This document shows positions 1-64,000 of a stretch of DNA of 64,000 nt, one piece after another. Location of the stretch: the NCBI GenBank assembly GCA_032622095.1, contig CP136063.1:220677982-220741981 (forward strand). Reading direction: 5' to 3'. A program made the position numbers and the translations under genes. Numbering within the stretch: the stretch's first letter is position 1; the number at the start of each line of letters is the position of its first letter. The notes below the pieces were generated by a model. That model saw nothing but the letters and a program-made list of their open reading frames with translations. It was not told the origin of the DNA and did not search any database. The DNA is from Siphonodentalium dalli (taxonomy: Eukaryota > Mollusca > Scaphopoda > Gadilida > Siphonodentaliidae).

Positions 1-162
1 GGATGAATATTTTGATTGATAATTTAAATTAACTTAATAAATTTATGTAGATCATCTGTCTTAAGTCTATTATTCTCATATTAGTAGTCTGTCTCTAAGA
101 GAAGTTCTTTTTCAAAGCTTGAGAGATGCAGTGTGGTCGATAAACTCAAATTTTAGGGTTAA

Positions 163-531
163 CCCTTTACCCAACAAACCGGCCAAATAAAGCTTCAACA
201 GCCTAAAATATCTTCGGTCTGTCTCAACAGAACCATACAAATATGGATATCATTGGAGCCGGCTCCTTGACCACATTGTGATGGTTACAGTTATGCCCTG
301 TGCCAATGCATTCTCTTATATATGCGAGTCGACCATATATAAGAGAATGCATTGGCCTAAAAAAAATCTTTTTTTTAACACTTTTTACCATTTTTTCTTA
401 CATTCTTTAACAATTTTATAATTTTTAATGTGTTAAGCCAATGCATTCTCTTATATATGCGCGGCGACCTATGGTCGACTCGCATATATAAGAGAATGCA
501 TTGGCACATGGCCCTTCTGTTGGGTAAAGGG
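163..531. mobile_element. TTAA-flanked MITE (piggyBac-like) carrying two hairpins
   Basis: TTAA at 159-162 and 532-535 flank inverted ends CCCTTTACCCAACA / TGTTGGGTAAAGGG. Inside are two hairpins of the module GCCAATGCATTCTCTTATAT (about 305-354 and 437-506). No coding capacity. A TTAA target with CCC..GGG ends is typical of piggyBac, but no transposase is present to confirm this. Confidence 0.7.
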
Positions 532-540
532 TTAACCTAC

Positions 541-1244
541 AACGAATTTGGACTAAATTGGTTTTTATACCATTTTGAAGGGGAAGATATCCTCTATGAC
601 ATATCCAAAATCCGCTAAAATCCACTTTGAGCAATTTTAGTAATTCAAGATGGGGTCCAAGATGGCTGCCATTTTCCGATAAGTCAGTTTGATGCAATTA
701 TAGTGAGAAAATCTGGTCGTATATATACAGACATAAAGCCACCTTTTTATGCCAAAATTGGAACTTGCCATCCAAAATGGCGGCCAGAAGTGGAAATTGA
801 CATTATTTTGTATTTGCATGTTAACTGACCATTGAACCAATTAAATATGCCATTTATTGGGACCCCATGAAATGGGAAGAACTCTGCAATATAATTGAGC
901 ATTCTATTTCTTATGAATATTCCAACTCAATGGTCACAAAATTGTCACTTTGGCTCAAAATGGAGTCCAAAATATAAAACATTCTAAATATTACACCAGC
1001 GTGCCATGCAACCGCTTAACAAGTTGTGGTTGATGAACAAAATTTACTATTCTCTCGTATACACATTGAATACTAACATTTCTGATGCACCTTGATTAAT
1101 TTTTACCACTGAAATTACCAGAATTATGGGATTATTCTATCACAAACTTGGCATAATCAATTCAAATTTCAGGTTTGGACCATTTTTTTCTCAAGTAAAA
1201 TGGAACTATCTGTGGTATCAAATGTGCTTATTATTTTGATCTGT
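541..1244. other. Unassigned intergenic stretch
   Basis: AT-rich, with stops in all frames and no conserved coding signal. Parts resemble the 'gatggctgccatttt' style repeats seen in this window, but no ends could be defined. Confidence 0.4.
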
Positions 1245-1252
1245 CTTAAATG

Positions 1253-2585
1253 TAGTGATGTACCGATTATCGGTATCAGCTATCGGATCGGGCCGATATA
1301 TGTGGTATCGGCAAAATTTAGTCTCCCGACCGATATCGTCAACCGATACATGTCGCGTCCTTTGTGAACGTTGTTACACCAATTCCGACTTTAATATTAA
1401 ATAAATGACGGGAATTTCCAGAACAAATAGCGACTATTTTACCCACGGGTCAGCCCTCCATCACATACGGTGATATGCCATGATGACAACATCGACAGGA
1501 GACAGCTGGTACACTCATGGCCCAAATAAACATTTCAAAAGGTACCGTAGTTTCGTATGCTTAATAATTAAAGTTAAAACAAACTGTATATAGTTAAAAT
1601 TACTTGCGAGTGCTGAGTAGCACATGTTGAAAGTGAATAACTGACACCCCTGGCATGGAATCTTCCAATGACTGAATCAGACTAATGTACCGGTATCATT
1701 TAGTGATGTATTCATGGGGGTGTGGAATGAATTACATGCCACGTGCGACAGTATTAAGTTGTCACATTGTTATTATCTTCCCAAGGCGGGCAAGATCAAA
1801 CGATTATTTGCATGCATTTTATGTCTTCGAGTAGGAATCACTAATATGCCACGTGTTGACAGATGACAAAGTAAACTAAAAATCAGTGTTTATAAATAGA
1901 AGAGTCAGACTTGACCAGTTTGCATTAAAGTCGCCACAGTAACTGTTGTGACTCGCTATTCCTCAATATATAGAAACATTTAAGTGTGTGTGTGTGTTTA
2001 AAGTGCTTTTGATTCAAATTGATTGACGTTCTGGTATAGTTCTTGTCTAAGTCCAATAAAGTATTTGATTTGATTTGGTATACGATGACTGAAGATGGAG
2101 GAGGTGACTAACTTGTTCGATGGAACCATCCGAACCAATCAGAGTGCTCTATGGGCGGGATTTGTATCTGCTGTCATGGGCAGAGAAAATGTCAACAATT
2201 ACAACATTGCAGGTGTTATTAAACGCAAGTTCAACTTCTGAAAAAGATTGAGTTTGGCAAATTGAAATTGAGTCATTGACTCAAATGGATTATGGACTGA
2301 TTCCGTAAGGCACAGTAACCGAATCAAACAAATATTGAGGAAATCTTTTGAATACAACGAAATATTCAATTGTTTTGCCAGGGTTTTTGGGGAACGTAAA
2401 CTAAACTTTTTTGCGACCAGGTGATCGGTTCTTTGCCGACAATACTTTGCAATTTAAAAGACAAATTGATATGGAGTTTTGTTCATGTACAAGACTTATC
2501 GGTATCTGTATCGGATCGGCCAATAATTCTACTGAAAATATCGGCTATCGGCTTTTACTGATAACCCCGTATCGTTACATCACTA
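1253..2585. mobile_element. Non-autonomous hAT-like transposon with perfect 8-bp TSD
   Basis: Ends TAGTGATGTACCGAT and (reverse complement) TAGTGATGTAACGAT, flanked by the perfect direct repeat CTTAAATG at 1245-1252 and 2586-2593. The 8-bp duplication and terminus fit hAT. Subterminal TATCGG repeats occur at both ends. No transposase frame. Confidence 0.85.
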
Positions 2586-2744
2586 CTTAAATGTGTCCCA
2601 CGGCAGTGTTTTAGACAAAATTACTCAAGATGGCTTGCAAAATGTAGAGGTGGCACAATTATTGATTTTGATAATCGATAATCGGTCGTCAATAATCGAC
2701 TATTATAATTCTATTTAATAACCTGATTCCAGGTCGGATGTCAA

Positions 2745-2998
2745 CAAGCCTTGAAATAGGGTGTCTGTCATTTGCAAAATGAGGTCCCCAGAGGGTGAAT
2801 TTAGTGATGCTACCCCGCATAGTGGGCTAGCATCACCAAATTCACCCTCTGGGAACCTCATTCTGCTGAGGTGTAAGCAGAATGAGGTCCCCAGAGGGTG
2901 AATTTGGTGATGCTAGCCCGCTATGCAGGGTAGCATCACTAAATTCACCCTCTGGGGACCTCATTCTGCAAATGACAGACACCCTATTTCAAGGCTTG
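2745..2998. mobile_element. Palindromic element, GAGGTCCCC family, double hairpin
   Basis: Inverted ends CAAGCCTTGAAATAG / CTATTTCAAGGCTTG enclose two successive hairpins built on GGTCCCCAGAGGGTGAATTT. It lies inside a diverged sequence starting TAGAGGTGGCACAATTATTG near 2647, possibly another hAT-type end. A fragment of the same family is at 3325-3390. Confidence 0.75.
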
Positions 2999-3452
2999 AA
3001 AAGATCCCCATGAAGACTACTATACTGAATGTTGAGTTTTGCGAATTATTATCGGCGATCTTGGAAATGCGTTTACTCGATTGTTTTGATGTGTACTTAT
3101 AGTCAAAATATTATCTGTGAACACTCAAAGTCACTACTTTCTAAGACGGAGATTGGTCAGCAAGCTAAAAGGGACCCTCAATACGAACTACTCTCATATT
3201 GAGGGGTGTGTATACGTTTCTATGGTAATGTCAGATGTGTGTTCCTTACAGAACAATGCCTTTCACCAGATCACATTTCTACAGAAATTTGACAAGAAAC
3301 TTTCCAGACAAGATGAGGCCAAAGCAGAATGAGGTCCCAGAGGGTGAATTTAGTGATGCTAGCCTGCTATCATTCTGCAAATGACCGGCACCTTTTTAGC
3401 TCACCTGAGACGAAGTCTCCGGTGGAGCTATAGTCATCACTCCTCGTCCGTA

Positions 3453-3573
3453 TATTCTGAATTGAAGTAAAACTGAATCATAGTCAGTGGTAGACTATCC
3501 ATTAGTCTCACTACTCCAGTGAGGACATCATTTGTCTACCTTATATGAGTCAGTATTTATTGAGAACTAGAAA
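3453..3573. repeat. Copy of the PSMF1 intron 6 segment
   Basis: About 120 bp closely matching 7146-7270, the intron next to the PSMF1 exon 6 donor. On the minus strand both copies contain CAATAAATACTG, a possible polyadenylation signal. Upstream, 3399-3450 resembles the end of an AGCTCACCTGAGACG-type dispersed element. Confidence 0.6.
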
Positions 3574-3752
3574 CAATTTTTTTTTTTATTTTAAATTAAA
3601 TTTTGTTAAAATAAGTTACGTTATAACAACATGCTGACAATTGTAGTCTTCAGAGTCCCAGTCTTCTCCGTCTTTACAGTCTGGTGAGCGACCCCACAGT
3701 CATTGACTGTCTTGTTCTCAGACCTGCCCCATAGAGCCAGTGTCTAGTCAAG

Positions 3753-3997
3753 CCTTGAAATAGTGAGCCTGTCATTTGCAGAATGAGGTTCCCAGAGGAT
3801 GAATTTAGTGATGCTATCCCGCACAGCAGGCTAGCATCACCAAATTCACCCTCCGGGAACTTCATTCTGCTAAGGCCTAAGCAGTATGGGGTCCCCAGAG
3901 GGTGAATTGGTGATGCTAGCCCACTGTGCGGGATAGCATCACTAAATTCACCCTCTGGGGACCTCATTATGCAAATGACAGGCTCACTATTTCAAGG
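3753..3997. mobile_element. Palindromic GAGGTCCCC-family insertion with 16-bp direct repeats
   Basis: Ends CCTTGAAATAG / CTATTTCAAGG enclose two hairpins. The 16-mer CCAGTGTCTAGTCAAG occurs immediately on each side (3737-3752 and 3998-4013), which reads as a target-site duplication. Confidence 0.75.
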
Positions 3998-4043
3998 CCA
4001 GTGTCTAGTCAAGTGTTTTGATGAGTGACCCCTTCACCTTTAA

Positions 4044-4416
4044 CCTATTCATGACGGGGTGCTGTGATGGAGTAGCATTAAAGATCCTGTGCCAATGCAT
4101 TCTTTTATATATGCAAGTCTCCCATAGGGAGAGAATGCACTGGCTTACAAGGCCAAGGTAATTATTGTTAGGCCAATGTATTCTCTTATATACAGTAATG
4201 CCCTAAGTAATCGACTCCTTAACCACAGTAGAATTATGGGTAACTTTTCAGGATTTAGTCGGAAATATGGGCGAGAGCTTTCCGATGAATGGCAACAAGC
4301 CATATTTTCGACTAAATCCTGAAAAGTTACCCATAATTCTGCCATGGTTAAGGGGTCGATTATTTAGAGCATTACTGTATGTTTCAAAGTTTCAGGAAGC
4401 TCCAGTCATGGAAGGA
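4044..4416. mobile_element. TTAA-flanked hairpin MITE interrupted by another MITE
   Basis: TTAA at 4040-4043 and 4417-4420. Left end CCTATTCATGACGGGGTGC, right end GGAAGCTCCAGTCATGGAAG. The hairpin module at 4087-4143 is followed by the start of the second hairpin, which is broken at 4190 by the element at 4193-4377. Confidence 0.7.
4193..4377. mobile_element. Tc1/mariner-superfamily (pogo-like) MITE, copy 1
   Basis: Near-perfect palindrome with ~80-bp arms, ends CAGTAATGC / GCATTACTG, flanked by TA dinucleotides, as for Tc1/mariner. It lies inside the hairpin MITE at 4044-4416. Confidence 0.8.
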
Positions 4417-4492
4417 TTAACAGTTTTATAGTTGTATCCTTTTGAGATATTTGAGATACCGTACTCGGGTTTAGAATTTTAGTATCGCCATA

Positions 4493-4684
4493 CAGTAACG
4501 CTCTAATTAATCGACTCCTTAACCACAGCAGAATTATGGGTAACTTTTCAGGATTTAGTCGGAAATATGGCTTGTCGGGGAGAGCTATCCGATGAATGGC
4601 AACAAGCCATATTTCCGACTAAATCCTGAAAAGTTACCCATAATTCTGCTGTGGTTAAGGAGTCGATTAATTAGAGCATTACTG
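4493..4684. mobile_element. Tc1/mariner-superfamily (pogo-like) MITE, copy 2
   Basis: Same family as 4193-4377 and complete. TA flanks at 4491-4492 and 4685-4686. Long arms around AGAATTATGGGTAACTTTTC. Confidence 0.8.
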
Positions 4685-5036
4685 TATATCTTTACAGAAT
4701 ACAAATGAAAAACACAAAGTTGATTATCTGTTTCTCAGATACATTTTTGTTTAAATGGGCAAATAGGCAGGTTTATATCTATTTTTACCTGAAAAACTTA
4801 CCGGCATGCAATTCCCATTTTTATAACCAAATTTTCTCAGCAGGCAAGTGTTTATATCTTATATTTTGAATTTATAAAAAACACTGTTGGGTGTGAAAAA
4901 TAACTTTTCAAGATTTAAAGTGTATGCAACTTTAATGTCACAGTCTGTTGTTCATCCCAACTACCTAGAGTTTAAACAAAACAAATAAGGATATATCAGA
5001 TATAACAAAGAGAAATATCAAATATAAGAAGTTTAA

Positions 5037-5276
5037 CCCTTTCTATACTAAAGGATCATTGATGAGTAGTTATCCCATAGGAAATGTTCATCTAAGTTCA
5101 ACAAACAACCTTTGTTGAACTTATTATCTAAACATTTCCCTCAATAAATAGGGCTCCTTCTGCACTTATATCAGTTGTCTGCTTTTATAACCTTAACACC
5201 CATCCAAATCAGTAATAGACTATTCTGATGTACACCTTTTTAGCTGACTGAGAGAATCCATTTAGTATAGAAAGGG
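5037..5276. mobile_element. TTAA-flanked short inverted-repeat element
   Basis: Ends CCCTTTCTATACTAAA / TTTAGTATAGAAAGGG with TTAA at 5033-5036 and 5277-5280. 240 bp, without the common hairpin module. Right-end fragments of the same family lie near 36260-36295 and 39738-39782. Confidence 0.7.
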
Positions 5277-5429
5277 TTAAATATGTCTAGCTGATTTTAT
5301 AATCAGCTGTTTGTCCATTGTAACTGAGCGGCAGGATTTTTTTTTTTTCAGTGTCTGGGAAACGGAACATTAATTTTGATTGGCCAAATCGATTTCCAGA
5401 CATAACAGTTTCACAATGATCAAGCGTTG

Positions 5430-6290
5430 AAATAGTGTGTCTGACAAAAGCCTGCACATAAGGTGCCTGTCATTTGTAGAACGAGGTCCCTGAGGGTGAA
5501 TTTAGTGACGCTATCCTGCATAGCGGGCTAGCATCATCAAATTCACCCTTTGGGGAACTCATTCTGCATGGACTCATCGGCTATGGGAGACATAGAATCA
5601 TACTGAAGTTCCCAAATGGTGAATATTGTGATGTACACCCGTTGGGAACCTCAATTATGCAATGTGTCATCTGCGGATTTGGGGATATAGAGAATCTAAA
5701 CTAAAAAGGAAATAGAATCTAAGTTTCTATAGAAATTCGATAATAAAGAAACTTTCCAGAGAAGATGAGTCCCAAGATGAATGAAGTCCCCAGAGGGTGA
5801 ATTTAGTGATGCTAAATTCATCCTCTGGGGACCTCATTCTGCAAATGACAGGCACACTAATCTCTGGCTTGGTCCAACATTTGCAGAATGAGGTCCCCAG
5901 AGGGTTAATTTATTGATGCTCACAGAGGGCATGAATCTTTTTATAATGGATAATATATATATAACTATCCATAATAATAGAATCCTGCCCCCTGTGGTGA
6001 CGCTATCCTGCACAGTGAACTCGCATCAACAAATTCACCCTCTGGGAACCTCATTCTGCTTAGGCCTCATCTTCTGAGAAGTATATATAATCTCAAATTA
6101 ATATTGTTTTTAATTATTTTTCCCCTTCTGGTCAGTTTCTATATCCCTTAATTTGCAGAAGATAAAATGCATAATTGAGGTGACAAATGAGTGCACATCA
6201 CCAACTTCAACTGGGTAACTGTTGGGTAGCATCACTAAATTCACCCACTGGGGACCTCATTCTACAAATGTCAGACACACTATTTAAAGG
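5430..6290. repeat. Cluster of GAGGTCCCC-family palindromes and fragments
   Basis: Several degraded copies (about 5467-5565, 5775-5860, 5880-5925, 6000-6060, 6225-6275) plus the family's inner module (CTATATCCC.TAATTTGCAGA). The cluster ends about 40 bp from the PSMF1 stop codon and probably overlaps its 3' UTR. Confidence 0.65.
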
Positions 6291-6327
6291 CTTTACTGTT
6301 AAATTTTGTTTGTCAGATTATATTTCT

Positions 6328-6379
6328 TCACATGAACATATCGTCATATCCTGGTGGTCGCATGTGGTCAGGATCCGGC
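6328..6379 (-). CDS. PSMF1: PSMF1 coding exon 7 with stop codon
   Basis: Residues 280-296: GPDPDHMRPPGYDDMFM then TGA. Strong acceptor TTCTTTGCAG|GCC. A palindromic repeat fragment begins within about 50 bp downstream of the stop, so the 3' UTR is probably made partly of repeat sequence. Confidence 0.95.
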
Positions 6380-9300
6380 CTGCAAAGAAAAAATGAAATG
6401 TGAAAGTTAAATGTTAAATGAACAGATATAGGACAATAGGATTGGAGAACAGGTGGATGCATGAGTCATTTAGTACTTCCTCTCCCATCTTTGTTTGGAA
6501 ATTACAACATACATGTGCAAGTATGTCTCAATCAAGTCAATTTCTCATTTCTCAAGCCCGCTTGCATGGTCCCGAAACCCCACCCGTGCATAAATTTTAT
6601 TCTGTCAGAGGACTATAGTAATGACCCTCGTCTGTGCGTCCGTATGTGCATCCGGAACTTTGTCCAAGCCTGTATTCAGTCATTTTACAGTCAATTTTTT
6701 TTAAACTTGGCACAGATGTCAACCAGCATGGGAACCGGTAATTTTGAGTTCAGTAGGAGTCATTTTGGCAGAGTTATTTGCCATTTTTCGAAATAAAAAT
6801 GTTTTATGGTATAATCAGTGAGTATATACTATAGGGATCTGAGACCCATAAATTCTTCAAACCTGCCACATCCGTAAGGGTACATTTGGTCAGCAACCTT
6901 TTATTCACATTTAATATGTTGAGGAAAACAAGGATAATCTTAATTGGTACAAAATAATTGGTGTACTTGAATTTTTTTTACAAACATGGGCAGAAGTTAG
7001 ATCGAACAAACCCGTTTCCCAGTTCAGATTCAGATTTCCAATTGATTAGTGTAATTGGTAACTATGTTCAAACACATGAAAAATATCACTGCATCCGTTT
7101 CTTTTGACATTTAAATGGGTGAATCAGAGAGTATCTCAAAATAATTCTGAATTGAAGTAAAACTGAATCATACAGTCAGTGGTAGACTATCGCTTAGTCT
7201 CTCTACTCCATCGAGGACATTATTTGTCATTGGCTACCTTATATGAGTCAGTATTTATTGAGAACTAGAAACACTTACCCAGGAGCTGTTCCTGGAGGGC
7301 CAAATGGGTCAAATCTTGCTCCTGGTGGCACCGCCCCTCTAAGAATATAATATATATAAAATAAGTTTGAAAACAGATTTACTATCATGTGCTGTGCACA
7401 TATTGAATTTGTTTTCAAAATTTTCAGTTATAACAGTCGGCATAACCTTAATCAAAACCAGCTATATCTTAAAGATGGTCCATCTCTTCTGTGCCACAAT
7501 TACAACAACAACAACATAATTTGTATAAATAGAGATTTCAAGACTACGCATTGCTATTTGTAAATAAAATACAGACAAAACTGAGGACTGGGTATATTGT
7601 CTATAAAGGCATAATAAAGTCATTTATTTCAATTGTAATATCATGGTAAAACTATAGTTGAAATACAATTTGCCTTGATGGAGGCGGCTAGCAAGATAGA
7701 CTTGTCCTTCTTGGTATGCTTTTGGTATGATCTGAACATTTTCGTGTTGAGTTCTCTTCTAAAATAGCCTTTCTTATCAAGAAATATGTTAATACCACAA
7801 TTTTTAATCACTTAAGATCAGCATATGGGTCTGTTGGGAACTGCCCCCTAATTCAATGTACCACATATATGAAGCATTTAGATCAGACACGGTGTATTTC
7901 CTTACCTGGGTAATCTTCCCGGTAGACCTGCAGATGGATCTGGTGGGAATCGCCCCCTCATTCCTCCTCGCATGGGATCCATAAACATACCTCCGTGTCC
8001 CGCAGCTAATGGATCCAGATCACCACGCCCAACTTGTGGGAATCTCCCACCTGGATCCTCCCTAGAATCAAAAGGACATAATTATTTTATAGCTTCTGTA
8101 AAAACTGTTAAAGACTTAAAGTCCTTCCAGTGCAGAGCATCATCTGCGATTTGTGATCACCGTTAAAACTTTAATTCCACTCTATTTATGACATAATTTG
8201 GTTCTTCTGTTTTGTTTGAACAAGAGATGGACTGTCATCGGTGCATACCCCATGTGGCATACTGCCTAGTGTGGGCATACCTGCCTGTAACCTATGACTG
8301 TCATTGATGCATACCCCACCCCCATGTGGCATACTGCCTAGTGTGGGCATACCTGTAACATATGACTGATTTCCTCAGTAGGGGTGTAACGATGTTTATC
8401 GTGATACAGAGGACACGATATGATATATATCGCGATTTTACTTACCTAAAATTATAGTGATATTGCGAGTCTTCATACAAACTGTATACACTGCTATATA
8501 GCGATAACGAAAGGTGGGTATGCTTGGATGGCTACAGGTACATAAGTCGTGAACTCGCTAAAATGTGTGTAGTACATGCTCATCAAACTGTTTTTGTTGC
8601 AACTTGTACAACAACTGTATAATGTATTGTATAAGAAGAAATAAAACTAATTAAAAACATGGTTGATTTATCTACTATAGGTGGTATCACACCAGGTCGG
8701 GAAGTATTTAGGCACCCACATTGAGGCCATTGTTGCACTGCGTTGTCTGAACAAAATTAATTACAGAGAATACAAACACTACCGATTGACCAATGAAGAA
8801 CGTCGTCTCCATATTTCTCTCAGTAAATGTGAAATTGACAGTTAAATGGGAGGGGTTTTATATTATAATTCATGTCAAGTTGTCAACTAATCGGGAACTG
8901 GGAGGGCTCATTGTATCTTGACAAGTTTAATCTGGGAAGTTTGACGATTGCTCAGCGACCTCAGTGAAAAAATTGTAGCCATACAAACAAGACAGACATC
9001 AAATGTTTGCCGCCGACTGTAAACAACACGTTATTAACAAAGTCGCTCACTTGTTAAATGACGTCACATGTACTATTGAAATAGGTCATTGACATTGAGG
9101 TCACTCAGGTCAGGTCCGGGCTTCAATCAGTGTTTCACTGGCGACTACGTGTTCTCTTAATACAGTGGGTTTCATGAAGATGACCTCAGATTGGCTACCC
9201 ACGCACATTGATACAATACAGTCTGTTGGCCTTACTGTTACTCCGCGATAAATAGAGAATGGTTATAATGTGTATTATTTATTGCGGGGATTACAGCTGG

Positions 9301-12300
9301 GTATAACCGTAACTTTATGTTAAGGTACTGATTCAACATTGATATTTCTTGTTCGTGGCGACTGCTGCTTACTTACCTGCTTATGTAATAACAACTGGTG
9401 GTTTGTGTATGGAGATATGTATCGTTTGAACACCCGTACCATCAGTGCTGTATCACAGACACATCGCTACAACAATGTATTGTTACACCCCTAATACTCA
9501 GACAAACAAAGATGAATGACTCTAGAACGAAAAACCTGAACAAAATGATAGAACACTCAATTGAATGTCCTCATAGTGGTGAAAATCAATAACAAAATTC
9601 ATGAAGATCCAACAATATATGGTTGAGATAACTGCTCGGAAGGAAAAAAACCCACATTTTCAAACGAACAAAGATGAATAACTCTAGAATGGAAAACCAA
9701 AACCAAAACAAAACGATGAAAACTCAATTGAATGTACTCATTCATAATAAATTTAATTGAAATCTGAGCATTACTGTTCAAGTTATGACCAGAACAGACT
9801 TCGGACAGACGGACCAACAATAGGGTGTTTAAGTGCTTTATGGTTTACATGCTTAGGTCAGTCCATATTAATGGGCTTTCAAAAATTGCACCAACAAAAG
9901 ATGTTTAAGAGCTTGGTTGAATATTGATATTAGCATACCACATATACAACATATATTATCTCTGTAAACTTTGTTATTAGTAATTTAATGTGTATATAGC
10001 TATGTGTTATGTAACTCTTCATTATTGGAGGAAAATAACAATTATAAGTATACATGTATATATGATTAGGAACGTCCAGGGTCACAAGTTAATGAGCTAA
10101 GCCCTCAATCAGGTTGAATGAATCTTTGACCATCCTGAATGTGCATTGTTTATTTTTGCAATCAACAGATGAGTTGTCAGAGAGCACTGCTTCAAATCCC
10201 CCCCCCCCCGTGTATTGATTTAAGGTTGTCTTCCTTATTAAATAATAAAGAGCATTGGTTTTTGGGGATCTGATTGAATGACATTGAGGTCTGAAATATC
10301 CCAGCCTGCCTATCTGTATATACGAACCAGTCGGGTGGTCCTGTTGAAACTGGTGGCCGTCTAGGTGGTACTCTCAGAGGGTCCTCCCTACTCGTTTGCT
10401 GATTGGCTGGTCGATTCTCACTTCGCGAGCTCGATGCTTGGCCCCTTGTGGAAGGCTGGTCCGATTTCATCTCAGAAATAACTTCTTTCATCATTTGTTT
10501 GTTGAAGATTTCAATGTCCTTGAATGCTCTGTGAATATAAGGAAATAATGAAAAGCTGCTGATATAATTAATGTCTCTTGCATGCTGCGCACTGAATATA
10601 CAGTGGTATCTACACTATAGTAAGATGTAAGGTGTTTAATGAACCATCACGGGAAATCATTGCTTCTATATATATATATATACAGTGGTATCTACACAAT
10701 AGTAGACAAATACATTGATGGAAATAGCTCTTAGAGCTTAGAGCTTTTAGAGCTCTTTCCATCAATGTATCACATTATTATAATCAATAAATTTGAAAAA
10801 TGATCAAGGAAATATGGGTTGATACAAAAATCGGACTTGGCACTGAAAGGCTTAAAGAGAGACTATACCTAAATCCATCCATTTTTGGGGCCCTTCTATG
10901 AACGATGTAAAACATCATGGTAATTATAATGAAAATTAATAAATGGCTTAAGCCAGTTACTAAGTTCTGTTATAATTATTAGGTTGTTATACGTGATTCT
11001 TTAAATACATGAGTGTATTTAACTCTCATTCTTGACTCATATTAATTCTTTAATTGAATATTTTATTTTGAGTAGAGTAGGAGATGGCACCATGAAGCTG
11101 GATTAGGTTACAGGCTCCCTTTAAGCAATGGCATCAGATGCCCTAAATAGCACTGGAGGGTATAGGTTACTATGTTTTCAGTTTTTGGCCAGGAACCAGT
11201 CTATTCAACAAGAAACATTGAGTCGTGCAAATAAACAGACATGGGAGTCGCCGAAACAATGACAGATGACAGCTAGATAGCAATTTTCATTCACTAGACA
11301 ATTACAAAACATGCATTTACATCCATGAAGTAGAAAGTTAGACAGTTGTTGCCAAATTTAGTATATTATAATATAATGGTCCTTGCCCCAACCAGCCACC
11401 AAATTCATAGTAACCTCAAATTTTCTGTATAAATATCTCGAGATACTTCTCCGACCAAGTAATATGCCTTTTTCAGCCTCCACTGTAAAAGCATAACATA
11501 GTCGTCTAAGAGCGACATATTTTATCCCAAAGGGTTAACCAGATGCGTGGATTTAAACCATGAAATTTGTAGAAACGCAAACATGTTTGGTAGCGAGATA
11601 TTTCACTGACATAGATCATTACGCCAAACTACATGGAATTCCACAAAAGTAAGCAATAGAATGAAGTGGCAAAGAATATAGATGAATTTACAACATAATC
11701 ATGAAGTACAAGAATTTTGGCAATAATTTTATTTATATTATGAATCAATTGGGATAATTCTTGAGCAAGAATTGGGAGGAGAACTATAATTTGACCCGTA
11801 GGGATGAGCGATGTGGTTGGTGTTAACTTTCTTTCCAATTTTTTGAAAACCCTCACTCCCATTTTCGTTTGTGTTGTTGGAGTCCACACAGGATTGATGT
11901 CTTTGCCTTTTTGCTTATAGGTGGTTAATGAGCCTCAAAAATTGTATATCACATGTTTGTTTTTGTTATTACTACCATCGATTGTATCGGCTTCCTGTAA
12001 TTAATTGTTTTTTCTAAACAGGTAGCTAAAAACGCATTCCATTGTTTGTCTTTCATTTTAACCCTGTGGGATAAATAGAGTATATCACTTTATAAATTAT
12101 TTAGTTTGAATGTGGACATAAATAAAACAATGCATGTTTACAAAAGATTTAAAATAAATTAAAGTGGCTAACTTAGATAAACTATTATAAATGAGTTAAA
12201 GTGGCTAACTTATTCAAACTATTATAAATGAAAACATATAAGGCCAGAGATAAAAAAAAGATAACTCACACCAGCTCACACAAGAAGATAACAATTGTAT

Positions 12301-15300
12301 CCCCTAGCAACAAAGATTATATTGTTCAAACTTGAGTAACTGTAACAGCATTGTATGAGTGGAAGGTTTGCTTGTCCTATACATTTAATAATTTAATATC
12401 ATAAACTTACACAGAATAAAGCACTAAACTGTAATTGTTTGCCTGGATTTATAAATGTTTCCAGAAATTAGACTGGTGAAAGGGATACAGTTGTTGTCAT
12501 CATGTGACATAACCCTTCCGTGATTGGAGCTTCCTGAATTTTGCAAAAACCCTGTGCCAATGCATTATCTTATGTATGGGGGTCTCCCATAGGGAGCCTC
12601 GCATATATAAGAGAATACATTGGCCTAACTATATTTACCTGACCTTGTAAGTCAGTGCATTCTCTTATATATGCGACATTTATAAGAGAATGCTGTGGCA
12701 TATGCTCTTTAATGCTGCACCAACACAACTACCATCACGAAAGGGTTAATTAACACTCCCGTATGGAGCCTCACATGGACCCAAGCAGACGACAGTCATC
12801 AGTGCATTGTTCTCTCTGTCTGGGGCACCATAAAGGGTTAATATACCTGGGTGATCAGGGTTCACACTGTCGGCGGCCAAATTGGCCAATGTTTTTTCGA
12901 AAATGGCAAAAGAAACTTTCATTTGGCCAAAAAAGTTTTAAGGCTATGGTCAGCAATCACTTCTTAAATCATCAGATGTCAGTGAAACACTTACAGTAAT
13001 GCTCTAAATAATCGACCCCTTAACCACAGCAGAATTATGGGTAACTTTTCAGGATTTAGTCGGAAATATGGCTCAGTGAGAGCTTTCCGTTGAATGGCAA
13101 CAAGCCATATTTCCGACTAAATCCTGAAAATTTACCCATAATTCTGCTGTGGTTAAGGGGTCGATTATTTAGAAGATTTCTATAATTCGTTATCAGGCCA
13201 TCAGTGGTTGCTCAACTGTATCAAGTGACAATAGTCTACTGCTTTGTGGTTTCAAGATAAGACAATGTAGGTGAATCAGTGCTCATTTATGTTGATATAC
13301 ATGTATGTCACTGCCTGGACCTATTTCATTTTTTGTGGCTCCCATTTGTACACATTTCCATCATCACTTTTGTCCAACTCGAATTTGTTTTTGTGCGTTT
13401 TTCTTGATATTTTTGATTTAGTTTTATTGATTATCCCATATTTTGGTTTTACAATTTGGCCAAAGTTTCTGAGGCCAAAAAAATTCAGAAATGGCCAATA
13501 GAATTTTCCACCCAAGGAGAACCCTGATGGTGATGAAATCTCCCAATGAAGTCTTAGATTTACTCACTCATTATAAGTAATTACTCACTCATTATAAGTA
13601 ATTTACTCACTCATTATATGTGCTGAAGTTCCCTGTTGCATACTGTTCTATTCTCACATTCGTACTAGCAATTTTTTCATCACTATCCCTCTGAAAAATT
13701 AAGTCCAGATCAGTCACTGAAGTTAGATGATTGAAATTCTGATTATGATTAAGACATCTACTGTTTATGGGTAATGCAAAAATTGCCTTGGTTTTAATGT
13801 CACAAACAGGCATTGTTATTGGAACACTAGATCCATTTTAAAGTCAAGCATTAGGATCAATTATCATATCCAATCACAGAGAAGGACATTAAAGTGACAA
13901 TCAACCATTCAGTAGATATACTAATGCCAAGGTTGATTAATTTTATGTTTAGTGTCAATCGCCGCATTTGCTTTTTTGTCAGAAAATAACAAGGCATTTT
14001 AATCAAGTAATTGTTGGCACATGGTGCAATTCATTGGCGTGTCTGCACTGAAAATTTAGATAGTGCTCTGAGTCCCTAAATGAGTGATTTATTTGCATGA
14101 AATGAATGTCTAAAAGACTGATGGTAACCCTTATGTTGTTATAATTCGATTTTACTATATAAGTAATCAGAAACCTATCTAGAATGATTAATAATAAATA
14201 ATCACTCTGTTTCGCATTTAATTCTCATATTCAAAGATGGCACAAAGGATAAAATTAATTAACCATGGCCAAAGAAGGCAAAATTGAATGTTAACTCTTC
14301 CACGACTGAAGCTTCCTGAAATTTTGCGAAAACCATGTGCCAATGCTTTTCTTATATATGTGAGTCTCCCATAGGGATCAATCTCACATATATAAAAGAA
14401 AACATTAGCCTAACAATATTTACATTGACCTTGTAAGCCAGTGCATTCTCTTATATATGTGAGACTCCCTATGGCCAATGGGAGAGTCGCATATATAAGA
14501 GAATGCACTGGTGCAGGATCTTCAATGCTGCACCAGAAAAGCTGCCGTCATGAACCTCATGGAAGGGTTAAGTAAGCCTAAAACAGGACTGGGTGTACTA
14601 TTAATTTGCAGAGCCGTACCATGAGATGGATAAGGAGAGTATTGTCCATCTTGACAATTTTGAGGATATGGTATTTTCCATCAGCAGAAACGTACACCAT
14701 CGTGTAGATGTCCTGGGAGTCATTCCATCCAGATGGCAGCATCTCACTTTTGGTGACCTGGTCATCCTTTCCTGGAATCTGATATAAAATGGATATTACC
14801 TTGTGCACCAGTGTGCAGATTATATTTGAAAGCTCTTTCAAGTTTTATATCTTTGTTCTAATCAACCTGGCCGGGAAACTGATATATATTTTGACATTAA
14901 TCTCCAATCCAGCAAAATATGTTAAATATATTGCTTTGATATGAGTTTCACATGGACACATCTATTTTAGTCCTGAGAGGTATAAATTGGAATACATGTA
15001 TTTGGCGTAAAATAGTAAAAGTCATTGATTTAGACTCTCGGCAACTAACGACTGAAGAGAATGAGGGTATATAATGACATCACAATAGAAGACTTGACTG
15101 CAAAAAATAAATTCTCTGCAAAAATAATGTGCTAATGTATTAACTAAACATGTATAAACTATCAGAAAAATTATACCATATACATGTACAACAGACTATA
15201 GAAAAAGACAACGTGTTAGATTCGTAATGGATTTGGAACGTATTCTTGGAGGATATATGGATGTTTTAATTCGAGAGATTCACATAATATAACGGACCTT

Positions 15301-18300
15301 AGTAATGGCAAAAATTTTGCATATTCCGTGACATTAGGACAACTTCTTTCGATAAGGCCGAATGATCAGAAAATTTAAGGCACGCAACTTGAATTATGTT
15401 TCCCATGCTGTTATACCTGTAAGGGTAAATTCAGATCATAGGCAAAAAAGAAATTCGACCACTGCAGACTTCAGTACAACTTTAGTTTTCCAGGAACTAA
15501 GAGCAGAAGATGCGAAAGACCTGGAAAATGTGCAGCCATACAGACTAGCTGGTACAGAAAACAATGTCGGAAGACAGACAACAAACATCTGGAAAACAAA
15601 ATGGACAACACAAAACAGAAAGGTAAAGAAAAATCCAGAAGTGAAAATGATATTACAGGAATAAAATCTCAGCGTGATGTTGCAAATGAACCAGAAAACG
15701 AAAATCATCAAGAGCTCAGTAAGTGGATTACAGAACAACTATTATATTGAAAAGCGTGTTTTAACACAAACATAGATACATAATTTGAATATAAAACTAC
15801 AGAGCCACTGGAGAAATGCTGACTAGATATTTTCAATAAAAAGCACACAACAATGAAAGTGTCAATGACACTGTAGCTCAACTTGGAAAGGGAATAATTT
15901 AATGTATTACAGTCAATGGAGCGATTAGGAATGTGCAAAGTTGAATGTCTAATACTAGTTTATAGACATGAAGAGAAAAGTAAAATCCAAGATGGCTGCT
16001 GGCGGCCATGTTTTCGGCCGAATGACCCCAAAATGATTGTATTCCATCTACATGTCATCGTTAACATCCATGACAAATTTTATGACGATCAGACTAAAGG
16101 TACGACCTGTAGCCTATGCTAAAGAATTTAGTCATACAAAGAGTAAAATCCAATATTAACAACCATGACAAATTTCATGATGATCAGACGAACAGTACGA
16201 CCTGTGGCCCATGGCGGCCATGTTTTTTGTCCGAATGACCCCAAAAAGACTCGTTCACATTTACATTCCAATTTCAACAGCCATGACAAATTTTATGATG
16301 ATCAGACTAAATGTACGACCTGTAGCCCGTGCTAAAGGATTTAGTCATACAAAGAGTAAAATCAAAGATGGCTGCTGGCGGCCATGTTTTTCTGCCGAAT
16401 GACCCCAAAATTACTCGTTCCCATTTACATTCCAATTTCAACAGCCATGACAAATTTTATGATGATCAGACTAAAGGTACGACCTGTAGCCCGTGCTAAA
16501 GGATTTAGTCATACAAAGAGTAAAATCAAAGATGGCTGCTGGCGGCCATGTTTTTCTGCCGAATGACCCCAAAATGACTCGTTCCCATCTACATGTCATT
16601 ATTAACATTCACGACAAATTTTATGATGATCAGACTAAAGGTACAACCTGTAGCCCGTGCTAAAGGATTTAGTCATACAAAGAGTAAAATCCAAGATGGC
16701 TGCTGGCGACCATGTTTTTTGGCCGAATGACCCCAAAATTACTCGTTCCCATCTACATGTCATTGTTAACATCCATGACAAATTTTATGATGATCAGACG
16801 AACAGTACGACCTGTGGCCCGTGCTAATGGATTAAATTTTGAAATCAAAGATGGCCACTGGCGGCCATGTTTATTGGCCGAATGACCCCAAAATGACTCG
16901 TTCCCATCTACATTCCAATTTCAACAGCCATGACAAATTTTATGATGATCAGACTAAAGGTACGGCCTGTAGCCCGTGCTAAAGGATTTAGTCATACAAA
17001 GAGTAAAATCCAAGATGGCTGCTGGCGGCCATGTTTTTTGGCCGATTGACCCCAAAATGACTCGTTCCCATCTACATGTCATTATTAACATTCTTGACAA
17101 ATTTTATGATGATCAGACTAAAAGTAGGACCTGTAGCCCGTGCTAAAGGATTTAGTCATACAAAGAGTAAAATCCAAGATGGCTGCTGGCGGCCATGTTT
17201 TTTGGCCGAATGACCCCAAAATTACTCGTTCCCATTTACATGTCAATATTAACATCCATGACAAATTTGATGATGATCAGACTAAAGGTACGACCTGTAG
17301 CCCGTGCTAAAGAATTTAGTCATACAAAGAGTAAAATCCAAGAAGGCTGCTGGCCGCCATGTTTTTTGGCCGAATGACCCCAAAATTACTCGTTCCCATC
17401 TACATGTCAATATTAACATCCATGACAAATTTCATGATGATCAGACGAACAGTACGACCTGTGGCCCGTGCTAATGGATTGAATTTTGAAATCCAAGATG
17501 GCCGCTGGCGGCCATGTTTTTTGTCCGAATGACCCCAAAATGACTCGTTCCCATCTACATTCCAATTTCAACAGCCATGACAAATTTTATGATGATCGGA
17601 CTAAAGGTACGACCTGTAGCCCGTGCTAAAGGATTTAGTCATACAAAGAGTGAAATCAAAGATGCCTGCTGGCGGCCATGTTTTTGGGCCAAATGACCCC
17701 AAAATGACTCGTTCCCATCTACATGTCATTATTAACATTCTTGACAAATTTTATGATGATCAGACTAAAAGTACGACCTGTAGCCCGTGCTAAAGAATTT
17801 AGTCATACAAAGAGTAAAATCCAAGATGGCTGCTGGCGGCCATGTTTTTGGGCCGAATGACCCCAAAATTACTCGTTCCCATCTACATGTCAATATTAAC
17901 ATCCATGACAAATTTCATGACGATCAGACAAACAGTACGCCCTGTAGCCCGTGCTAATGGATTGAATTTTGAAATGCAAGATGGCCACTGGCGGCCATGT
18001 ATTTTTACCGAATGACCCCAAAATTAATTAATCATTCTGGTCTAAATGTTGATGTCAACAGCTATGACAAATTTCATAATGATCCGACCAAAGGTACGAC
18101 CTGTAGACTGCATTGTTGACGCTTTACGTACACACGTACACACGTACACACGGACGACGGACGACAAAGCCATGGCAATAGCTCAAACTTTACAAAGTAA
18201 AGTTGAGCTAAAAATGGAAAGATATGACTATAATGAACAGCAGAGTACAAAAGATGGAAACAACAATAAGAAAGATCGAGAGAAGATCAGAAAATTTTGA

Positions 18301-21300
18301 AGAAAAATTAGCCTAATAGGGAAGGGAGAATTATTGCATACAATATTATCAAGGAAAGTTTAGACTGTAGCCGAGGCTGATTTTCAGTTACTGCAAAGAG
18401 AGAAAACTCTAATCTGATAATATGCACATCTGCTACCTTGATGCATATCATGGAATGTTTTGTATATTTTTTTCAAGTTTTGAATGTGAGAATGACTCTC
18501 TGGTTTGGATATTCAGATGGAATAACTCTTCAATAATGAATCAATATCCAAGAAGTGTTTGTTGTGTAATTAGTAATATATTTGTATTCAAACCATAGTT
18601 GGGCCACTTGTCTCACAGATACTAGTAGATAAAGTTTAATTGCCAATGTTATTCAGGGATTTTAAAGGGGTTATTAAGGAAAGGGTCTATTGGCCCTTTC
18701 AAGAATCCTAGTCCAACAAATTAGACGGGTCCGTGAAGATTCGGCATTTCTCAGCGACAGTATTTCCAGGCCAAGGAGGGTTTGATTGAAATAAGTTTCA
18801 ATTGCTCATCATGCCGACTACAAAACATGTCAGCCTTTTCAGTCAAGACGTTGGTTCATAGACTGTACATTCAAATAGTAGGCAAGCCATTTGGAAATAA
18901 TGCACAGTTGCTGTCAATCAACTGCTTTGTGAAAGACGGTGACAAGAAGCAGTTCCCGATGGTGTTCGCTCTAATGACACGACGACAGAAAGTAGACTAT
19001 AGCGCCGTACTGACCGCCATTATAGAGAAACTGGACGGCCCACCTATGGTGGAAACGTTCATAATGGACTACGAATATGGTATGTGTTCTTATCTGTTTC
19101 TCAATAAAAAATCAAATTATACACTGACTTTTCTCAACAACAAAATGGCATGTGCTATCGTTTTTTTAAAATTTTATTATATACCGGTGTAATAATAAGT
19201 AATAAACGCTCTTTATAAGATATAAGTTAAACAAATGGTTAATGTGTTTACACATATTTTAATAAACAACTCATTCTTCACAACATATGGTTAATAACAC
19301 ATATAATAAAAATATATAAATAATATATAATAAACAATTCGTTCTTCATTTCAGTTCTATCATTCTACACGCTGGTGCCAATTCTTCAACTTGAAGCAGC
19401 CCATGTAGAAATTGCCGTTGCAGCCAGGGATCTCGAGACAGACGTGAGGAAGAAATACACAGAAATAGTCAAATAGATACGAAGATCAGCGACCTATATG
19501 GGCAAAATACCGAGAAGAGGACATCAGAACATCGGAATTCCTACAAGAAGTGACCAAGATCTACAGAATCGGCAAGGCAAAGAAATAAGAAGACAAGACG
19601 ACAACAAGACAAGAAGATAACAAGACAAGACTATTAGTTGATTTTGTATGTTTCAAATAAAGAATGCCGGTTATAAATGTATTTTAAATTGTTTTGTTTG
19701 TATTTCTGTTACACCTTATGTTATCAGCTTGTGTAAATATGTTTCATCCATTCTAATAAGTCTAATAAAATATGTCATTACTAAAAATGAGTTAATCAAG
19801 ACCCTATAATCCCTCTAATTAGTTGTTATTGTTACAACAAAGAATAAGTGTGCACACAAGCTTAGTCCCACATAAGCCGTAATCCCCAAGCCGTAATCCC
19901 TCCACTAATTAGTTAGATCAAACGACTGGCCGAATCTTCCCCGCCGAATCTTCCCTGCCGAATCTTCCCTCCGCCGAAAAATACATGGCCGAAACTTCCC
20001 TCCGCCGAATCTTCCCGTTCCCAATTAGACTATTCGGATTAATACATATTTTAATATTTGGACATTTACGATTGTATTAATCCTTAAATGTCCAAATATT
20101 AAAATTCCTATTAATCCGAAAGTCTAATTTGTTGGACTAAAGAATCCCGGGGTTAGCCCCTTAATGATGGATTTTTTTAAATTGTGATTAATGATGGAAT
20201 TTATTGGGGCCCTACTATATGCAGCAAGTCCCCGGTAAACGCAGCAAGTCCCTGGTAAATGCAGCAAGTCCCTCACACCTAGGGTGGATTAGTGGAGTTG
20301 TTGAGGAGTTTAATCAGTGTTTTATTATCCATTTGATTTATGATCTGTGGCAGTTGATTAGAATTGATTGGAAATCTTTATCCCTTTATAATTATTTAAG
20401 ATGTGTATTTTGTAGATTTTTATATATAAAATAAAATAGTTTTTCTAAGTTTTATTAAGTTGCTATTTCTTTTATTCTACTTACTATTTAATATAATTTA
20501 ATATGATTTATATATTTTTTTAATATTCCTGTTTTCACTGCGTAAATCACTGAACAGGTGTTTGTTTTTGTAGGACAAAGGAACTTTCTGGGAGTTTCTC
20601 CTTTGAAGATTTGTTTGTTTTCACTGCGTAAACACATGTCGGTGATTAATTATCGCTGAACAGGTGTTTGTTTTTGTAGGACAAAGGAACTTTCTGGGAG
20701 TTTCTCCTTTGAAGCGCATTTGAAGATTTGTTTGTTTTCTTAACCAGACTGAATAATTATCAACCAGTGTTATTTCAAGATTCAGCTCACGTCTGAGATG
20801 GCATGTTGTGTATTTAATCAAATGTATATTTAAGCTGCAACTAAGATTTCAGAAATCATAACCAATCTTAGAATTTATACAATGCGTCTTACTGATCCTG
20901 ATCAATTCCCTTCAATAATCTATCAGTATTACGATCAAATTAAAGCCCTGTGATTAAAGCCCTTTGCAATCAGCCCCTCCACTGATTAAACATATCGTTG
21001 TGTAAACATGCACGCATGACTAAGTTAACCGCCGTAATCCACCCTAGGTGTGAGGGACTTGCTGCATTTACCAGGGACTTGCTGCATTTACCGGGGACTT
21101 GCTGCATATCCAGGGACTTGCTGCATATAGTAGAACCGATTTATTGACAAGGTCTCTCAGTTGGTTAGTTTACTCTGATGAAAATGTTTCAACTTGGGAG
21201 TAAGCCTACTTGAGAGTCAGGAATACAAAATATATTGGACGTAACCAAAATCTTAACGATAACACCCATTTCCACATTACCAAATGAATAGGTATGTGTG

Positions 21301-21530
21301 TTAATAGAGGATTTTTATCAGAATGTTCAACCAGTGACAAGACAATTACCAAATTGAAATTATTCAATTTCTGAATGAATATCCTGTATCCTCACATTTT
21401 CGCCAACGCCGATGCATTTATAATGATTTGAAGTCAGGCTCCAATGGACTAAACACACTATAGCATCAGTCTTATCCTTGAAATATGATTTCACGCTTTC
21501 AAAAAGAAGTTCCAGACCAATGTGTGTCAT
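6328..21530 (-). CDS. PSMF1: PSMF1 (proteasome inhibitor PI31), complete, 7 coding exons
   Basis: Joined complement exons 21396-21530, 14620-14778, 13611-13738, 10328-10528, 7906-8061, 7279-7338 and 6328-6379 total 891 nt (296 aa plus stop); all phases agree and all introns are GT-AG. The family binds the 20S proteasome and modulates its activity and assembly; its N-terminal FP domain pairs with the F-box protein FBXO7. Seen here: an N-terminal FP-like half (about residues 1-145, with VHW, IGVGEN, MLPSGWND and VTDLDL in the expected order), a low-complexity linker, and a Pro/Gly-rich C-terminal half with DPLRVPPRRPP, GRGDLDPL, GGMFMDPM, GAVPPGARFDPFGP and PDPDHMRPPGYDD. Length is slightly above the roughly 270 aa of vertebrate PI31. 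The last three residues are M-F-M, where human PI31 ends M-Y-L. The first ATG of exon 1 is chosen because it aligns with the family start. Shares a short promoter region with PIK3C3. Confidence 0.95.
6380..7278. other. PSMF1 intron 6
   Basis: Holds a fragment at 6607-6790 of the Helentron-like family (AGAGGACTATAGTAATGACC) and, at 7146-7270, the segment duplicated at 3453-3573. No other feature recognised. Confidence 0.55.
7279..7338 (-). CDS. PSMF1: PSMF1 coding exon 6
   Basis: Residues 260-280, a 60-nt exon reading GAVPPGARFDPFGPPGTAP. Acceptor TTCTTAG|AGG, donor CTGG|GTAAGT. The intron next to this donor has a second copy near 3453-3573. Confidence 0.96.
7339..7905. other. PSMF1 intron 5, nothing recognised
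   Basis: 567 bp of AT-rich sequence with a short (CAA)n run near 7500; no repeat ends or coding signal seen. Confidence 0.5.
7906..8061 (-). CDS. PSMF1: PSMF1 coding exon 5
   Basis: Residues 208-260. Acceptor GATTCTAG|GGA, donor CCCAG|GTAAGG. Contains GRGDLDPL, HGGMFMDPMRGGM and DPSAGLPGRLP, the conserved C-terminal signature of PI31. Confidence 0.96.
8224..8365. repeat. Two-copy direct repeat
   Basis: About 68 bp around GGCATACTGCCTAGTGTGGG is present twice in tandem, differing by small indels, just outside the hAT-like element at 8379. Confidence 0.7.
8379..9493. mobile_element. Non-autonomous hAT-like transposon
   Basis: Ends TAGGGGTGTAACGATG and (reverse complement) TAGGGGTGTAACAATACAT. 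Flanks TTCCTCAG and ATACTCAG match at 6 of 8 bases and fit the hAT nTnnnnAn pattern. No transposase frame. Confidence 0.75.
9502..9815. repeat. Dispersed repeat with internal duplication
   Basis: AAAGATGAATGACTCTAGAA (9507) recurs diverged at 9669, each followed by an ACTCAATTGAATGT block. It ends in GGACAGACGGACC, as expected for a tandem-repeat element of the Helentron/pearl type. Confidence 0.5.
9816..10327. other. Rest of PSMF1 intron 4, nothing recognised
   Basis: AT-rich sequence with an 11-C run near 10198-10208. No gene or repeat end seen. Confidence 0.45.
10328..10528 (-). CDS. PSMF1: PSMF1 coding exon 4
   Basis: Residues 141-208. Acceptor TTCACAG|AGC, donor CTG|GTTCGT. Starts AFKDIEIFNKQMMKEV (end of the FP domain), passes through a Ser/Arg/Gln-rich linker and ends EDPLRVPPRRPP...GPPDW, the start of the proline-rich half. 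Confidence 0.93.
10529..12512. other. PSMF1 intron 3, left part
   Basis: Contains an (AT)n tract at about 10667-10682, a ~65-bp hairpin at about 10706-10772 (ACATTGATGGAAATAGCTCT and its complement), a right-end fragment of the TGGCACTGAAAGG element at 10800-10856, and a weak inverted pair TTTATCCCA.AGGGTTAA at 11520 and 12058. No coding exon recognised. Confidence 0.5.
12513..12745. mobile_element. TTAA-type hairpin MITE
   Basis: Left end CCCTTCCGTGATTGGAGC (target ATAA, one base off TTAA); right end ...CATCACGAAAGGG then TTAA at 12746-12749. Two hairpin modules at about 12550-12628 and 12652-12710. Confidence 0.65.
12856..13526. mobile_element. hAT-like element containing a nested MITE
   Basis: Ends CAGGGTTCACACTG and (reverse complement) CAGGGTTCTCCTTGG. 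Flanks TGGGTGAT and ATGGTGAT share 6 of 8 bases. Subterminal GGCCAA repeats occur at both ends. The Tc1/mariner-type MITE at 12994 is nested inside. Confidence 0.6.
12994..13172. mobile_element. Tc1/mariner-superfamily (pogo-like) MITE, copy 3, right end truncated
   Basis: Begins CAGTAATGCTCTAAATAATC after TA and contains both long arms, but the terminal GCATTACTG is missing at the right (ends TTATTTAGAAG). Confidence 0.75.
13611..13738 (-). CDS. PSMF1: PSMF1 coding exon 3
   Basis: Residues 99-141. Starts NFNHLTSVTDLDL after an AATCAG acceptor and ends in phase 2 at GA|GTGAGT. This donor is preferred because it is a strong consensus and restores frame with exon 4 (GA+A, Glu). Less conserved than the flanking exons. 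Confidence 0.88.
14295..14567. mobile_element. TTAA-flanked hairpin MITE
   Basis: TTAA at 14291-14294 and 14568-14571. Left end CTCTTCCACGACTGAAGC, right end CATGGAAGGG. Two hairpin modules at about 14338-14408 and 14438-14511. It ends about 50 bp from the PSMF1 exon 2 donor. Confidence 0.7.
14620..14778 (-). CDS. PSMF1: PSMF1 coding exon 2
   Basis: Residues 46-98, phase 0 to phase 0. Acceptor TATATCAG|ATT, donor ATG|GTACGG. Contains SEMLPSGWNDSQDIYTMVY, which aligns with the central FP-domain strands of PI31. Confidence 0.95.
14779..15873. other. PSMF1 intron 1, proximal part
   Basis: A frame of about 100 codons at 15362-15664 (Lys/Asn-rich, no known domain) is not supported as a gene; it may be a retroelement fragment. 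Nothing else recognised. Confidence 0.4.
15874..18211. mobile_element. Helentron/pearl-like element with 13-copy ~163-bp satellite core
   Basis: Left end TGTAGCTCAACTTGG. The core has about 13 tandem units of 157-170 bp (marker GGCGGCCATGTTTT at about 16001, 16214, 16376, 16546 and on to 17995), then a short (CGTACACA)n / ACGGACG microsatellite, then a terminal hairpin GCTCAA...TTGAGC at 18181-18210. This layout (end, tandem core, ACGG-like microsatellite, hairpin) is that described for pearl/HINE elements of molluscs. No Rep/helicase frame. Confidence 0.65.
18665..20170. mobile_element. Decayed MULE-type DNA transposon
   Basis: Inverted ends: TAGTCCAACAAATTAGAC at 18709-18726 and its complement at 20122-20139. 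The right end also folds on itself (20022-20130, TTTGGACATTTA with its complement). Between are a transposase fragment (18782) and a run of GCCGAATCTTCCCT-type short repeats at about 19930-20010. Confidence 0.6.
18782..19192 (+). pseudogene. MULE transposase fragment
   Basis: About 136 codons. The middle reads FGNNAQLLSINCFVKDGD, QFPMVFALMTRRQKVDYSAV and ETFIMDYE, the pattern of the MULE transposase core seen in many animal elements. Zinc-binding N-terminal and C-terminal parts are missing. Another short open piece at about 19373-19477 (LEAAHVEIAVAARDLETDV) may be a downstream remnant. Confidence 0.6.
20200..21140. mobile_element. Inverted-repeat element with GCAGCAAGTCCC subrepeats
   Basis: Ends CTACTATATGCAGCAAGTCC and complement enclose ~940 bp. 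Each arm has three or four GCAGCAAGTCCC units followed by TCACACCTAGGGTGGATTA. The interior has a ~110-bp direct duplication (AGGACAAAGGAACTTTCTGG at about 20572 and 20679). No transposase. It ends ~255 bp from PSMF1 exon 1. Confidence 0.65.
21396..21530 (-). CDS. PSMF1: PSMF1 coding exon 1
   Basis: Residues 1-45. Starts MTHIGLELLFESV and contains DAIVCLVHW and CIGVGEN, matching the start of the PI31 FP domain. Ends in phase 0 at an AAT|GTGAGG donor. Shorter than most ORF cutoffs but clearly coding by similarity. Confidence 0.93.
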
Positions 21531-21881
21531 TTTACGATAAAATATCTGCAGTTTCGTTATTCACTCAATTCTGGGTTTTTCCCAATCGATGTATACACTG
21601 AGATACTTATTACTCAATCCTTATTCAAGTTATTGCCTGAAAAATTATTGATAATGTTTAACGAAATTGACTAAGTTAATTAACATCTTGTATTAAAATA
21701 GTTTAAATTGTTCATTATGTTATTTAAAATGATATATATCGTAAGATAAATAACAATAAATTAACGTAAATAAAATAATGTTTTCGTTCCGTCTCCAAGT
21801 TAACGATTTTTACCAATCAGTAATTGGTAAACAAAGAGGAAATGAAATTTTTATTTTGAGAATGATTTTTTATTCCAAATA
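21531..21881. promoter_or_regulatory. Candidate bidirectional promoter and 5' UTRs of PSMF1 and PIK3C3
   Basis: Only 351 bp lie between the two divergent ATGs. The stretch is AT-rich, with no CpG-rich core. An NF-Y-type box CCAATCAG at 21813-21820 is followed by an inverted one (ATTGG, 21823-21827), giving facing CCAAT boxes about 55-70 bp before the PIK3C3 ATG; another CCAAT lies near 21582, on the PSMF1 side. No clear TATA box can be assigned. An untranslated first exon further away cannot be excluded for either gene. Confidence 0.55.
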
Positions 21882-21952
21882 ATGTCAAACGCGTCAGATA
21901 GGTTCTGTTATTTATACAGTTCTGATTTAGACGAAGACATAGAAATAAAAAT
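21882..21952 (+). CDS. PIK3C3: PIK3C3 coding exon 1
   Basis: Residues 1-24: MSNASDRF then [15 protein letters not shown], aligning with the family's YIYSCDLD start. Phase-2 donor AT|GTAATA. Only 23 codons, recognised by similarity and by its phase match with exon 2. Confidence 0.9.
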
Positions 21953-24900
21953 GTAATAATATACATGTATACCGTTATAATTATTCAGGAGCATTCTCTA
22001 GTCGACTAGTGGAGAGGGATCTGGTAATCACTGGTAATTTCAGAAAATGTCAGCTGAATCAGTGAATGTGTCAGAAAAATCAGCTATATCAGTATATGTA
22101 CAATATATAGCTCTAAAATCAGCTACCCTAGCAGAATTCAGCGAGAGATTATACAATTTATATACTCTCGACTCCACAATTTTTATATGTACATGTATGA
22201 CAGAAACTGAGAAAGACAAAAAATTGTAAAATGTGCATTGAAACGGAAATGGGCCAGCTCGTCCCACTCCCAGGGCCCACTCGGTCCAATCAGCCTGGGC
22301 CAGCTCGTCTCAGGGCCCACTCGGTCCAATCGGCCTGGGCCAGCTCGCCCTGGCTCGGTCCAAGGGACACCGAATGTATATATTTGCCAGTATACAACAG
22401 AGATGTGGCTGCATGGGACAAATTAATCCATTTGGGGAGGGGTGTAAAACTCGGGACTTGCAATTTACAACTTACAGCCATTTCGGCCTGAACATTTGAT
22501 AAAAATTAGCAAATTGGTTCAACTTAAGATCCCAAATTTGACCCAAAAACATATTAGTTTTATTACACATTAAGGGTCAGACGCACGTTTTGCCAAAATT
22601 TCCTGGTATTTCAAAATGTATTTTCCCTAAATCTATCAGGAATATCTTTGTGAAATTTTGTACAAGAGATTATTGTGGTACCATACATAAGAACCATTGG
22701 ACATTTGGTTATTATAATCTCATTTACTTTACTTTTATGGCATGAAAAATCTTTAAAATTTCACTGTGTTCAGGTACCGAGAACTACTGTAAAACAGATT
22801 TTTTTCGAAAGTGCATTTCATATATACATGATATCATATCTGAAGATCATGAGAGGAGACTTAATTTTTCTTGATTCATGAAATTAAATGATTATTTTCA
22901 TTCAGAAAGACAACTACCATAAATAATTTTTTATTATTGAGAATTTTCATGCCATGCTTGTTGGTCATTGAAAAATTGGGCTCAGTTGAGTTCTGGGTCA
23001 TGGGTTCATAACCAAGTTAAATCTGACCACCATATCTCTTAACACTGGGGCCTAATTTCTGTTGATTGCTCCCTGCTTGAGTGGACAGCACCACATTTGA
23101 ACATTTGTTTTCATTGGGCTGGCATATTTGTGACTGCTTTATTCTTCATTATAATACATGGGGTATGATGCTATAATATGCAATTAAAAAGCCAACTCAA
23201 CATTATGATACAAATGAAGCCTCCTCTCATGGAGTCAAGACAATAAGCTATTTGATGGTTGACATGTTGTTTGAAATTATAAATTTTTCTGGCAGTTCTC
23301 GGTACCTAAAGGCCGGGACAGAAACGAAACAAATATTTTCAACCTCTCAAATGTATTAAAATCCATTATAGTTATTGTCTCTTTATAATTGCTCTGATTC
23401 TATATATAATGAAAATTATCATATGTAAAATTCAAGATTTTTCACCAGATAGATCCAGAGAAATTCTTTGTTGAAAATCACTTGCCATTTCTGGCTGGAT
23501 TTACTGTGATTTATGCAAAACATGCGTCTCCCCCTTAACAGGTTCGAAAAGAAAAATTTCAATCGTTTCTTTTTTAAATTTCAAATGGTGTTGTTAGATA
23601 TTTTAATTTCATGTTCCGATCAGTTTTCCTACGATTTGGAAAATGTTTGCAAAAGCGTGAAGCAAAATAGACCAACGAATGTGCATTTTTGTCTAGCTCA
23701 GTATACTAACGCAATCGCAAGTGTGAGGCGCAGGTGATTAGCTGACTGGTTACGGTGTAAACAACCAGCTTTATATATTGTTTTGATATATAGGAGTGGG
23801 GACAATAATGGCTTCTAAAAGTTTTCCCAAATTAACCCGGGGATAGTGAGATGAACTCAGATAAATTCATTCATAATGTGAAAACAGTAGAATATTGTTT
23901 ATTCATGAATTCGCCGGTTTCTCGTTCAAACATACTATAATGTGATTACTGCCTATTATCTGTAAACAAACATGCCTAAAGTAATCAAAATGTCAAAATT
24001 GATGGACAAACCCTGAAATATATCATAATCTTAGCTTAAGAAATTCATATCCACAAATTTAATTCCTGGGCCCATTCGGCCAAAAAAGCCGGGCCAGCTC
24101 ATTCCAAAAACTGTCTGGATCGAGTGGGCCCTGGGACGAGCTTGCCCGGATCCATTGAAACTAGGTCATGATGTCATGATTGCTGCTATTTCAAGTGTTT
24201 TCTTAGTGGATGACGATACAATAATATGTTACATATTGTTGTATCATCATATTGTATGACTAATATGAGTCCAGATTTAGATCATGCCATGAATATCGAT
24301 CTACTCTAGCTAATGCCCGCAGAGATCATGATTCATATTCCACCCAGTACAACACCTGGAAATTTTGAAAAGGATTACAACGTTGTAAATTTTCTCAGTC
24401 AATATCGATGCCCGCTAATTCACTGAGCACGATGCCGAAAAGATTTTAGTGCTAGGCCGCACCTAACAGAAGTTATGGCGATTCATGCTATTGAATATTA
24501 CATTATGAATTATGAAAAGTTAATCTTTCTTCATATGACATCACATGAGGGACTACTAGCGACACACTGTCAAACCTGAAAGGTTGTTGCCATTGGCTTT
24601 TATCTACTTATTGTTTATACAGAAATGGCTGGACGATCGGAGCTGAAAATTTGCACATGAGTAATTTGACCCGAGGAATCTTATTAGATAGGTCCCGTTG
24701 ACATCAGGTGTCTTAAAAGGGCACTAATAATTCATTAAATATACACAAAATTGTTGTTATATGGTCGGTGAAAATTGAAACACATGGATAAATTGACCCG
24801 TAGAGTATAATTTTATAGATGACGTTGACCTAAGATGACTTAAAGAGGCAAATATGAGCGATAAAGAGTTTTCCTTATGTAGAAACATTAGTACAGATGG

Positions 24901-27900
24901 GTCACCTGACCAGGGGAATGTCATGGGATAGGCGCATACTGGCTGAGAATAAAGCACTACTTTAATACTTGCCTTTGATTTCCGATTACTTAAAAGGGGG
25001 ATAATAAATTATATTATCAATAAAGAGCATTTACTATCAGTCTAGAAGATATGTGGAAAATTGGTGGTAAAAACATTGTATGATAGGAAGAGTATTAGTC
25101 AGAGGTACGTAAATGAAATCAGGATAGAGGTGTTAGCCTGTTATTTAAAAATCAGAAACCAATTTTCCCACATATCTTCTAGAATGATAATAAATGCTTT
25201 TTATATTATCATATAATCTATTAGTCCCACTTTAAGTCATCTGAGGTGAAAGGTAATTAATTAATGTTTTATTCTCTGTTCAGCTATTATTCATGGATGG
25301 AACATTGAGCAGATGTGCCTACGTCATCTCATGCCATCCCATGGTCAGAAGACCCATTTGTAAAAAAATTCTTAAATAAGGAACGCTCTTTATTGTTCAT
25401 ATATGCCCCTTTAAATCATCTGAGGTCAACAGCATCTATCTCATGACAATTTAAGGGTAAATTTTTCCTTGTGTTTCAAATTTCACCAACCAGATTGCAA
25501 CAATTTTGTGTACATGTATATAATTAATTATTTAATTTAATTAATTATTAGTGCCCTTTTAAGACATCTGATTTGAACGGGACCTATCTAATAAGATTCC
25601 TCGGGTCAAATTACTCATATGCGCAAATTTTCAGCTCCAATGAACCAGCCGTTTTTGTATATAAACAATCAGTAGATAAAAGCCAATTAAGACAGTCTTT
25701 TCAGGTTTGACACTGTGTGTCGCTAGTAGTCCCTCATGTGACATCACATGAAGGAAGATTAATGATTCCGACAGCATAAATCCATAATGTAATATTCAAA
25801 CGCATGAATCGCCATAACTTCAGTTAGGGGTGGCCTATCAAAAAATATTTTCGGCAATGTGCTCAGTGGGTTAGTGGGCATCGATAACGACAGAAAAATT
25901 TATGCTGGTGTCATCCTTGAGGACGAACAGTTGGGCACAGCCCACCGCTCAGGTGATTCATAGCAATGCATGTGCTGGTTGCACTTATAGTTATACTAAG
26001 TTCGATTTTCAACATGGATGCCACCATCTTGAATTTGATTTGGCTCCATCTTGGAAACATTGTAATTACATTTACACTGCAAAATTTATCTATTCATATA
26101 GCCAACATAACAATTTAACATCATTCATTGTGTAAGGGCATTAAATAGTTTATACTTTAAACAATAATTATAAGCATTAGTTAAATTATAAATATGGACA
26201 ACCAGAAGTGTACAATGCAACACCATAATGAAATTATGTAAAACTGCAAATTTTAGTAAGCCACATTGCCAAAACAACATTATTTATCTTGCAAATGTCT
26301 TAAATGTTTGTCTTATCACTGAATAAACTATTCATTAGTTTAGTAAATTAGTAAATGCATGTTTGAATTCACATGGTATTGCACCTAGAACAATTTACTG
26401 ACACTGTTAGGTGATGTCATATGTCATATCCAAAAGGACGTCATATGGTCACGTGCACGGTGAAATGCATACGCAACTGGAAACATATAAACGAAAAACT
26501 GATAATGTTATCAAGGAATTCAGACAAAAGCAGGACAAGGAAATAGACAAAACCGAAACAAAACTCGAGAAATACAGCAAACAATAGAGAAGGCCATGAA
26601 AGATATAATTAAACTACCAACAGAAAACAATCATATCATCAAAACAGGAGATACATGTAGCAATATAGCTATATGCAACATTCCTGAAACGTCTCAACAT
26701 TCTGGCTTATCAGAATTTCTCTGTCATGACCCTACGTGCTACATGTCTGGTGCTGACGTGCTACATGGCTATGCCTCAACGCCGTGTTATATGATGTTAG
26801 GGACCTGCGAATATTCGAGATTCGATTCGATGTTGATATCGGGCACCTATTCGAGATCGACACCGAATCGATCCGCTGATTCGGATATTTTTAAATCGGT
26901 GTTACTTCGGTGTATTCTCATTTTTTCCATCTAAATAACACATACCAAATGACCTGAGCTCACAAAGATTGAAGTGCAAGGTTGCCATTAAGTTAGCCAA
27001 CATAGGTAATTTTGAATGTATGCCGTTCAGAATAGACGTGCTTATGCAAATTATGTGCTTCGATCGCAACCCATGACTTTGATCAATCGTCGCATATATT
27101 TGTAATCTGTGTCAACACTATAAATTGTCTACACAGTGAGTGATTGCTAATTGCGGAACTTAATTGATTACCTTATGTTTAGAACTTCATATATCCAATT
27201 CAGATTATATGAATAAAATTCAATGTCAGCCGCCATATTAGCGACAAAACAGTTTGGAATGAACAGAAACGGTGAGAAATCTTAGAACAATCGGTCTATT
27301 ACGTTCTTAATTGGGCATTATCATGTGCGACCAGTTATCTGCGACACTGCCGGCAGAATTTCTATGAATTTCCTACAATCAGTTTCCCGTGAAATGGAGC
27401 GTTGCACCAAGTTTTGATCAATTGCATCCTGTTGATAACATAATTTAACACTTGTAACTTGTTTTCTGGGACCCCCTCCGTGAAGACAACTACTGTGAAT
27501 ATATGATGCAGGTGTTTGATCTATTGTGGGGTGAACAGTTTAACAGATAACTACCATTGGTATCGGACTACAACAATCATATAGCTGAACGGTGTACCAT
27601 GTCCACTTGTGTCAAATCTTTATTATCTTTATTAAATAATGTAGACAAGTGACTTCCATTCCATGGGGTTTGTGATACGTTGATTGAACTGTCTTCAAGT
27701 GGCTTAATGTCACTTCTCGCCATGACACAGCTAGATAGAAATTCAATGCAACATATCCCAAACCCTCTGAGACTGAGGGTGTCTTGCCGATGTCATGATT
27801 TTTACTAAAAAAAAAACACAAGTTCCAATGGATGTTTAAGGAGATTAACATTGCTATATAGCATCTAGTGAATTTTGCAATTTTTTGTCATGAGACACCG

Positions 27901-30900
27901 AAAGACAAAATGGTAGACAATGTCAATCACTAGCTGATTCGATTCGAGGTTCGATTCAATGTCGATATCAGGAAGGAGATTCGATATCGAGAGTAGATTC
28001 GATGCAAAATCCCTGATTCGCAGATCCCTATATGATGTGACAGGTTGCTCTATGACGATCTTCTGGAAATTACTCCCCATGTGGGTTTGGTGAAGAACAC
28101 CCTTTGAAGTTTTTAGCGCGATTGCATTATCTCTTGAATCGTCCTAGCATGACCCATGTCTACACATTGTATAACAGGTGTAGAAAATAAGTGAATTTCA
28201 AATATTGAAATCTGAAGGGTGGGTTCCTCAACTCAAATAAAATGTTTTTCACCCCCGAAGCAGAAGAAATAGTAATTTAGGGGGTGCTCAATTCTGACAG
28301 GGTATCTTTAATTTTCTTTCAGTGGCACATTAGAAGGACAGCGGGAACGACCTGGATATAAGGAACTCTTAGATGACCCATTGCTACAGTTCTCTGGAAC
28401 TTATATTGATGGATGTAGTGATCTGTATGTCACAACACAAGTCTTCGCTGATGGACGTCCCTTGTCGTTATCAGTTCAGACTTCCTATAAAGCTTTCAGT
28501 ACCAGATGGAAGTGAGTTTATATTGATAACACTCAAGAAGCAATTGTCATTACATTGATGCTACCCCGCACAGCTGTTTTTATTTTTATTTTCTTTAGAA
28601 AGTTTCATTTTCTTTTTGTCCCCCGACGTTTCCGTCGGAGGACTATAGAAATGACCCTCGTCCGTCCGTCCGTCCGTCCGTCCGTGCGTCCGTGTGTCCG
28701 TGCGTCCGAGATCGGGTACCTTCATGGTGTAATCAACTCCTCCTACAGTTTTAAACGTAGAGATTTGAAACTCTGGGATATTGTTCCTAACATGTTGGTG
28801 ATTTGCAACATCTATATAGCTAATCAAAAATATCATTTTTTCCATATTTTTGGGGGGTTTTCGACTTAGAAAATTTGGAACATTTTTGCCGTTTGGATGA
28901 GATTGGGTACCTTCATGGTGTAATCAACTCCTCCTACAGTTTTAAATGTAGAGATTTGAAACTCTGGGATATTGTTCCTAACATGTTGGTGATTTGCAAC
29001 ATCTATATAGCTAATAAAAAATATCATTTTTTCCATATTTTTGGGGGGTTTTCGACTTAGAAAATTTGGAACATTTTTGCCTTTTGGATGAGATTTGGTA
29101 CCTTCATGGTGTAATCAACTCCTCCTACAGTTTTAAATGTAGAGATTTGGGATATTGTTCCTAACATGTTGGTGATTTGCAACATCTATATAGCTAATAT
29201 TATTTTTATGGAGTTATTAACCCTTTTCGACTTAGAAAATTTCAACATTTTTTTTAAATTTCTTTAACAAAGCGGCATCGACTTGCCATGTTGTCGGGGG
29301 ACACTGTGGTCTGCTGACCTTTTATTTAGTTTAGTTTCTCTATATCGTCAAATAGGTAGAAGACACAATGCATAATCATTGGTGATAAATAGGTGCACAT
29401 CACCATCTGAGAACTTAAATTTAAGTCTAGGTCTCGCATAGCAGATGCAGAATGGTCATGCAGAATGAGGTCACCAGAGGATGAATTTGGTGATGCTAGC
29501 ATGCTGTGCAGGGAAGCATCACTAAATTCACTCTCTGGGGACCTCATTCTGCAAATGTCCATATTTTTGGGGCCTGTCAACGGTCATGACAATATTTTCT
29601 TCTGAGCCACTAACTGTTTCAAAGTGTTGATATATTGATAAATTTGTTCACTATCATGATTTCAGAATCTTTGGAGCTGTTTATGAAGTCAGTTAAAGAC
29701 ACAATAATGAATCGCATCAATTCACATATATACAAAAATGCATCCACCCTACTTTAACATTTAGATTCCTGAATCGGTTCTTCCTTTCAGTTATAAAAGT
29801 ATAGATTGGAATGGTCTATTCTTCGTTGATGGGGGGGGGAATGTTTCGCAATAGAGAACACGATATGGATTGCTATTCACTTTAGGGATGTTCAAGTAAT
29901 TAGTTCAACAAATAGCATTAAAAATTAAGATTCTTTGTTGAAACATATTAGCTAATTATCTTATCAAATAAATGGATGGGAATCAATTGATTATTTACCA
30001 GCTAATTTTTAGCTCAATTTTCACAAAGTCAAGTTGAGCTATTGCCATGGGTTGGCATCCGTTGTCCGTCTGTTGAGCCATGTGTGCATCCGTCCATCAT
30101 CAATTTCTTTCAGCTCACCCGACAGGCCACATCCCTCATCCAATTGTCACCAAACATGGTGACCTCTAGATTATTTTTTCCGAAATATGTTAAAAAACAT
30201 GGCTGACGGCATCCATACTGGTTTTCAAATTTGAATCCATTCTGTGCAGCCCACATATATTAGAGAAATTTTTATGAATTTGCAGGCATGTTTAGGATCA
30301 CCTCTAGATGGCGGCTATCAAATTTGAACGATTTTTTATGTAAAACACGGCTGCTGGCAGCCATCTTGGATTTGACTCTTTACATGACAATATTATTTGG
30401 CACACCCTACAGCCATCAGTTATCATCAGATTCATCCCAAACTTCATTTGGATCGGGGTGTTCTCTAGTTACCATTCACGATTGGCATTGTGACAGGTAG
30501 ACCTCAATTCCATTTCTCTCTCACAATCAACTCAACTGAAAATACAGCTTACTCAACAAAATTTAGTTTTTCTCCAAAATTCAGCTCTGTGTTTTCGCAG
30601 TTTTTCTGATATTTTTGTTTTAATATCCATTCCTTGGTTATAGTTTAGAATCACTACTAGGGGAATTATGATATAAAGTTAATTTTATGACATGATGATA
30701 TACATGTAGTAGAGTCTTGATTGTTTATTTTTCAGCTGGAATGAATGGATAAAACTTCCAATAAAATACAGCGACTTACCTCGGAATGCAGTGCTAACAC
30801 TCACTATATGGGATATCTATGGTACCAACAAGACCTTACCAGTTGGAGGAACAACTATTCCCCTGATTGGGAAAAGGGGGTGAGTTGTTTCAAAGCATTA

Positions 30901-33900
30901 ATGTTCACTTCAAGTCCATCATTTGTTTGCATTTGTCACAGATTTCTCATCAAATTTATTGATATAGCTCCGAAATATGTGTTTTGTTTCTTACATTTTT
31001 TGATTTGTTGGTCCCGGTTCGTTTTTTTAAATCAGCTTTCTCTTAAAAATTGCTCGTGTAGATGATCTAGAAAATCCAGATCTGTCTTCACTCTGAAAAA
31101 TGTATAGAACTACATGTACTTAATTTTGATGATTAAAATGAAGAGAAAGCAGTGCGTGCAGTTTTTTTAATAGTTTCATGTCAAGATAACGCAATATACC
31201 TTCCTCGGACATTCCGATTCCAGAATTCCGATGGATGCAAATGGCACCATTTTTATATGGGGCCCTACATTGTGTTCAAAGTTGTATTTTTTTTTATGAC
31301 TTCAATGCATCTTTCTGTGACATATAATGCTCATAGAAAGGTATTTGAAGTATATATCAACCTCTTTTGTACTTGGAAAATTTCATAAGCGAATATTATA
31401 TGTGTATTTTGGAGCGCAATTCTCTATGTGGCTGTAATAAATATATATTATGCTCATGAATAAATATTATGCTCACTGAGGTTGGTGATATTCATCCATT
31501 TAATAGTCACATTTTATCTTCTGCAAATTAGGTGATATAGAAACTGAACAGAAGGGAAAAAGTAACTAAAACAATGTTAATTTAAGACTATAGATACTTC
31601 CCTATGTGTGTCTGTCATTTGCAAAATGAGGTACCCAGAGGGTGAATTTAGTGACGCTACCCCACACATTGGGCTAGCATCACTAAAAAGGCTTAGGCCT
31701 CATCTTCTGGGAAGTATCTATAATCTCCAATTAACACTGTTTTAGTTACTTTTTCCCTTCCGTTCAGTTTCTATATCCCCTAATTTGCAGATGATGCATA
31801 ATCATGGTGACTAATGGTTGAACTTCACCAACTTCAACAGGTGAACTTCAATCGAATCCTAGGTAAATACAGAATGTGGACAAACGAAGAAGAATAAGAA
31901 TACTTTATTGACTAACATGTAACAAAATACTGACAAACAGCTGATAACATCTGTTTATGACCATTTCTTATCAAGTTTTCTTCATTCATTTTCTTCTTTG
32001 ATTTTTTATATCAAAGTTCACTTTTATGTGACCTTGAAATGGTCTAGTAACAATGAAATTTTTTCCATCTGCAGGACCTTCCGGAGAGGCATGCATGATT
32101 TGAAGGTATGGCCAAAAGTGGAAGCAGACCCTCTGATGCCAACAACAACACCTGGAAAATCTAAAGATGAATGTGACAGTATGGGAAGACTGGCGAAGGT
32201 ATTGTTTGTAGTATGAATGTGACAGTATTTGTCCTAAACAAATTAGAAATGACCTACTCGATTGAGTTTCTGTAGGACATCATGACTTAATGGCATTTTC
32301 CTCTGAGAATTTCTCACTATTTTGACCCATTCAATTTCAGAATGACCTACATGTACACAATCATAATTGTGCAGGTCATCTTGACCTAAACCATTTGGAA
32401 AATTATAATCAGGCTTTAGTAGATATATCTTATATTTATAGTGCCTTAGGCTAGGGTTGGGCGGTATTGACGTTTTTAAAAACCGCGATTTTTCAAAAAT
32501 AACACCGCGATATACATGTACAGTTTTATTGAATATTATTTTACTATTGAAAATATCACGTAAAATCATATTTTAAACGAGAGATATAACACTCAGGGTT
32601 TTCGTTATTAGGGATTAAAATCCTACACACTATCGCCAGGCAGTAAATGATAAACTATTGTGTCCATTATATAAAGTTCCTGTATTCTGGAATACGCAAC
32701 AACATTGAGTGAATTACAGGCTCACGTTATCCTGATCACCCCATTGTTTACATTTCAGCACGCGATTCACATTCCCGTGACGTCATAGCTAAGCACGTGC
32801 TCATACATGAAGGTTGATCGAGGACCTAGTAGAATTGGGCCAAGATGGTTCATTCTGGGCTGTCTGCCGTCTATCACACACAATGAATTACGGAACATTT
32901 TTAATTAACTTTTGAACACGGGATTTAGTTAAGGGGGAGAACTTTATTCATCTATTATCATAATAATGAAATAATAATAGCCAGGTGAAATGGAAGGGAG
33001 ACAATGCAGCTCAACTATATTTAAAATTGTGGTTGATGTTAGCGAGGTAACGTCCCAAGTGATATGAGCTGATATTCTTCGACCAACACCTGCGGGTCAT
33101 ATTCTGCATCTGCAAATACTCAATGGCGGGCTAGTTGAATGAATGTCACAGATTTGTCAGTCAACCTGAGTCAAATTTTAAGATATAATTGAACGACAAA
33201 TACCGCCGAGTCGTGAGTCAAAAAGTTTGGATGAAGTATCGCTTGTGACGTCACACCGCTATCAGGTTGAATTCGGAAGATACTCCATCGCTCTACTTCA
33301 GCCCAAAATACAACCATCGCGTCATTGGTTACAATAAAAGACAACAGACAATGTGGGAGCGACCGATAAAGGCTGCTTTCAATCAGCGGTCGGCTAAAGT
33401 ATTCAACTCAGTATTGGATTCTAATTTGAAACCGTCTTTTGAGGTGATAAAATTGCGGTTACGATATATTGAATTTGTATTTTACACACGGTTTCAATAC
33501 GGTTTTTCTTTTCCAAACCGACTATAGTCAATATATTGAAATACCACCCAGCCCTACCTTAGGTATTCTTGGTGGGAGCAGCTGAAAAATCATACAGAGT
33601 TTGTTAAACCATTAAACCAAGAAGAACATGAAAAAAAAAAGAATTAATTTATTATCAATATAAATAATCCTCCAGTGACAAGAATCCTCATGTTGAACTA
33701 TTGTTTGTAAACACTCGCTGTAACAGCAGCATCATTGTTATGTTTTCCACAAAGAGAGATTACTCTAAAATACAGACAGCATTGATTATGGTCAGATATT
33801 GGGCACTGCATATTCCATCATTAACTTATTTCCAGCAGCACTGGGGGGAATGAAAGTTGCTCTACATTTTTTCTTGGTCCTAAAATAAAATAAAATATTA

Positions 33901-36900
33901 CTTGTAACCAGGCCTACAAATATGGTGCCGGACATTTGCAGAATGATGTCCCTGGAGTGTAGAGAAGATGAAGCCTAAGCAAGATGAGGTCCCGAGAGGA
34001 TTAATATGGTGGCACCAGCCCGCTATGCAGGGTAGCATCACCAAATTCATCCTCTGGGGACCTGATTCTGAAAATGTCCGGCACCATATTTTCAGGCCTG
34101 CTTGCAACACTTTCTTGTTGCTTCACATTTTTATAAATAGTCTATTACCCAGAAGACACATTAACCCTTTTAGTGCCAGTGGCCGATCTCATCGGCCCTA
34201 ATTTACGGTCTGTAAAATCGGCCCTAAAAATAATTTAAAAATTCTAAAAAAAAATAATTTGTTTTTTGTTTATTTTGTTGTTGTTTGTTTTTGGTTGAAT
34301 TTCTTTTGGGTATGCTTAAGCATGCTATAGCGAATTTAAAAACAAACTGGATAAAACCTTAGGGGCATGTTATAACTCAAAACTATCACCAAGTATTCAT
34401 AGTAATAATTTTGATGCCCATGAAAAACGTGAGATTCCCTGGCACTAAACCTACAAAATTAGTCTGTTAAAGAATATAAGAACAAATTCTTAAAATTTTA
34501 AAAAATTGTAAAAAATAATAACAAATGATGAAAAATTGTTAAGCCAATGCATTCTCTTATATATGCGAGGCGACCTATGGTCGACTCGCATATATAAGAG
34601 AATGCATTGGCACAGGGTATATGGGTTGATACAAAAATCGCACGTGGCACTGAAAGGGTTAATATGGTTAGTTTATACAATTTTACAAAACCCATTGACA
34701 CAATTTTTTTTCGGAAATATTCCAAATACGTATGTTTTGAGATACCTCTTACCATATGATATATACATAATTTTGGGGGCCATGTTTGTTTATCCTGTCT
34801 ATTTTATCATTTGAATAACACATAATTTTATTTTGCAGCTGAGCAAAAAACACCGAGATGGCCACATGGTGAAGGTTGATTGGCTGGACAGGCTGACATT
34901 CCGAGAGATAGAGCTTATAAACGAGAAGCAGAAGAGAAACTCAAATTTTATGTACCTCAATGTAGAATTTCCCTTCATCCATTTTGAGGGAGTAGAACAC
35001 TCAATAGTATATTTTGAGAAGGTTAGTTGTTAGCTATTTTTCCCGGCTAATGCAGTCCATTATGTAGGTGAAACTTTGTTGACAAAGTTTAATTGGCATG
35101 CCTGTTTGTCTGCAAGTGTTGTGTAAAAATTGTCACATTTGGGTGTTACGATGCAATTGAGACGAGATTTATGTCAAGTCATTGGTAAATTGGTGGTTCA
35201 CTTAGAACTTCACTGTATTGACTATGGTATTGAAAAATATTTTGCGATATGACTAAATACCATGGATAAATAATTTTATTTGTCAAAATCTTCTGAATTA
35301 TTTCACATTTGTGAAGACTCATTAGCATTCAGGAAAAACATTTGACTTGACACTGGTTCTACATCGCTTCACTGCGCTCAGTCATGGCGGGCAAAAAAAG
35401 CATCAGGGCGTCATATATAGAGCCAGCATGTAGTCAACTCTGAAATGGGCTAACTATGTTGCTTTCATTGTTTAATTGCCTGGGCTTCACTGACGATTAT
35501 AAAAATAACATACTAATTTGTCTTTATCATACTTTAATTTGTCCGTAATGGAATTTTAACTGTGGAGCTTCGTGGTCCAGTGGTTAGTGCATCAGACTTG
35601 TCTTCGCTGTCAACACAGTGAGACAAGTTCTCAGCCTCCTGCTGGTCTAAGATGAATTTCACACAGCAATGTCTTGGCTAAATTGATCGACGTGCAATTG
35701 TCGGATTGTACTCTGTTCAAATTTCGTGGCAAGTTGTGACCTTGCTTGCTTGCACTGTGTCTGCTTCACACCACCCATGAAAGGGTACCTGATTATGAGC
35801 AGTGAAAGATCTTGATAGTATGCTAGCCACATTGTGGCAATACCTCCCCTGTCCATGGGGAGCAGTAGATGATTACTGAATCAGGGTAATAATTGTCATT
35901 ATCGTCTTAGAGCAATAAACTATAATTAGTTAAGTGCTATATAAAAAAAAATGTTATTATTATTATTAACTGAGAATTGAATGCCTAACTCGGCCTACCA
36001 TATATACCTGATAGTGAATATATTGCCTTCGGCGTATTACATTTCTGGGTGTCACCAAACCCACAATGGCGTAATGTGTCGATGACACTTGAATAAACAT
36101 TAGTCCAAGTAAAACAAATTTCAATGAGCTCTGATCACGAATGAATGGTTTGTGCGGACATGGGATCATGGCTTTGGTGTAAATGCAATGTCTGCCATCT
36201 GTGTATATTCATAAAAAACCCTTGTAATGAATTACAGACCGGTATATACATTTTTAACTGATGGGAGAATCCATTTAGTAAATAAAGGAATAAGGGCAAT
36301 AGTGAGTAATAAATTAATGCTAAACAAAATCCTGATATTTTCTATTTTTGTAGAATGGGGATGATCCATTTCAGTTCTGCACACATGCAGAAATTGTAAC
36401 AGTCCCAGATCCTGAAATCCTACTGGTAAGTAATTTACTCAGTAAATGCATACTATTTCAGTAATCAACAACAACAAAAAAAGTAATGTACAAACAAATA
36501 TCTTTTCAAAATGGTTCAACAACGTTGTTAAACTTGTTATATAAAAGAGCATATAGGTCAGTTGGTTAGTGGGCAACGTGTTAGCTTCACCTTCGACACT
36601 GTCAGGGCTTTGAATTTTGTGAGATTTTGTGTCTCCATTTGCATTCCCAGTACCATGAGCGTCACAAATCGACCATCGATGACGTCATCGATGCACTGAA
36701 AATTATTTCAGGGAAGCAAAATAATCTCAGACACATCGAAAAACATAATGGTTAAAATTTGTACATCCTCTCCTCTTATAGTGTCATGTCCAGGGATGAA
36801 ACTTTGTAGGCATTCCATCGGATCGGGTGCTGACACTAACGGCTGTCCCATCTGCTACAATGTGCACATGTTAAAGAACCCTACCATGGTAAAGAAGTAA

Positions 36901-39900
36901 TGGGTAAATGGCAAAATTAGCTAGTCAAATTCGGGTCACGGACCACAGTGGAAATAAAGCACTAGTATGAGCCTTAATTGTGCTATACTTGGCCTTGGGG
37001 GCCAAATAATAAGAAAGTCTGGATATAGTGTGTCTGACATTTACAGAATGAGGTCTCCAGAGGGTGAAATTTGGTGACACTATCCTGCACAGTGGGCTTG
37101 TGTCACCAAATTCACCCTCTGGGAACCTCATTTTGTGTAGGCCACAACTGCTATGGAAGACCTAAGATCAGATTGATGTTCCCCAGTTGAAGTTGGTGAT
37201 GTTCACCCATTATTGACCTCAATTATGCATTTTATCTTCTGCAAATTAGGGGATATTGAAATTGATGTTAATTTGAGACTATAGATACTTCCCAGACATT
37301 CCACTGTGTGGGATAGTGTCACTAAATTCAACCTCTGGGGACCTCATTCTGTAAATGTCAGACACACCATATCCAGTCTTGGCAATAGAGTACAGCCCTG
37401 TTATTATTAATTAGCAGGTCAAAGATTTTACTTCAGCTAAAAAGCCTATGAGCTGTATAGTGAGACTCTCTACAAATACATTGTATAAACTTGAGTTTAT
37501 AATTTGGTTTGTGACTGGTTTAAGATAGTTGATTCCCAAATATTATATTTAAAACAATAGTCTTTGTTATCTTGTCCTTCCTGTTAGCCCAGACAATACT
37601 TTCATGCAAATGCAATGCAAATTCGGTTAAATTTTGCACAAAATTTTGCCAGCTTCAGAAAATTGCTTCGTCTAATAAATAGTTTACCGAATTTCTGTTT
37701 GCCTCGGCTGACACTAATTAACATGGCTGACAGTATAATTATACCCCCACTTTCGAAGAAAATGGGGGGTATACTGGATTGACTGCATCTGTCTGTCACA
37801 CTTTCTCTCTCCGTGTGTCGAGCCGTCCATACGTCCGTCGTACCGTCCGTCCAACCTCATAACTCGAACAACTATGAACCGATTTCAATAATTTTTTGTA
37901 TGCAATCTCCTTAGGCAGGCCTCTCTGCATGATGCTAATTGCGGTGTGGTCCGACTTTCTTTTTTGTAAGTTACGCCTTACTTTTCGACTTATTTAGACT
38001 TAGAAAATTCTGTCCGACTTAATAATTTTAACAAATATGAACCGATTTCAATAATTTTTGGTATACATGCTTCTCACAACACCCTCTCTACATGATGCGG
38101 CTCAGGGTTGGCTCGGACTGTTTTTCCTAACATTACACTTCATTTTCGACTTATTTTGACTTAGAAAATTTTGGGATTTTTTTTTTGTGGATGCTTTTTT
38201 CCCTGGAGTTGTGTGCTTTCTTAGCAGAAGTTTGGTTTGACTGACGAAACACTCGACAAAAGCCTTCTTAGATGTTAAGGTTGCGTTTCATTTTCTACCC
38301 TTTTTTGGGTTTCTGCAATCATTCGAACAAATATGAACCAATTTGAATATTTTTTTCTGTACAAGCTTCTTGCGACACCATATCGATATTATTAATCCAA
38401 ATTTTTCTTTAAAGTTAAAAATCTTTTTTGTTGGGTTTACGGATAGTGCGGGTTGAATTTGCCACGGTGGGGGTATGCTAGCACGCGAGTGCACACCTCT
38501 TGTTTTTACTCTATTACAGCCACGATAAAGCTCATATGCTTCTTATCTTTTCAGGAAAACTTAGTTGAGAGCAAGCATCATAAACTTGCAAGAAGTGTGA
38601 GAAGTGGACTGACAGATAAAGATATGAAACCTGATGCTCGCACACGAGATCACCTCAATGTAAGTATTATTAGACAAATTGTTGCTTGTCTTGTCATATT
38701 ATAAGTTTTTCTGGTTGATTAATGGTAACATGGAGTGTCTTAACGGCTTGTAGTTAATTTCTGCCAACAGTCCTAGTCTTTCATAGCAATTTGACAATTT
38801 ATTCCGGATGAATATTAGAAAAAATATTGAAATCTCCTATCTGTCTCACCATGACGTTGTTCATCGTAAATGATGTTTCAGGCTCAATCAAGAAACTAAC
38901 TCTCAACAAGTATCCAGGTATTTAAGTTCCTAATCAGTCATCCTAATTAACACTCCATGACTGGAGATTCCTAAAATTTTGCTAAAACCATGTGCCAATG
39001 CACATAGGGATCCTCGCATATATATACATTGGCCTAACAATATTACCTTGACCTTGTAAACCAGTGCATTCTCTTATATATGCGAGACTGCCTATGGGAG
39101 ACTCGCATGTATAAGAGAATGCACTGGCACATGCTTTTTAATGCTGCACCAGCGCAGCTCCTGTTATAAAAGGGTTAAAAATTAAAACGCGGGTCAACCA
39201 GCGCTAGGTAATGTACATTAATGTTAATGTTCTTTCTCTTCCAGACTATAGTTAGATATCCACCCAGTAAACCACTGAGCTCTGAGGAAAAAGATTTACT
39301 TTGGAAATTTAGATTTTATCTGTCTAGTCAAAAGCAGGTATGACTAATCTCGTTCTATCTCTCATGTTATCCGTACTACAACATTCATTGGTATGACTAA
39401 TCTTGTTCTATCTCTCATGTTATTAGTACTACAGCATTCTTTGGTATGACTAATCTTGTTCTATCTCTCATATTGTCAGTACTACAGCATTCATTGGTAT
39501 GACTAATCTTGTTCTATCTCTCATGTTATTAGTACTACAGCATTCATTGGTATGACTAATCTCGTTCTATCTCTCTGATGTTGTCAGTACTAGGGTTGCT
39601 CAGTATGTTTGCAAACCATGGCTATACCCACCACTACATGAATAAATTTGTCCGACCTATATATTCTCATATGTCTGTTTTCTGCTCATTTTTCCTGAAC
39701 ACCCCTCCAAACATATAATGGACCATTCCAATGTATACTCATTTAACTGAATGGGAGAATCCATTTAGTAGAGTAAGGGTTAAGTAATCTCACTATGATC
39801 TGCCATTAATTCAAACTCCATGCAGGGTTTACCTCCCTTGATGAATTGGTAAGACCGATGCTACTGGCGACATTTTACCTACATTTGGTGGACTTCCGCT

Positions 39901-42900
39901 AATTATATATATATACAAAGTGAAAAGAGCCACATGTCGCCCTTTATCAACCATACAAAATATAATAGAACAATTATGTAATTTTGTACATTAAGTTTGG
40001 AAAGTCCCATTAAAACCAAAGTACTATATCTCCAATCTGTGTGATTTGGTTCTCCGATAATTTTATCAACACAAACGTCTGAACACACATAGATGACAAC
40101 ATGCATGGCAAACATCTGTCAAGTCAAACACAAGAATTCTAATTTGCTGCCATTTTGCTGAGTAGCATGCGAAAATCATCAACAAAACTACCACTCTAAT
40201 TCTCCATTCGGTCAATAAGTTTTTAGTGCAGCAATTGTTCTCAAAGGACATAGGAAATTTGACATTCGGGCGATCGGTTCTGCCATTTTGGCTGGAAAAA
40301 CCAGCTCTGCTAAATATAGAAAACCACAGACTAGTACCCAGTCGGTGACGGAGTCAAAAGGAGGTATGACTGATGTGCTCTAGTAGATATTGTCATTCAT
40401 TTAAGAAATGGATGTTGATTTCCTTGCATTCCATAGAGTATGGATGCAAGTTTGTCTGACATTTGGTGAGGAACAAATTTGACATCCATTACTTATATTT
40501 ACACTCAACTGAGTCAACTGGCAGATTAGAAGAGCATTAAGCGCCCATTTCCAACGTTGTTCTCGTGTCTTGATGCAAGTTGCGTCTACACTAAAATGGA
40601 TGCAAGTTGGGGTCAGTGCGCGACGTCATGTGACGTAATTTCGACCAACCAACGTCCTGCATTCATGTTCCACAAAGCGAATGCATGTGTGAGTGTAAAT
40701 ATTTTGATGTTTTCTTCCATTTCAGGCTCTCACAAAATTCTTGAAGTGCGTAACTTGGACTGTTGCTCAGGAGAGTAAACAAGCCATTGAAATGTTGGTC
40801 CGCTGGAGTCCAATCGATTCTGAAGATGCTCTCGAACTTCTGTCTCCTGAATTCACACATCCAACTCTCAGAAAATATGCCATATCTCGGCTCAGACAGG
40901 CCGTGGATGATGTAAACATTTATTCTTAGAACTAAAGCTAAAGCATAGATATGAAGAAACACATACACAAAATAAGCCTGAGTTTCGTGTGTCTGTCATT
41001 TGCAGAAAGAGGTTCCCAGAGGGTGAATTTAGCTGGCTAGCATCACTAAATTCACCCTCTGGGGACCTCATTCTGCTCAGGCCTCATCTTTTCTGGAAAG
41101 TTTCTTTATTATAAAATCTCTATAGAAATTTCTCCACATAGTTACTGCATGTATATCTTTTTTATTGTTTGGTTTCTCTATATCCTCAAATTGGCAGAAG
41201 ACACATTGCATAATCGAGGTTCCCAATGGGTGTACATCACAATATTCACCATTTGGGAACTTCAATCTGAATCTATGTCTCCCATAGCAGGAGGCCATGC
41301 AGAATGAAGTGACCCAGAGGGTGAATTTGGTGAATCTGGGGACCTCATTCTGCAAATGACAGGCACCTTATACTCAGGCACACACACAAATATTGTGAGT
41401 TGGGCAAAAGAGATAATGGAAATGGGTGCAGATAGCAACCGCAAAAACTTCAATGGGTCTTGCCAGGAATGAATATCAACAAATGAGCACTGATTTACCT
41501 ACGTTGTCTTATATCGAAACCACAAAAGTAAAGTATTGTCACTTGATAGGATAGGATAGGATAGGATAATTTTATTAGTCGAGTTTTTTTCCAAAACTCG
41601 ACTTATAGTTTGATGGGGGACGGTGGGCGGGCGGACGGGCGGGCGGCGGACGGGCGGCCTGTTTTGCTTATAACTCAACCGTTTATTGACGGATTAAAAT
41701 TTTGTTGGTGTGTGAGTACATATCCATGCACGTAAGCTGCAGACAAAAATTCTGGTTCGTCCGCACATTTATTACCGAGTTATGGCCCTTTGCCATTTTT
41801 CACTGATTTTAGGCTCGTTAGCGCGATAACTTCAACAAACGTTATCCGATTTGATTGAAATTTGGTATATAGGTGTCTCCCAAGAATATCTCGGATGAGT
41901 TCGAAAATCAGCCTGGTCCGATAAAATTTGAAAGAGTTATGGCCCTTAATTAGTCATTTTTCACGAATTTTCAGCTCGTTAGCGCGATAACATCAACAAA
42001 CGTTATCCGATTTGATTGAAATTTGGTATATAGATGTCTCCCAAGAATATCTCGGTCGAGTTCGAAAACCGGCCAGGTCCGATAAAATTTGATAGAGTTA
42101 TGGCCCTTAATTAGTCATTTTTCATGAATTTTCAGCTCGTTAGCGCGATAACTTCAACAAACGTTATCCGATTTGATTGAAATTTGGTATATAGGTGTCT
42201 CCCAAGAATATCTCGGACGAATTCGAAAATCGGCCTGGTTCGATAAAATTTAATAGAGTTATGGCCCTTAATTAGTCATTTTTCACGAATTTTCAGCTCG
42301 TTAGCGCGATAACTTCAACAAACGTTATCCGATTTGATTGAAATTTGGTTTATAGGTGTCTCCCAAGAATATCTCGGTCGAGTTCGAAAACCGGCCAGGT
42401 CCAATAAAATTTGATAGAGTTATGGCCCTTAATTAGTCATTTTTTCGCAAATTTTCAGCTCGTTAGCGCGATAATTTAACAAACATCATCCTATTTGATT
42501 GAAATTTTGATATATATGTGTCTCCCAAGAATACCTCGGACGAGTTAGAAAACCGGCCCGGTCCGATAAAATTTGATAGAGTTATGGTCCTTAAGTAGTC
42601 ATTTTGTACGAATTTTGAGCTCGTTAGCGCGATAACTTCAACATACGTCATCCGATTCAACTAAAATTTGGTATATAAGTGTCTTCCAATAATATCCTGG
42701 ACGAGTTCGAAAACCAGCCTGGCCCGATAATATTTTATAGAGTTATGGCCCTTAATTAGTCATTTTTCGTGAATTTTTAGCTCGTTAGCGCTATGACTTC
42801 AACAAACGTCCTCCGATTTGTTTAAAATTTGGAATAGACGTACTTGCCAAGAATATTTCGGACGAGTTCGAAAACCAGCCTGGCCCGATAAAATTTGATG

Positions 42901-45900
42901 GAGTTATGGCCCTTAATTAGTCATTTTTCGATTTTACCTATTAATTATTCTACCGATACTGATGCACACCATTTGGCGGTAGCCACCGGCGGTAAGCCAC
43001 CGAAAACGAGACACAGCATCTCTGATGCCACCTCTTGTTTACAATATACACACATGGAAAGTACAATTACAAATAAATATAATATTAATAGACTATACAT
43101 GTATATTGCTAGGGGTGATATAGTCATGGCTGACTGTCTTCCTATCACCCCTTGATTAAGAAAGTACATAGTTCCAGCAGCTAATCAACATTGTTTAATC
43201 ATATGTAACATTTAATAAATTGTTATTCATACACAGGCAAGTAGCTGCTGATTACCTGTTAACCTTGTCATGACTGGAACTTCCTAAAATTTTGCGAATA
43301 CCCTGTGCCAATGCAATCTCTGATATATGCGAGTCCCATAGGGAGCCTCACATATATAAGAGAATGCATTGGCCTAACAATATTTACCTTGACCTTGTAA
43401 TCCAGTGTATTCTCTTATATATGCAATGCTCCCTATGGGAGACTTACATATATAAGAGAATGCATTGGCCTAACAATATTTACCTTGACCTTGTAAGCCA
43501 GTGTATATTCTTTTTATGCAATCCTCCCTATGTGAGACTCGCATATATATAAGAGAATGCACTGGCACATGATTGTAATGCTGCACTTGCGCAGCTCCCG
43601 TCATGAAAGGGTTTCATGGAGATTATTTACAGGAGATATGATCATTTTTTCAGGACCTCTACCTCTACCTGCTGCAGCTTGTACAGGCATTAAAGTATGA
43701 GAACTTCAGTGAAATTAAAACTGGTTCTGATACTGGAATGACTCAGCAAAAACAGGACTCGGTAGAACAAGTTCCTTCCTCACATGAACGTGATAGGTAA
43801 CCATGGCTATTTATTGTGCTCTTAACACCACTAAACTAGTGTCCTGGAAATTATTACTTCATCAGTTCGAAAACTCACTTAATTAATATACCCCGGAAAT
43901 ATGATACCCCCCCCCCCCCCCAATACCACAATGTCGTCTATGGTTAGAGGTCGTACCGATACGCCGTACACAGAAACAAAGTCACTGGGAGTGAATATGC
44001 TGTACGAAAGACATGTAAATGAAGTGAGCGAGATGTGAGCGAATTGAATGAATGTCATTTGATCTAATAATAATATGTACCTCTGTTTCTATATACATTC
44101 CTTCATTGGTTTCTATTTATTCCAATAAGAACAAAAAATATATATTTTTATTGCGCTCTCTTTTCGTTTTTTTAACTGCTACTTATCATCCCTTCTTTTC
44201 ATAGATCAAGTGCACATCAATGTCATTACAGGTACCCATCCAAGCTGCAAAACAGTGTTCAGTCCCCTCGCTACGCTATGTTTGACCGCTGCCGGCATGT
44301 GTATTTTCTTAATTAAATCTAACATTTTTTGTTGGTGTTTTGTCAGTTACAATTCATTCTGGCTTGATTTAGACAATGCGTAGGAGACACCACCGATAAT
44401 TTTTGGTGGCCCAGTAAACAGTCGACAAGAAGAAAGGTCTCAGACCAAATTGTAGATGAAGATGGATAACTCTAAAATCAAGTGACATTTTTGTGTTTTT
44501 TTTATGTCAGATATTTGACAAACCGGCAATTTTTTTAACAAAATGTTGATAAATAATAGGTTTTGGGCAATTTTATACTATAGTTGACTGTGGTTAGCAT
44601 TATTGTTGGGCAATTAATTGATTCTGATAAATGAGGCGGCATTTAATAAAATTTTGTTGTTGGAATCTGATCAAATCGGATTGAGTACCTTTAAGTCCAC
44701 TGCATGTGGATTATCTAAGAGTTCAAAATGGCAGAATTCAGTCACTATACCGATTGTGAAAGTTTGGAAGGACATCAGGCCTATATATAGTTACTTTCAT
44801 ACATCATTTGTACATCGTATTCACATCTATCAGTATTCATAATGAAAATGGGCTGCATGCATATTCTAGTTGACACTCTTCATCATATGGTAGATGGTCT
44901 ATTTCACAAAAAATGCATATCATGGTTAGATAATACAATATTAATTCATGCACAATCTCTTATCATAATGAGGTTTTTGGCTTGTTATATGTCAATCGAT
45001 TTAAGCATTCCAGGACTGTTCCGTAGCTTCGCTGTTGATTCCAGATTAGATTTGAATTGAAAATTCAAATCTGCAAGGCTCTGGACATGAGATGTCATGC
45101 TTGAATACACAAAGCATCTGCAATCCAGGGTTCGAGCTGGAGCCAAATGCAAAAATAATTCACATTTCAAGCAAATTTGGATTCCTCATGAATGTAGAAA
45201 CTATTTATTAAGAAATTGGTTACCGTACTCATTCTTGACTTCTTCCAGGGCTGTTAGCACACTTTCAAGGGCTTCCTCAATCGACTCCATATCTGAAGCT
45301 CTGGGTAATTTGACGATGGCTCCTGAAGAAAGCGCAGAGAGTAAGCTGGACAATGAGGTGAGATGTTTCATTATTAGTTCACTCATGATTAAAGGGCTAT
45401 TCAGACGGCTATGAGCGATGCGACTTCAGTATCGACGCTTAATTAGGACAAACATAATATTACTGAGGTATTCACATGGCATCATGAGTGACGTGATGCA
45501 AGCGACATCACCAAAGCATCAATCGCAAGGATAGGATTTGTTCTAATTGAGCAACATGATCAGTGCGTTTACTCGAGTGTTGTCGGCTTTTTCAATGACG
45601 GAGATAGACGAAGTCACCGGATGTGGATCCATCAACATTATAAGTTCATTCGTTGCCATCAGAATGGCTACTTCAAATTCAACATATATAGCATAAATAT
45701 AAATAAATGAACTATATATAACAAGACACAGCATCATACAAAACACAGAGAGAACATATGGAATATATGGATGCACATGGCATTCAAAAGACTATTTCAG
45801 TGTCATTGACTCGACGTGTGTTGGAATAATGAGCCAACACTGTGGGCTCATTAGTCCAACACACATCGAGTCAATGGCCCTTGTGGAAATCAACCATATA

Positions 45901-48900
45901 TACTATATGTGATGACTTGCTGCAAAGTTGCCATTTGAAGACGCAAAACAAACAAGAGGATCAACCCCAATAGAGGATGACAGAATTTCCACAAGAATAT
46001 ATCATATAATTTGGTGCCATTGATGCAGAAATCGCAATGCTCACATCGCTCGCGACGCCATCTATAAGGGCCTTTAGGGTCCGGTTGGTTCATGTAGGAA
46101 TAATACAGTTAAGATTGTTGATAGAACTAGGAGGCGAGGAGGTCCTTGTGATTAATCATTGTTATATCAAATGTCAATGCAGACACCTTTCATTCTATTA
46201 TTCAGCTAATAATTTCATCAAACAGTTTTACGCTTTTGTAAAACTAATTCATTTAGGTAAAATTAACAAATTCAAGTGAAAATATTTTATCGTAGAGACC
46301 TATCTTGAAACTCTCAATTCTGTTAGTTCATTGAACTGTTTGGACCTTCATTTGAAAGTCATGTAATGGAAGCAAGCCTTGAAATAATGTGTCTGGCATT
46401 TGCAGAATGAGATCCCCAGAGGGTGAATTTGGTGATGCTAGCCCACTCATTCTGCTTATCCTCATCTTCTGGGAAGTATCTATAGTCTCAAAATAACATT
46501 GTTTTAGTTATTTTTCAGTTATGTTCAGTTTCTATATCCCCTAATTCGCTTAACAACTTCAACTGGGAACTTTTATCTGATACCTGTCTCCCATAGCAGT
46601 AATACCTAAGCAGAATCAAGTTCCAAGAGGTTGAATTTGGTGATGCCAGCCCGCTGAGCATGAAACCCTCACTAAATTCAACCGCTGGGGACCTCATTCT
46701 GCATTTGTCAGACACACTATATCCAGACGTGGATGCACAGTACTCACAAGATCTCTACTAAAACAAAGGAAGCTACATGTGAGCCACGGTACTCACAAGA
46801 TCTCTACTAAAACAAAGGAAGCTAAATGTGAGCCACAGTACTCACAAGATCTCTACTAAAACAAAGGAAGCTACATGTGAGCCACAGTACTCACAAGATC
46901 TCTACTAAAACAAAGCAAGCTACTTGTGAGCCACAGTACTCACAATATCTCTACTAAAACAAAGGAAGCTACATATGAGCCACAGTACTCACAAGATCTC
47001 TACTAAAACAAAGGAAGCTACATGTGAGCCACAGTACTCACAAGATCTCTACTAAAACAAAGCAAGCTACTTGTGAGCCACAGTACTCACAATATATCTA
47101 CTAAAACAAAGGAAGCTACATGTGAGCCACAGTACTCACAAGATCTCTACTAAAACTAAGGAAGCTACTTGTGAGCCAGTCACAGTACTCACAAGATCTC
47201 TACTAAAACAAAGGAAGCTACATGTGAGCCACAGTACTCACAAGATCTCTACTAAAAAATGAAGCTACATGTGAGCCACAGTACTCACAAGATATCTACT
47301 AAAACAAAGCAAGCTACTTGTGAGCCACAGTACTCACAAGATCTCTACTAAAACAAAGGAAGCTAAATGTGAGCCACAGTACTCACAAGATCTCTACTAA
47401 AACAAAGGAAGCTACATGTGAGCCACAGTACTCACAAGATCTCTACTAAAACAAAGGAAGCTACATGTGAGCCACAGTACTCAAAGATCTCTACTAAAAC
47501 AAAGGAAGCTACATGTGAGCCACAGTACTCACAAGATCTCTACTAAAACTAAGGAAGCTACATGTGAGCCACGGTACTCACAAGATCTCTACTAAAACAA
47601 AGGAAGCTACATGTGAGCCACGGTACTCACAAGATCTCTACTAAAACAAAGGAAGCTACATGTGAGCCACGGTACTCACAAGATCTCTACTAAAACAAAG
47701 GAAGCTACATGTGAGCCACGGTACTCACAAGATCTCTACTAAAACAAAGGAAGCTACATGTGAGCCACAGTCCTCACAAGATCTCTACTAAAACAAAGGA
47801 AGCTACATGTGAGTCACGGTACTCACAAGATCTCTACTAAAACAAAGGAAGCTACATGTGAGCCACAGTACTCACAAGATCTATACTTATCATGTAACTC
47901 AGGAATCTAGATAATTCTTTCTATGGTGCATGTTATAAATTTATTGTCCCCCGAAAAATTAATTTTCGTGGACTATAGAAACGGGCTCCGTTCGTCCGTT
48001 CGTTCGTCTGTCCGTCCGTCACACTTTTGAGTACCTTCATGGTGTAATATCATCTCCTCCTACAGATTTCATCCCAGAGATTTGAAACTTCAGAATATTG
48101 TTGCCCATATATTGAAGATGTGCAACATGTATATAGATGACGGATTTTTTTTTTTTTTTTGACGGAGTTATTAACCCTTTTCGACATTTCAACATTTTTT
48201 ATAAAAAAGCTGCATTGACTTGCCATGTTGTCGGGGGACAATGTGGTCGGCTGACCTTTTATTTCAGATGGATTTGGCTTCATTTCTCAATGTAACTCAT
48301 GAATCTAGATAATTGTTTGAATCATGCATGTTATAAATTTATTTCAGAGGGATTTGGCGACATTTCAATCACGCATGTTATAAATTTATTTCAGATGGAT
48401 TTGGCTACATTTCTATCATGCATGTTATAAATTTATTTCAGATGGATTTGGCTACATTTCTCATACACAGATCTTGTAACAACTCAACATTAGCAAACTA
48501 CTTCTACTGGTATGTAGTCTGCAACTAATACAAATATAAACGCTCTTTATTAATGTTTGAGCAAACTTCCTCTACTGGTATATAGTCTGCAACTAATAGA
48601 ATTTTAAACGCTCTTTATTAATGTTTGAGCAAAGAACTTCTACTGGTATGTAGTTTGCAACTAATGGAAATTTAAAGCTCTTTATTACTGTTTGGTGTGT
48701 GCTCGCATTTCGGATGTTTTCACCATATAAACACCTTAATAAAAGTAATTCCCCCTCATATAATACCCTGTATCTCCTGTGATATTCATCTGATCGTATT
48801 GATATTTTTAACAAATTGATAAATTGGTAAAATGTCTAACCTTTTGAATGTCTCTTGATTGAAAAAATTGTCATTTAAAAAAAAATCACACTTAAAATTT

Positions 48901-51900
48901 TGATGCTCATCATCATCGAGTGTTGATGGGTTAACAGGGTGATTAGTATTTGTTAAGTGTCACTGGCCTCAGTACTGCATGGGATTTACTTGAACTTGAC
49001 CAGTTGTCACTCGGGGAATTTAGGGCCATGATTTTTAACCACCCTCATATCATGTCCACTGCATTCACTCAAAAGAGCAATTGTTACTGCGCTATAGATT
49101 TATTTACATTTTGTATCAGAAATGATAATATTATTTGAATTTTGTTATTATGGCATGTGTTAGCTGGCTCAGCATATAAATCAAACACACACTGGGTGTG
49201 CCAGACACATGATGGTGTCAAGCCAGGTGAAGATATCACTACCCGTGTTGGGCACAACGAATAAAACTGGCCCAACACATATCTAATAAATGCTGAACAA
49301 TTAATTGAAGGTACCTACGTGTTGAATGTGAAGAACAAGAGCCGACCCAAGCGGTGAAAGATAAAAGTATCCAAGAAATGTATACAGCAGTACTAAAGCG
49401 ATTCAGTCAAGCTCTCATGAAGGTAATAACCCTTTATAAAATTATACATTGGAAGGGCCTATTATACATCTGGAGGGATGTTCAGAAGATTCCTATTAAT
49501 TGGTAGGAAATGATCAGATAATATGTTCAACATATGACCTATGAGATAAAGTACTGTGTGCCGAAGGATTTAGACATACAAAGAGTAAAATTCAAGATGG
49601 CAGCTGGTGGCCACGTTTTTTAATGAATTTTGGATGGCTGCCATCTAGTGATCACCCTGAAGATCCATATAAAATTTGGTGATGATTGGATGAGGAATGT
49701 GACCTGTAAGGGTTTGCTGATGGAAACTGTTGATGCAACTGAAGAGCTAAACATATGATAAACTAAATTGTGTTGACAGTGATAAATTAAACAGTAGAAT
49801 TTCATTCATTAATACATGATTTATACATAAATAGACATTATAAGGATATGACCAGCAGCAAAAAACCCTAGAAATTTACCCCACCAACAGCGTCAGTGAT
49901 TCGTAAATTACCGACCCTACCCCTTTGTCCCAGTCTGCAGGTGAAATAAACAAAAGTGGTGCAACAGCCGGTCCACATTACGTGCAAGTCCATGACAAAA
50001 ACTAGTCATATCTCTAAAATGCCTGATCATAAGACAAGGTTGTCTACTTCTGAAATGGGTAATTGCCATATGTCCATGATAACCAGAGTCTTTATTCTTC
50101 CACATAATAGCTATTGCCATGGGTTGCCATCCATCCATGCGTCCATCAACAATTTTCGTTGGCACTCCCTACATCTGATCATAACCAAACTCCTTATAGA
50201 TCTTTGAATTGATGGGTGCCATCAAATGATTCCAAATTTTGTAAAAAAACATGGCCGCTAGCAGCCATCTTGGATTATACTCTTTGCAGGACTAAATCCT
50301 TCGGCACACCCAACAGGCCACATCACTCATTTGACCATCACCAAACTTCATATGGATCTTTGAAGTTACCTCTTGATGGGAGCCATCATTTGTTTTCAAA
50401 ATTCTTTTTAAAAACATGGCTATCAGCAGCCGTCTTGATAACTACTTTCCTTGTTCTTAATCCTCCCATAAACTGTTGTGGATAACATTTTCCAAAGTAT
50501 CCCCTCTCCAAGTTGAGCCACAGTGTCATGGACACTGTCATTTAAGATCACATAAACAAAAATTCAGTTTAATATATTAAAATTCTGACATTGTTGGAAC
50601 CATTAAATTGCTTGAATACAAATTTTTTACAAGAATATTGAGAACATTTTGCAGATATTTTATGAAAATTATGTCTTGCAATTACTATGATACATTATTT
50701 CAGGGCGCTATTGACTGTCGACATGTCCGATCCACCATACTTAGGCAACAAACATTCATGGACAAGATTGTAGACCTGGTGAAAAAAGTTGCAAGAGAAA
50801 AGGGGGACAGGAAGAAGAAGGTAATTCGACACACGATATTAGTGTAATGCAAATGAAGGTTTTCCTGTCATTGGCTGAGTCTAGTGTGCCTGTCATTTTC
50901 AGATTGAGGTCCCCAGAGGGTGAATTTAGTGACCATTCCTGCATCACTAAATTCACCCTCTGAGAACCTCATTCTGCTTAGGCCTAATCTTCTCTGTAAA
51001 GTTTCTTTATTATAAAATTTCTATAGAAACTTCTTCACATAGATTCTATTTATTTTTAGTATAGTTTCTCTATAATGAGGTCCCCAGTGGGTGTATTTGG
51101 TCTAGCCCGCTATGCGGGATAGCGTCACTAAATTCACCCTCTGGGGACCTCATTCTGAAAATGACAGGCACAATAAACTCAGGCTTGTTGGTTGAGAGCC
51201 CAACGTGTCGGTGATGCGGGCAGTGTGTGATGTGAGAATGCCGCAATGCATATTCTGATTGCAGCCTTGTTGCTATTCTACACAGAAATAGCTATCATAT
51301 GCCCCTGCGATATTCGATTCTACCTCGACATTCAATCAGAAACAACAAATATTGATTTTGAATACTTGAAAACAGTCAATGCGAAAGTAATGTCAACATT
51401 TAAACACAAACAACTGCTGCAAAGTATCCAAAAATGGTCCATAATCGATTCCATTCTGAAACGATAAAGCAGCCAATTCCCATTTAATGATGTCATTCAA
51501 ATCCTGAAGTTTCTATTTTTTGTTTATTCTGTATGCCCGATAGGCTGATAGAGTTATCCTTCCTCCAACACAGAACATAATTGATGTGACAATTAATCAC
51601 ATGATTATTTAATCGCGCTTGTGGATATAAGGATATTAATTGTCAGTGCACCAGGACAGTATTTTTCCAAATTGTTTGTTATATGTTGATACATCGTTCA
51701 CAAAATCAGTGACAATATGTTTTATTTAATAGATAATTCAGACATACAGGCATAAACAGAAGACATCTTATAATTTCAGAGACCAAGATTGTGAAATTTT
51801 CAATTTGAAATTCAATTCGTTTTCAAATTTTTCAATAGCTATTCGATTCGAAATTTCCATTGATTGAAAACCCTCTATTCGCAGGGGGCATTAGTTATCA

Positions 51901-54900
51901 TCACACTGCATATGGAATTTGACAAAAGTTTTGACATTCCCTTTAGTGATTGAACTACTAAACTTGCCTAATCAATAATTACATATGTATCACATTATGT
52001 GATCATGCCGACATTACTACATAGACAATAATATACAACACTTTACAGTTTCATTCTCTGATCGAGAGTGATGTTTAACCCTGAGGTTCATGACGGGAGC
52101 TGTGCTGGTGCAGTATTAATGATCCTGTGCCAGTGCATTCTCTTATATAAACGGGTCTCCCATAGGGAGCCTCTCATATATAAGAGAATGCACTGGCTTC
52201 AAGATTTATGAAGGGAGCTGTGCTGGTACAGCATTAAAGATGCTGTGCAAGTGCATTCTCTTATATGCGAGTCTGCCATAGGGAGCCTCGCATATATAAG
52301 AGAATGCACTGGCTTACAAGGTTCATGATAGGAGCTGTGCTGGTGCAGCGTTAAAGATTCTGTACCAGTGCATTCTCTTATATATGCGAGTCTCCCGTAA
52401 GGAGCCTCGCATATATAAGAGAATTCATTGGTTTACAAGGTCAAGGTAATATTAATAGGCCAATGCATTCTCTTATATATGCAAGGCTTCCTATGGGAGA
52501 CTCACATATATAAGAGAATGCATTGGCACAGGGTTTTTGCAAAATTTCAAGAAGCCCCAGTCGTGAAAGGGTTAAACAATATTTTGTTTAACCATACTAA
52601 TAAGCACAGCAGGGTTTAATGAAGCATTGAGTGACCTGGCACACCTGAACCTTCAGCTATAATTTGCTTAAATATCCAAGGATACTTCCGTCCGTGGTCA
52701 GAACTCTTTGGAGATATTTTGGATGAGAGCCTTTGGCTGGCCTACTTGTGGCAAGTCACCATACCCGTGTGACCTAGCATGGTCGCAGTGTTGAAATGAT
52801 TCATTGGCTAGCCAGTGTCTCAATAAATTTTCAGTCAATCAATGTTTATACTTTTGATGATTTTGATGTTTGACATTTCCATGTGTTCACTGTAACAAAT
52901 AGACAACATCTGAACTGTTATCCTCAGACATTAGTGTTTTCGATACATTCAAATTATGAACTAACATGATACAAAATGGTGAGCTTAAAAACATGTATGG
53001 CGAGCCATAATTGTTCCATACTAGTACAAGGGTGTCAGTGCCTCAAAGGCTCAATGACATACAAACTGACTATATCAATATGGCGTGCGTCAATTTTCAC
53101 TGATACCGACATACTTCTGCGCTTTCAATCCGTGAATAGTCAAGGTGAACTACTATGCATTTATATTGTAATGTGCCCCGATGCACTGCCAATAGCCTTT
53201 CCAACAGAGTCCATCACTTGGCTCTCTACCTTCTATTTCCACATATAGAAAAGATCAAATGTCAAATAGCCTTCACTCACGTATTTAATAAGCACAGTTA
53301 CAGGCAATGTATTTATATTGCGCAGGGCTGCTGCCACTATAATTTCCATCAGAGCCAACACATGGCTCTTTTCCTTCTATTGCCTCATATCCAATTGATT
53401 ATCGGGCAAATAACAGAAAGGACAGCATTTGTATTGTCACACATATAAAGTGCGGTTACATGAACAGCTTTTATATTTATATTGTGCACGACCACTGCAG
53501 GCCTGCGTATTGGAGGCACACGACGGTTCGGTTCACATGACGGTTGCGAAATCTAGGTTGCGCCAAGGTTGTGTGAGGTTCTCGCGATACTGATTATAAC
53601 TGTTTGTGTAACTTATGGGTACCTAAGGACAACCAGACAGCCGACACATAATAGTATGTTATGGCTTGCGCATATTTTGCATTCCGCAGACCTGCCAGTG
53701 CAAATTTCAGAAGAGTCCAAAACATATCTCTTCTCCTTCTATTACTAAATATCCATATGATTATCTGGTGAATAGAATACCTAAATGATTAACACGAATG
53801 ACAGCTTTTGTATCATCACACATATACAGCGCCGTTCCGCAAGAAGCCTCTATATCGTGTATGACCACTGCCCAGTACCAGTGACTGGCGGGGTGCTACT
53901 ATCGTTGATTCGGAAAACCAATCTTCATGGGCGCACGCCTCAGCACCTGAGCCTTAGGGTGGGGAAGACTCGTCATGTGCCGCTGACAGTGCACCAGCCA
54001 ACCAGCCTTCAGTTCTTCCCAGTTCTTCAGCTCAAGCTCTCATTTTCTCTCACAATGCAGAAGACGGATGTAATTGCATCCGTAATATAATCGTTCGTTG
54101 TGTTTCTCTCTAATTAAATGTCTTTGTGGAATAGACCTCGATACATGCATGTTTAGTTGCACTTTCACATTCCCATACTTTAACTGCGATGGGACCGGTT
54201 TTTAAATATACCTCCAATAGTTTAATATTGAATCAACGGTTACTGTAACCATGCACATTTTGTCAAGAGGGAGAGGGCAAAGTTTAATGCTCGTGAATTA
54301 GAGAATTACAAGTGCATACGGGTGCGAGTACAATTGCTCCTGTCATCTGGGAAGGACTGAGACTTCTGACTCTTCCCCACGGTCCATGGCCCACTCCATT
54401 ACGAGAGTGGGTCTTGTCCCCCTGGAATCATTCTCCCTCGGGATATGTCCAGGCCTGCTCTACCTTCGGAGGACTTTCCGTACGCGTATAAAACATTCTC
54501 CTCACCGTAAGCAAGGGCACCGCGAAAACTGTTCTTGCACAGGAGAAATCGGTTCTCATTGTCCTCTTCGCCGAGAAGTGACAGTATCTTACCTGCAGTT
54601 TAATTTCTAGCAGGTAAGACCACGTGGCCACATAATGAACGGAATTTACCTTATTAACATCATTTTGCATTAACTAACAAAATGTTTTGTGTATTAGGCT
54701 TGCTAATAATTAACAGAATGTCTTGTCTTGCTTATAGTCGACGAGATTCGACTTTGATGGCCACTCACCGTGCGGGTTGCTCAAGAAATAAACGCGGCAA
54801 TATGCGGTATTGTCATTGTTGGATGAGGGCCCGTTGGTCCATGGTTAAACAATTTGAGCAAACGTACCAGTCTTACCTCGGGCCGGACCAGTTCGGCCCC

Positions 54901-57900
54901 CCTGGTCCTGCATCAGCAGACTTTGGGTGGCAGCGTGCAGTTCTCGGAGATTCGGGCAACCAATCCTCCAGAACACCCGCACACTCGCCTTTGGAGGCTG
55001 TTCTGGGTGGGGAAGTCTCGATGTCTGGTGCCGCTCAATGCGCTCCAGCCAAAAGGCCTTCTGACGCTTCCCCACGGCGCTGTGGCCCACCCCATTACGA
55101 GGGTCGGTCTTGTCCCCCTGGAAACGTCATCCCACGTGATACGTCCAGGCCTGCTCCTCTGCCGTCATGGGATCCTAGTGGTATGTCATCGATGTTTATT
55201 CCAGCTTGTCTGGACCACCTGCATTCGGGAGATTCGGTGGGGGGGTTTTCTCTGGTCAAATGGATCCTTCTAATTTTATCTTTTTGCTGACCTTCTGGCA
55301 TTGGGGTGGGCCAAAGCACCTTAACTTCAACTGCGAGAGCATTTATACCTCGTTCGAGCCATTCCTCGAGTGGGCTTCCCTATAGTACCTTATCTCAACC
55401 TGATGCAGGGTGTTCTGTTGCTGTGGTCGATACTGACATGCTTCCTATACTTCTCATGGCGTCTGATGGCTTTGACGACGATGGGCAAGAATCACGGGAT
55501 TCTGTCGTTCCTAAGGAACTCGCTTTGCGTATGGAAACGACATGGGTCGATCTCTTGTACAAAACTTCATCACAGGATATGTGTCAACTGACTTACACAA
55601 CTGTACCAGTCTTTACCTCGGGATGAACCAGTTCGAGCCCCATGGTCCTGCACCAGCAGTCCGTGGCAGGCGGGGTGCCGTTCTCGGAGATTCGGGCAAC
55701 CAATCCTCCAGGACCATCGCACCCGAGCCTTTGGAGGCTGTTCTGTGTGGGGACGACTCGATGTCGCATACTGTCAATAGCGCTTTCTATTTTGGAAGAT
55801 ATCTACAGAAATCACTCTCATCACATGAAAACGAGAAGAAGATGCAGTCAAGTCAGCAGCAGAAGAAGAAGTCTCTACTTGCTCGGTTTCTAGCTGGCGC
55901 GTATGGTGTGGCACTGCCTGGGACGTTTCTTCCTAAAACCAGGGGGGGGGGGGGGCAGGTACAAGCTTGAGCAATACTGGAATCTGAATTTATGAGCTCT
56001 TTCACATAACATATCAAAGCTGCTTCATGACTAAATCACATTTACAGACATCTGTTTTGGAAGAGTACATTCCCGTCAAACTGGAATATTAAATTTATTG
56101 CTCGTTGCCTCCTCCTGGGCTTGCATTCTAATCCATATAGTTCAGTTGAAGGGCTTCTCCTTGGCAGAAAAATATAATTTTTAATATTAAAATTAGTTTT
56201 TCCTCAAGGGAAGCCCGAAACTGAACTATCATAGATCCCTCCCATGGCGGTGCCATTCCCAACCCCGCGACTCGCAAATCTTCTTATTAAAAGTCGGAAA
56301 TAAAACTGGCTAGATGAAATGTTAAGAGCGCGGGATTTGCACGGGACGCATTCATGCGTGAGCTAATCCGATCGCTGATTGACCGGAGTACGCAATAAAC
56401 GGACAATAAATTTAAACCCTCCTGATAACACAAGGCCGAGGATAATAATCCATATAGTTCAGTTTCGGGCTTCCCTTGAGGAAAAACTAATTTTAATATT
56501 AAAAATTATATTTTTTAAGATTTGGTTATTTGTATGCATGTCAGTAATGAGACAATGCACAAGTGAAGTATCCATATAGTATACTTCTACAAAGCCTCCA
56601 CTCCAAATGAAGCCACCGGTTCGGGGGACACTGTGGCCAAGCAGCCTTTTATTAACACTGGCTTCATTACCAAACGCAAGTTGAAAGTACCAATGTATAT
56701 GACATGTGCCTTTAGAAGCACTCCATAAATGTATTCAAAATTGTCTTTTTTGTTCTTGTAGATTGAGAGGCTTCGTGCACTGCTCATGGAACAAGACGAA
56801 TCGAAGTCAAACTTTGAGCATTTTGAGCCTCTGCCCTTACCACTCGACCCGGAGACGAAGGTTAATGGGATCGATGCAGAGAGTGCTAATCTCTTCAAGG
56901 TAACATCACGTTGTTCAATATAGTCTTCAAAAGCTATTCATTATGATTATTTATTGCACACCCATTCGTTCATTTTTGCGAAATACAGCAAAATACAGAA
57001 GATTTCAAAATGTTCAATAAACAAATGTGTATTGTTCTTGAACAATACAAACCGATTACTTCAACAACGTCATTGGTGATATAAACTTTATAACTGAATT
57101 CTTTCAGTAAATGATCAGGTGTAGCCTACATACACATGTAAAGCACACATATGTGACCCACCATATCAAATCCAGTCGTAAGTCGGGATTTTTTTACCCT
57201 GTGCCAATGCATTCTCTTATATATAGGTCGCCTCGCATATATAAGAGAATGCATTGGCCTAACAATTTTTTATCATTTTTTTAAAATAAATGTTTCTTAC
57301 AATTTTTAGGACATAAAATAAAAAACATCCATTACACTGCAGGGAGCCCCACACATATATAGAAGCTCATGTGTGTCTGGGGCTCTGTATGGGTGAAATT
57401 ATAAAATTGTTAAAGAATACAAGAAAAAATTATTAAAATTGTAAAAAATTGTTAGGCCAATGCATTCTCTTATATATGCGAGGCGACCTATGGTCGACTC
57501 GCATATATAAGAGAATGCATTGGCACATGGTAAAAAAAATCCTGACTTACGACTGGATTTGATATGGCGGGTCACATATGTTCAAGTAAGTAAAACAAAA
57601 TGGTCCTAATTTTCAGCATATTACAAGCTACAATCTTCAGAGTGTGCAATAAACATAGAACAACACAGTTGTGTGAACATGTTAACGTTATTTCACGCGT
57701 TTGTCATGCCGCAAGGTAAAACTCGAACCATAGGTTCTCGTTTTACCATCGTGTCACAACAAACTCATGCAATATTGTCAACCAGATCACACACATGTGT
57801 CGTTCTATCTATTTATTACATGCTTGTTCCTAGAAGTGCAGTGTACCAACATCAACCATGAAACCGGAACTATAAAATAAAACCATCATCACACATGACA

Positions 57901-60900
57901 AAACAAGCCCTGTATTTCGGTGTTGAATGGGTCACCATAAATATTTCTCCAAAAAAAATCGCCACAGTGTCGAGTGTTTTGCTTATCGCTCACTAATTAC
58001 ATGCTGCGTATAAACAAAGGATCGGCTCACACAAAGTGTGTTTTGTGGATAATATCACATTCATACTTTCATTATACTATGAGAAACTAAGGCCATTCAA
58101 CAGAGTTTCCTTGTTTCTCATCAGACTTTTTTCTGAGAATGGAGCGGGAGCGCATTTTGTTTTTTGTTTTTTGTATTGTAACTTCTAAGTCAACTCATAG
58201 TAAATTTAGACAATCACCTTTTTGTCATTTAGATGTGTATATGTGGTTAAAATTGGAACATTGGTCAGAAGTTAATGTGAGATGATTTGCACGGGATTTA
58301 AATTATTCACTGGCCCTCCCAGAGTATGACATGAATATTAATGATAGTGCACATTGAACTGCACTACTGCAGAAATCATGGCCAATAGTAAAAAAGCTGT
58401 TAACTTATCAACAGGCCCCGCCCCTGAGTGGCCTACAATCTGTCAATTTAAGATTGATTCATAGCAATATAAAATTGACGTTCCTTAAGTTATAGGTCAG
58501 AAGTTAGTGTTCTTTGTAATAATTATGCCTTCCGATCTGTTGGCCAAGACAAAGCTTTTTGTTTGATATAAGAATAGGACTCCTCACAAAAGACATTATC
58601 CTATTTTTGCGTGGTAGAATCAGTTTCAGTACATACTTAAATCGGGTTTACACAGTTCCAACTTCAATGTTTATTTCTTTCTATACATAGTACTCACATT
58701 CTAGCAAACTTTTGTTCTGACAGCCAAGTATGCTTACCACTTTTAGTTGCTTTATTCTATTGTAAAAAGACCCGACAATGGGTATATGTATATTTTCTGT
58801 AATCAAAATTGCATATGAAAGTACCTGTACTGCATGTACATTGTGATCTATGTACATATCGCGATAAACACCAAAACCACATATTGTTACACCCTAGCAT
58901 TTTAACATTTGACCGACATTTTGTCTTCGCATATGTGCGACATACATCATTTATAAAATTTAAAAAAATTAGAGACGGGTGATAAAATGAGAAACAAGGA
59001 ATCTTTGTTGAATGGCCTAAACTAAAAAAGAAATTGAATCTATGTGAAGAAGTTTCTATAGTGATATTTTGATAATAAAGAAACTTTCCAGAGAAGATGA
59101 GGCCTTAGCAGAATGAGGTCCCCAGAGGGTGAATTTAGTGATGCTAGCCTGCTATGCTGGATAGCGTCACTAAATTCACCCTCTGGGGACCTCATTCTGC
59201 AAATGACAGGCACCTTATTCTCAGGCCTGGTAATGTCTCTTGATACTTTCAATCAAAATCAAATACATATGCTATTTTGCAGAGTGCCTTGATGCCATGC
59301 AGACTCACTTTTAAGACTGTTGAGGGTGGACAGTATGTTACTATATTTAAACACGGAGATGATCCACGGCAGGATCAGCTAATTTTACAAATCATATGTC
59401 TGATGGATCGGGTGAGTTTGTTTTAAGACTGTGATGATGGCAGTATGTTACTATATTTAAACATGGAGATGATCCACGGCAGGATCAGCTAATTTTACAA
59501 ATCATATGTCTGATTGATCGGGTGAGTTTGTTTTAAGACTGTTGAGGTTAGACAGTATGTTACTATATTTAAACATGGAGATGATCCACGGCAGGATCAG
59601 CTAATTTTACAAATCATATGTCTGATGGATCAGGTGAGTTTGTTTTAAGACTGTTGGGAGCAGACAGTATGTTACTATATTTAAACACGGAGATGATCCA
59701 TGGCATGATTAGCTAATTATACAAATCATATGTCTGATGGATCGGGTGAGTTTGTTTTAAGACTGTTGAGGCCAGCAGTATGTTACTATATTTAAACATG
59801 GATATGATCCATGGCATGATTAGCTAATTTTACAAATCATATGTCTGATGGATCGGGTGAGTTTGTTTTAAGACTGTTGGGAGCAGACAGTATGTTACTA
59901 TATTTAAACACAGAGATGATCCATGGCATGATTAGCTAATTTTACAAATCATATGTCTGATGGATCGGGTGAGTTTGTTTTAAGACTGTTGAGGGTGGAC
60001 AGTATGTTACTATATTTAAACATGGAGATGATCCACGGCAGGATCAGCTAATTTTACAAATCATATGTCTGATGGATCGGGTGAGTTTGTTTTAAGACTG
60101 TGATGACGGCAGTATGTTACTATATTTAAACATGGAGATGATCCACGGCAGGATCAGCTAATTTTACAAATCATAATTCTGATGGATCGGGTGAGTTTGT
60201 TTTAAGACTGTTGAGGTTAGACAGTATGTTACTATATTTAAACACGGAGATGATCCATGGCATGATTAGCTAATTATACAAATCATATGTCTGATGGATC
60301 AGGTGAGTTTGTTTTAAGACTGTTGAGGGCGGTCAGTATGTTACTATATTTAAACATGGAGATGATCCATGGCATGATTAGCTAATTATACAAATCATAT
60401 GTCTGATGGATCGGGTGAGTTTGTTTTAAGACTGTTGAGGGCGGTCAGTATGTTACTATATTTAAACATGGAGATGATCCATGGCATGATTAGCTAATTA
60501 TACAAATCGTATGTCTGATGGATCAGGTGAGTTTGTTTTAAGACTGTTGAGGGCGGTCAGTATGTTACTATATTTAAACATGGAGATGATCCATGGCATG
60601 ATTAGCTAATTATACAAATCATATGTCTGATGGATCAGGTGAGTTTGTTTTAAGACTGTGATGACGGCAGTATGTTACTATATTTAAACATGGAGATGAT
60701 CCACGGCAGGATCAGCTAATTTTACAAATCATATGTCTGATGGATCGGGTGAGTTTGTTTTAAGACTGTTGAGGGCAGACAGTATGTTACTATATTTAAA
60801 CACAGAGATGATCCATGGAAGGATCAGCTAATTTTACAAATCATAATTCTGATGGACCGGGTGAGTTTGATGAACTGTATTTAACTTGATTGTTCTACAT

Positions 60901-63900
60901 GAAGCTACTTCAATAATATGTATTCATTATTAGGCATGAGAGATACAACCTGTGCACTGGTGAATTGCGATGTTACTCGGCACACATGTTTCGTATCAAG
61001 GCATAAACAATTGCAGTTTTGCTATATGGTTGAGTACATATTTTTCTCAATTAGTATAAGCAATTTCCAGACTTTCCAAGTTTTTTTTTTCATTGTTTGG
61101 TGCCACAGTTTTGTTAGTAAATGTGCTGACCACAGGGATTTTTCTGACCCAATTCACATATCGCTTATGAAAACAAAGATACTAATATACTTATATACTT
61201 AAATTATTGTAAATTATGGACGAAATATACTACTTCCCCTCCATGTAACACATACTTTGAGCCCCCCCCCCCCAAACTACAGTCATGCAGATATAAACAT
61301 CAAAGCAAAGTTCACAACAATAAAATGAATGATTCAGGAGGGATAACTTTACTTTCCCAAATGTACTCTGGTCAACACATTCATTCCATTATGAAGCCGT
61401 ACGAGGTCAGCCGAGTGATAACACTTGGTCTGTACTTTCGCTTTCATAACTTACTAGCTTGTATCAATTTGCAATGTCAAATAAGTGGGGTGTATCGCTT
61501 CAAAATCTCTTAATACATGGAGGGAAGTCCTATATTGTATATATATATTTCTTTGTTCACCAATTAAATGGACATGGCTCATTCAAGTTTCCAAATTTGT
61601 CTATGTAATTTGGAAGGAGGTATAAGGTAGGTTGAGATATTGAGATAGCGGCTCCATATGCTCTGACCAATACATCCAGCTGTTTTTAATTTATCGTACA
61701 CTAGTGAAATAAATGCTCATAATTTTCACCATATCAGACTAACATGGAATGCTTGTTTGGTGTAAACATTATTTATTTAGTATCCCAGATTTATACAACA
61801 ATTTACAAAATGATGTTAATATATATATATGTATGATAAGTATGATAAGTCTGAGAGAGAAGAGGATTTTACATCAAGCGCCAGGCGCTTATATGGAGCC
61901 ATGCTTGTTTCTGTTCCATGTCGGGAACATGGCTGTTGTTTGTTTGGGTTCGAAACACTATGTTCAAAGTCGTATTTTTTGTAACTTCAGTGCATCTTTC
62001 TGGGACGTATAATACCCGTAGAAAGGTAGATCAAGTATTTATCAACATATTTCGATACCGCGAAAAAAACTCAAATATTATTAAGCGTATTTTTGGAGTG
62101 AAAAACACCATATGGCTTTAAATTAATTTTTATTAATTTCCGTTTTAGCTGCTGAAAAGAGAAAACTTAGACCTGAAGCTGACTCCTTACAAAGTGATAG
62201 CTACAAGCACTAAGCATGGTATGCTGCCGTAACTTTGTTAGATTTATCTGGTCATTTTAAATATTAAAGGTACAAATGTACTCAATATGATTCGATGGTC
62301 CCCATATCATCACACTCCCAACAACAACAACATTTTTTTTAAATGCTGCTTCAGTTATCAGAATCGATTAATTGCCCAAAAATAATGCTAACCACAGTCA
62401 AATATAGTATAAAATTGCCCAAACCTGTTTTTTAACAACATTTTGTTCAACGAAATTGTGCCAATTGATTTTAGAGTTATCCATCTTCATCAGAAATTTG
62501 GTCCAAGACCGTCTTCTCGTTGACTGTTTACTGGGCCACTAAAAATTATTGGTGGTGACAAATAATAGATTTCTAAAATCGATATCTGATCACTCTGAGC
62601 TTTGATGGGTGGATTCCTCGACTCGAATCAAATATTTTTTTACCCCCGAAGCCAAGGAAATAGTAATTTTGCGAGCATTAATTCAGATTATGCATCTTTA
62701 AATACATGAAACAACTAAAATTATTGTACCAAGTGTCGACTCCGAAAATGGATTACACATCTTTGAAGTCACCAGAGTGTCAATGCCATATAAAATATTC
62801 TTAAACCCTTCCATGGTGGGAGCTGTGCTGATGTAGCATTAAAGATCATGTGCCCATGCATTATCTTATATATAAGAGAATGCACTGGCTGACAAGGTCA
62901 AGGTAAATATTGTTAGGCCAAGGCCAAACAACAAAATTTGATTCTCAGGGAATTTTTTTTTTTCAATTAATGAGGGAGCGAGGGTTTTATTTGTATTTTT
63001 TATTTTTTCTGACCATAGACTGGCATTGTAAGCATGGGTTATTATACCTTCCCAGGTCAAAATGTAAGTAGAACTTTGTAATGGATATAAACTAATTTAA
63101 TGTGATATAACGAATGACAAATTATGACATTGTACTACCCACACATCATATAGGGATTACCTAAATGATATATATATGTTGATATCATTTTAACATCGGC
63201 ACTATCATTTTTAACAACATGCAGAACTACCTATCCGATTCATATAAAAATATGGAATGTAAATACAGTCGAAACGAAATGATAAAGTAATCCTCCTAAC
63301 TATCATAAAAAGTCTTGATTCACTTATTAGAGACTGTATATGTACCGCAATGGATGATAGACAAATAACCATCATAAACATTGCCAAAATACACCCTTGT
63401 CAACTGTATTGCGCTCTGGTTTGAGTACCTTCGATCGCAATAGTGTAGCAAGGGGGGAAACTCTATCTTGCAGGGTTACTTACTTACTGTACAAAGGTCT
63501 AACATCCAGCTGATCTTTTACAAAATATTTGAACACACTTGACCAATAAACTTGGTGGTTTGGACAACCTGTGGTGACAATATACCTGATAGTTATTGTT
63601 TGGACAGCCTGTGATGACAATATACCTTATAGTTATAGATGCCTATGGTCTTTTGTTGAATACCCACACATACACCATTGGATTTAGCTCCTATTCGATA
63701 TTTGAAACATAACTAATTTCCGTGTGACAATTTCCTATTTTCGTGTTATTGATTTACAACATCCAAAATCGAAATAAAATGTTCCGATGGCCATTTTTTC
63801 CGATGAGGTTATGCCTGAGAATCAAAACCCTTTTTTTTTTGTGGCCTTATTACAACATTTTTATTTTCTAATTTGCCTCTTTGATAAAAATATTGTTTTT

Positions 63901-64000
63901 AACCAGATATTTCACTGAAGCACTTTTGTCTTGTTCCAGGTTTTGTTCAGTTCATCGAGTCGTCCTCAGTAGCGGAGGTTCTTGACCGAGAGCTGACTAT
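21882..64000 (+). CDS. PIK3C3: PIK3C3 / VPS34 class III phosphatidylinositol 3-kinase, 5' eighteen exons (3' end outside window)
   Basis: Eighteen coding exons with consistent phases encode about 704 residues. VPS34 phosphorylates phosphatidylinositol to PI3P in complexes with VPS15 (PIK3R4) and Beclin 1, driving autophagosome formation and endosomal sorting. The C2 domain spans about residues 20-240 ([51 protein letters not shown]). The helical domain spans about 262-570 ([63 protein letters not shown]). The kinase domain begins near 600 with IFKHGDD; Lys641 matches the ATP-binding lysine of human VPS34. The DRH catalytic loop and DFG lie beyond the window, so catalytic competence cannot be judged. 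The ATG at 21882 aligns with the family N terminus. Introns are large and full of transposons, and several exon edges carry tandem duplications. Confidence 0.96.
22250..24152. mobile_element. Inverted-repeat element, GGGCCAGCTCGTCCC ends
   Basis: Left 22250-22362 has two or three copies of GGGCCAGCTCG..GGGCCCACTCGGTCC; the right end near 24068-24152 is the complement (GAGTGGGCCCTGGGACGAGC). The interior is AT-rich, with an inner inverted pair GTACCGAGAACT (22773) / AGTTCTCGGTAC (23297). No coding signal. Within PIK3C3 intron 1. Confidence 0.6.
24385..25900. repeat. Large inverted repeat (foldback), ~700-bp arms
   Basis: Left arm landmarks AATATCGATGCCCGCTAATT (24400), AGTTATGGCGATTCATG, ATGACATCACATGAGGGACT (24536) and TAGATAGGTCCCGTT reappear complemented and in mirror order on the right (to about 25890). 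The centre is near 25080-25140, where TCTAGAAGATATGTGGAAAA pairs with its complement. Arms have small indels. Confidence 0.8.
25911..26797. other. PIK3C3 intron 1, unassigned stretch
   Basis: No conserved coding signal. 26500-26600 is purine-rich with short open frames (AAAACCGAAACAAAACTCG), possibly a retroelement scrap; nothing firm. Confidence 0.4.
26798..28030. mobile_element. Non-autonomous hAT-like transposon with perfect 8-bp TSD
   Basis: Ends TAGGGACCTGCGAAT and (reverse complement) TAGGGATCTGCGAATC, flanked by TATGATGT at 26790-26797 and 28031-28038. Subterminal ATTCGA / TCGAT repeats at both ends. No transposase frame. Ends about 290 bp before PIK3C3 exon 2. Confidence 0.85.
28185..28310. 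repeat. Dispersed repeat, related to 62575-62700
   Basis: Shares TCACCCCCGAAGC..AGGAAATAGTAATTT-like blocks, in the same order and orientation, with 62575-62700 in intron 17. Class unknown. Confidence 0.55.
28323..28511 (+). CDS. PIK3C3: PIK3C3 coding exon 2
   Basis: Residues 24-87. Acceptor TTTCAG|TGGC, donor GGAA|GTGAGT. Contains [33 protein letters not shown] and [10 protein letters not shown] from the C2 domain. Confidence 0.96.
28618..29326. mobile_element. Helentron-like element, GTCCCCCGAC ends, three ~190-bp core repeats
   Basis: Starts GTCCCCCGACGTTTCC, then a (GTCC)n microsatellite, then three copies of a ~190-bp unit (GTACCTTCATGGTGTAATCA at about 28717, 28908 and 29098), ending TCGGGGGACACTGTGG...CTTTTATT. 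Same family as 47946-48263. Confidence 0.7.
29327..29575. repeat. GAGGTCCCC-family palindrome with inner module
   Basis: Inner module (CTCTATATCGTCAAAT) then a hairpin at about 29460-29558 around GAATTTGGTGATGCTAGC. Confidence 0.65.
30005..30500. mobile_element. Pearl-like element, short copy in opposite orientation to 15874-18211
   Basis: Begins with the hairpin TAGCTCAATTTTC..TCAAGTTGAGCTA, then a GTCCGTC microsatellite and two or three core-like units (AAAACATGGCTG, CACATCCCTCATCCAATTG). Confidence 0.55.
30736..30879 (+). CDS. PIK3C3: PIK3C3 coding exon 3
   Basis: Residues 87-135. [26 protein letters not shown] and [15 protein letters not shown] of the C2 domain. Acceptor TTTTTCAG, donor GGGG|GTGAGT. 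Confidence 0.96.
31150..31430. repeat. Dispersed repeat, related to 61740-62110
   Basis: TTCAAAGT.GTATTTTTT and TTCA.TGCATCTTTCTG are shared with 61950-62050 in the same orientation. Class unknown. Confidence 0.5.
31605..31860. repeat. GAGGTCCCC-family fragment
   Basis: CATTTGCAAAATGAGGTACC palindrome half, then GGCCTCATCTTCTGGGAAGT and the inner module TTTCTATATCCCCTAATTTG. Confidence 0.65.
32075..32198 (+). CDS. PIK3C3: PIK3C3 coding exon 4
   Basis: Residues 135-176. [19 protein letters not shown] then a Thr/Pro-rich linker and MGRLAK. Acceptor TCTGCAG, donor AAG|GTATTG. Confidence 0.95.
32452..33556. mobile_element. Non-autonomous hAT-like transposon
   Basis: Ends TAGGGTTGGGCGGTATTG and (reverse complement) TAGGGCTGGGTGGTATTTC. 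Flanks CCTTAGGC (32444-32451) and CCTTAGGT (33557-33564) match at 7 of 8 bases. No transposase frame. Confidence 0.8.
33905..34110. mobile_element. GAGGTCCCC-family palindrome, diverged
   Basis: Inverted ends CAGGCCT.CAAATATGGTGCC / GGCACCATATTTTCAGGCCTG around two degraded hairpins. Confidence 0.65.
34165..34658. mobile_element. TTAA-flanked MITE with nested hairpin module
   Basis: TTAA at 34161-34164 and 34659-34662. Ends CCCTTTTAGTGCCA / TGGCACTGAAAGGG. A complete hairpin GCCAATGCATTCTCTTATAT..GCATTGGCACAGGG is at about 34543-34617. Confidence 0.75.
34839..35021 (+). CDS. PIK3C3: PIK3C3 coding exon 5
   Basis: Residues 177-237. [30 protein letters not shown] and VYFEK, the last C2 strands. 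Acceptor TTTTGCAG, donor AAG|GTTAGT. Confidence 0.96.
35558..35970 (+). mobile_element. tRNA-derived SINE-like element
   Basis: Head CTTCGTGGTCCAGTGGTTAG resembles a tRNA A box; tail TTAGTTAAGTGCTATATAA followed by (ATT)n is typical of SINE 3' ends in marine invertebrates. The B box is not clear, so the copy is old or the class is uncertain. Confidence 0.55.
36354..36425 (+). CDS. PIK3C3: PIK3C3 coding exon 6
   Basis: Residues 238-261. NGDDPFQF...[10 protein letters not shown], aligning with the VPDPQ segment between the C2 and helical domains. Acceptor TTTTTGTAG, donor CTG|GTAAGT. Only 72 nt. Confidence 0.92.
36545..37020 (+). mobile_element. tRNA-derived SINE-like element, second family
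   Basis: Head AGGTCAGTTGGTTAGTGGGC resembles a tRNA A box. The central TGTGCACATGTTAAAGAACC resembles a segment common in invertebrate SINEs. The end is unclear and runs into the next palindrome. Confidence 0.5.
37020..37385. mobile_element. GAGGTCCCC-family element, near full length
   Basis: Ends ATATAGTGTGTCTGACATTT / AATGTCAGACACACCATAT. Two hairpin halves flank the inner module (GATGTTCACCC, ATTAGGGGATATTG). Confidence 0.7.
37739..38506. mobile_element. Helentron/pearl-like element, ATACCCCCACTTTCG end
   Basis: Starts with the hairpin TACCCCCACTTTCGAAGAAA..GGGGGTAT, then TCCGTCC-rich microsatellite, then two or three ~180-bp units (TATGAACCGATTTCAATAAT at about 37872 and 38036), ending GGTGGGGGTATGCTAG...CACCTCTTGTTTTTAC. 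Confidence 0.55.
38555..38659 (+). CDS. PIK3C3: PIK3C3 coding exon 7
   Basis: Residues 262-296. [18 protein letters not shown], the near-invariant entry to the helical domain. Acceptor CTTTTCAG, donor AAT|GTAAGT. Confidence 0.96.
38951..39174. mobile_element. TTAA-flanked hairpin MITE
   Basis: TTAA at 38947-38950 and 39175-39178. Left end CACTCCATGACTGGAG, right end ...TTATAAAAGGG. Second hairpin complete (39062-39128), first degraded. Fills most of intron 7. Confidence 0.65.
39245..39337 (+). CDS. PIK3C3: PIK3C3 coding exon 8
   Basis: Residues 297-327. [20 protein letters not shown] then [11 protein letters not shown]. Acceptor CTTCCAG, donor CAG|GTATGA. The donor opens a 53-bp tandem array. 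Confidence 0.95.
39337..39594 (+). repeat. Five-copy 53-bp array starting at the exon 8 splice donor
   Basis: Unit GGTATGACTAATCTTGTTCT... repeats with donor-like GTATG at 39338, 39391, 39444, 39497 and 39550. The first is the true exon 8 donor. Spacing is exactly 53 bp. Confidence 0.9.
39595..40725. other. PIK3C3 intron 8, remainder
   Basis: Right-end fragment of the 5037-type MITE at 39738-39782 and a short AT microsatellite near 39906. Otherwise nothing recognised. Confidence 0.45.
40726..40911 (+). CDS. PIK3C3: PIK3C3 coding exon 9
   Basis: Residues 328-389. [40 protein letters not shown] and RLRQAVDD of the helical domain. Acceptor TTTCAG, donor GAT|GTAAAC. Confidence 0.96.
40975..41381. 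mobile_element. GAGGTCCCC-family element, near full length
   Basis: Ends GCCTGAGTTTCGTGTGTCTG / GGCACCTTATACTCAGGC. Hairpin 40993-41075, inner module (GGCCTCATC..GGAAAGTTTCTTTAT, TCTATATCC), second hairpin about 41295-41365. Flanks CACAAAATA and CACACAAATA may be a duplicated target. Confidence 0.7.
41578..43040. mobile_element. Helentron/pearl-like element with seven ~161-bp core repeats
   Basis: Left hairpin GTCGAGTTTTTTTCC..AAAACTCGAC, a GGGCGGACGGGC-type microsatellite, then GCTCGTTAGCGC repeated about every 158-162 bp from about 41815 to 42780, ending GATGCCACCTCTTGTTTAC. A (GGATA)n-type microsatellite precedes it at about 41547-41568. Confidence 0.65.
43263..43611. mobile_element. TTAA-type hairpin MITE with three hairpin units
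   Basis: TTAA at 43259-43262, left end CCTTGTCATGACTGGAAC. Hairpins at about 43307-43373, 43402-43470 and 43497-43567. Right end GTCATGAAAGGG, with the right TTAA mutated to TTTC. The middle unit is an extra copy of one half. Ends ~45 bp before exon 10. Confidence 0.65.
43654..43796 (+). CDS. PIK3C3: PIK3C3 coding exon 10
   Basis: Residues 390-437. [20 protein letters not shown], then a Ser/Gln-rich variable linker. Acceptor TTTTCAG, donor ATAG|GTAACC in phase 2. Confidence 0.96.
43797..44369. other. PIK3C3 intron 10, left part
   Basis: A run of about 16 C at 43906-43921, otherwise AT-rich with no recognised element. Confidence 0.45.
44370..44640. repeat. Dispersed repeat, inverted copy of 62345-62565
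   Basis: Blocks GGATAACTCTAAAATCAA, TTTTGGGCAATTTTATACTA and GACTGTGGTTAGCATTATT have their complements in mirror order at 62345-62565 in intron 17, about 18 kb away. Confidence 0.7.
45249..45357 (+). CDS. PIK3C3: PIK3C3 coding exon 11
   Basis: Residues 437-473, the weakly conserved Ser-rich loop of the helical domain, ending [10 protein letters not shown]. Assigned by its TTCTTCCAG acceptor, GAG|GTGAGA donor and the only frame that joins exons 10 and 12. Confidence 0.82.
45390..46080. mobile_element. Possible inverted-repeat element in intron 11
   Basis: AAAGGGCTATTCAGACGGC..GAGCGATG at 45392 and its diverged complement CATCGCTCGCGACGCC..GGGCCTTTA at about 46044-46077. A hairpin at about 45798-45875 (TTGACTCGACGTGTGTTGG and complement) lies between. 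The ends are only about 75% alike, so this is tentative. Confidence 0.45.
46375..46720. mobile_element. GAGGTCCCC-family element
   Basis: AAGCCTTGAAATAATGTGTC start, partial left hairpin, inner module (TTTCTATATCCCCTAATTCG), right hairpin 46620-46700, ending GTCAGACACACTATATCCAG. Confidence 0.65.
46738..47885. repeat. Minisatellite, ~49-bp unit, about 24 copies
   Basis: Unit GTACTCACAAGATCTCTACT / AAAACAAAGGAAGCTACATG / TGAGCCACA, repeated with few substitutions and occasional indels. Lies in intron 11, just upstream of the exon 12 acceptor array. Confidence 0.95.
47946..48263. mobile_element. Helentron-like element, GTCCCCCGA ends, inserted in the exon 12 acceptor array
   Basis: Begins GTCCCCCGAAAAATT, has a TCCGTTCG microsatellite and one core unit (GTACCTTCATGGTGTAATAT), and ends GTCGGGGGACAATGTGG..CCTTTTATT. 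Joining its flanks recreates TTATAAATTTATTTCAGATG, present intact in the adjacent repeat copies, so this is an insertion with an internal empty site. Boundaries are ambiguous by up to 6 bp. Confidence 0.75.
48264..48470 (+). repeat. Four tandem copies of the exon 12 acceptor and first exon codons
   Basis: TTATTTCAG|ATGGATTTGGC-like junctions with exon-like starts at 48268, 48348, 48395 and 48442 (the last is real). Copies 1-3 each meet an in-frame TAA within 15 codons. Confidence 0.9.
48442..48509 (+). CDS. PIK3C3: PIK3C3 coding exon 12
   Basis: Residues 474-496. [20 protein letters not shown] then FYW, a highly conserved helix. Acceptor TTATTTCAG|ATG is the last of four tandem copies; donor CTG|GTATGT is the first of three. 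Confidence 0.94.
48493..48690 (+). repeat. Three tandem copies of the exon 12 donor end
   Basis: ~68-bp units carrying CTTCTACTG|GTATGTAG or a variant, with donors at 48510 (real), 48578 and 48646, each followed by TCTGCAACTAAT- and CGCTCTTTATT-like sequence. Reading through the first donor meets TAA after six codons. Confidence 0.85.
48691..49310. other. PIK3C3 intron 12, remainder
   Basis: AT-rich, no recognised element. Parts near 48927-49080 resemble dispersed sequence, but no ends could be defined. Confidence 0.4.
49311..49422 (+). CDS. PIK3C3: PIK3C3 coding exon 13
   Basis: Residues 496-533. [17 protein letters not shown] and [15 protein letters not shown]. Donor AAG|GTAATA. The acceptor TTGAAG has a poor pyrimidine tract but gives the correct W-Y junction. 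Confidence 0.9.
49550..49770. repeat. Pearl-like core fragment
   Basis: GGATTTAGACATACAAAGAG and AAGATGGCAGCTGGTGGCCA match the satellite unit of 15874-18211 in the same orientation. Confidence 0.6.
50095..50545. mobile_element. Pearl-like element, orientation opposite to 15874-18211
   Basis: AGCTATTGCCATGGGTTGCC, GTCC-type short repeat, two core units (AACATGGCCGCTAGCAGCCA, CACATCACTCATTTGACC), ending CCAAGTTGAGCCACAGTGTC, the complement of the left end at 15874. Confidence 0.6.
50704..50820 (+). CDS. PIK3C3: PIK3C3 coding exon 14
   Basis: Residues 534-572. [18 protein letters not shown] then [20 protein letters not shown], matching the end of the helical domain. Acceptor TTTCAG, donor AAG|GTAATT. 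Confidence 0.95.
50875..51190. mobile_element. GAGGTCCCC-family element
   Basis: Ends GTCTAGTGTGCCTGTCATTT / AATGACAGGCACAATAAACT, two hairpins (about 50905-50975 and 51078-51155) and inner module TAGGCCTAATCTTCTCTG. Starts 55 bp after the exon 14 donor. Confidence 0.7.
51191..52078. other. PIK3C3 intron 14, unassigned stretch
   Basis: AT-rich. 51780-51860 has TTCAATTCG..ATTCGATTCGAAATTTC, reminiscent of the hAT subterminal repeats at 26798-28030, but no complete end is visible. Confidence 0.4.
52079..52571. mobile_element. TTAA-flanked hairpin MITE with four hairpins
   Basis: TTAA at 52075-52078 and 52572-52575. Left CCCTGAGGTTCATGACGGGA, right CCCAGTCGTGAAAGGG. Hairpins at about 52129-52196, 52250-52314, 52362-52433 and 52459-52528. 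The GTTCATGA.GGGAGCTGTGCT block occurs three times, so the left half has been tandemly triplicated. Confidence 0.75.
52572..53150. other. PIK3C3 intron 14, unassigned stretch
   Basis: No element identified. The segment ending CAATAAATTTTCAGTCAATC near 52825 resembles a SINE-like tail, but no head is visible. Confidence 0.35.
53155..53830. repeat. Diverged tandem repeats (3-4 units)
   Basis: TCCATCACTTGGCTCTCTAC, GCCAACACATGGCTCTTTTC and GTCCAAAACATATCTCTTCT open successive units, each followed by CTTCTATT..ATATCCA and a TGTATTT.TATTG block. Spacing is irregular, so the array is old. Confidence 0.5.
53868..55975. repeat. G+C-richer block with three or more related copies; unidentified element
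   Basis: Related segments at 53870-54010, 54360-54480, 54880-55170 and 55605-55775 share CTCGGAGATTCGGGCAACCA, TTTGGAGGCTGTTCTG and CCATTACGAG. They keep open frames in more than one phase (202 codons at 54682-55290; 142 at 55542-55970). No domain could be recognised on either strand. Base composition differs sharply from the flanks. Ends in a ~12-G run near 55944. Probably a degraded retroelement or transposon. Confidence 0.5.
56105..56515. mobile_element. Inverted-repeat structure, possible retroelement terminus
   Basis: AATCCATATAGTTCAGTT occurs at 56131 and 56448. GTTTTTCCTCAAGGGAAGCC at 56200 is the complement of the block at 56470. Between them is a G+C-richer segment with CCCTCCCATGGCGG and CCCAACCCCGCGACTCG. 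Layout and composition recall termini of DIRS-like elements, but no reverse transcriptase is visible. Confidence 0.4.
56605..56665. repeat. Right-end fragment of the GTCCCCCGA Helentron-like family
   Basis: GGTTCGGGGGACACTGTGGC ... GCAGCCTTTTATT matches the termini of 28618-29326 and 47946-48263. Lies about 100 bp before exon 15. Confidence 0.65.
56762..56899 (+). CDS. PIK3C3: PIK3C3 coding exon 15
   Basis: Residues 573-618. [31 protein letters not shown] and SANLFK, aligning with the LIPLPLEPQVKIRGI segment that starts the kinase N-lobe. Acceptor TTCTTGTAG, donor AAG|GTAACA. Confidence 0.95.
57147..57581. mobile_element. Inverted-repeat element with ACATATGTGACCC ends and nested hairpin modules
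   Basis: Ends ACATATGTGACCCACCATAT / ATATGGCGGGTCACATATGT, then ATCCAGTCGTAAGTCGGGAT and complement: arms of ~50 bp. Inside are the same two hairpin modules (57206-57258 and 57455-57525) found in the TTAA MITEs. Confidence 0.75.
57582..58089. other. PIK3C3 intron 15, unassigned stretch
   Basis: No element or coding signal recognised. Confidence 0.4.
58090..59018. mobile_element. Inverted-repeat transposon, AGGCCATTCAAC ends
   Basis: ~35-bp ends AGGCCATTCAACAGAG..CCTTGTTTCTCAT and complement, flanked by AAACTA at 58084-58089 and 59019-59024. 929 bp with no transposase frame. Superfamily unclear (6-bp duplication, or 8-bp with decay). Confidence 0.7.
59035..59230. mobile_element. GAGGTCCCC-family element, right half
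   Basis: Inner module (GAAACTTTCCAGAGAAGATG) followed by a clean hairpin 59112-59200 and the end GACAGGCACCTTATTCTCAG. Lies ~50 bp before exon 16. Confidence 0.7.
59283..59411 (+). CDS. PIK3C3: PIK3C3 coding exon 16 (ATP-lysine exon)
   Basis: Residues 619-661. [16 protein letters not shown], then [18 protein letters not shown] with Lys641 in the ATP-lysine position, ending CLMDR. Acceptor TTTTGCAG, donor CGG|GTGAGT. The last ~100 bp plus donor are tandemly repeated downstream. The copy nearest the acceptor is taken as the real exon because it alone carries the 5' part SALMPCRL. Confidence 0.95.
59412..60869 (+). repeat. Thirteen extra tandem copies of the exon 16 3' part with its splice donor
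   Basis: Period about 108-114 bp. GTTACTATATTTAAACA recurs at about 59447, 59558, 59669, 59782, 59893, 60005, 60116, 60226, 60338, 60449, 60560, 60672 and 60785. Each unit carries GATCGGGTGAGTTTG or a close variant, i.e. a consensus donor. Read-through of the exon 16 donor gives TAA after four codons. Several units have GATTAGCTAA, an in-frame stop inside the former coding part. Confidence 0.95.
60870..61740. other. PIK3C3 intron 16, unassigned stretch
   Basis: About 12 C at 61263-61274 and T-rich tracts; no recognised element. Confidence 0.4.
61740..62110. repeat. Dispersed repeat, related to 31150-31430
   Basis: Same orientation as the intron 3 copy, sharing TTCAAAGTCGTATTTTTTG-like and GCATCTTTCTG blocks. 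Ends near the exon 17 acceptor. Confidence 0.5.
62149..62218 (+). CDS. PIK3C3: PIK3C3 coding exon 17
   Basis: Residues 662-685. [20 protein letters not shown] then TKHG, almost identical to the vertebrate protein. Acceptor CGTTTTAG, donor ATG|GTATGC. Confidence 0.96.
62345..62565. repeat. Dispersed repeat, inverted copy of 44370-44640
   Basis: AATAATGCTAACCACAGTC, TAGTATAAAATTGCCCAAA and TTTTAGAGTTATCC are complements of the intron 10 copy in mirror order. Followed at 62575-62700 by the repeat shared with 28185-28310. Confidence 0.7.
62806..62925. mobile_element. Truncated TTAA-type hairpin MITE
   Basis: ACCCTTCCATGGTGGGAGCT left end, one degraded hairpin (62850-62890) and CAAGGTCAAGGTAAATATTG; the second half is missing. 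Confidence 0.55.
62926..63939. other. PIK3C3 intron 17, remainder
   Basis: A two-copy ~40-bp direct repeat at about 63560-63640 (GACAATATACCT.ATAGTTAT). Otherwise AT-rich with nothing recognised. Confidence 0.45.
63940..64000 (+). CDS. PIK3C3: PIK3C3 coding exon 18 (cut by the window edge)
   Basis: Residues 685-704 onward: [18 protein letters not shown]. Acceptor TTGTTCCAG|GTT. The frame is open at the last base; the catalytic loop and C-terminal helix should follow outside the window. Confidence 0.95.

Follow-up and report, generated by a model that had tools for sequence, protein, structure and literature searches.

A conserved exon of the VPS34/PIK3C3 gene of Siphonodentalium dalli ends in a 14-unit tandem array, in which the final part of the exon is repeated head to tail together with its splice donor. 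The array lies in a window of 64,000 nucleotides (the whole stretch of DNA that was analyzed), to which coordinates refer unless a locus is named. Its layout suggests a minisatellite that probably arose by chance tandem duplication across the donor and would be tolerated since the first donor is presumably the one used. Most likely, the additional copies ride along as passengers in the intron, where they could have a slight disruptive effect on splicing.

The array and its host exon

59283-59411, + strand: VPS34/PIK3C3 exon that contains the IFKHGDD stretch; of the 16 exon matches in the window, the 14th
59309-60869, + strand: 14-unit head-to-tail tandem array (TRF, unit list and genome search)
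59412-59417, + strand: first donor, GTGAGT preceded by CGG; joined to the exon at 62149, it gives a VPS34-like protein
59421-60869, + strand: 13 intronic copies, each with GTGAGT (preceded by CGG in nine and by CAG in four)
62149-62218, + strand: next exon, 70 nt (tblastn; donor GT at 62219)

A tblastn search with a human query sequence placed 16 VPS34 exon matches in order on the + strand from 21894 to 63992. The 43-residue exon at 59283-59411 matched PDB PIK3C3 chains over its full 43 residues (phmmer, E ~1e-14), and both searches agree with the earlier note, made from the letters alone, that the host exon belongs to VPS34. The lysine in IFKHGDD is presumably the ATP-binding one, and the kinase domain extends past the window, with PI3K-domain matches at C3:220743505 and C3:220744672.

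The same note described fourteen tandem copies, and TRF (period 112, 14.0 copies, 92% matches), the unit list and a search of the assembly all returned that number; it set the start of the array at 59283, whereas the repeat actually begins inside the exon, at 59309. The units start at 59309, 59421, 59531, 59643, 59755, 59866, 59978, 60090, 60200, 60312, 60424, 60536, 60648 and 60758, and are 112 bp long in ten cases, 111 bp in one and 110 bp in three. Unit 1 consists of the final 103 nt of the exon and nine intronic nucleotides. Beyond unit 14 the 3' flank is unrelated intron, and the exon at 62149 bears no relation to the unit. Within the 2.23-Gb assembly, unit 1 found 14 matches, every one of them in the VPS34 array.

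Where a consensus donor had been credited to most copies, GTGAGT is present in all 14 units, in the context CGG/GTGAGT (the slash marking the splice junction) in ten, as in the exon, and CAG/GTGAGT in four. On a weight-based score, these contexts reach 7.5 and 9.2, respectively, and the decoys therefore equal or exceed the first donor; the exon's real donor at 59412 itself has the top score among the 12 native VPS34 donors scored. Joining the first donor to the exon at 62149 gives a PIK3C3-like reading across the junction. Reading through it instead yields V-S-L-F-stop, as anticipated in the earlier note, and since this TAA lies four codons past the first donor, splicing from any later donor would truncate the kinase. 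Since the stop sits at the first unit boundary, it would be included whichever later donor was used. The TAG codons ascribed to some copies are likewise there, in frame, in six of the nine later 112-bp units.

We propose that a segment that begins 27 nt into the exon and ends 9 nt beyond the splice donor was duplicated in tandem and then grew to 14 units via unequal exchange or slippage. Everything beyond the first donor would then be intron, and the array could be tolerated because that donor leaves the exon unchanged. The first donor would be favored by being nearest to its own exon's acceptor and by being transcribed first; against this passenger reading, the decoys are as strong or stronger, so strength does not guarantee that the first one is used. 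Rare use of a later donor would bring in the premature stop, after which the mRNA should go to decay or, alternatively, might give a truncated kinase. The array is one of many in a genome rich in tandem repeats, where such arrays land on other splice junctions as well.

Arrays at other splice junctions

Three further arrays within VPS34 itself also cover splice sites; the earlier note had picked up neither these nor the recurrence at other genes:

39337-39592, + strand: second donor array, 53-bp unit, 4.8 copies (TRF)
48316-48460, + strand: acceptor array, 47-bp unit, 3.1 copies, carrying TTTCAG/ATGGATTTGG (TRF)
48492-48694, + strand: third donor array, 68-bp unit, 3.0 copies (TRF)

The second donor array begins on the last base of exon 39245-39337 (CAG/GTATGA) and repeats its donor. 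The other two arrays overlap both sides of the 68-nt exon 48442-48509: the last copy of the acceptor array is the true start of this exon, with an additional acceptor-like copy at 48260-48285, and the unit of the third donor array carries the end of the exon plus its donor, CTG/GTATGT. The coding copy is the first in the VPS34 donor arrays and the last in the acceptor array. Tandem arrays make up 12-13% of the window, and by our own estimate, four covered junctions among some thirty in VPS34 are about what this coverage alone would produce.

Other repeats were noted in passing. One VPS34 intron holds a 49-bp unit repeated 23.5 times (46736-47887), and at L020, another VPS34 exon downstream of the window, an exactly repeated 32-bp unit (267-398, 4.1 copies) ends just before the acceptor. 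Arrays with units of ~164 and 161 bp (16212-18106 and 41794-42929 in the window; also at L121, L123 and L124) recur at several places in the genome. Several introns also contain a short inverted-repeat element with CAGAGGGTGAATTTAGTGATGCTA (59105-59203, 2774-2969 and 3778-3972 in the window; 6538-6704 at L126), which looks like a miniature transposable element. No match was obtained for a mollusc haemocyanin model, a negative that carries no weight.

Junctions across several gene families were surveyed for TRF arrays with a period of at least 15 that cover an exon's donor or acceptor end. The first survey comprised 120 exons, each taken with 400 bp of flank on either side: the 24 listed PI3K/PI4K matches in full, 29 of 39 CCT matches and 67 of 103 kinesin matches. 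Left out were near-identical paralogues, a number of long-frame matches and the last part of the kinesin list. Arrays spanned the donor in 13 of these exons (12 by rule and L063 on inspection) and the acceptor in two (L017 and L101). The donor-spanning units combine 4-72 nt of exon with 4-42 nt of intron, and their length is a multiple of three in seven of 13 (P 0.10). Junction-spanning arrays therefore recur in this genome, and a special role for donors is possible but not established.

Several of these arrays are long: among kinesin and PI3K-family exons, the exon end and donor are repeated 12.6-fold at L103 (587-1016), 14-fold at L101 (516-944) and 8.1-fold at L009 (500-757), the units of the last being identical. 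At L041, L022 and L038 the donor-spanning units (39, 36 and 63 bp, respectively) are multiples of three and, over the stretch translated, the reading frame continues into the following unit without a stop; splicing from a later donor at these loci would therefore insert a repeated peptide.

An alternative to a birth by chance is that donors are preferred birthplaces of tandem duplications here, for example through polymerase pausing or R-loops, an idea that we regard as unlikely. In its specific form, to which we give the same limited credence, the duplication would end ~4-16 nt past the donor and start variably within the exon, as in 13 of the 180 exons sampled. The shape of the units is consistent with this, since they contain little intron (a median of 12 nt, and no more than 16 nt in nine of 13), less than half of the unit (Wilcoxon P 0.027). 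So is the count in the first survey, which exceeds random placement and in that respect speaks against plain chance: in a background sample of 15 stretches (149 kb near the surveyed genes), the first unit of an array with a period of 15-120 spanned 88 of 5393 matched positions (1.6%), or 186 of 5393 (3.4%) when all periods were admitted, compared with 13 of 120 donors (P 1e-7 and 3e-4, respectively). These two P values are too small because background positions are correlated: the 88 trace to 36 array starts, of which a single stretch contributes 17. Plain coverage is another matter, since arrays cover ~13% of background positions and the 12 of 120 donor ends covered by rule do not rise above this. 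Automatic junction calls, moreover, recovered just eight of the 13 survey donors; by these calls, arrays spanned nine of 133 donors (a doubtful SNF2 case, L154, included) and two of 138 acceptors.

The follow-up sets also speak against a donor hot-spot. For the first, 40 SNF2 exons (14 of 54 matches having been dropped as long multi-stop, long-frame, weak or paralogous), an expectation of about four donor arrays was fixed in advance; no donor-spanning array was found in the 40, and two acceptors were array-spanned (L157 and L158). An array starting 8 nt past the donor at L153 was left uncounted. The second, made up of 18 UCH and two myosin exons whose matches end inside the domain, was searched in 331-bp pieces on the donor side only and likewise gave no donor array in 20. 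Pooling all sets leaves 13 of 180 donors, still above background (P 1.8e-5 against 1.6%; P 0.012 against 3.4%), and over the 160 exons for which both ends were scored, 13 donors versus four acceptors were array-spanned (P 0.049); the sets nevertheless disagree with one another (13 of 120 versus 0 of 60, P 0.005). Given the empty follow-ups, and repeat coverage at least as high away from exons, a hot-spot at donors is unproven.

Divergence of the units and the status of the decoys

The units differ at 23 of 112 columns, in blocks: a single site separates units 1 and 7, one or two sites separate units 10-12 from each other, and two to four separate units 2, 8 and 13. Such a pattern is typical of unequal exchange. 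The nine later 112-bp units show 13 distinct codon changes that alter the amino acid, among them the stop present in six units, versus four silent ones, and the later units thus appear to vary like non-coding DNA, consistent with their proposed status as intronic passengers.

Conservation of the donors themselves bears on whether selection instead retains the array because it functions as a splicing device, such as a U1 snRNP platform or a dosage brake on VPS34. In favor of this, all 14 donors are intact and four are stronger than the real one, yet the donor window of the VPS34 array has one variable column and 52% of 9-column windows have as few; its constancy is therefore not unusual, and this array taken alone lends no support to selection on decoy donors. 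Pooled over 15 arrays (the one at 39337 left out), donor windows contained seven variable columns where 12.5 would be expected (one-sided P 0.049); this hints weakly at retention of decoy donors and, to that extent, counts against the passenger reading. The copies are homogenized, however, and hence not independent, and GT has been lost from five of nine decoys at L041 and from one of 13 at L101. On balance, we consider a selected device very improbable.

That the array is an artefact of assembly is more improbable still, since its units differ in a block-like pattern and it is embedded in a 301-Mb contig between unique flanks. There is next to no prospect that the units serve as alternative or mutually exclusive exons: the peptide of unit 7 is identical to that of unit 1 and an AG precedes each copy, but stops occur in ten of 14 units in the frame shown (four, unit 1 included, being open to the unit end), only 16 nt separate a donor from the following AG within the array, and neither a usable acceptor for each copy nor a consistently open frame was found.

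The acceptor-like unit start GTTTTAAG/ACT, to which the earlier note had drawn attention, was rejected as a splice site. Each later unit begins with TTTTAAGACTG, which is copied exon sequence encoding F-K-T, and on a weight-based score the site reaches -3.1 to -3.6 in six of the units, below all nine true VPS34 acceptors (-1.3 to 7.3).

Comparison with known systems and implications

The closest precedent is a VNTR in intron 18 of human ABCA7. The GT of the 25-bp intronic unit (23.7 copies in the reference) is the donor of exon 18, and canonical splicing proceeds from the first unit (PMC5954066). Retention of one unit accounts for ~2% of the isoforms measured and frameshifts the mRNA, while arrays of greater length are associated with increased exon 19 skipping and reduced expression (PMC5954066). 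The VPS34 array is alike in that the real donor of the exon before it sits in the first unit and recurs in the further ones. It differs in that 103 nt of coding exon form part of its 112-bp unit, whereas the ABCA7 unit is intronic; in arrangement, the array at 39337 of the same VPS34 gene comes nearer to ABCA7. The ABCA7 repeat has measured length polymorphism and measured effects on splicing, whereas the 14-unit VPS34 array is known from the sequence of one assembly. By analogy, the length of the VPS34 array may modulate splicing of the downstream 70-nt exon, the skipping of which would shift the frame. With ABCA7 as precedent, the suggestion in the earlier note that decoy donors put splicing at risk seems plausible.

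Other parallels are more distant. Internal tandem repeats at exon-intron boundaries change gene structure in human segmental duplications (PMC2812944); those were found by comparing paralogues in recent duplications, whereas the arrays described here lie in single genes of one animal genome. Intron gain by tandem duplication likewise copies splice signals, in a potato case across an intron-exon boundary (PMC4974935). Its hallmark, a new intron between copies, was not seen in the VPS34 array, where the exon at 62149 does not resemble the unit and the acceptor-like site is weak. What appears new relative to these systems is a unit in which a donor is repeated along with 103 nt of its catalytic exon, the presence of several such arrays in one gene and their recurrence across unrelated genes. 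Among the matches listed in a literature search of partial coverage, no genome-wide class of donor-spanning arrays was found.

Donor arrays beside a conserved exon provide natural material for asking how the spliceosome selects one of several equal donors, and the VPS34 array in particular for asking how much leakage can be tolerated in a vital kinase. Should the donor excess of the first survey hold genome-wide, the birth of minisatellites would be tied to splice sites; should it fail, the genome would still provide many natural donor and acceptor arrays for such tests. If donors are indeed hot-spots, a mutation process tied to transcription or splicing would be at work, a sizeable minority of exons would end in copies of their own end and donor, and these arrays would form a standing source of splice isoforms.
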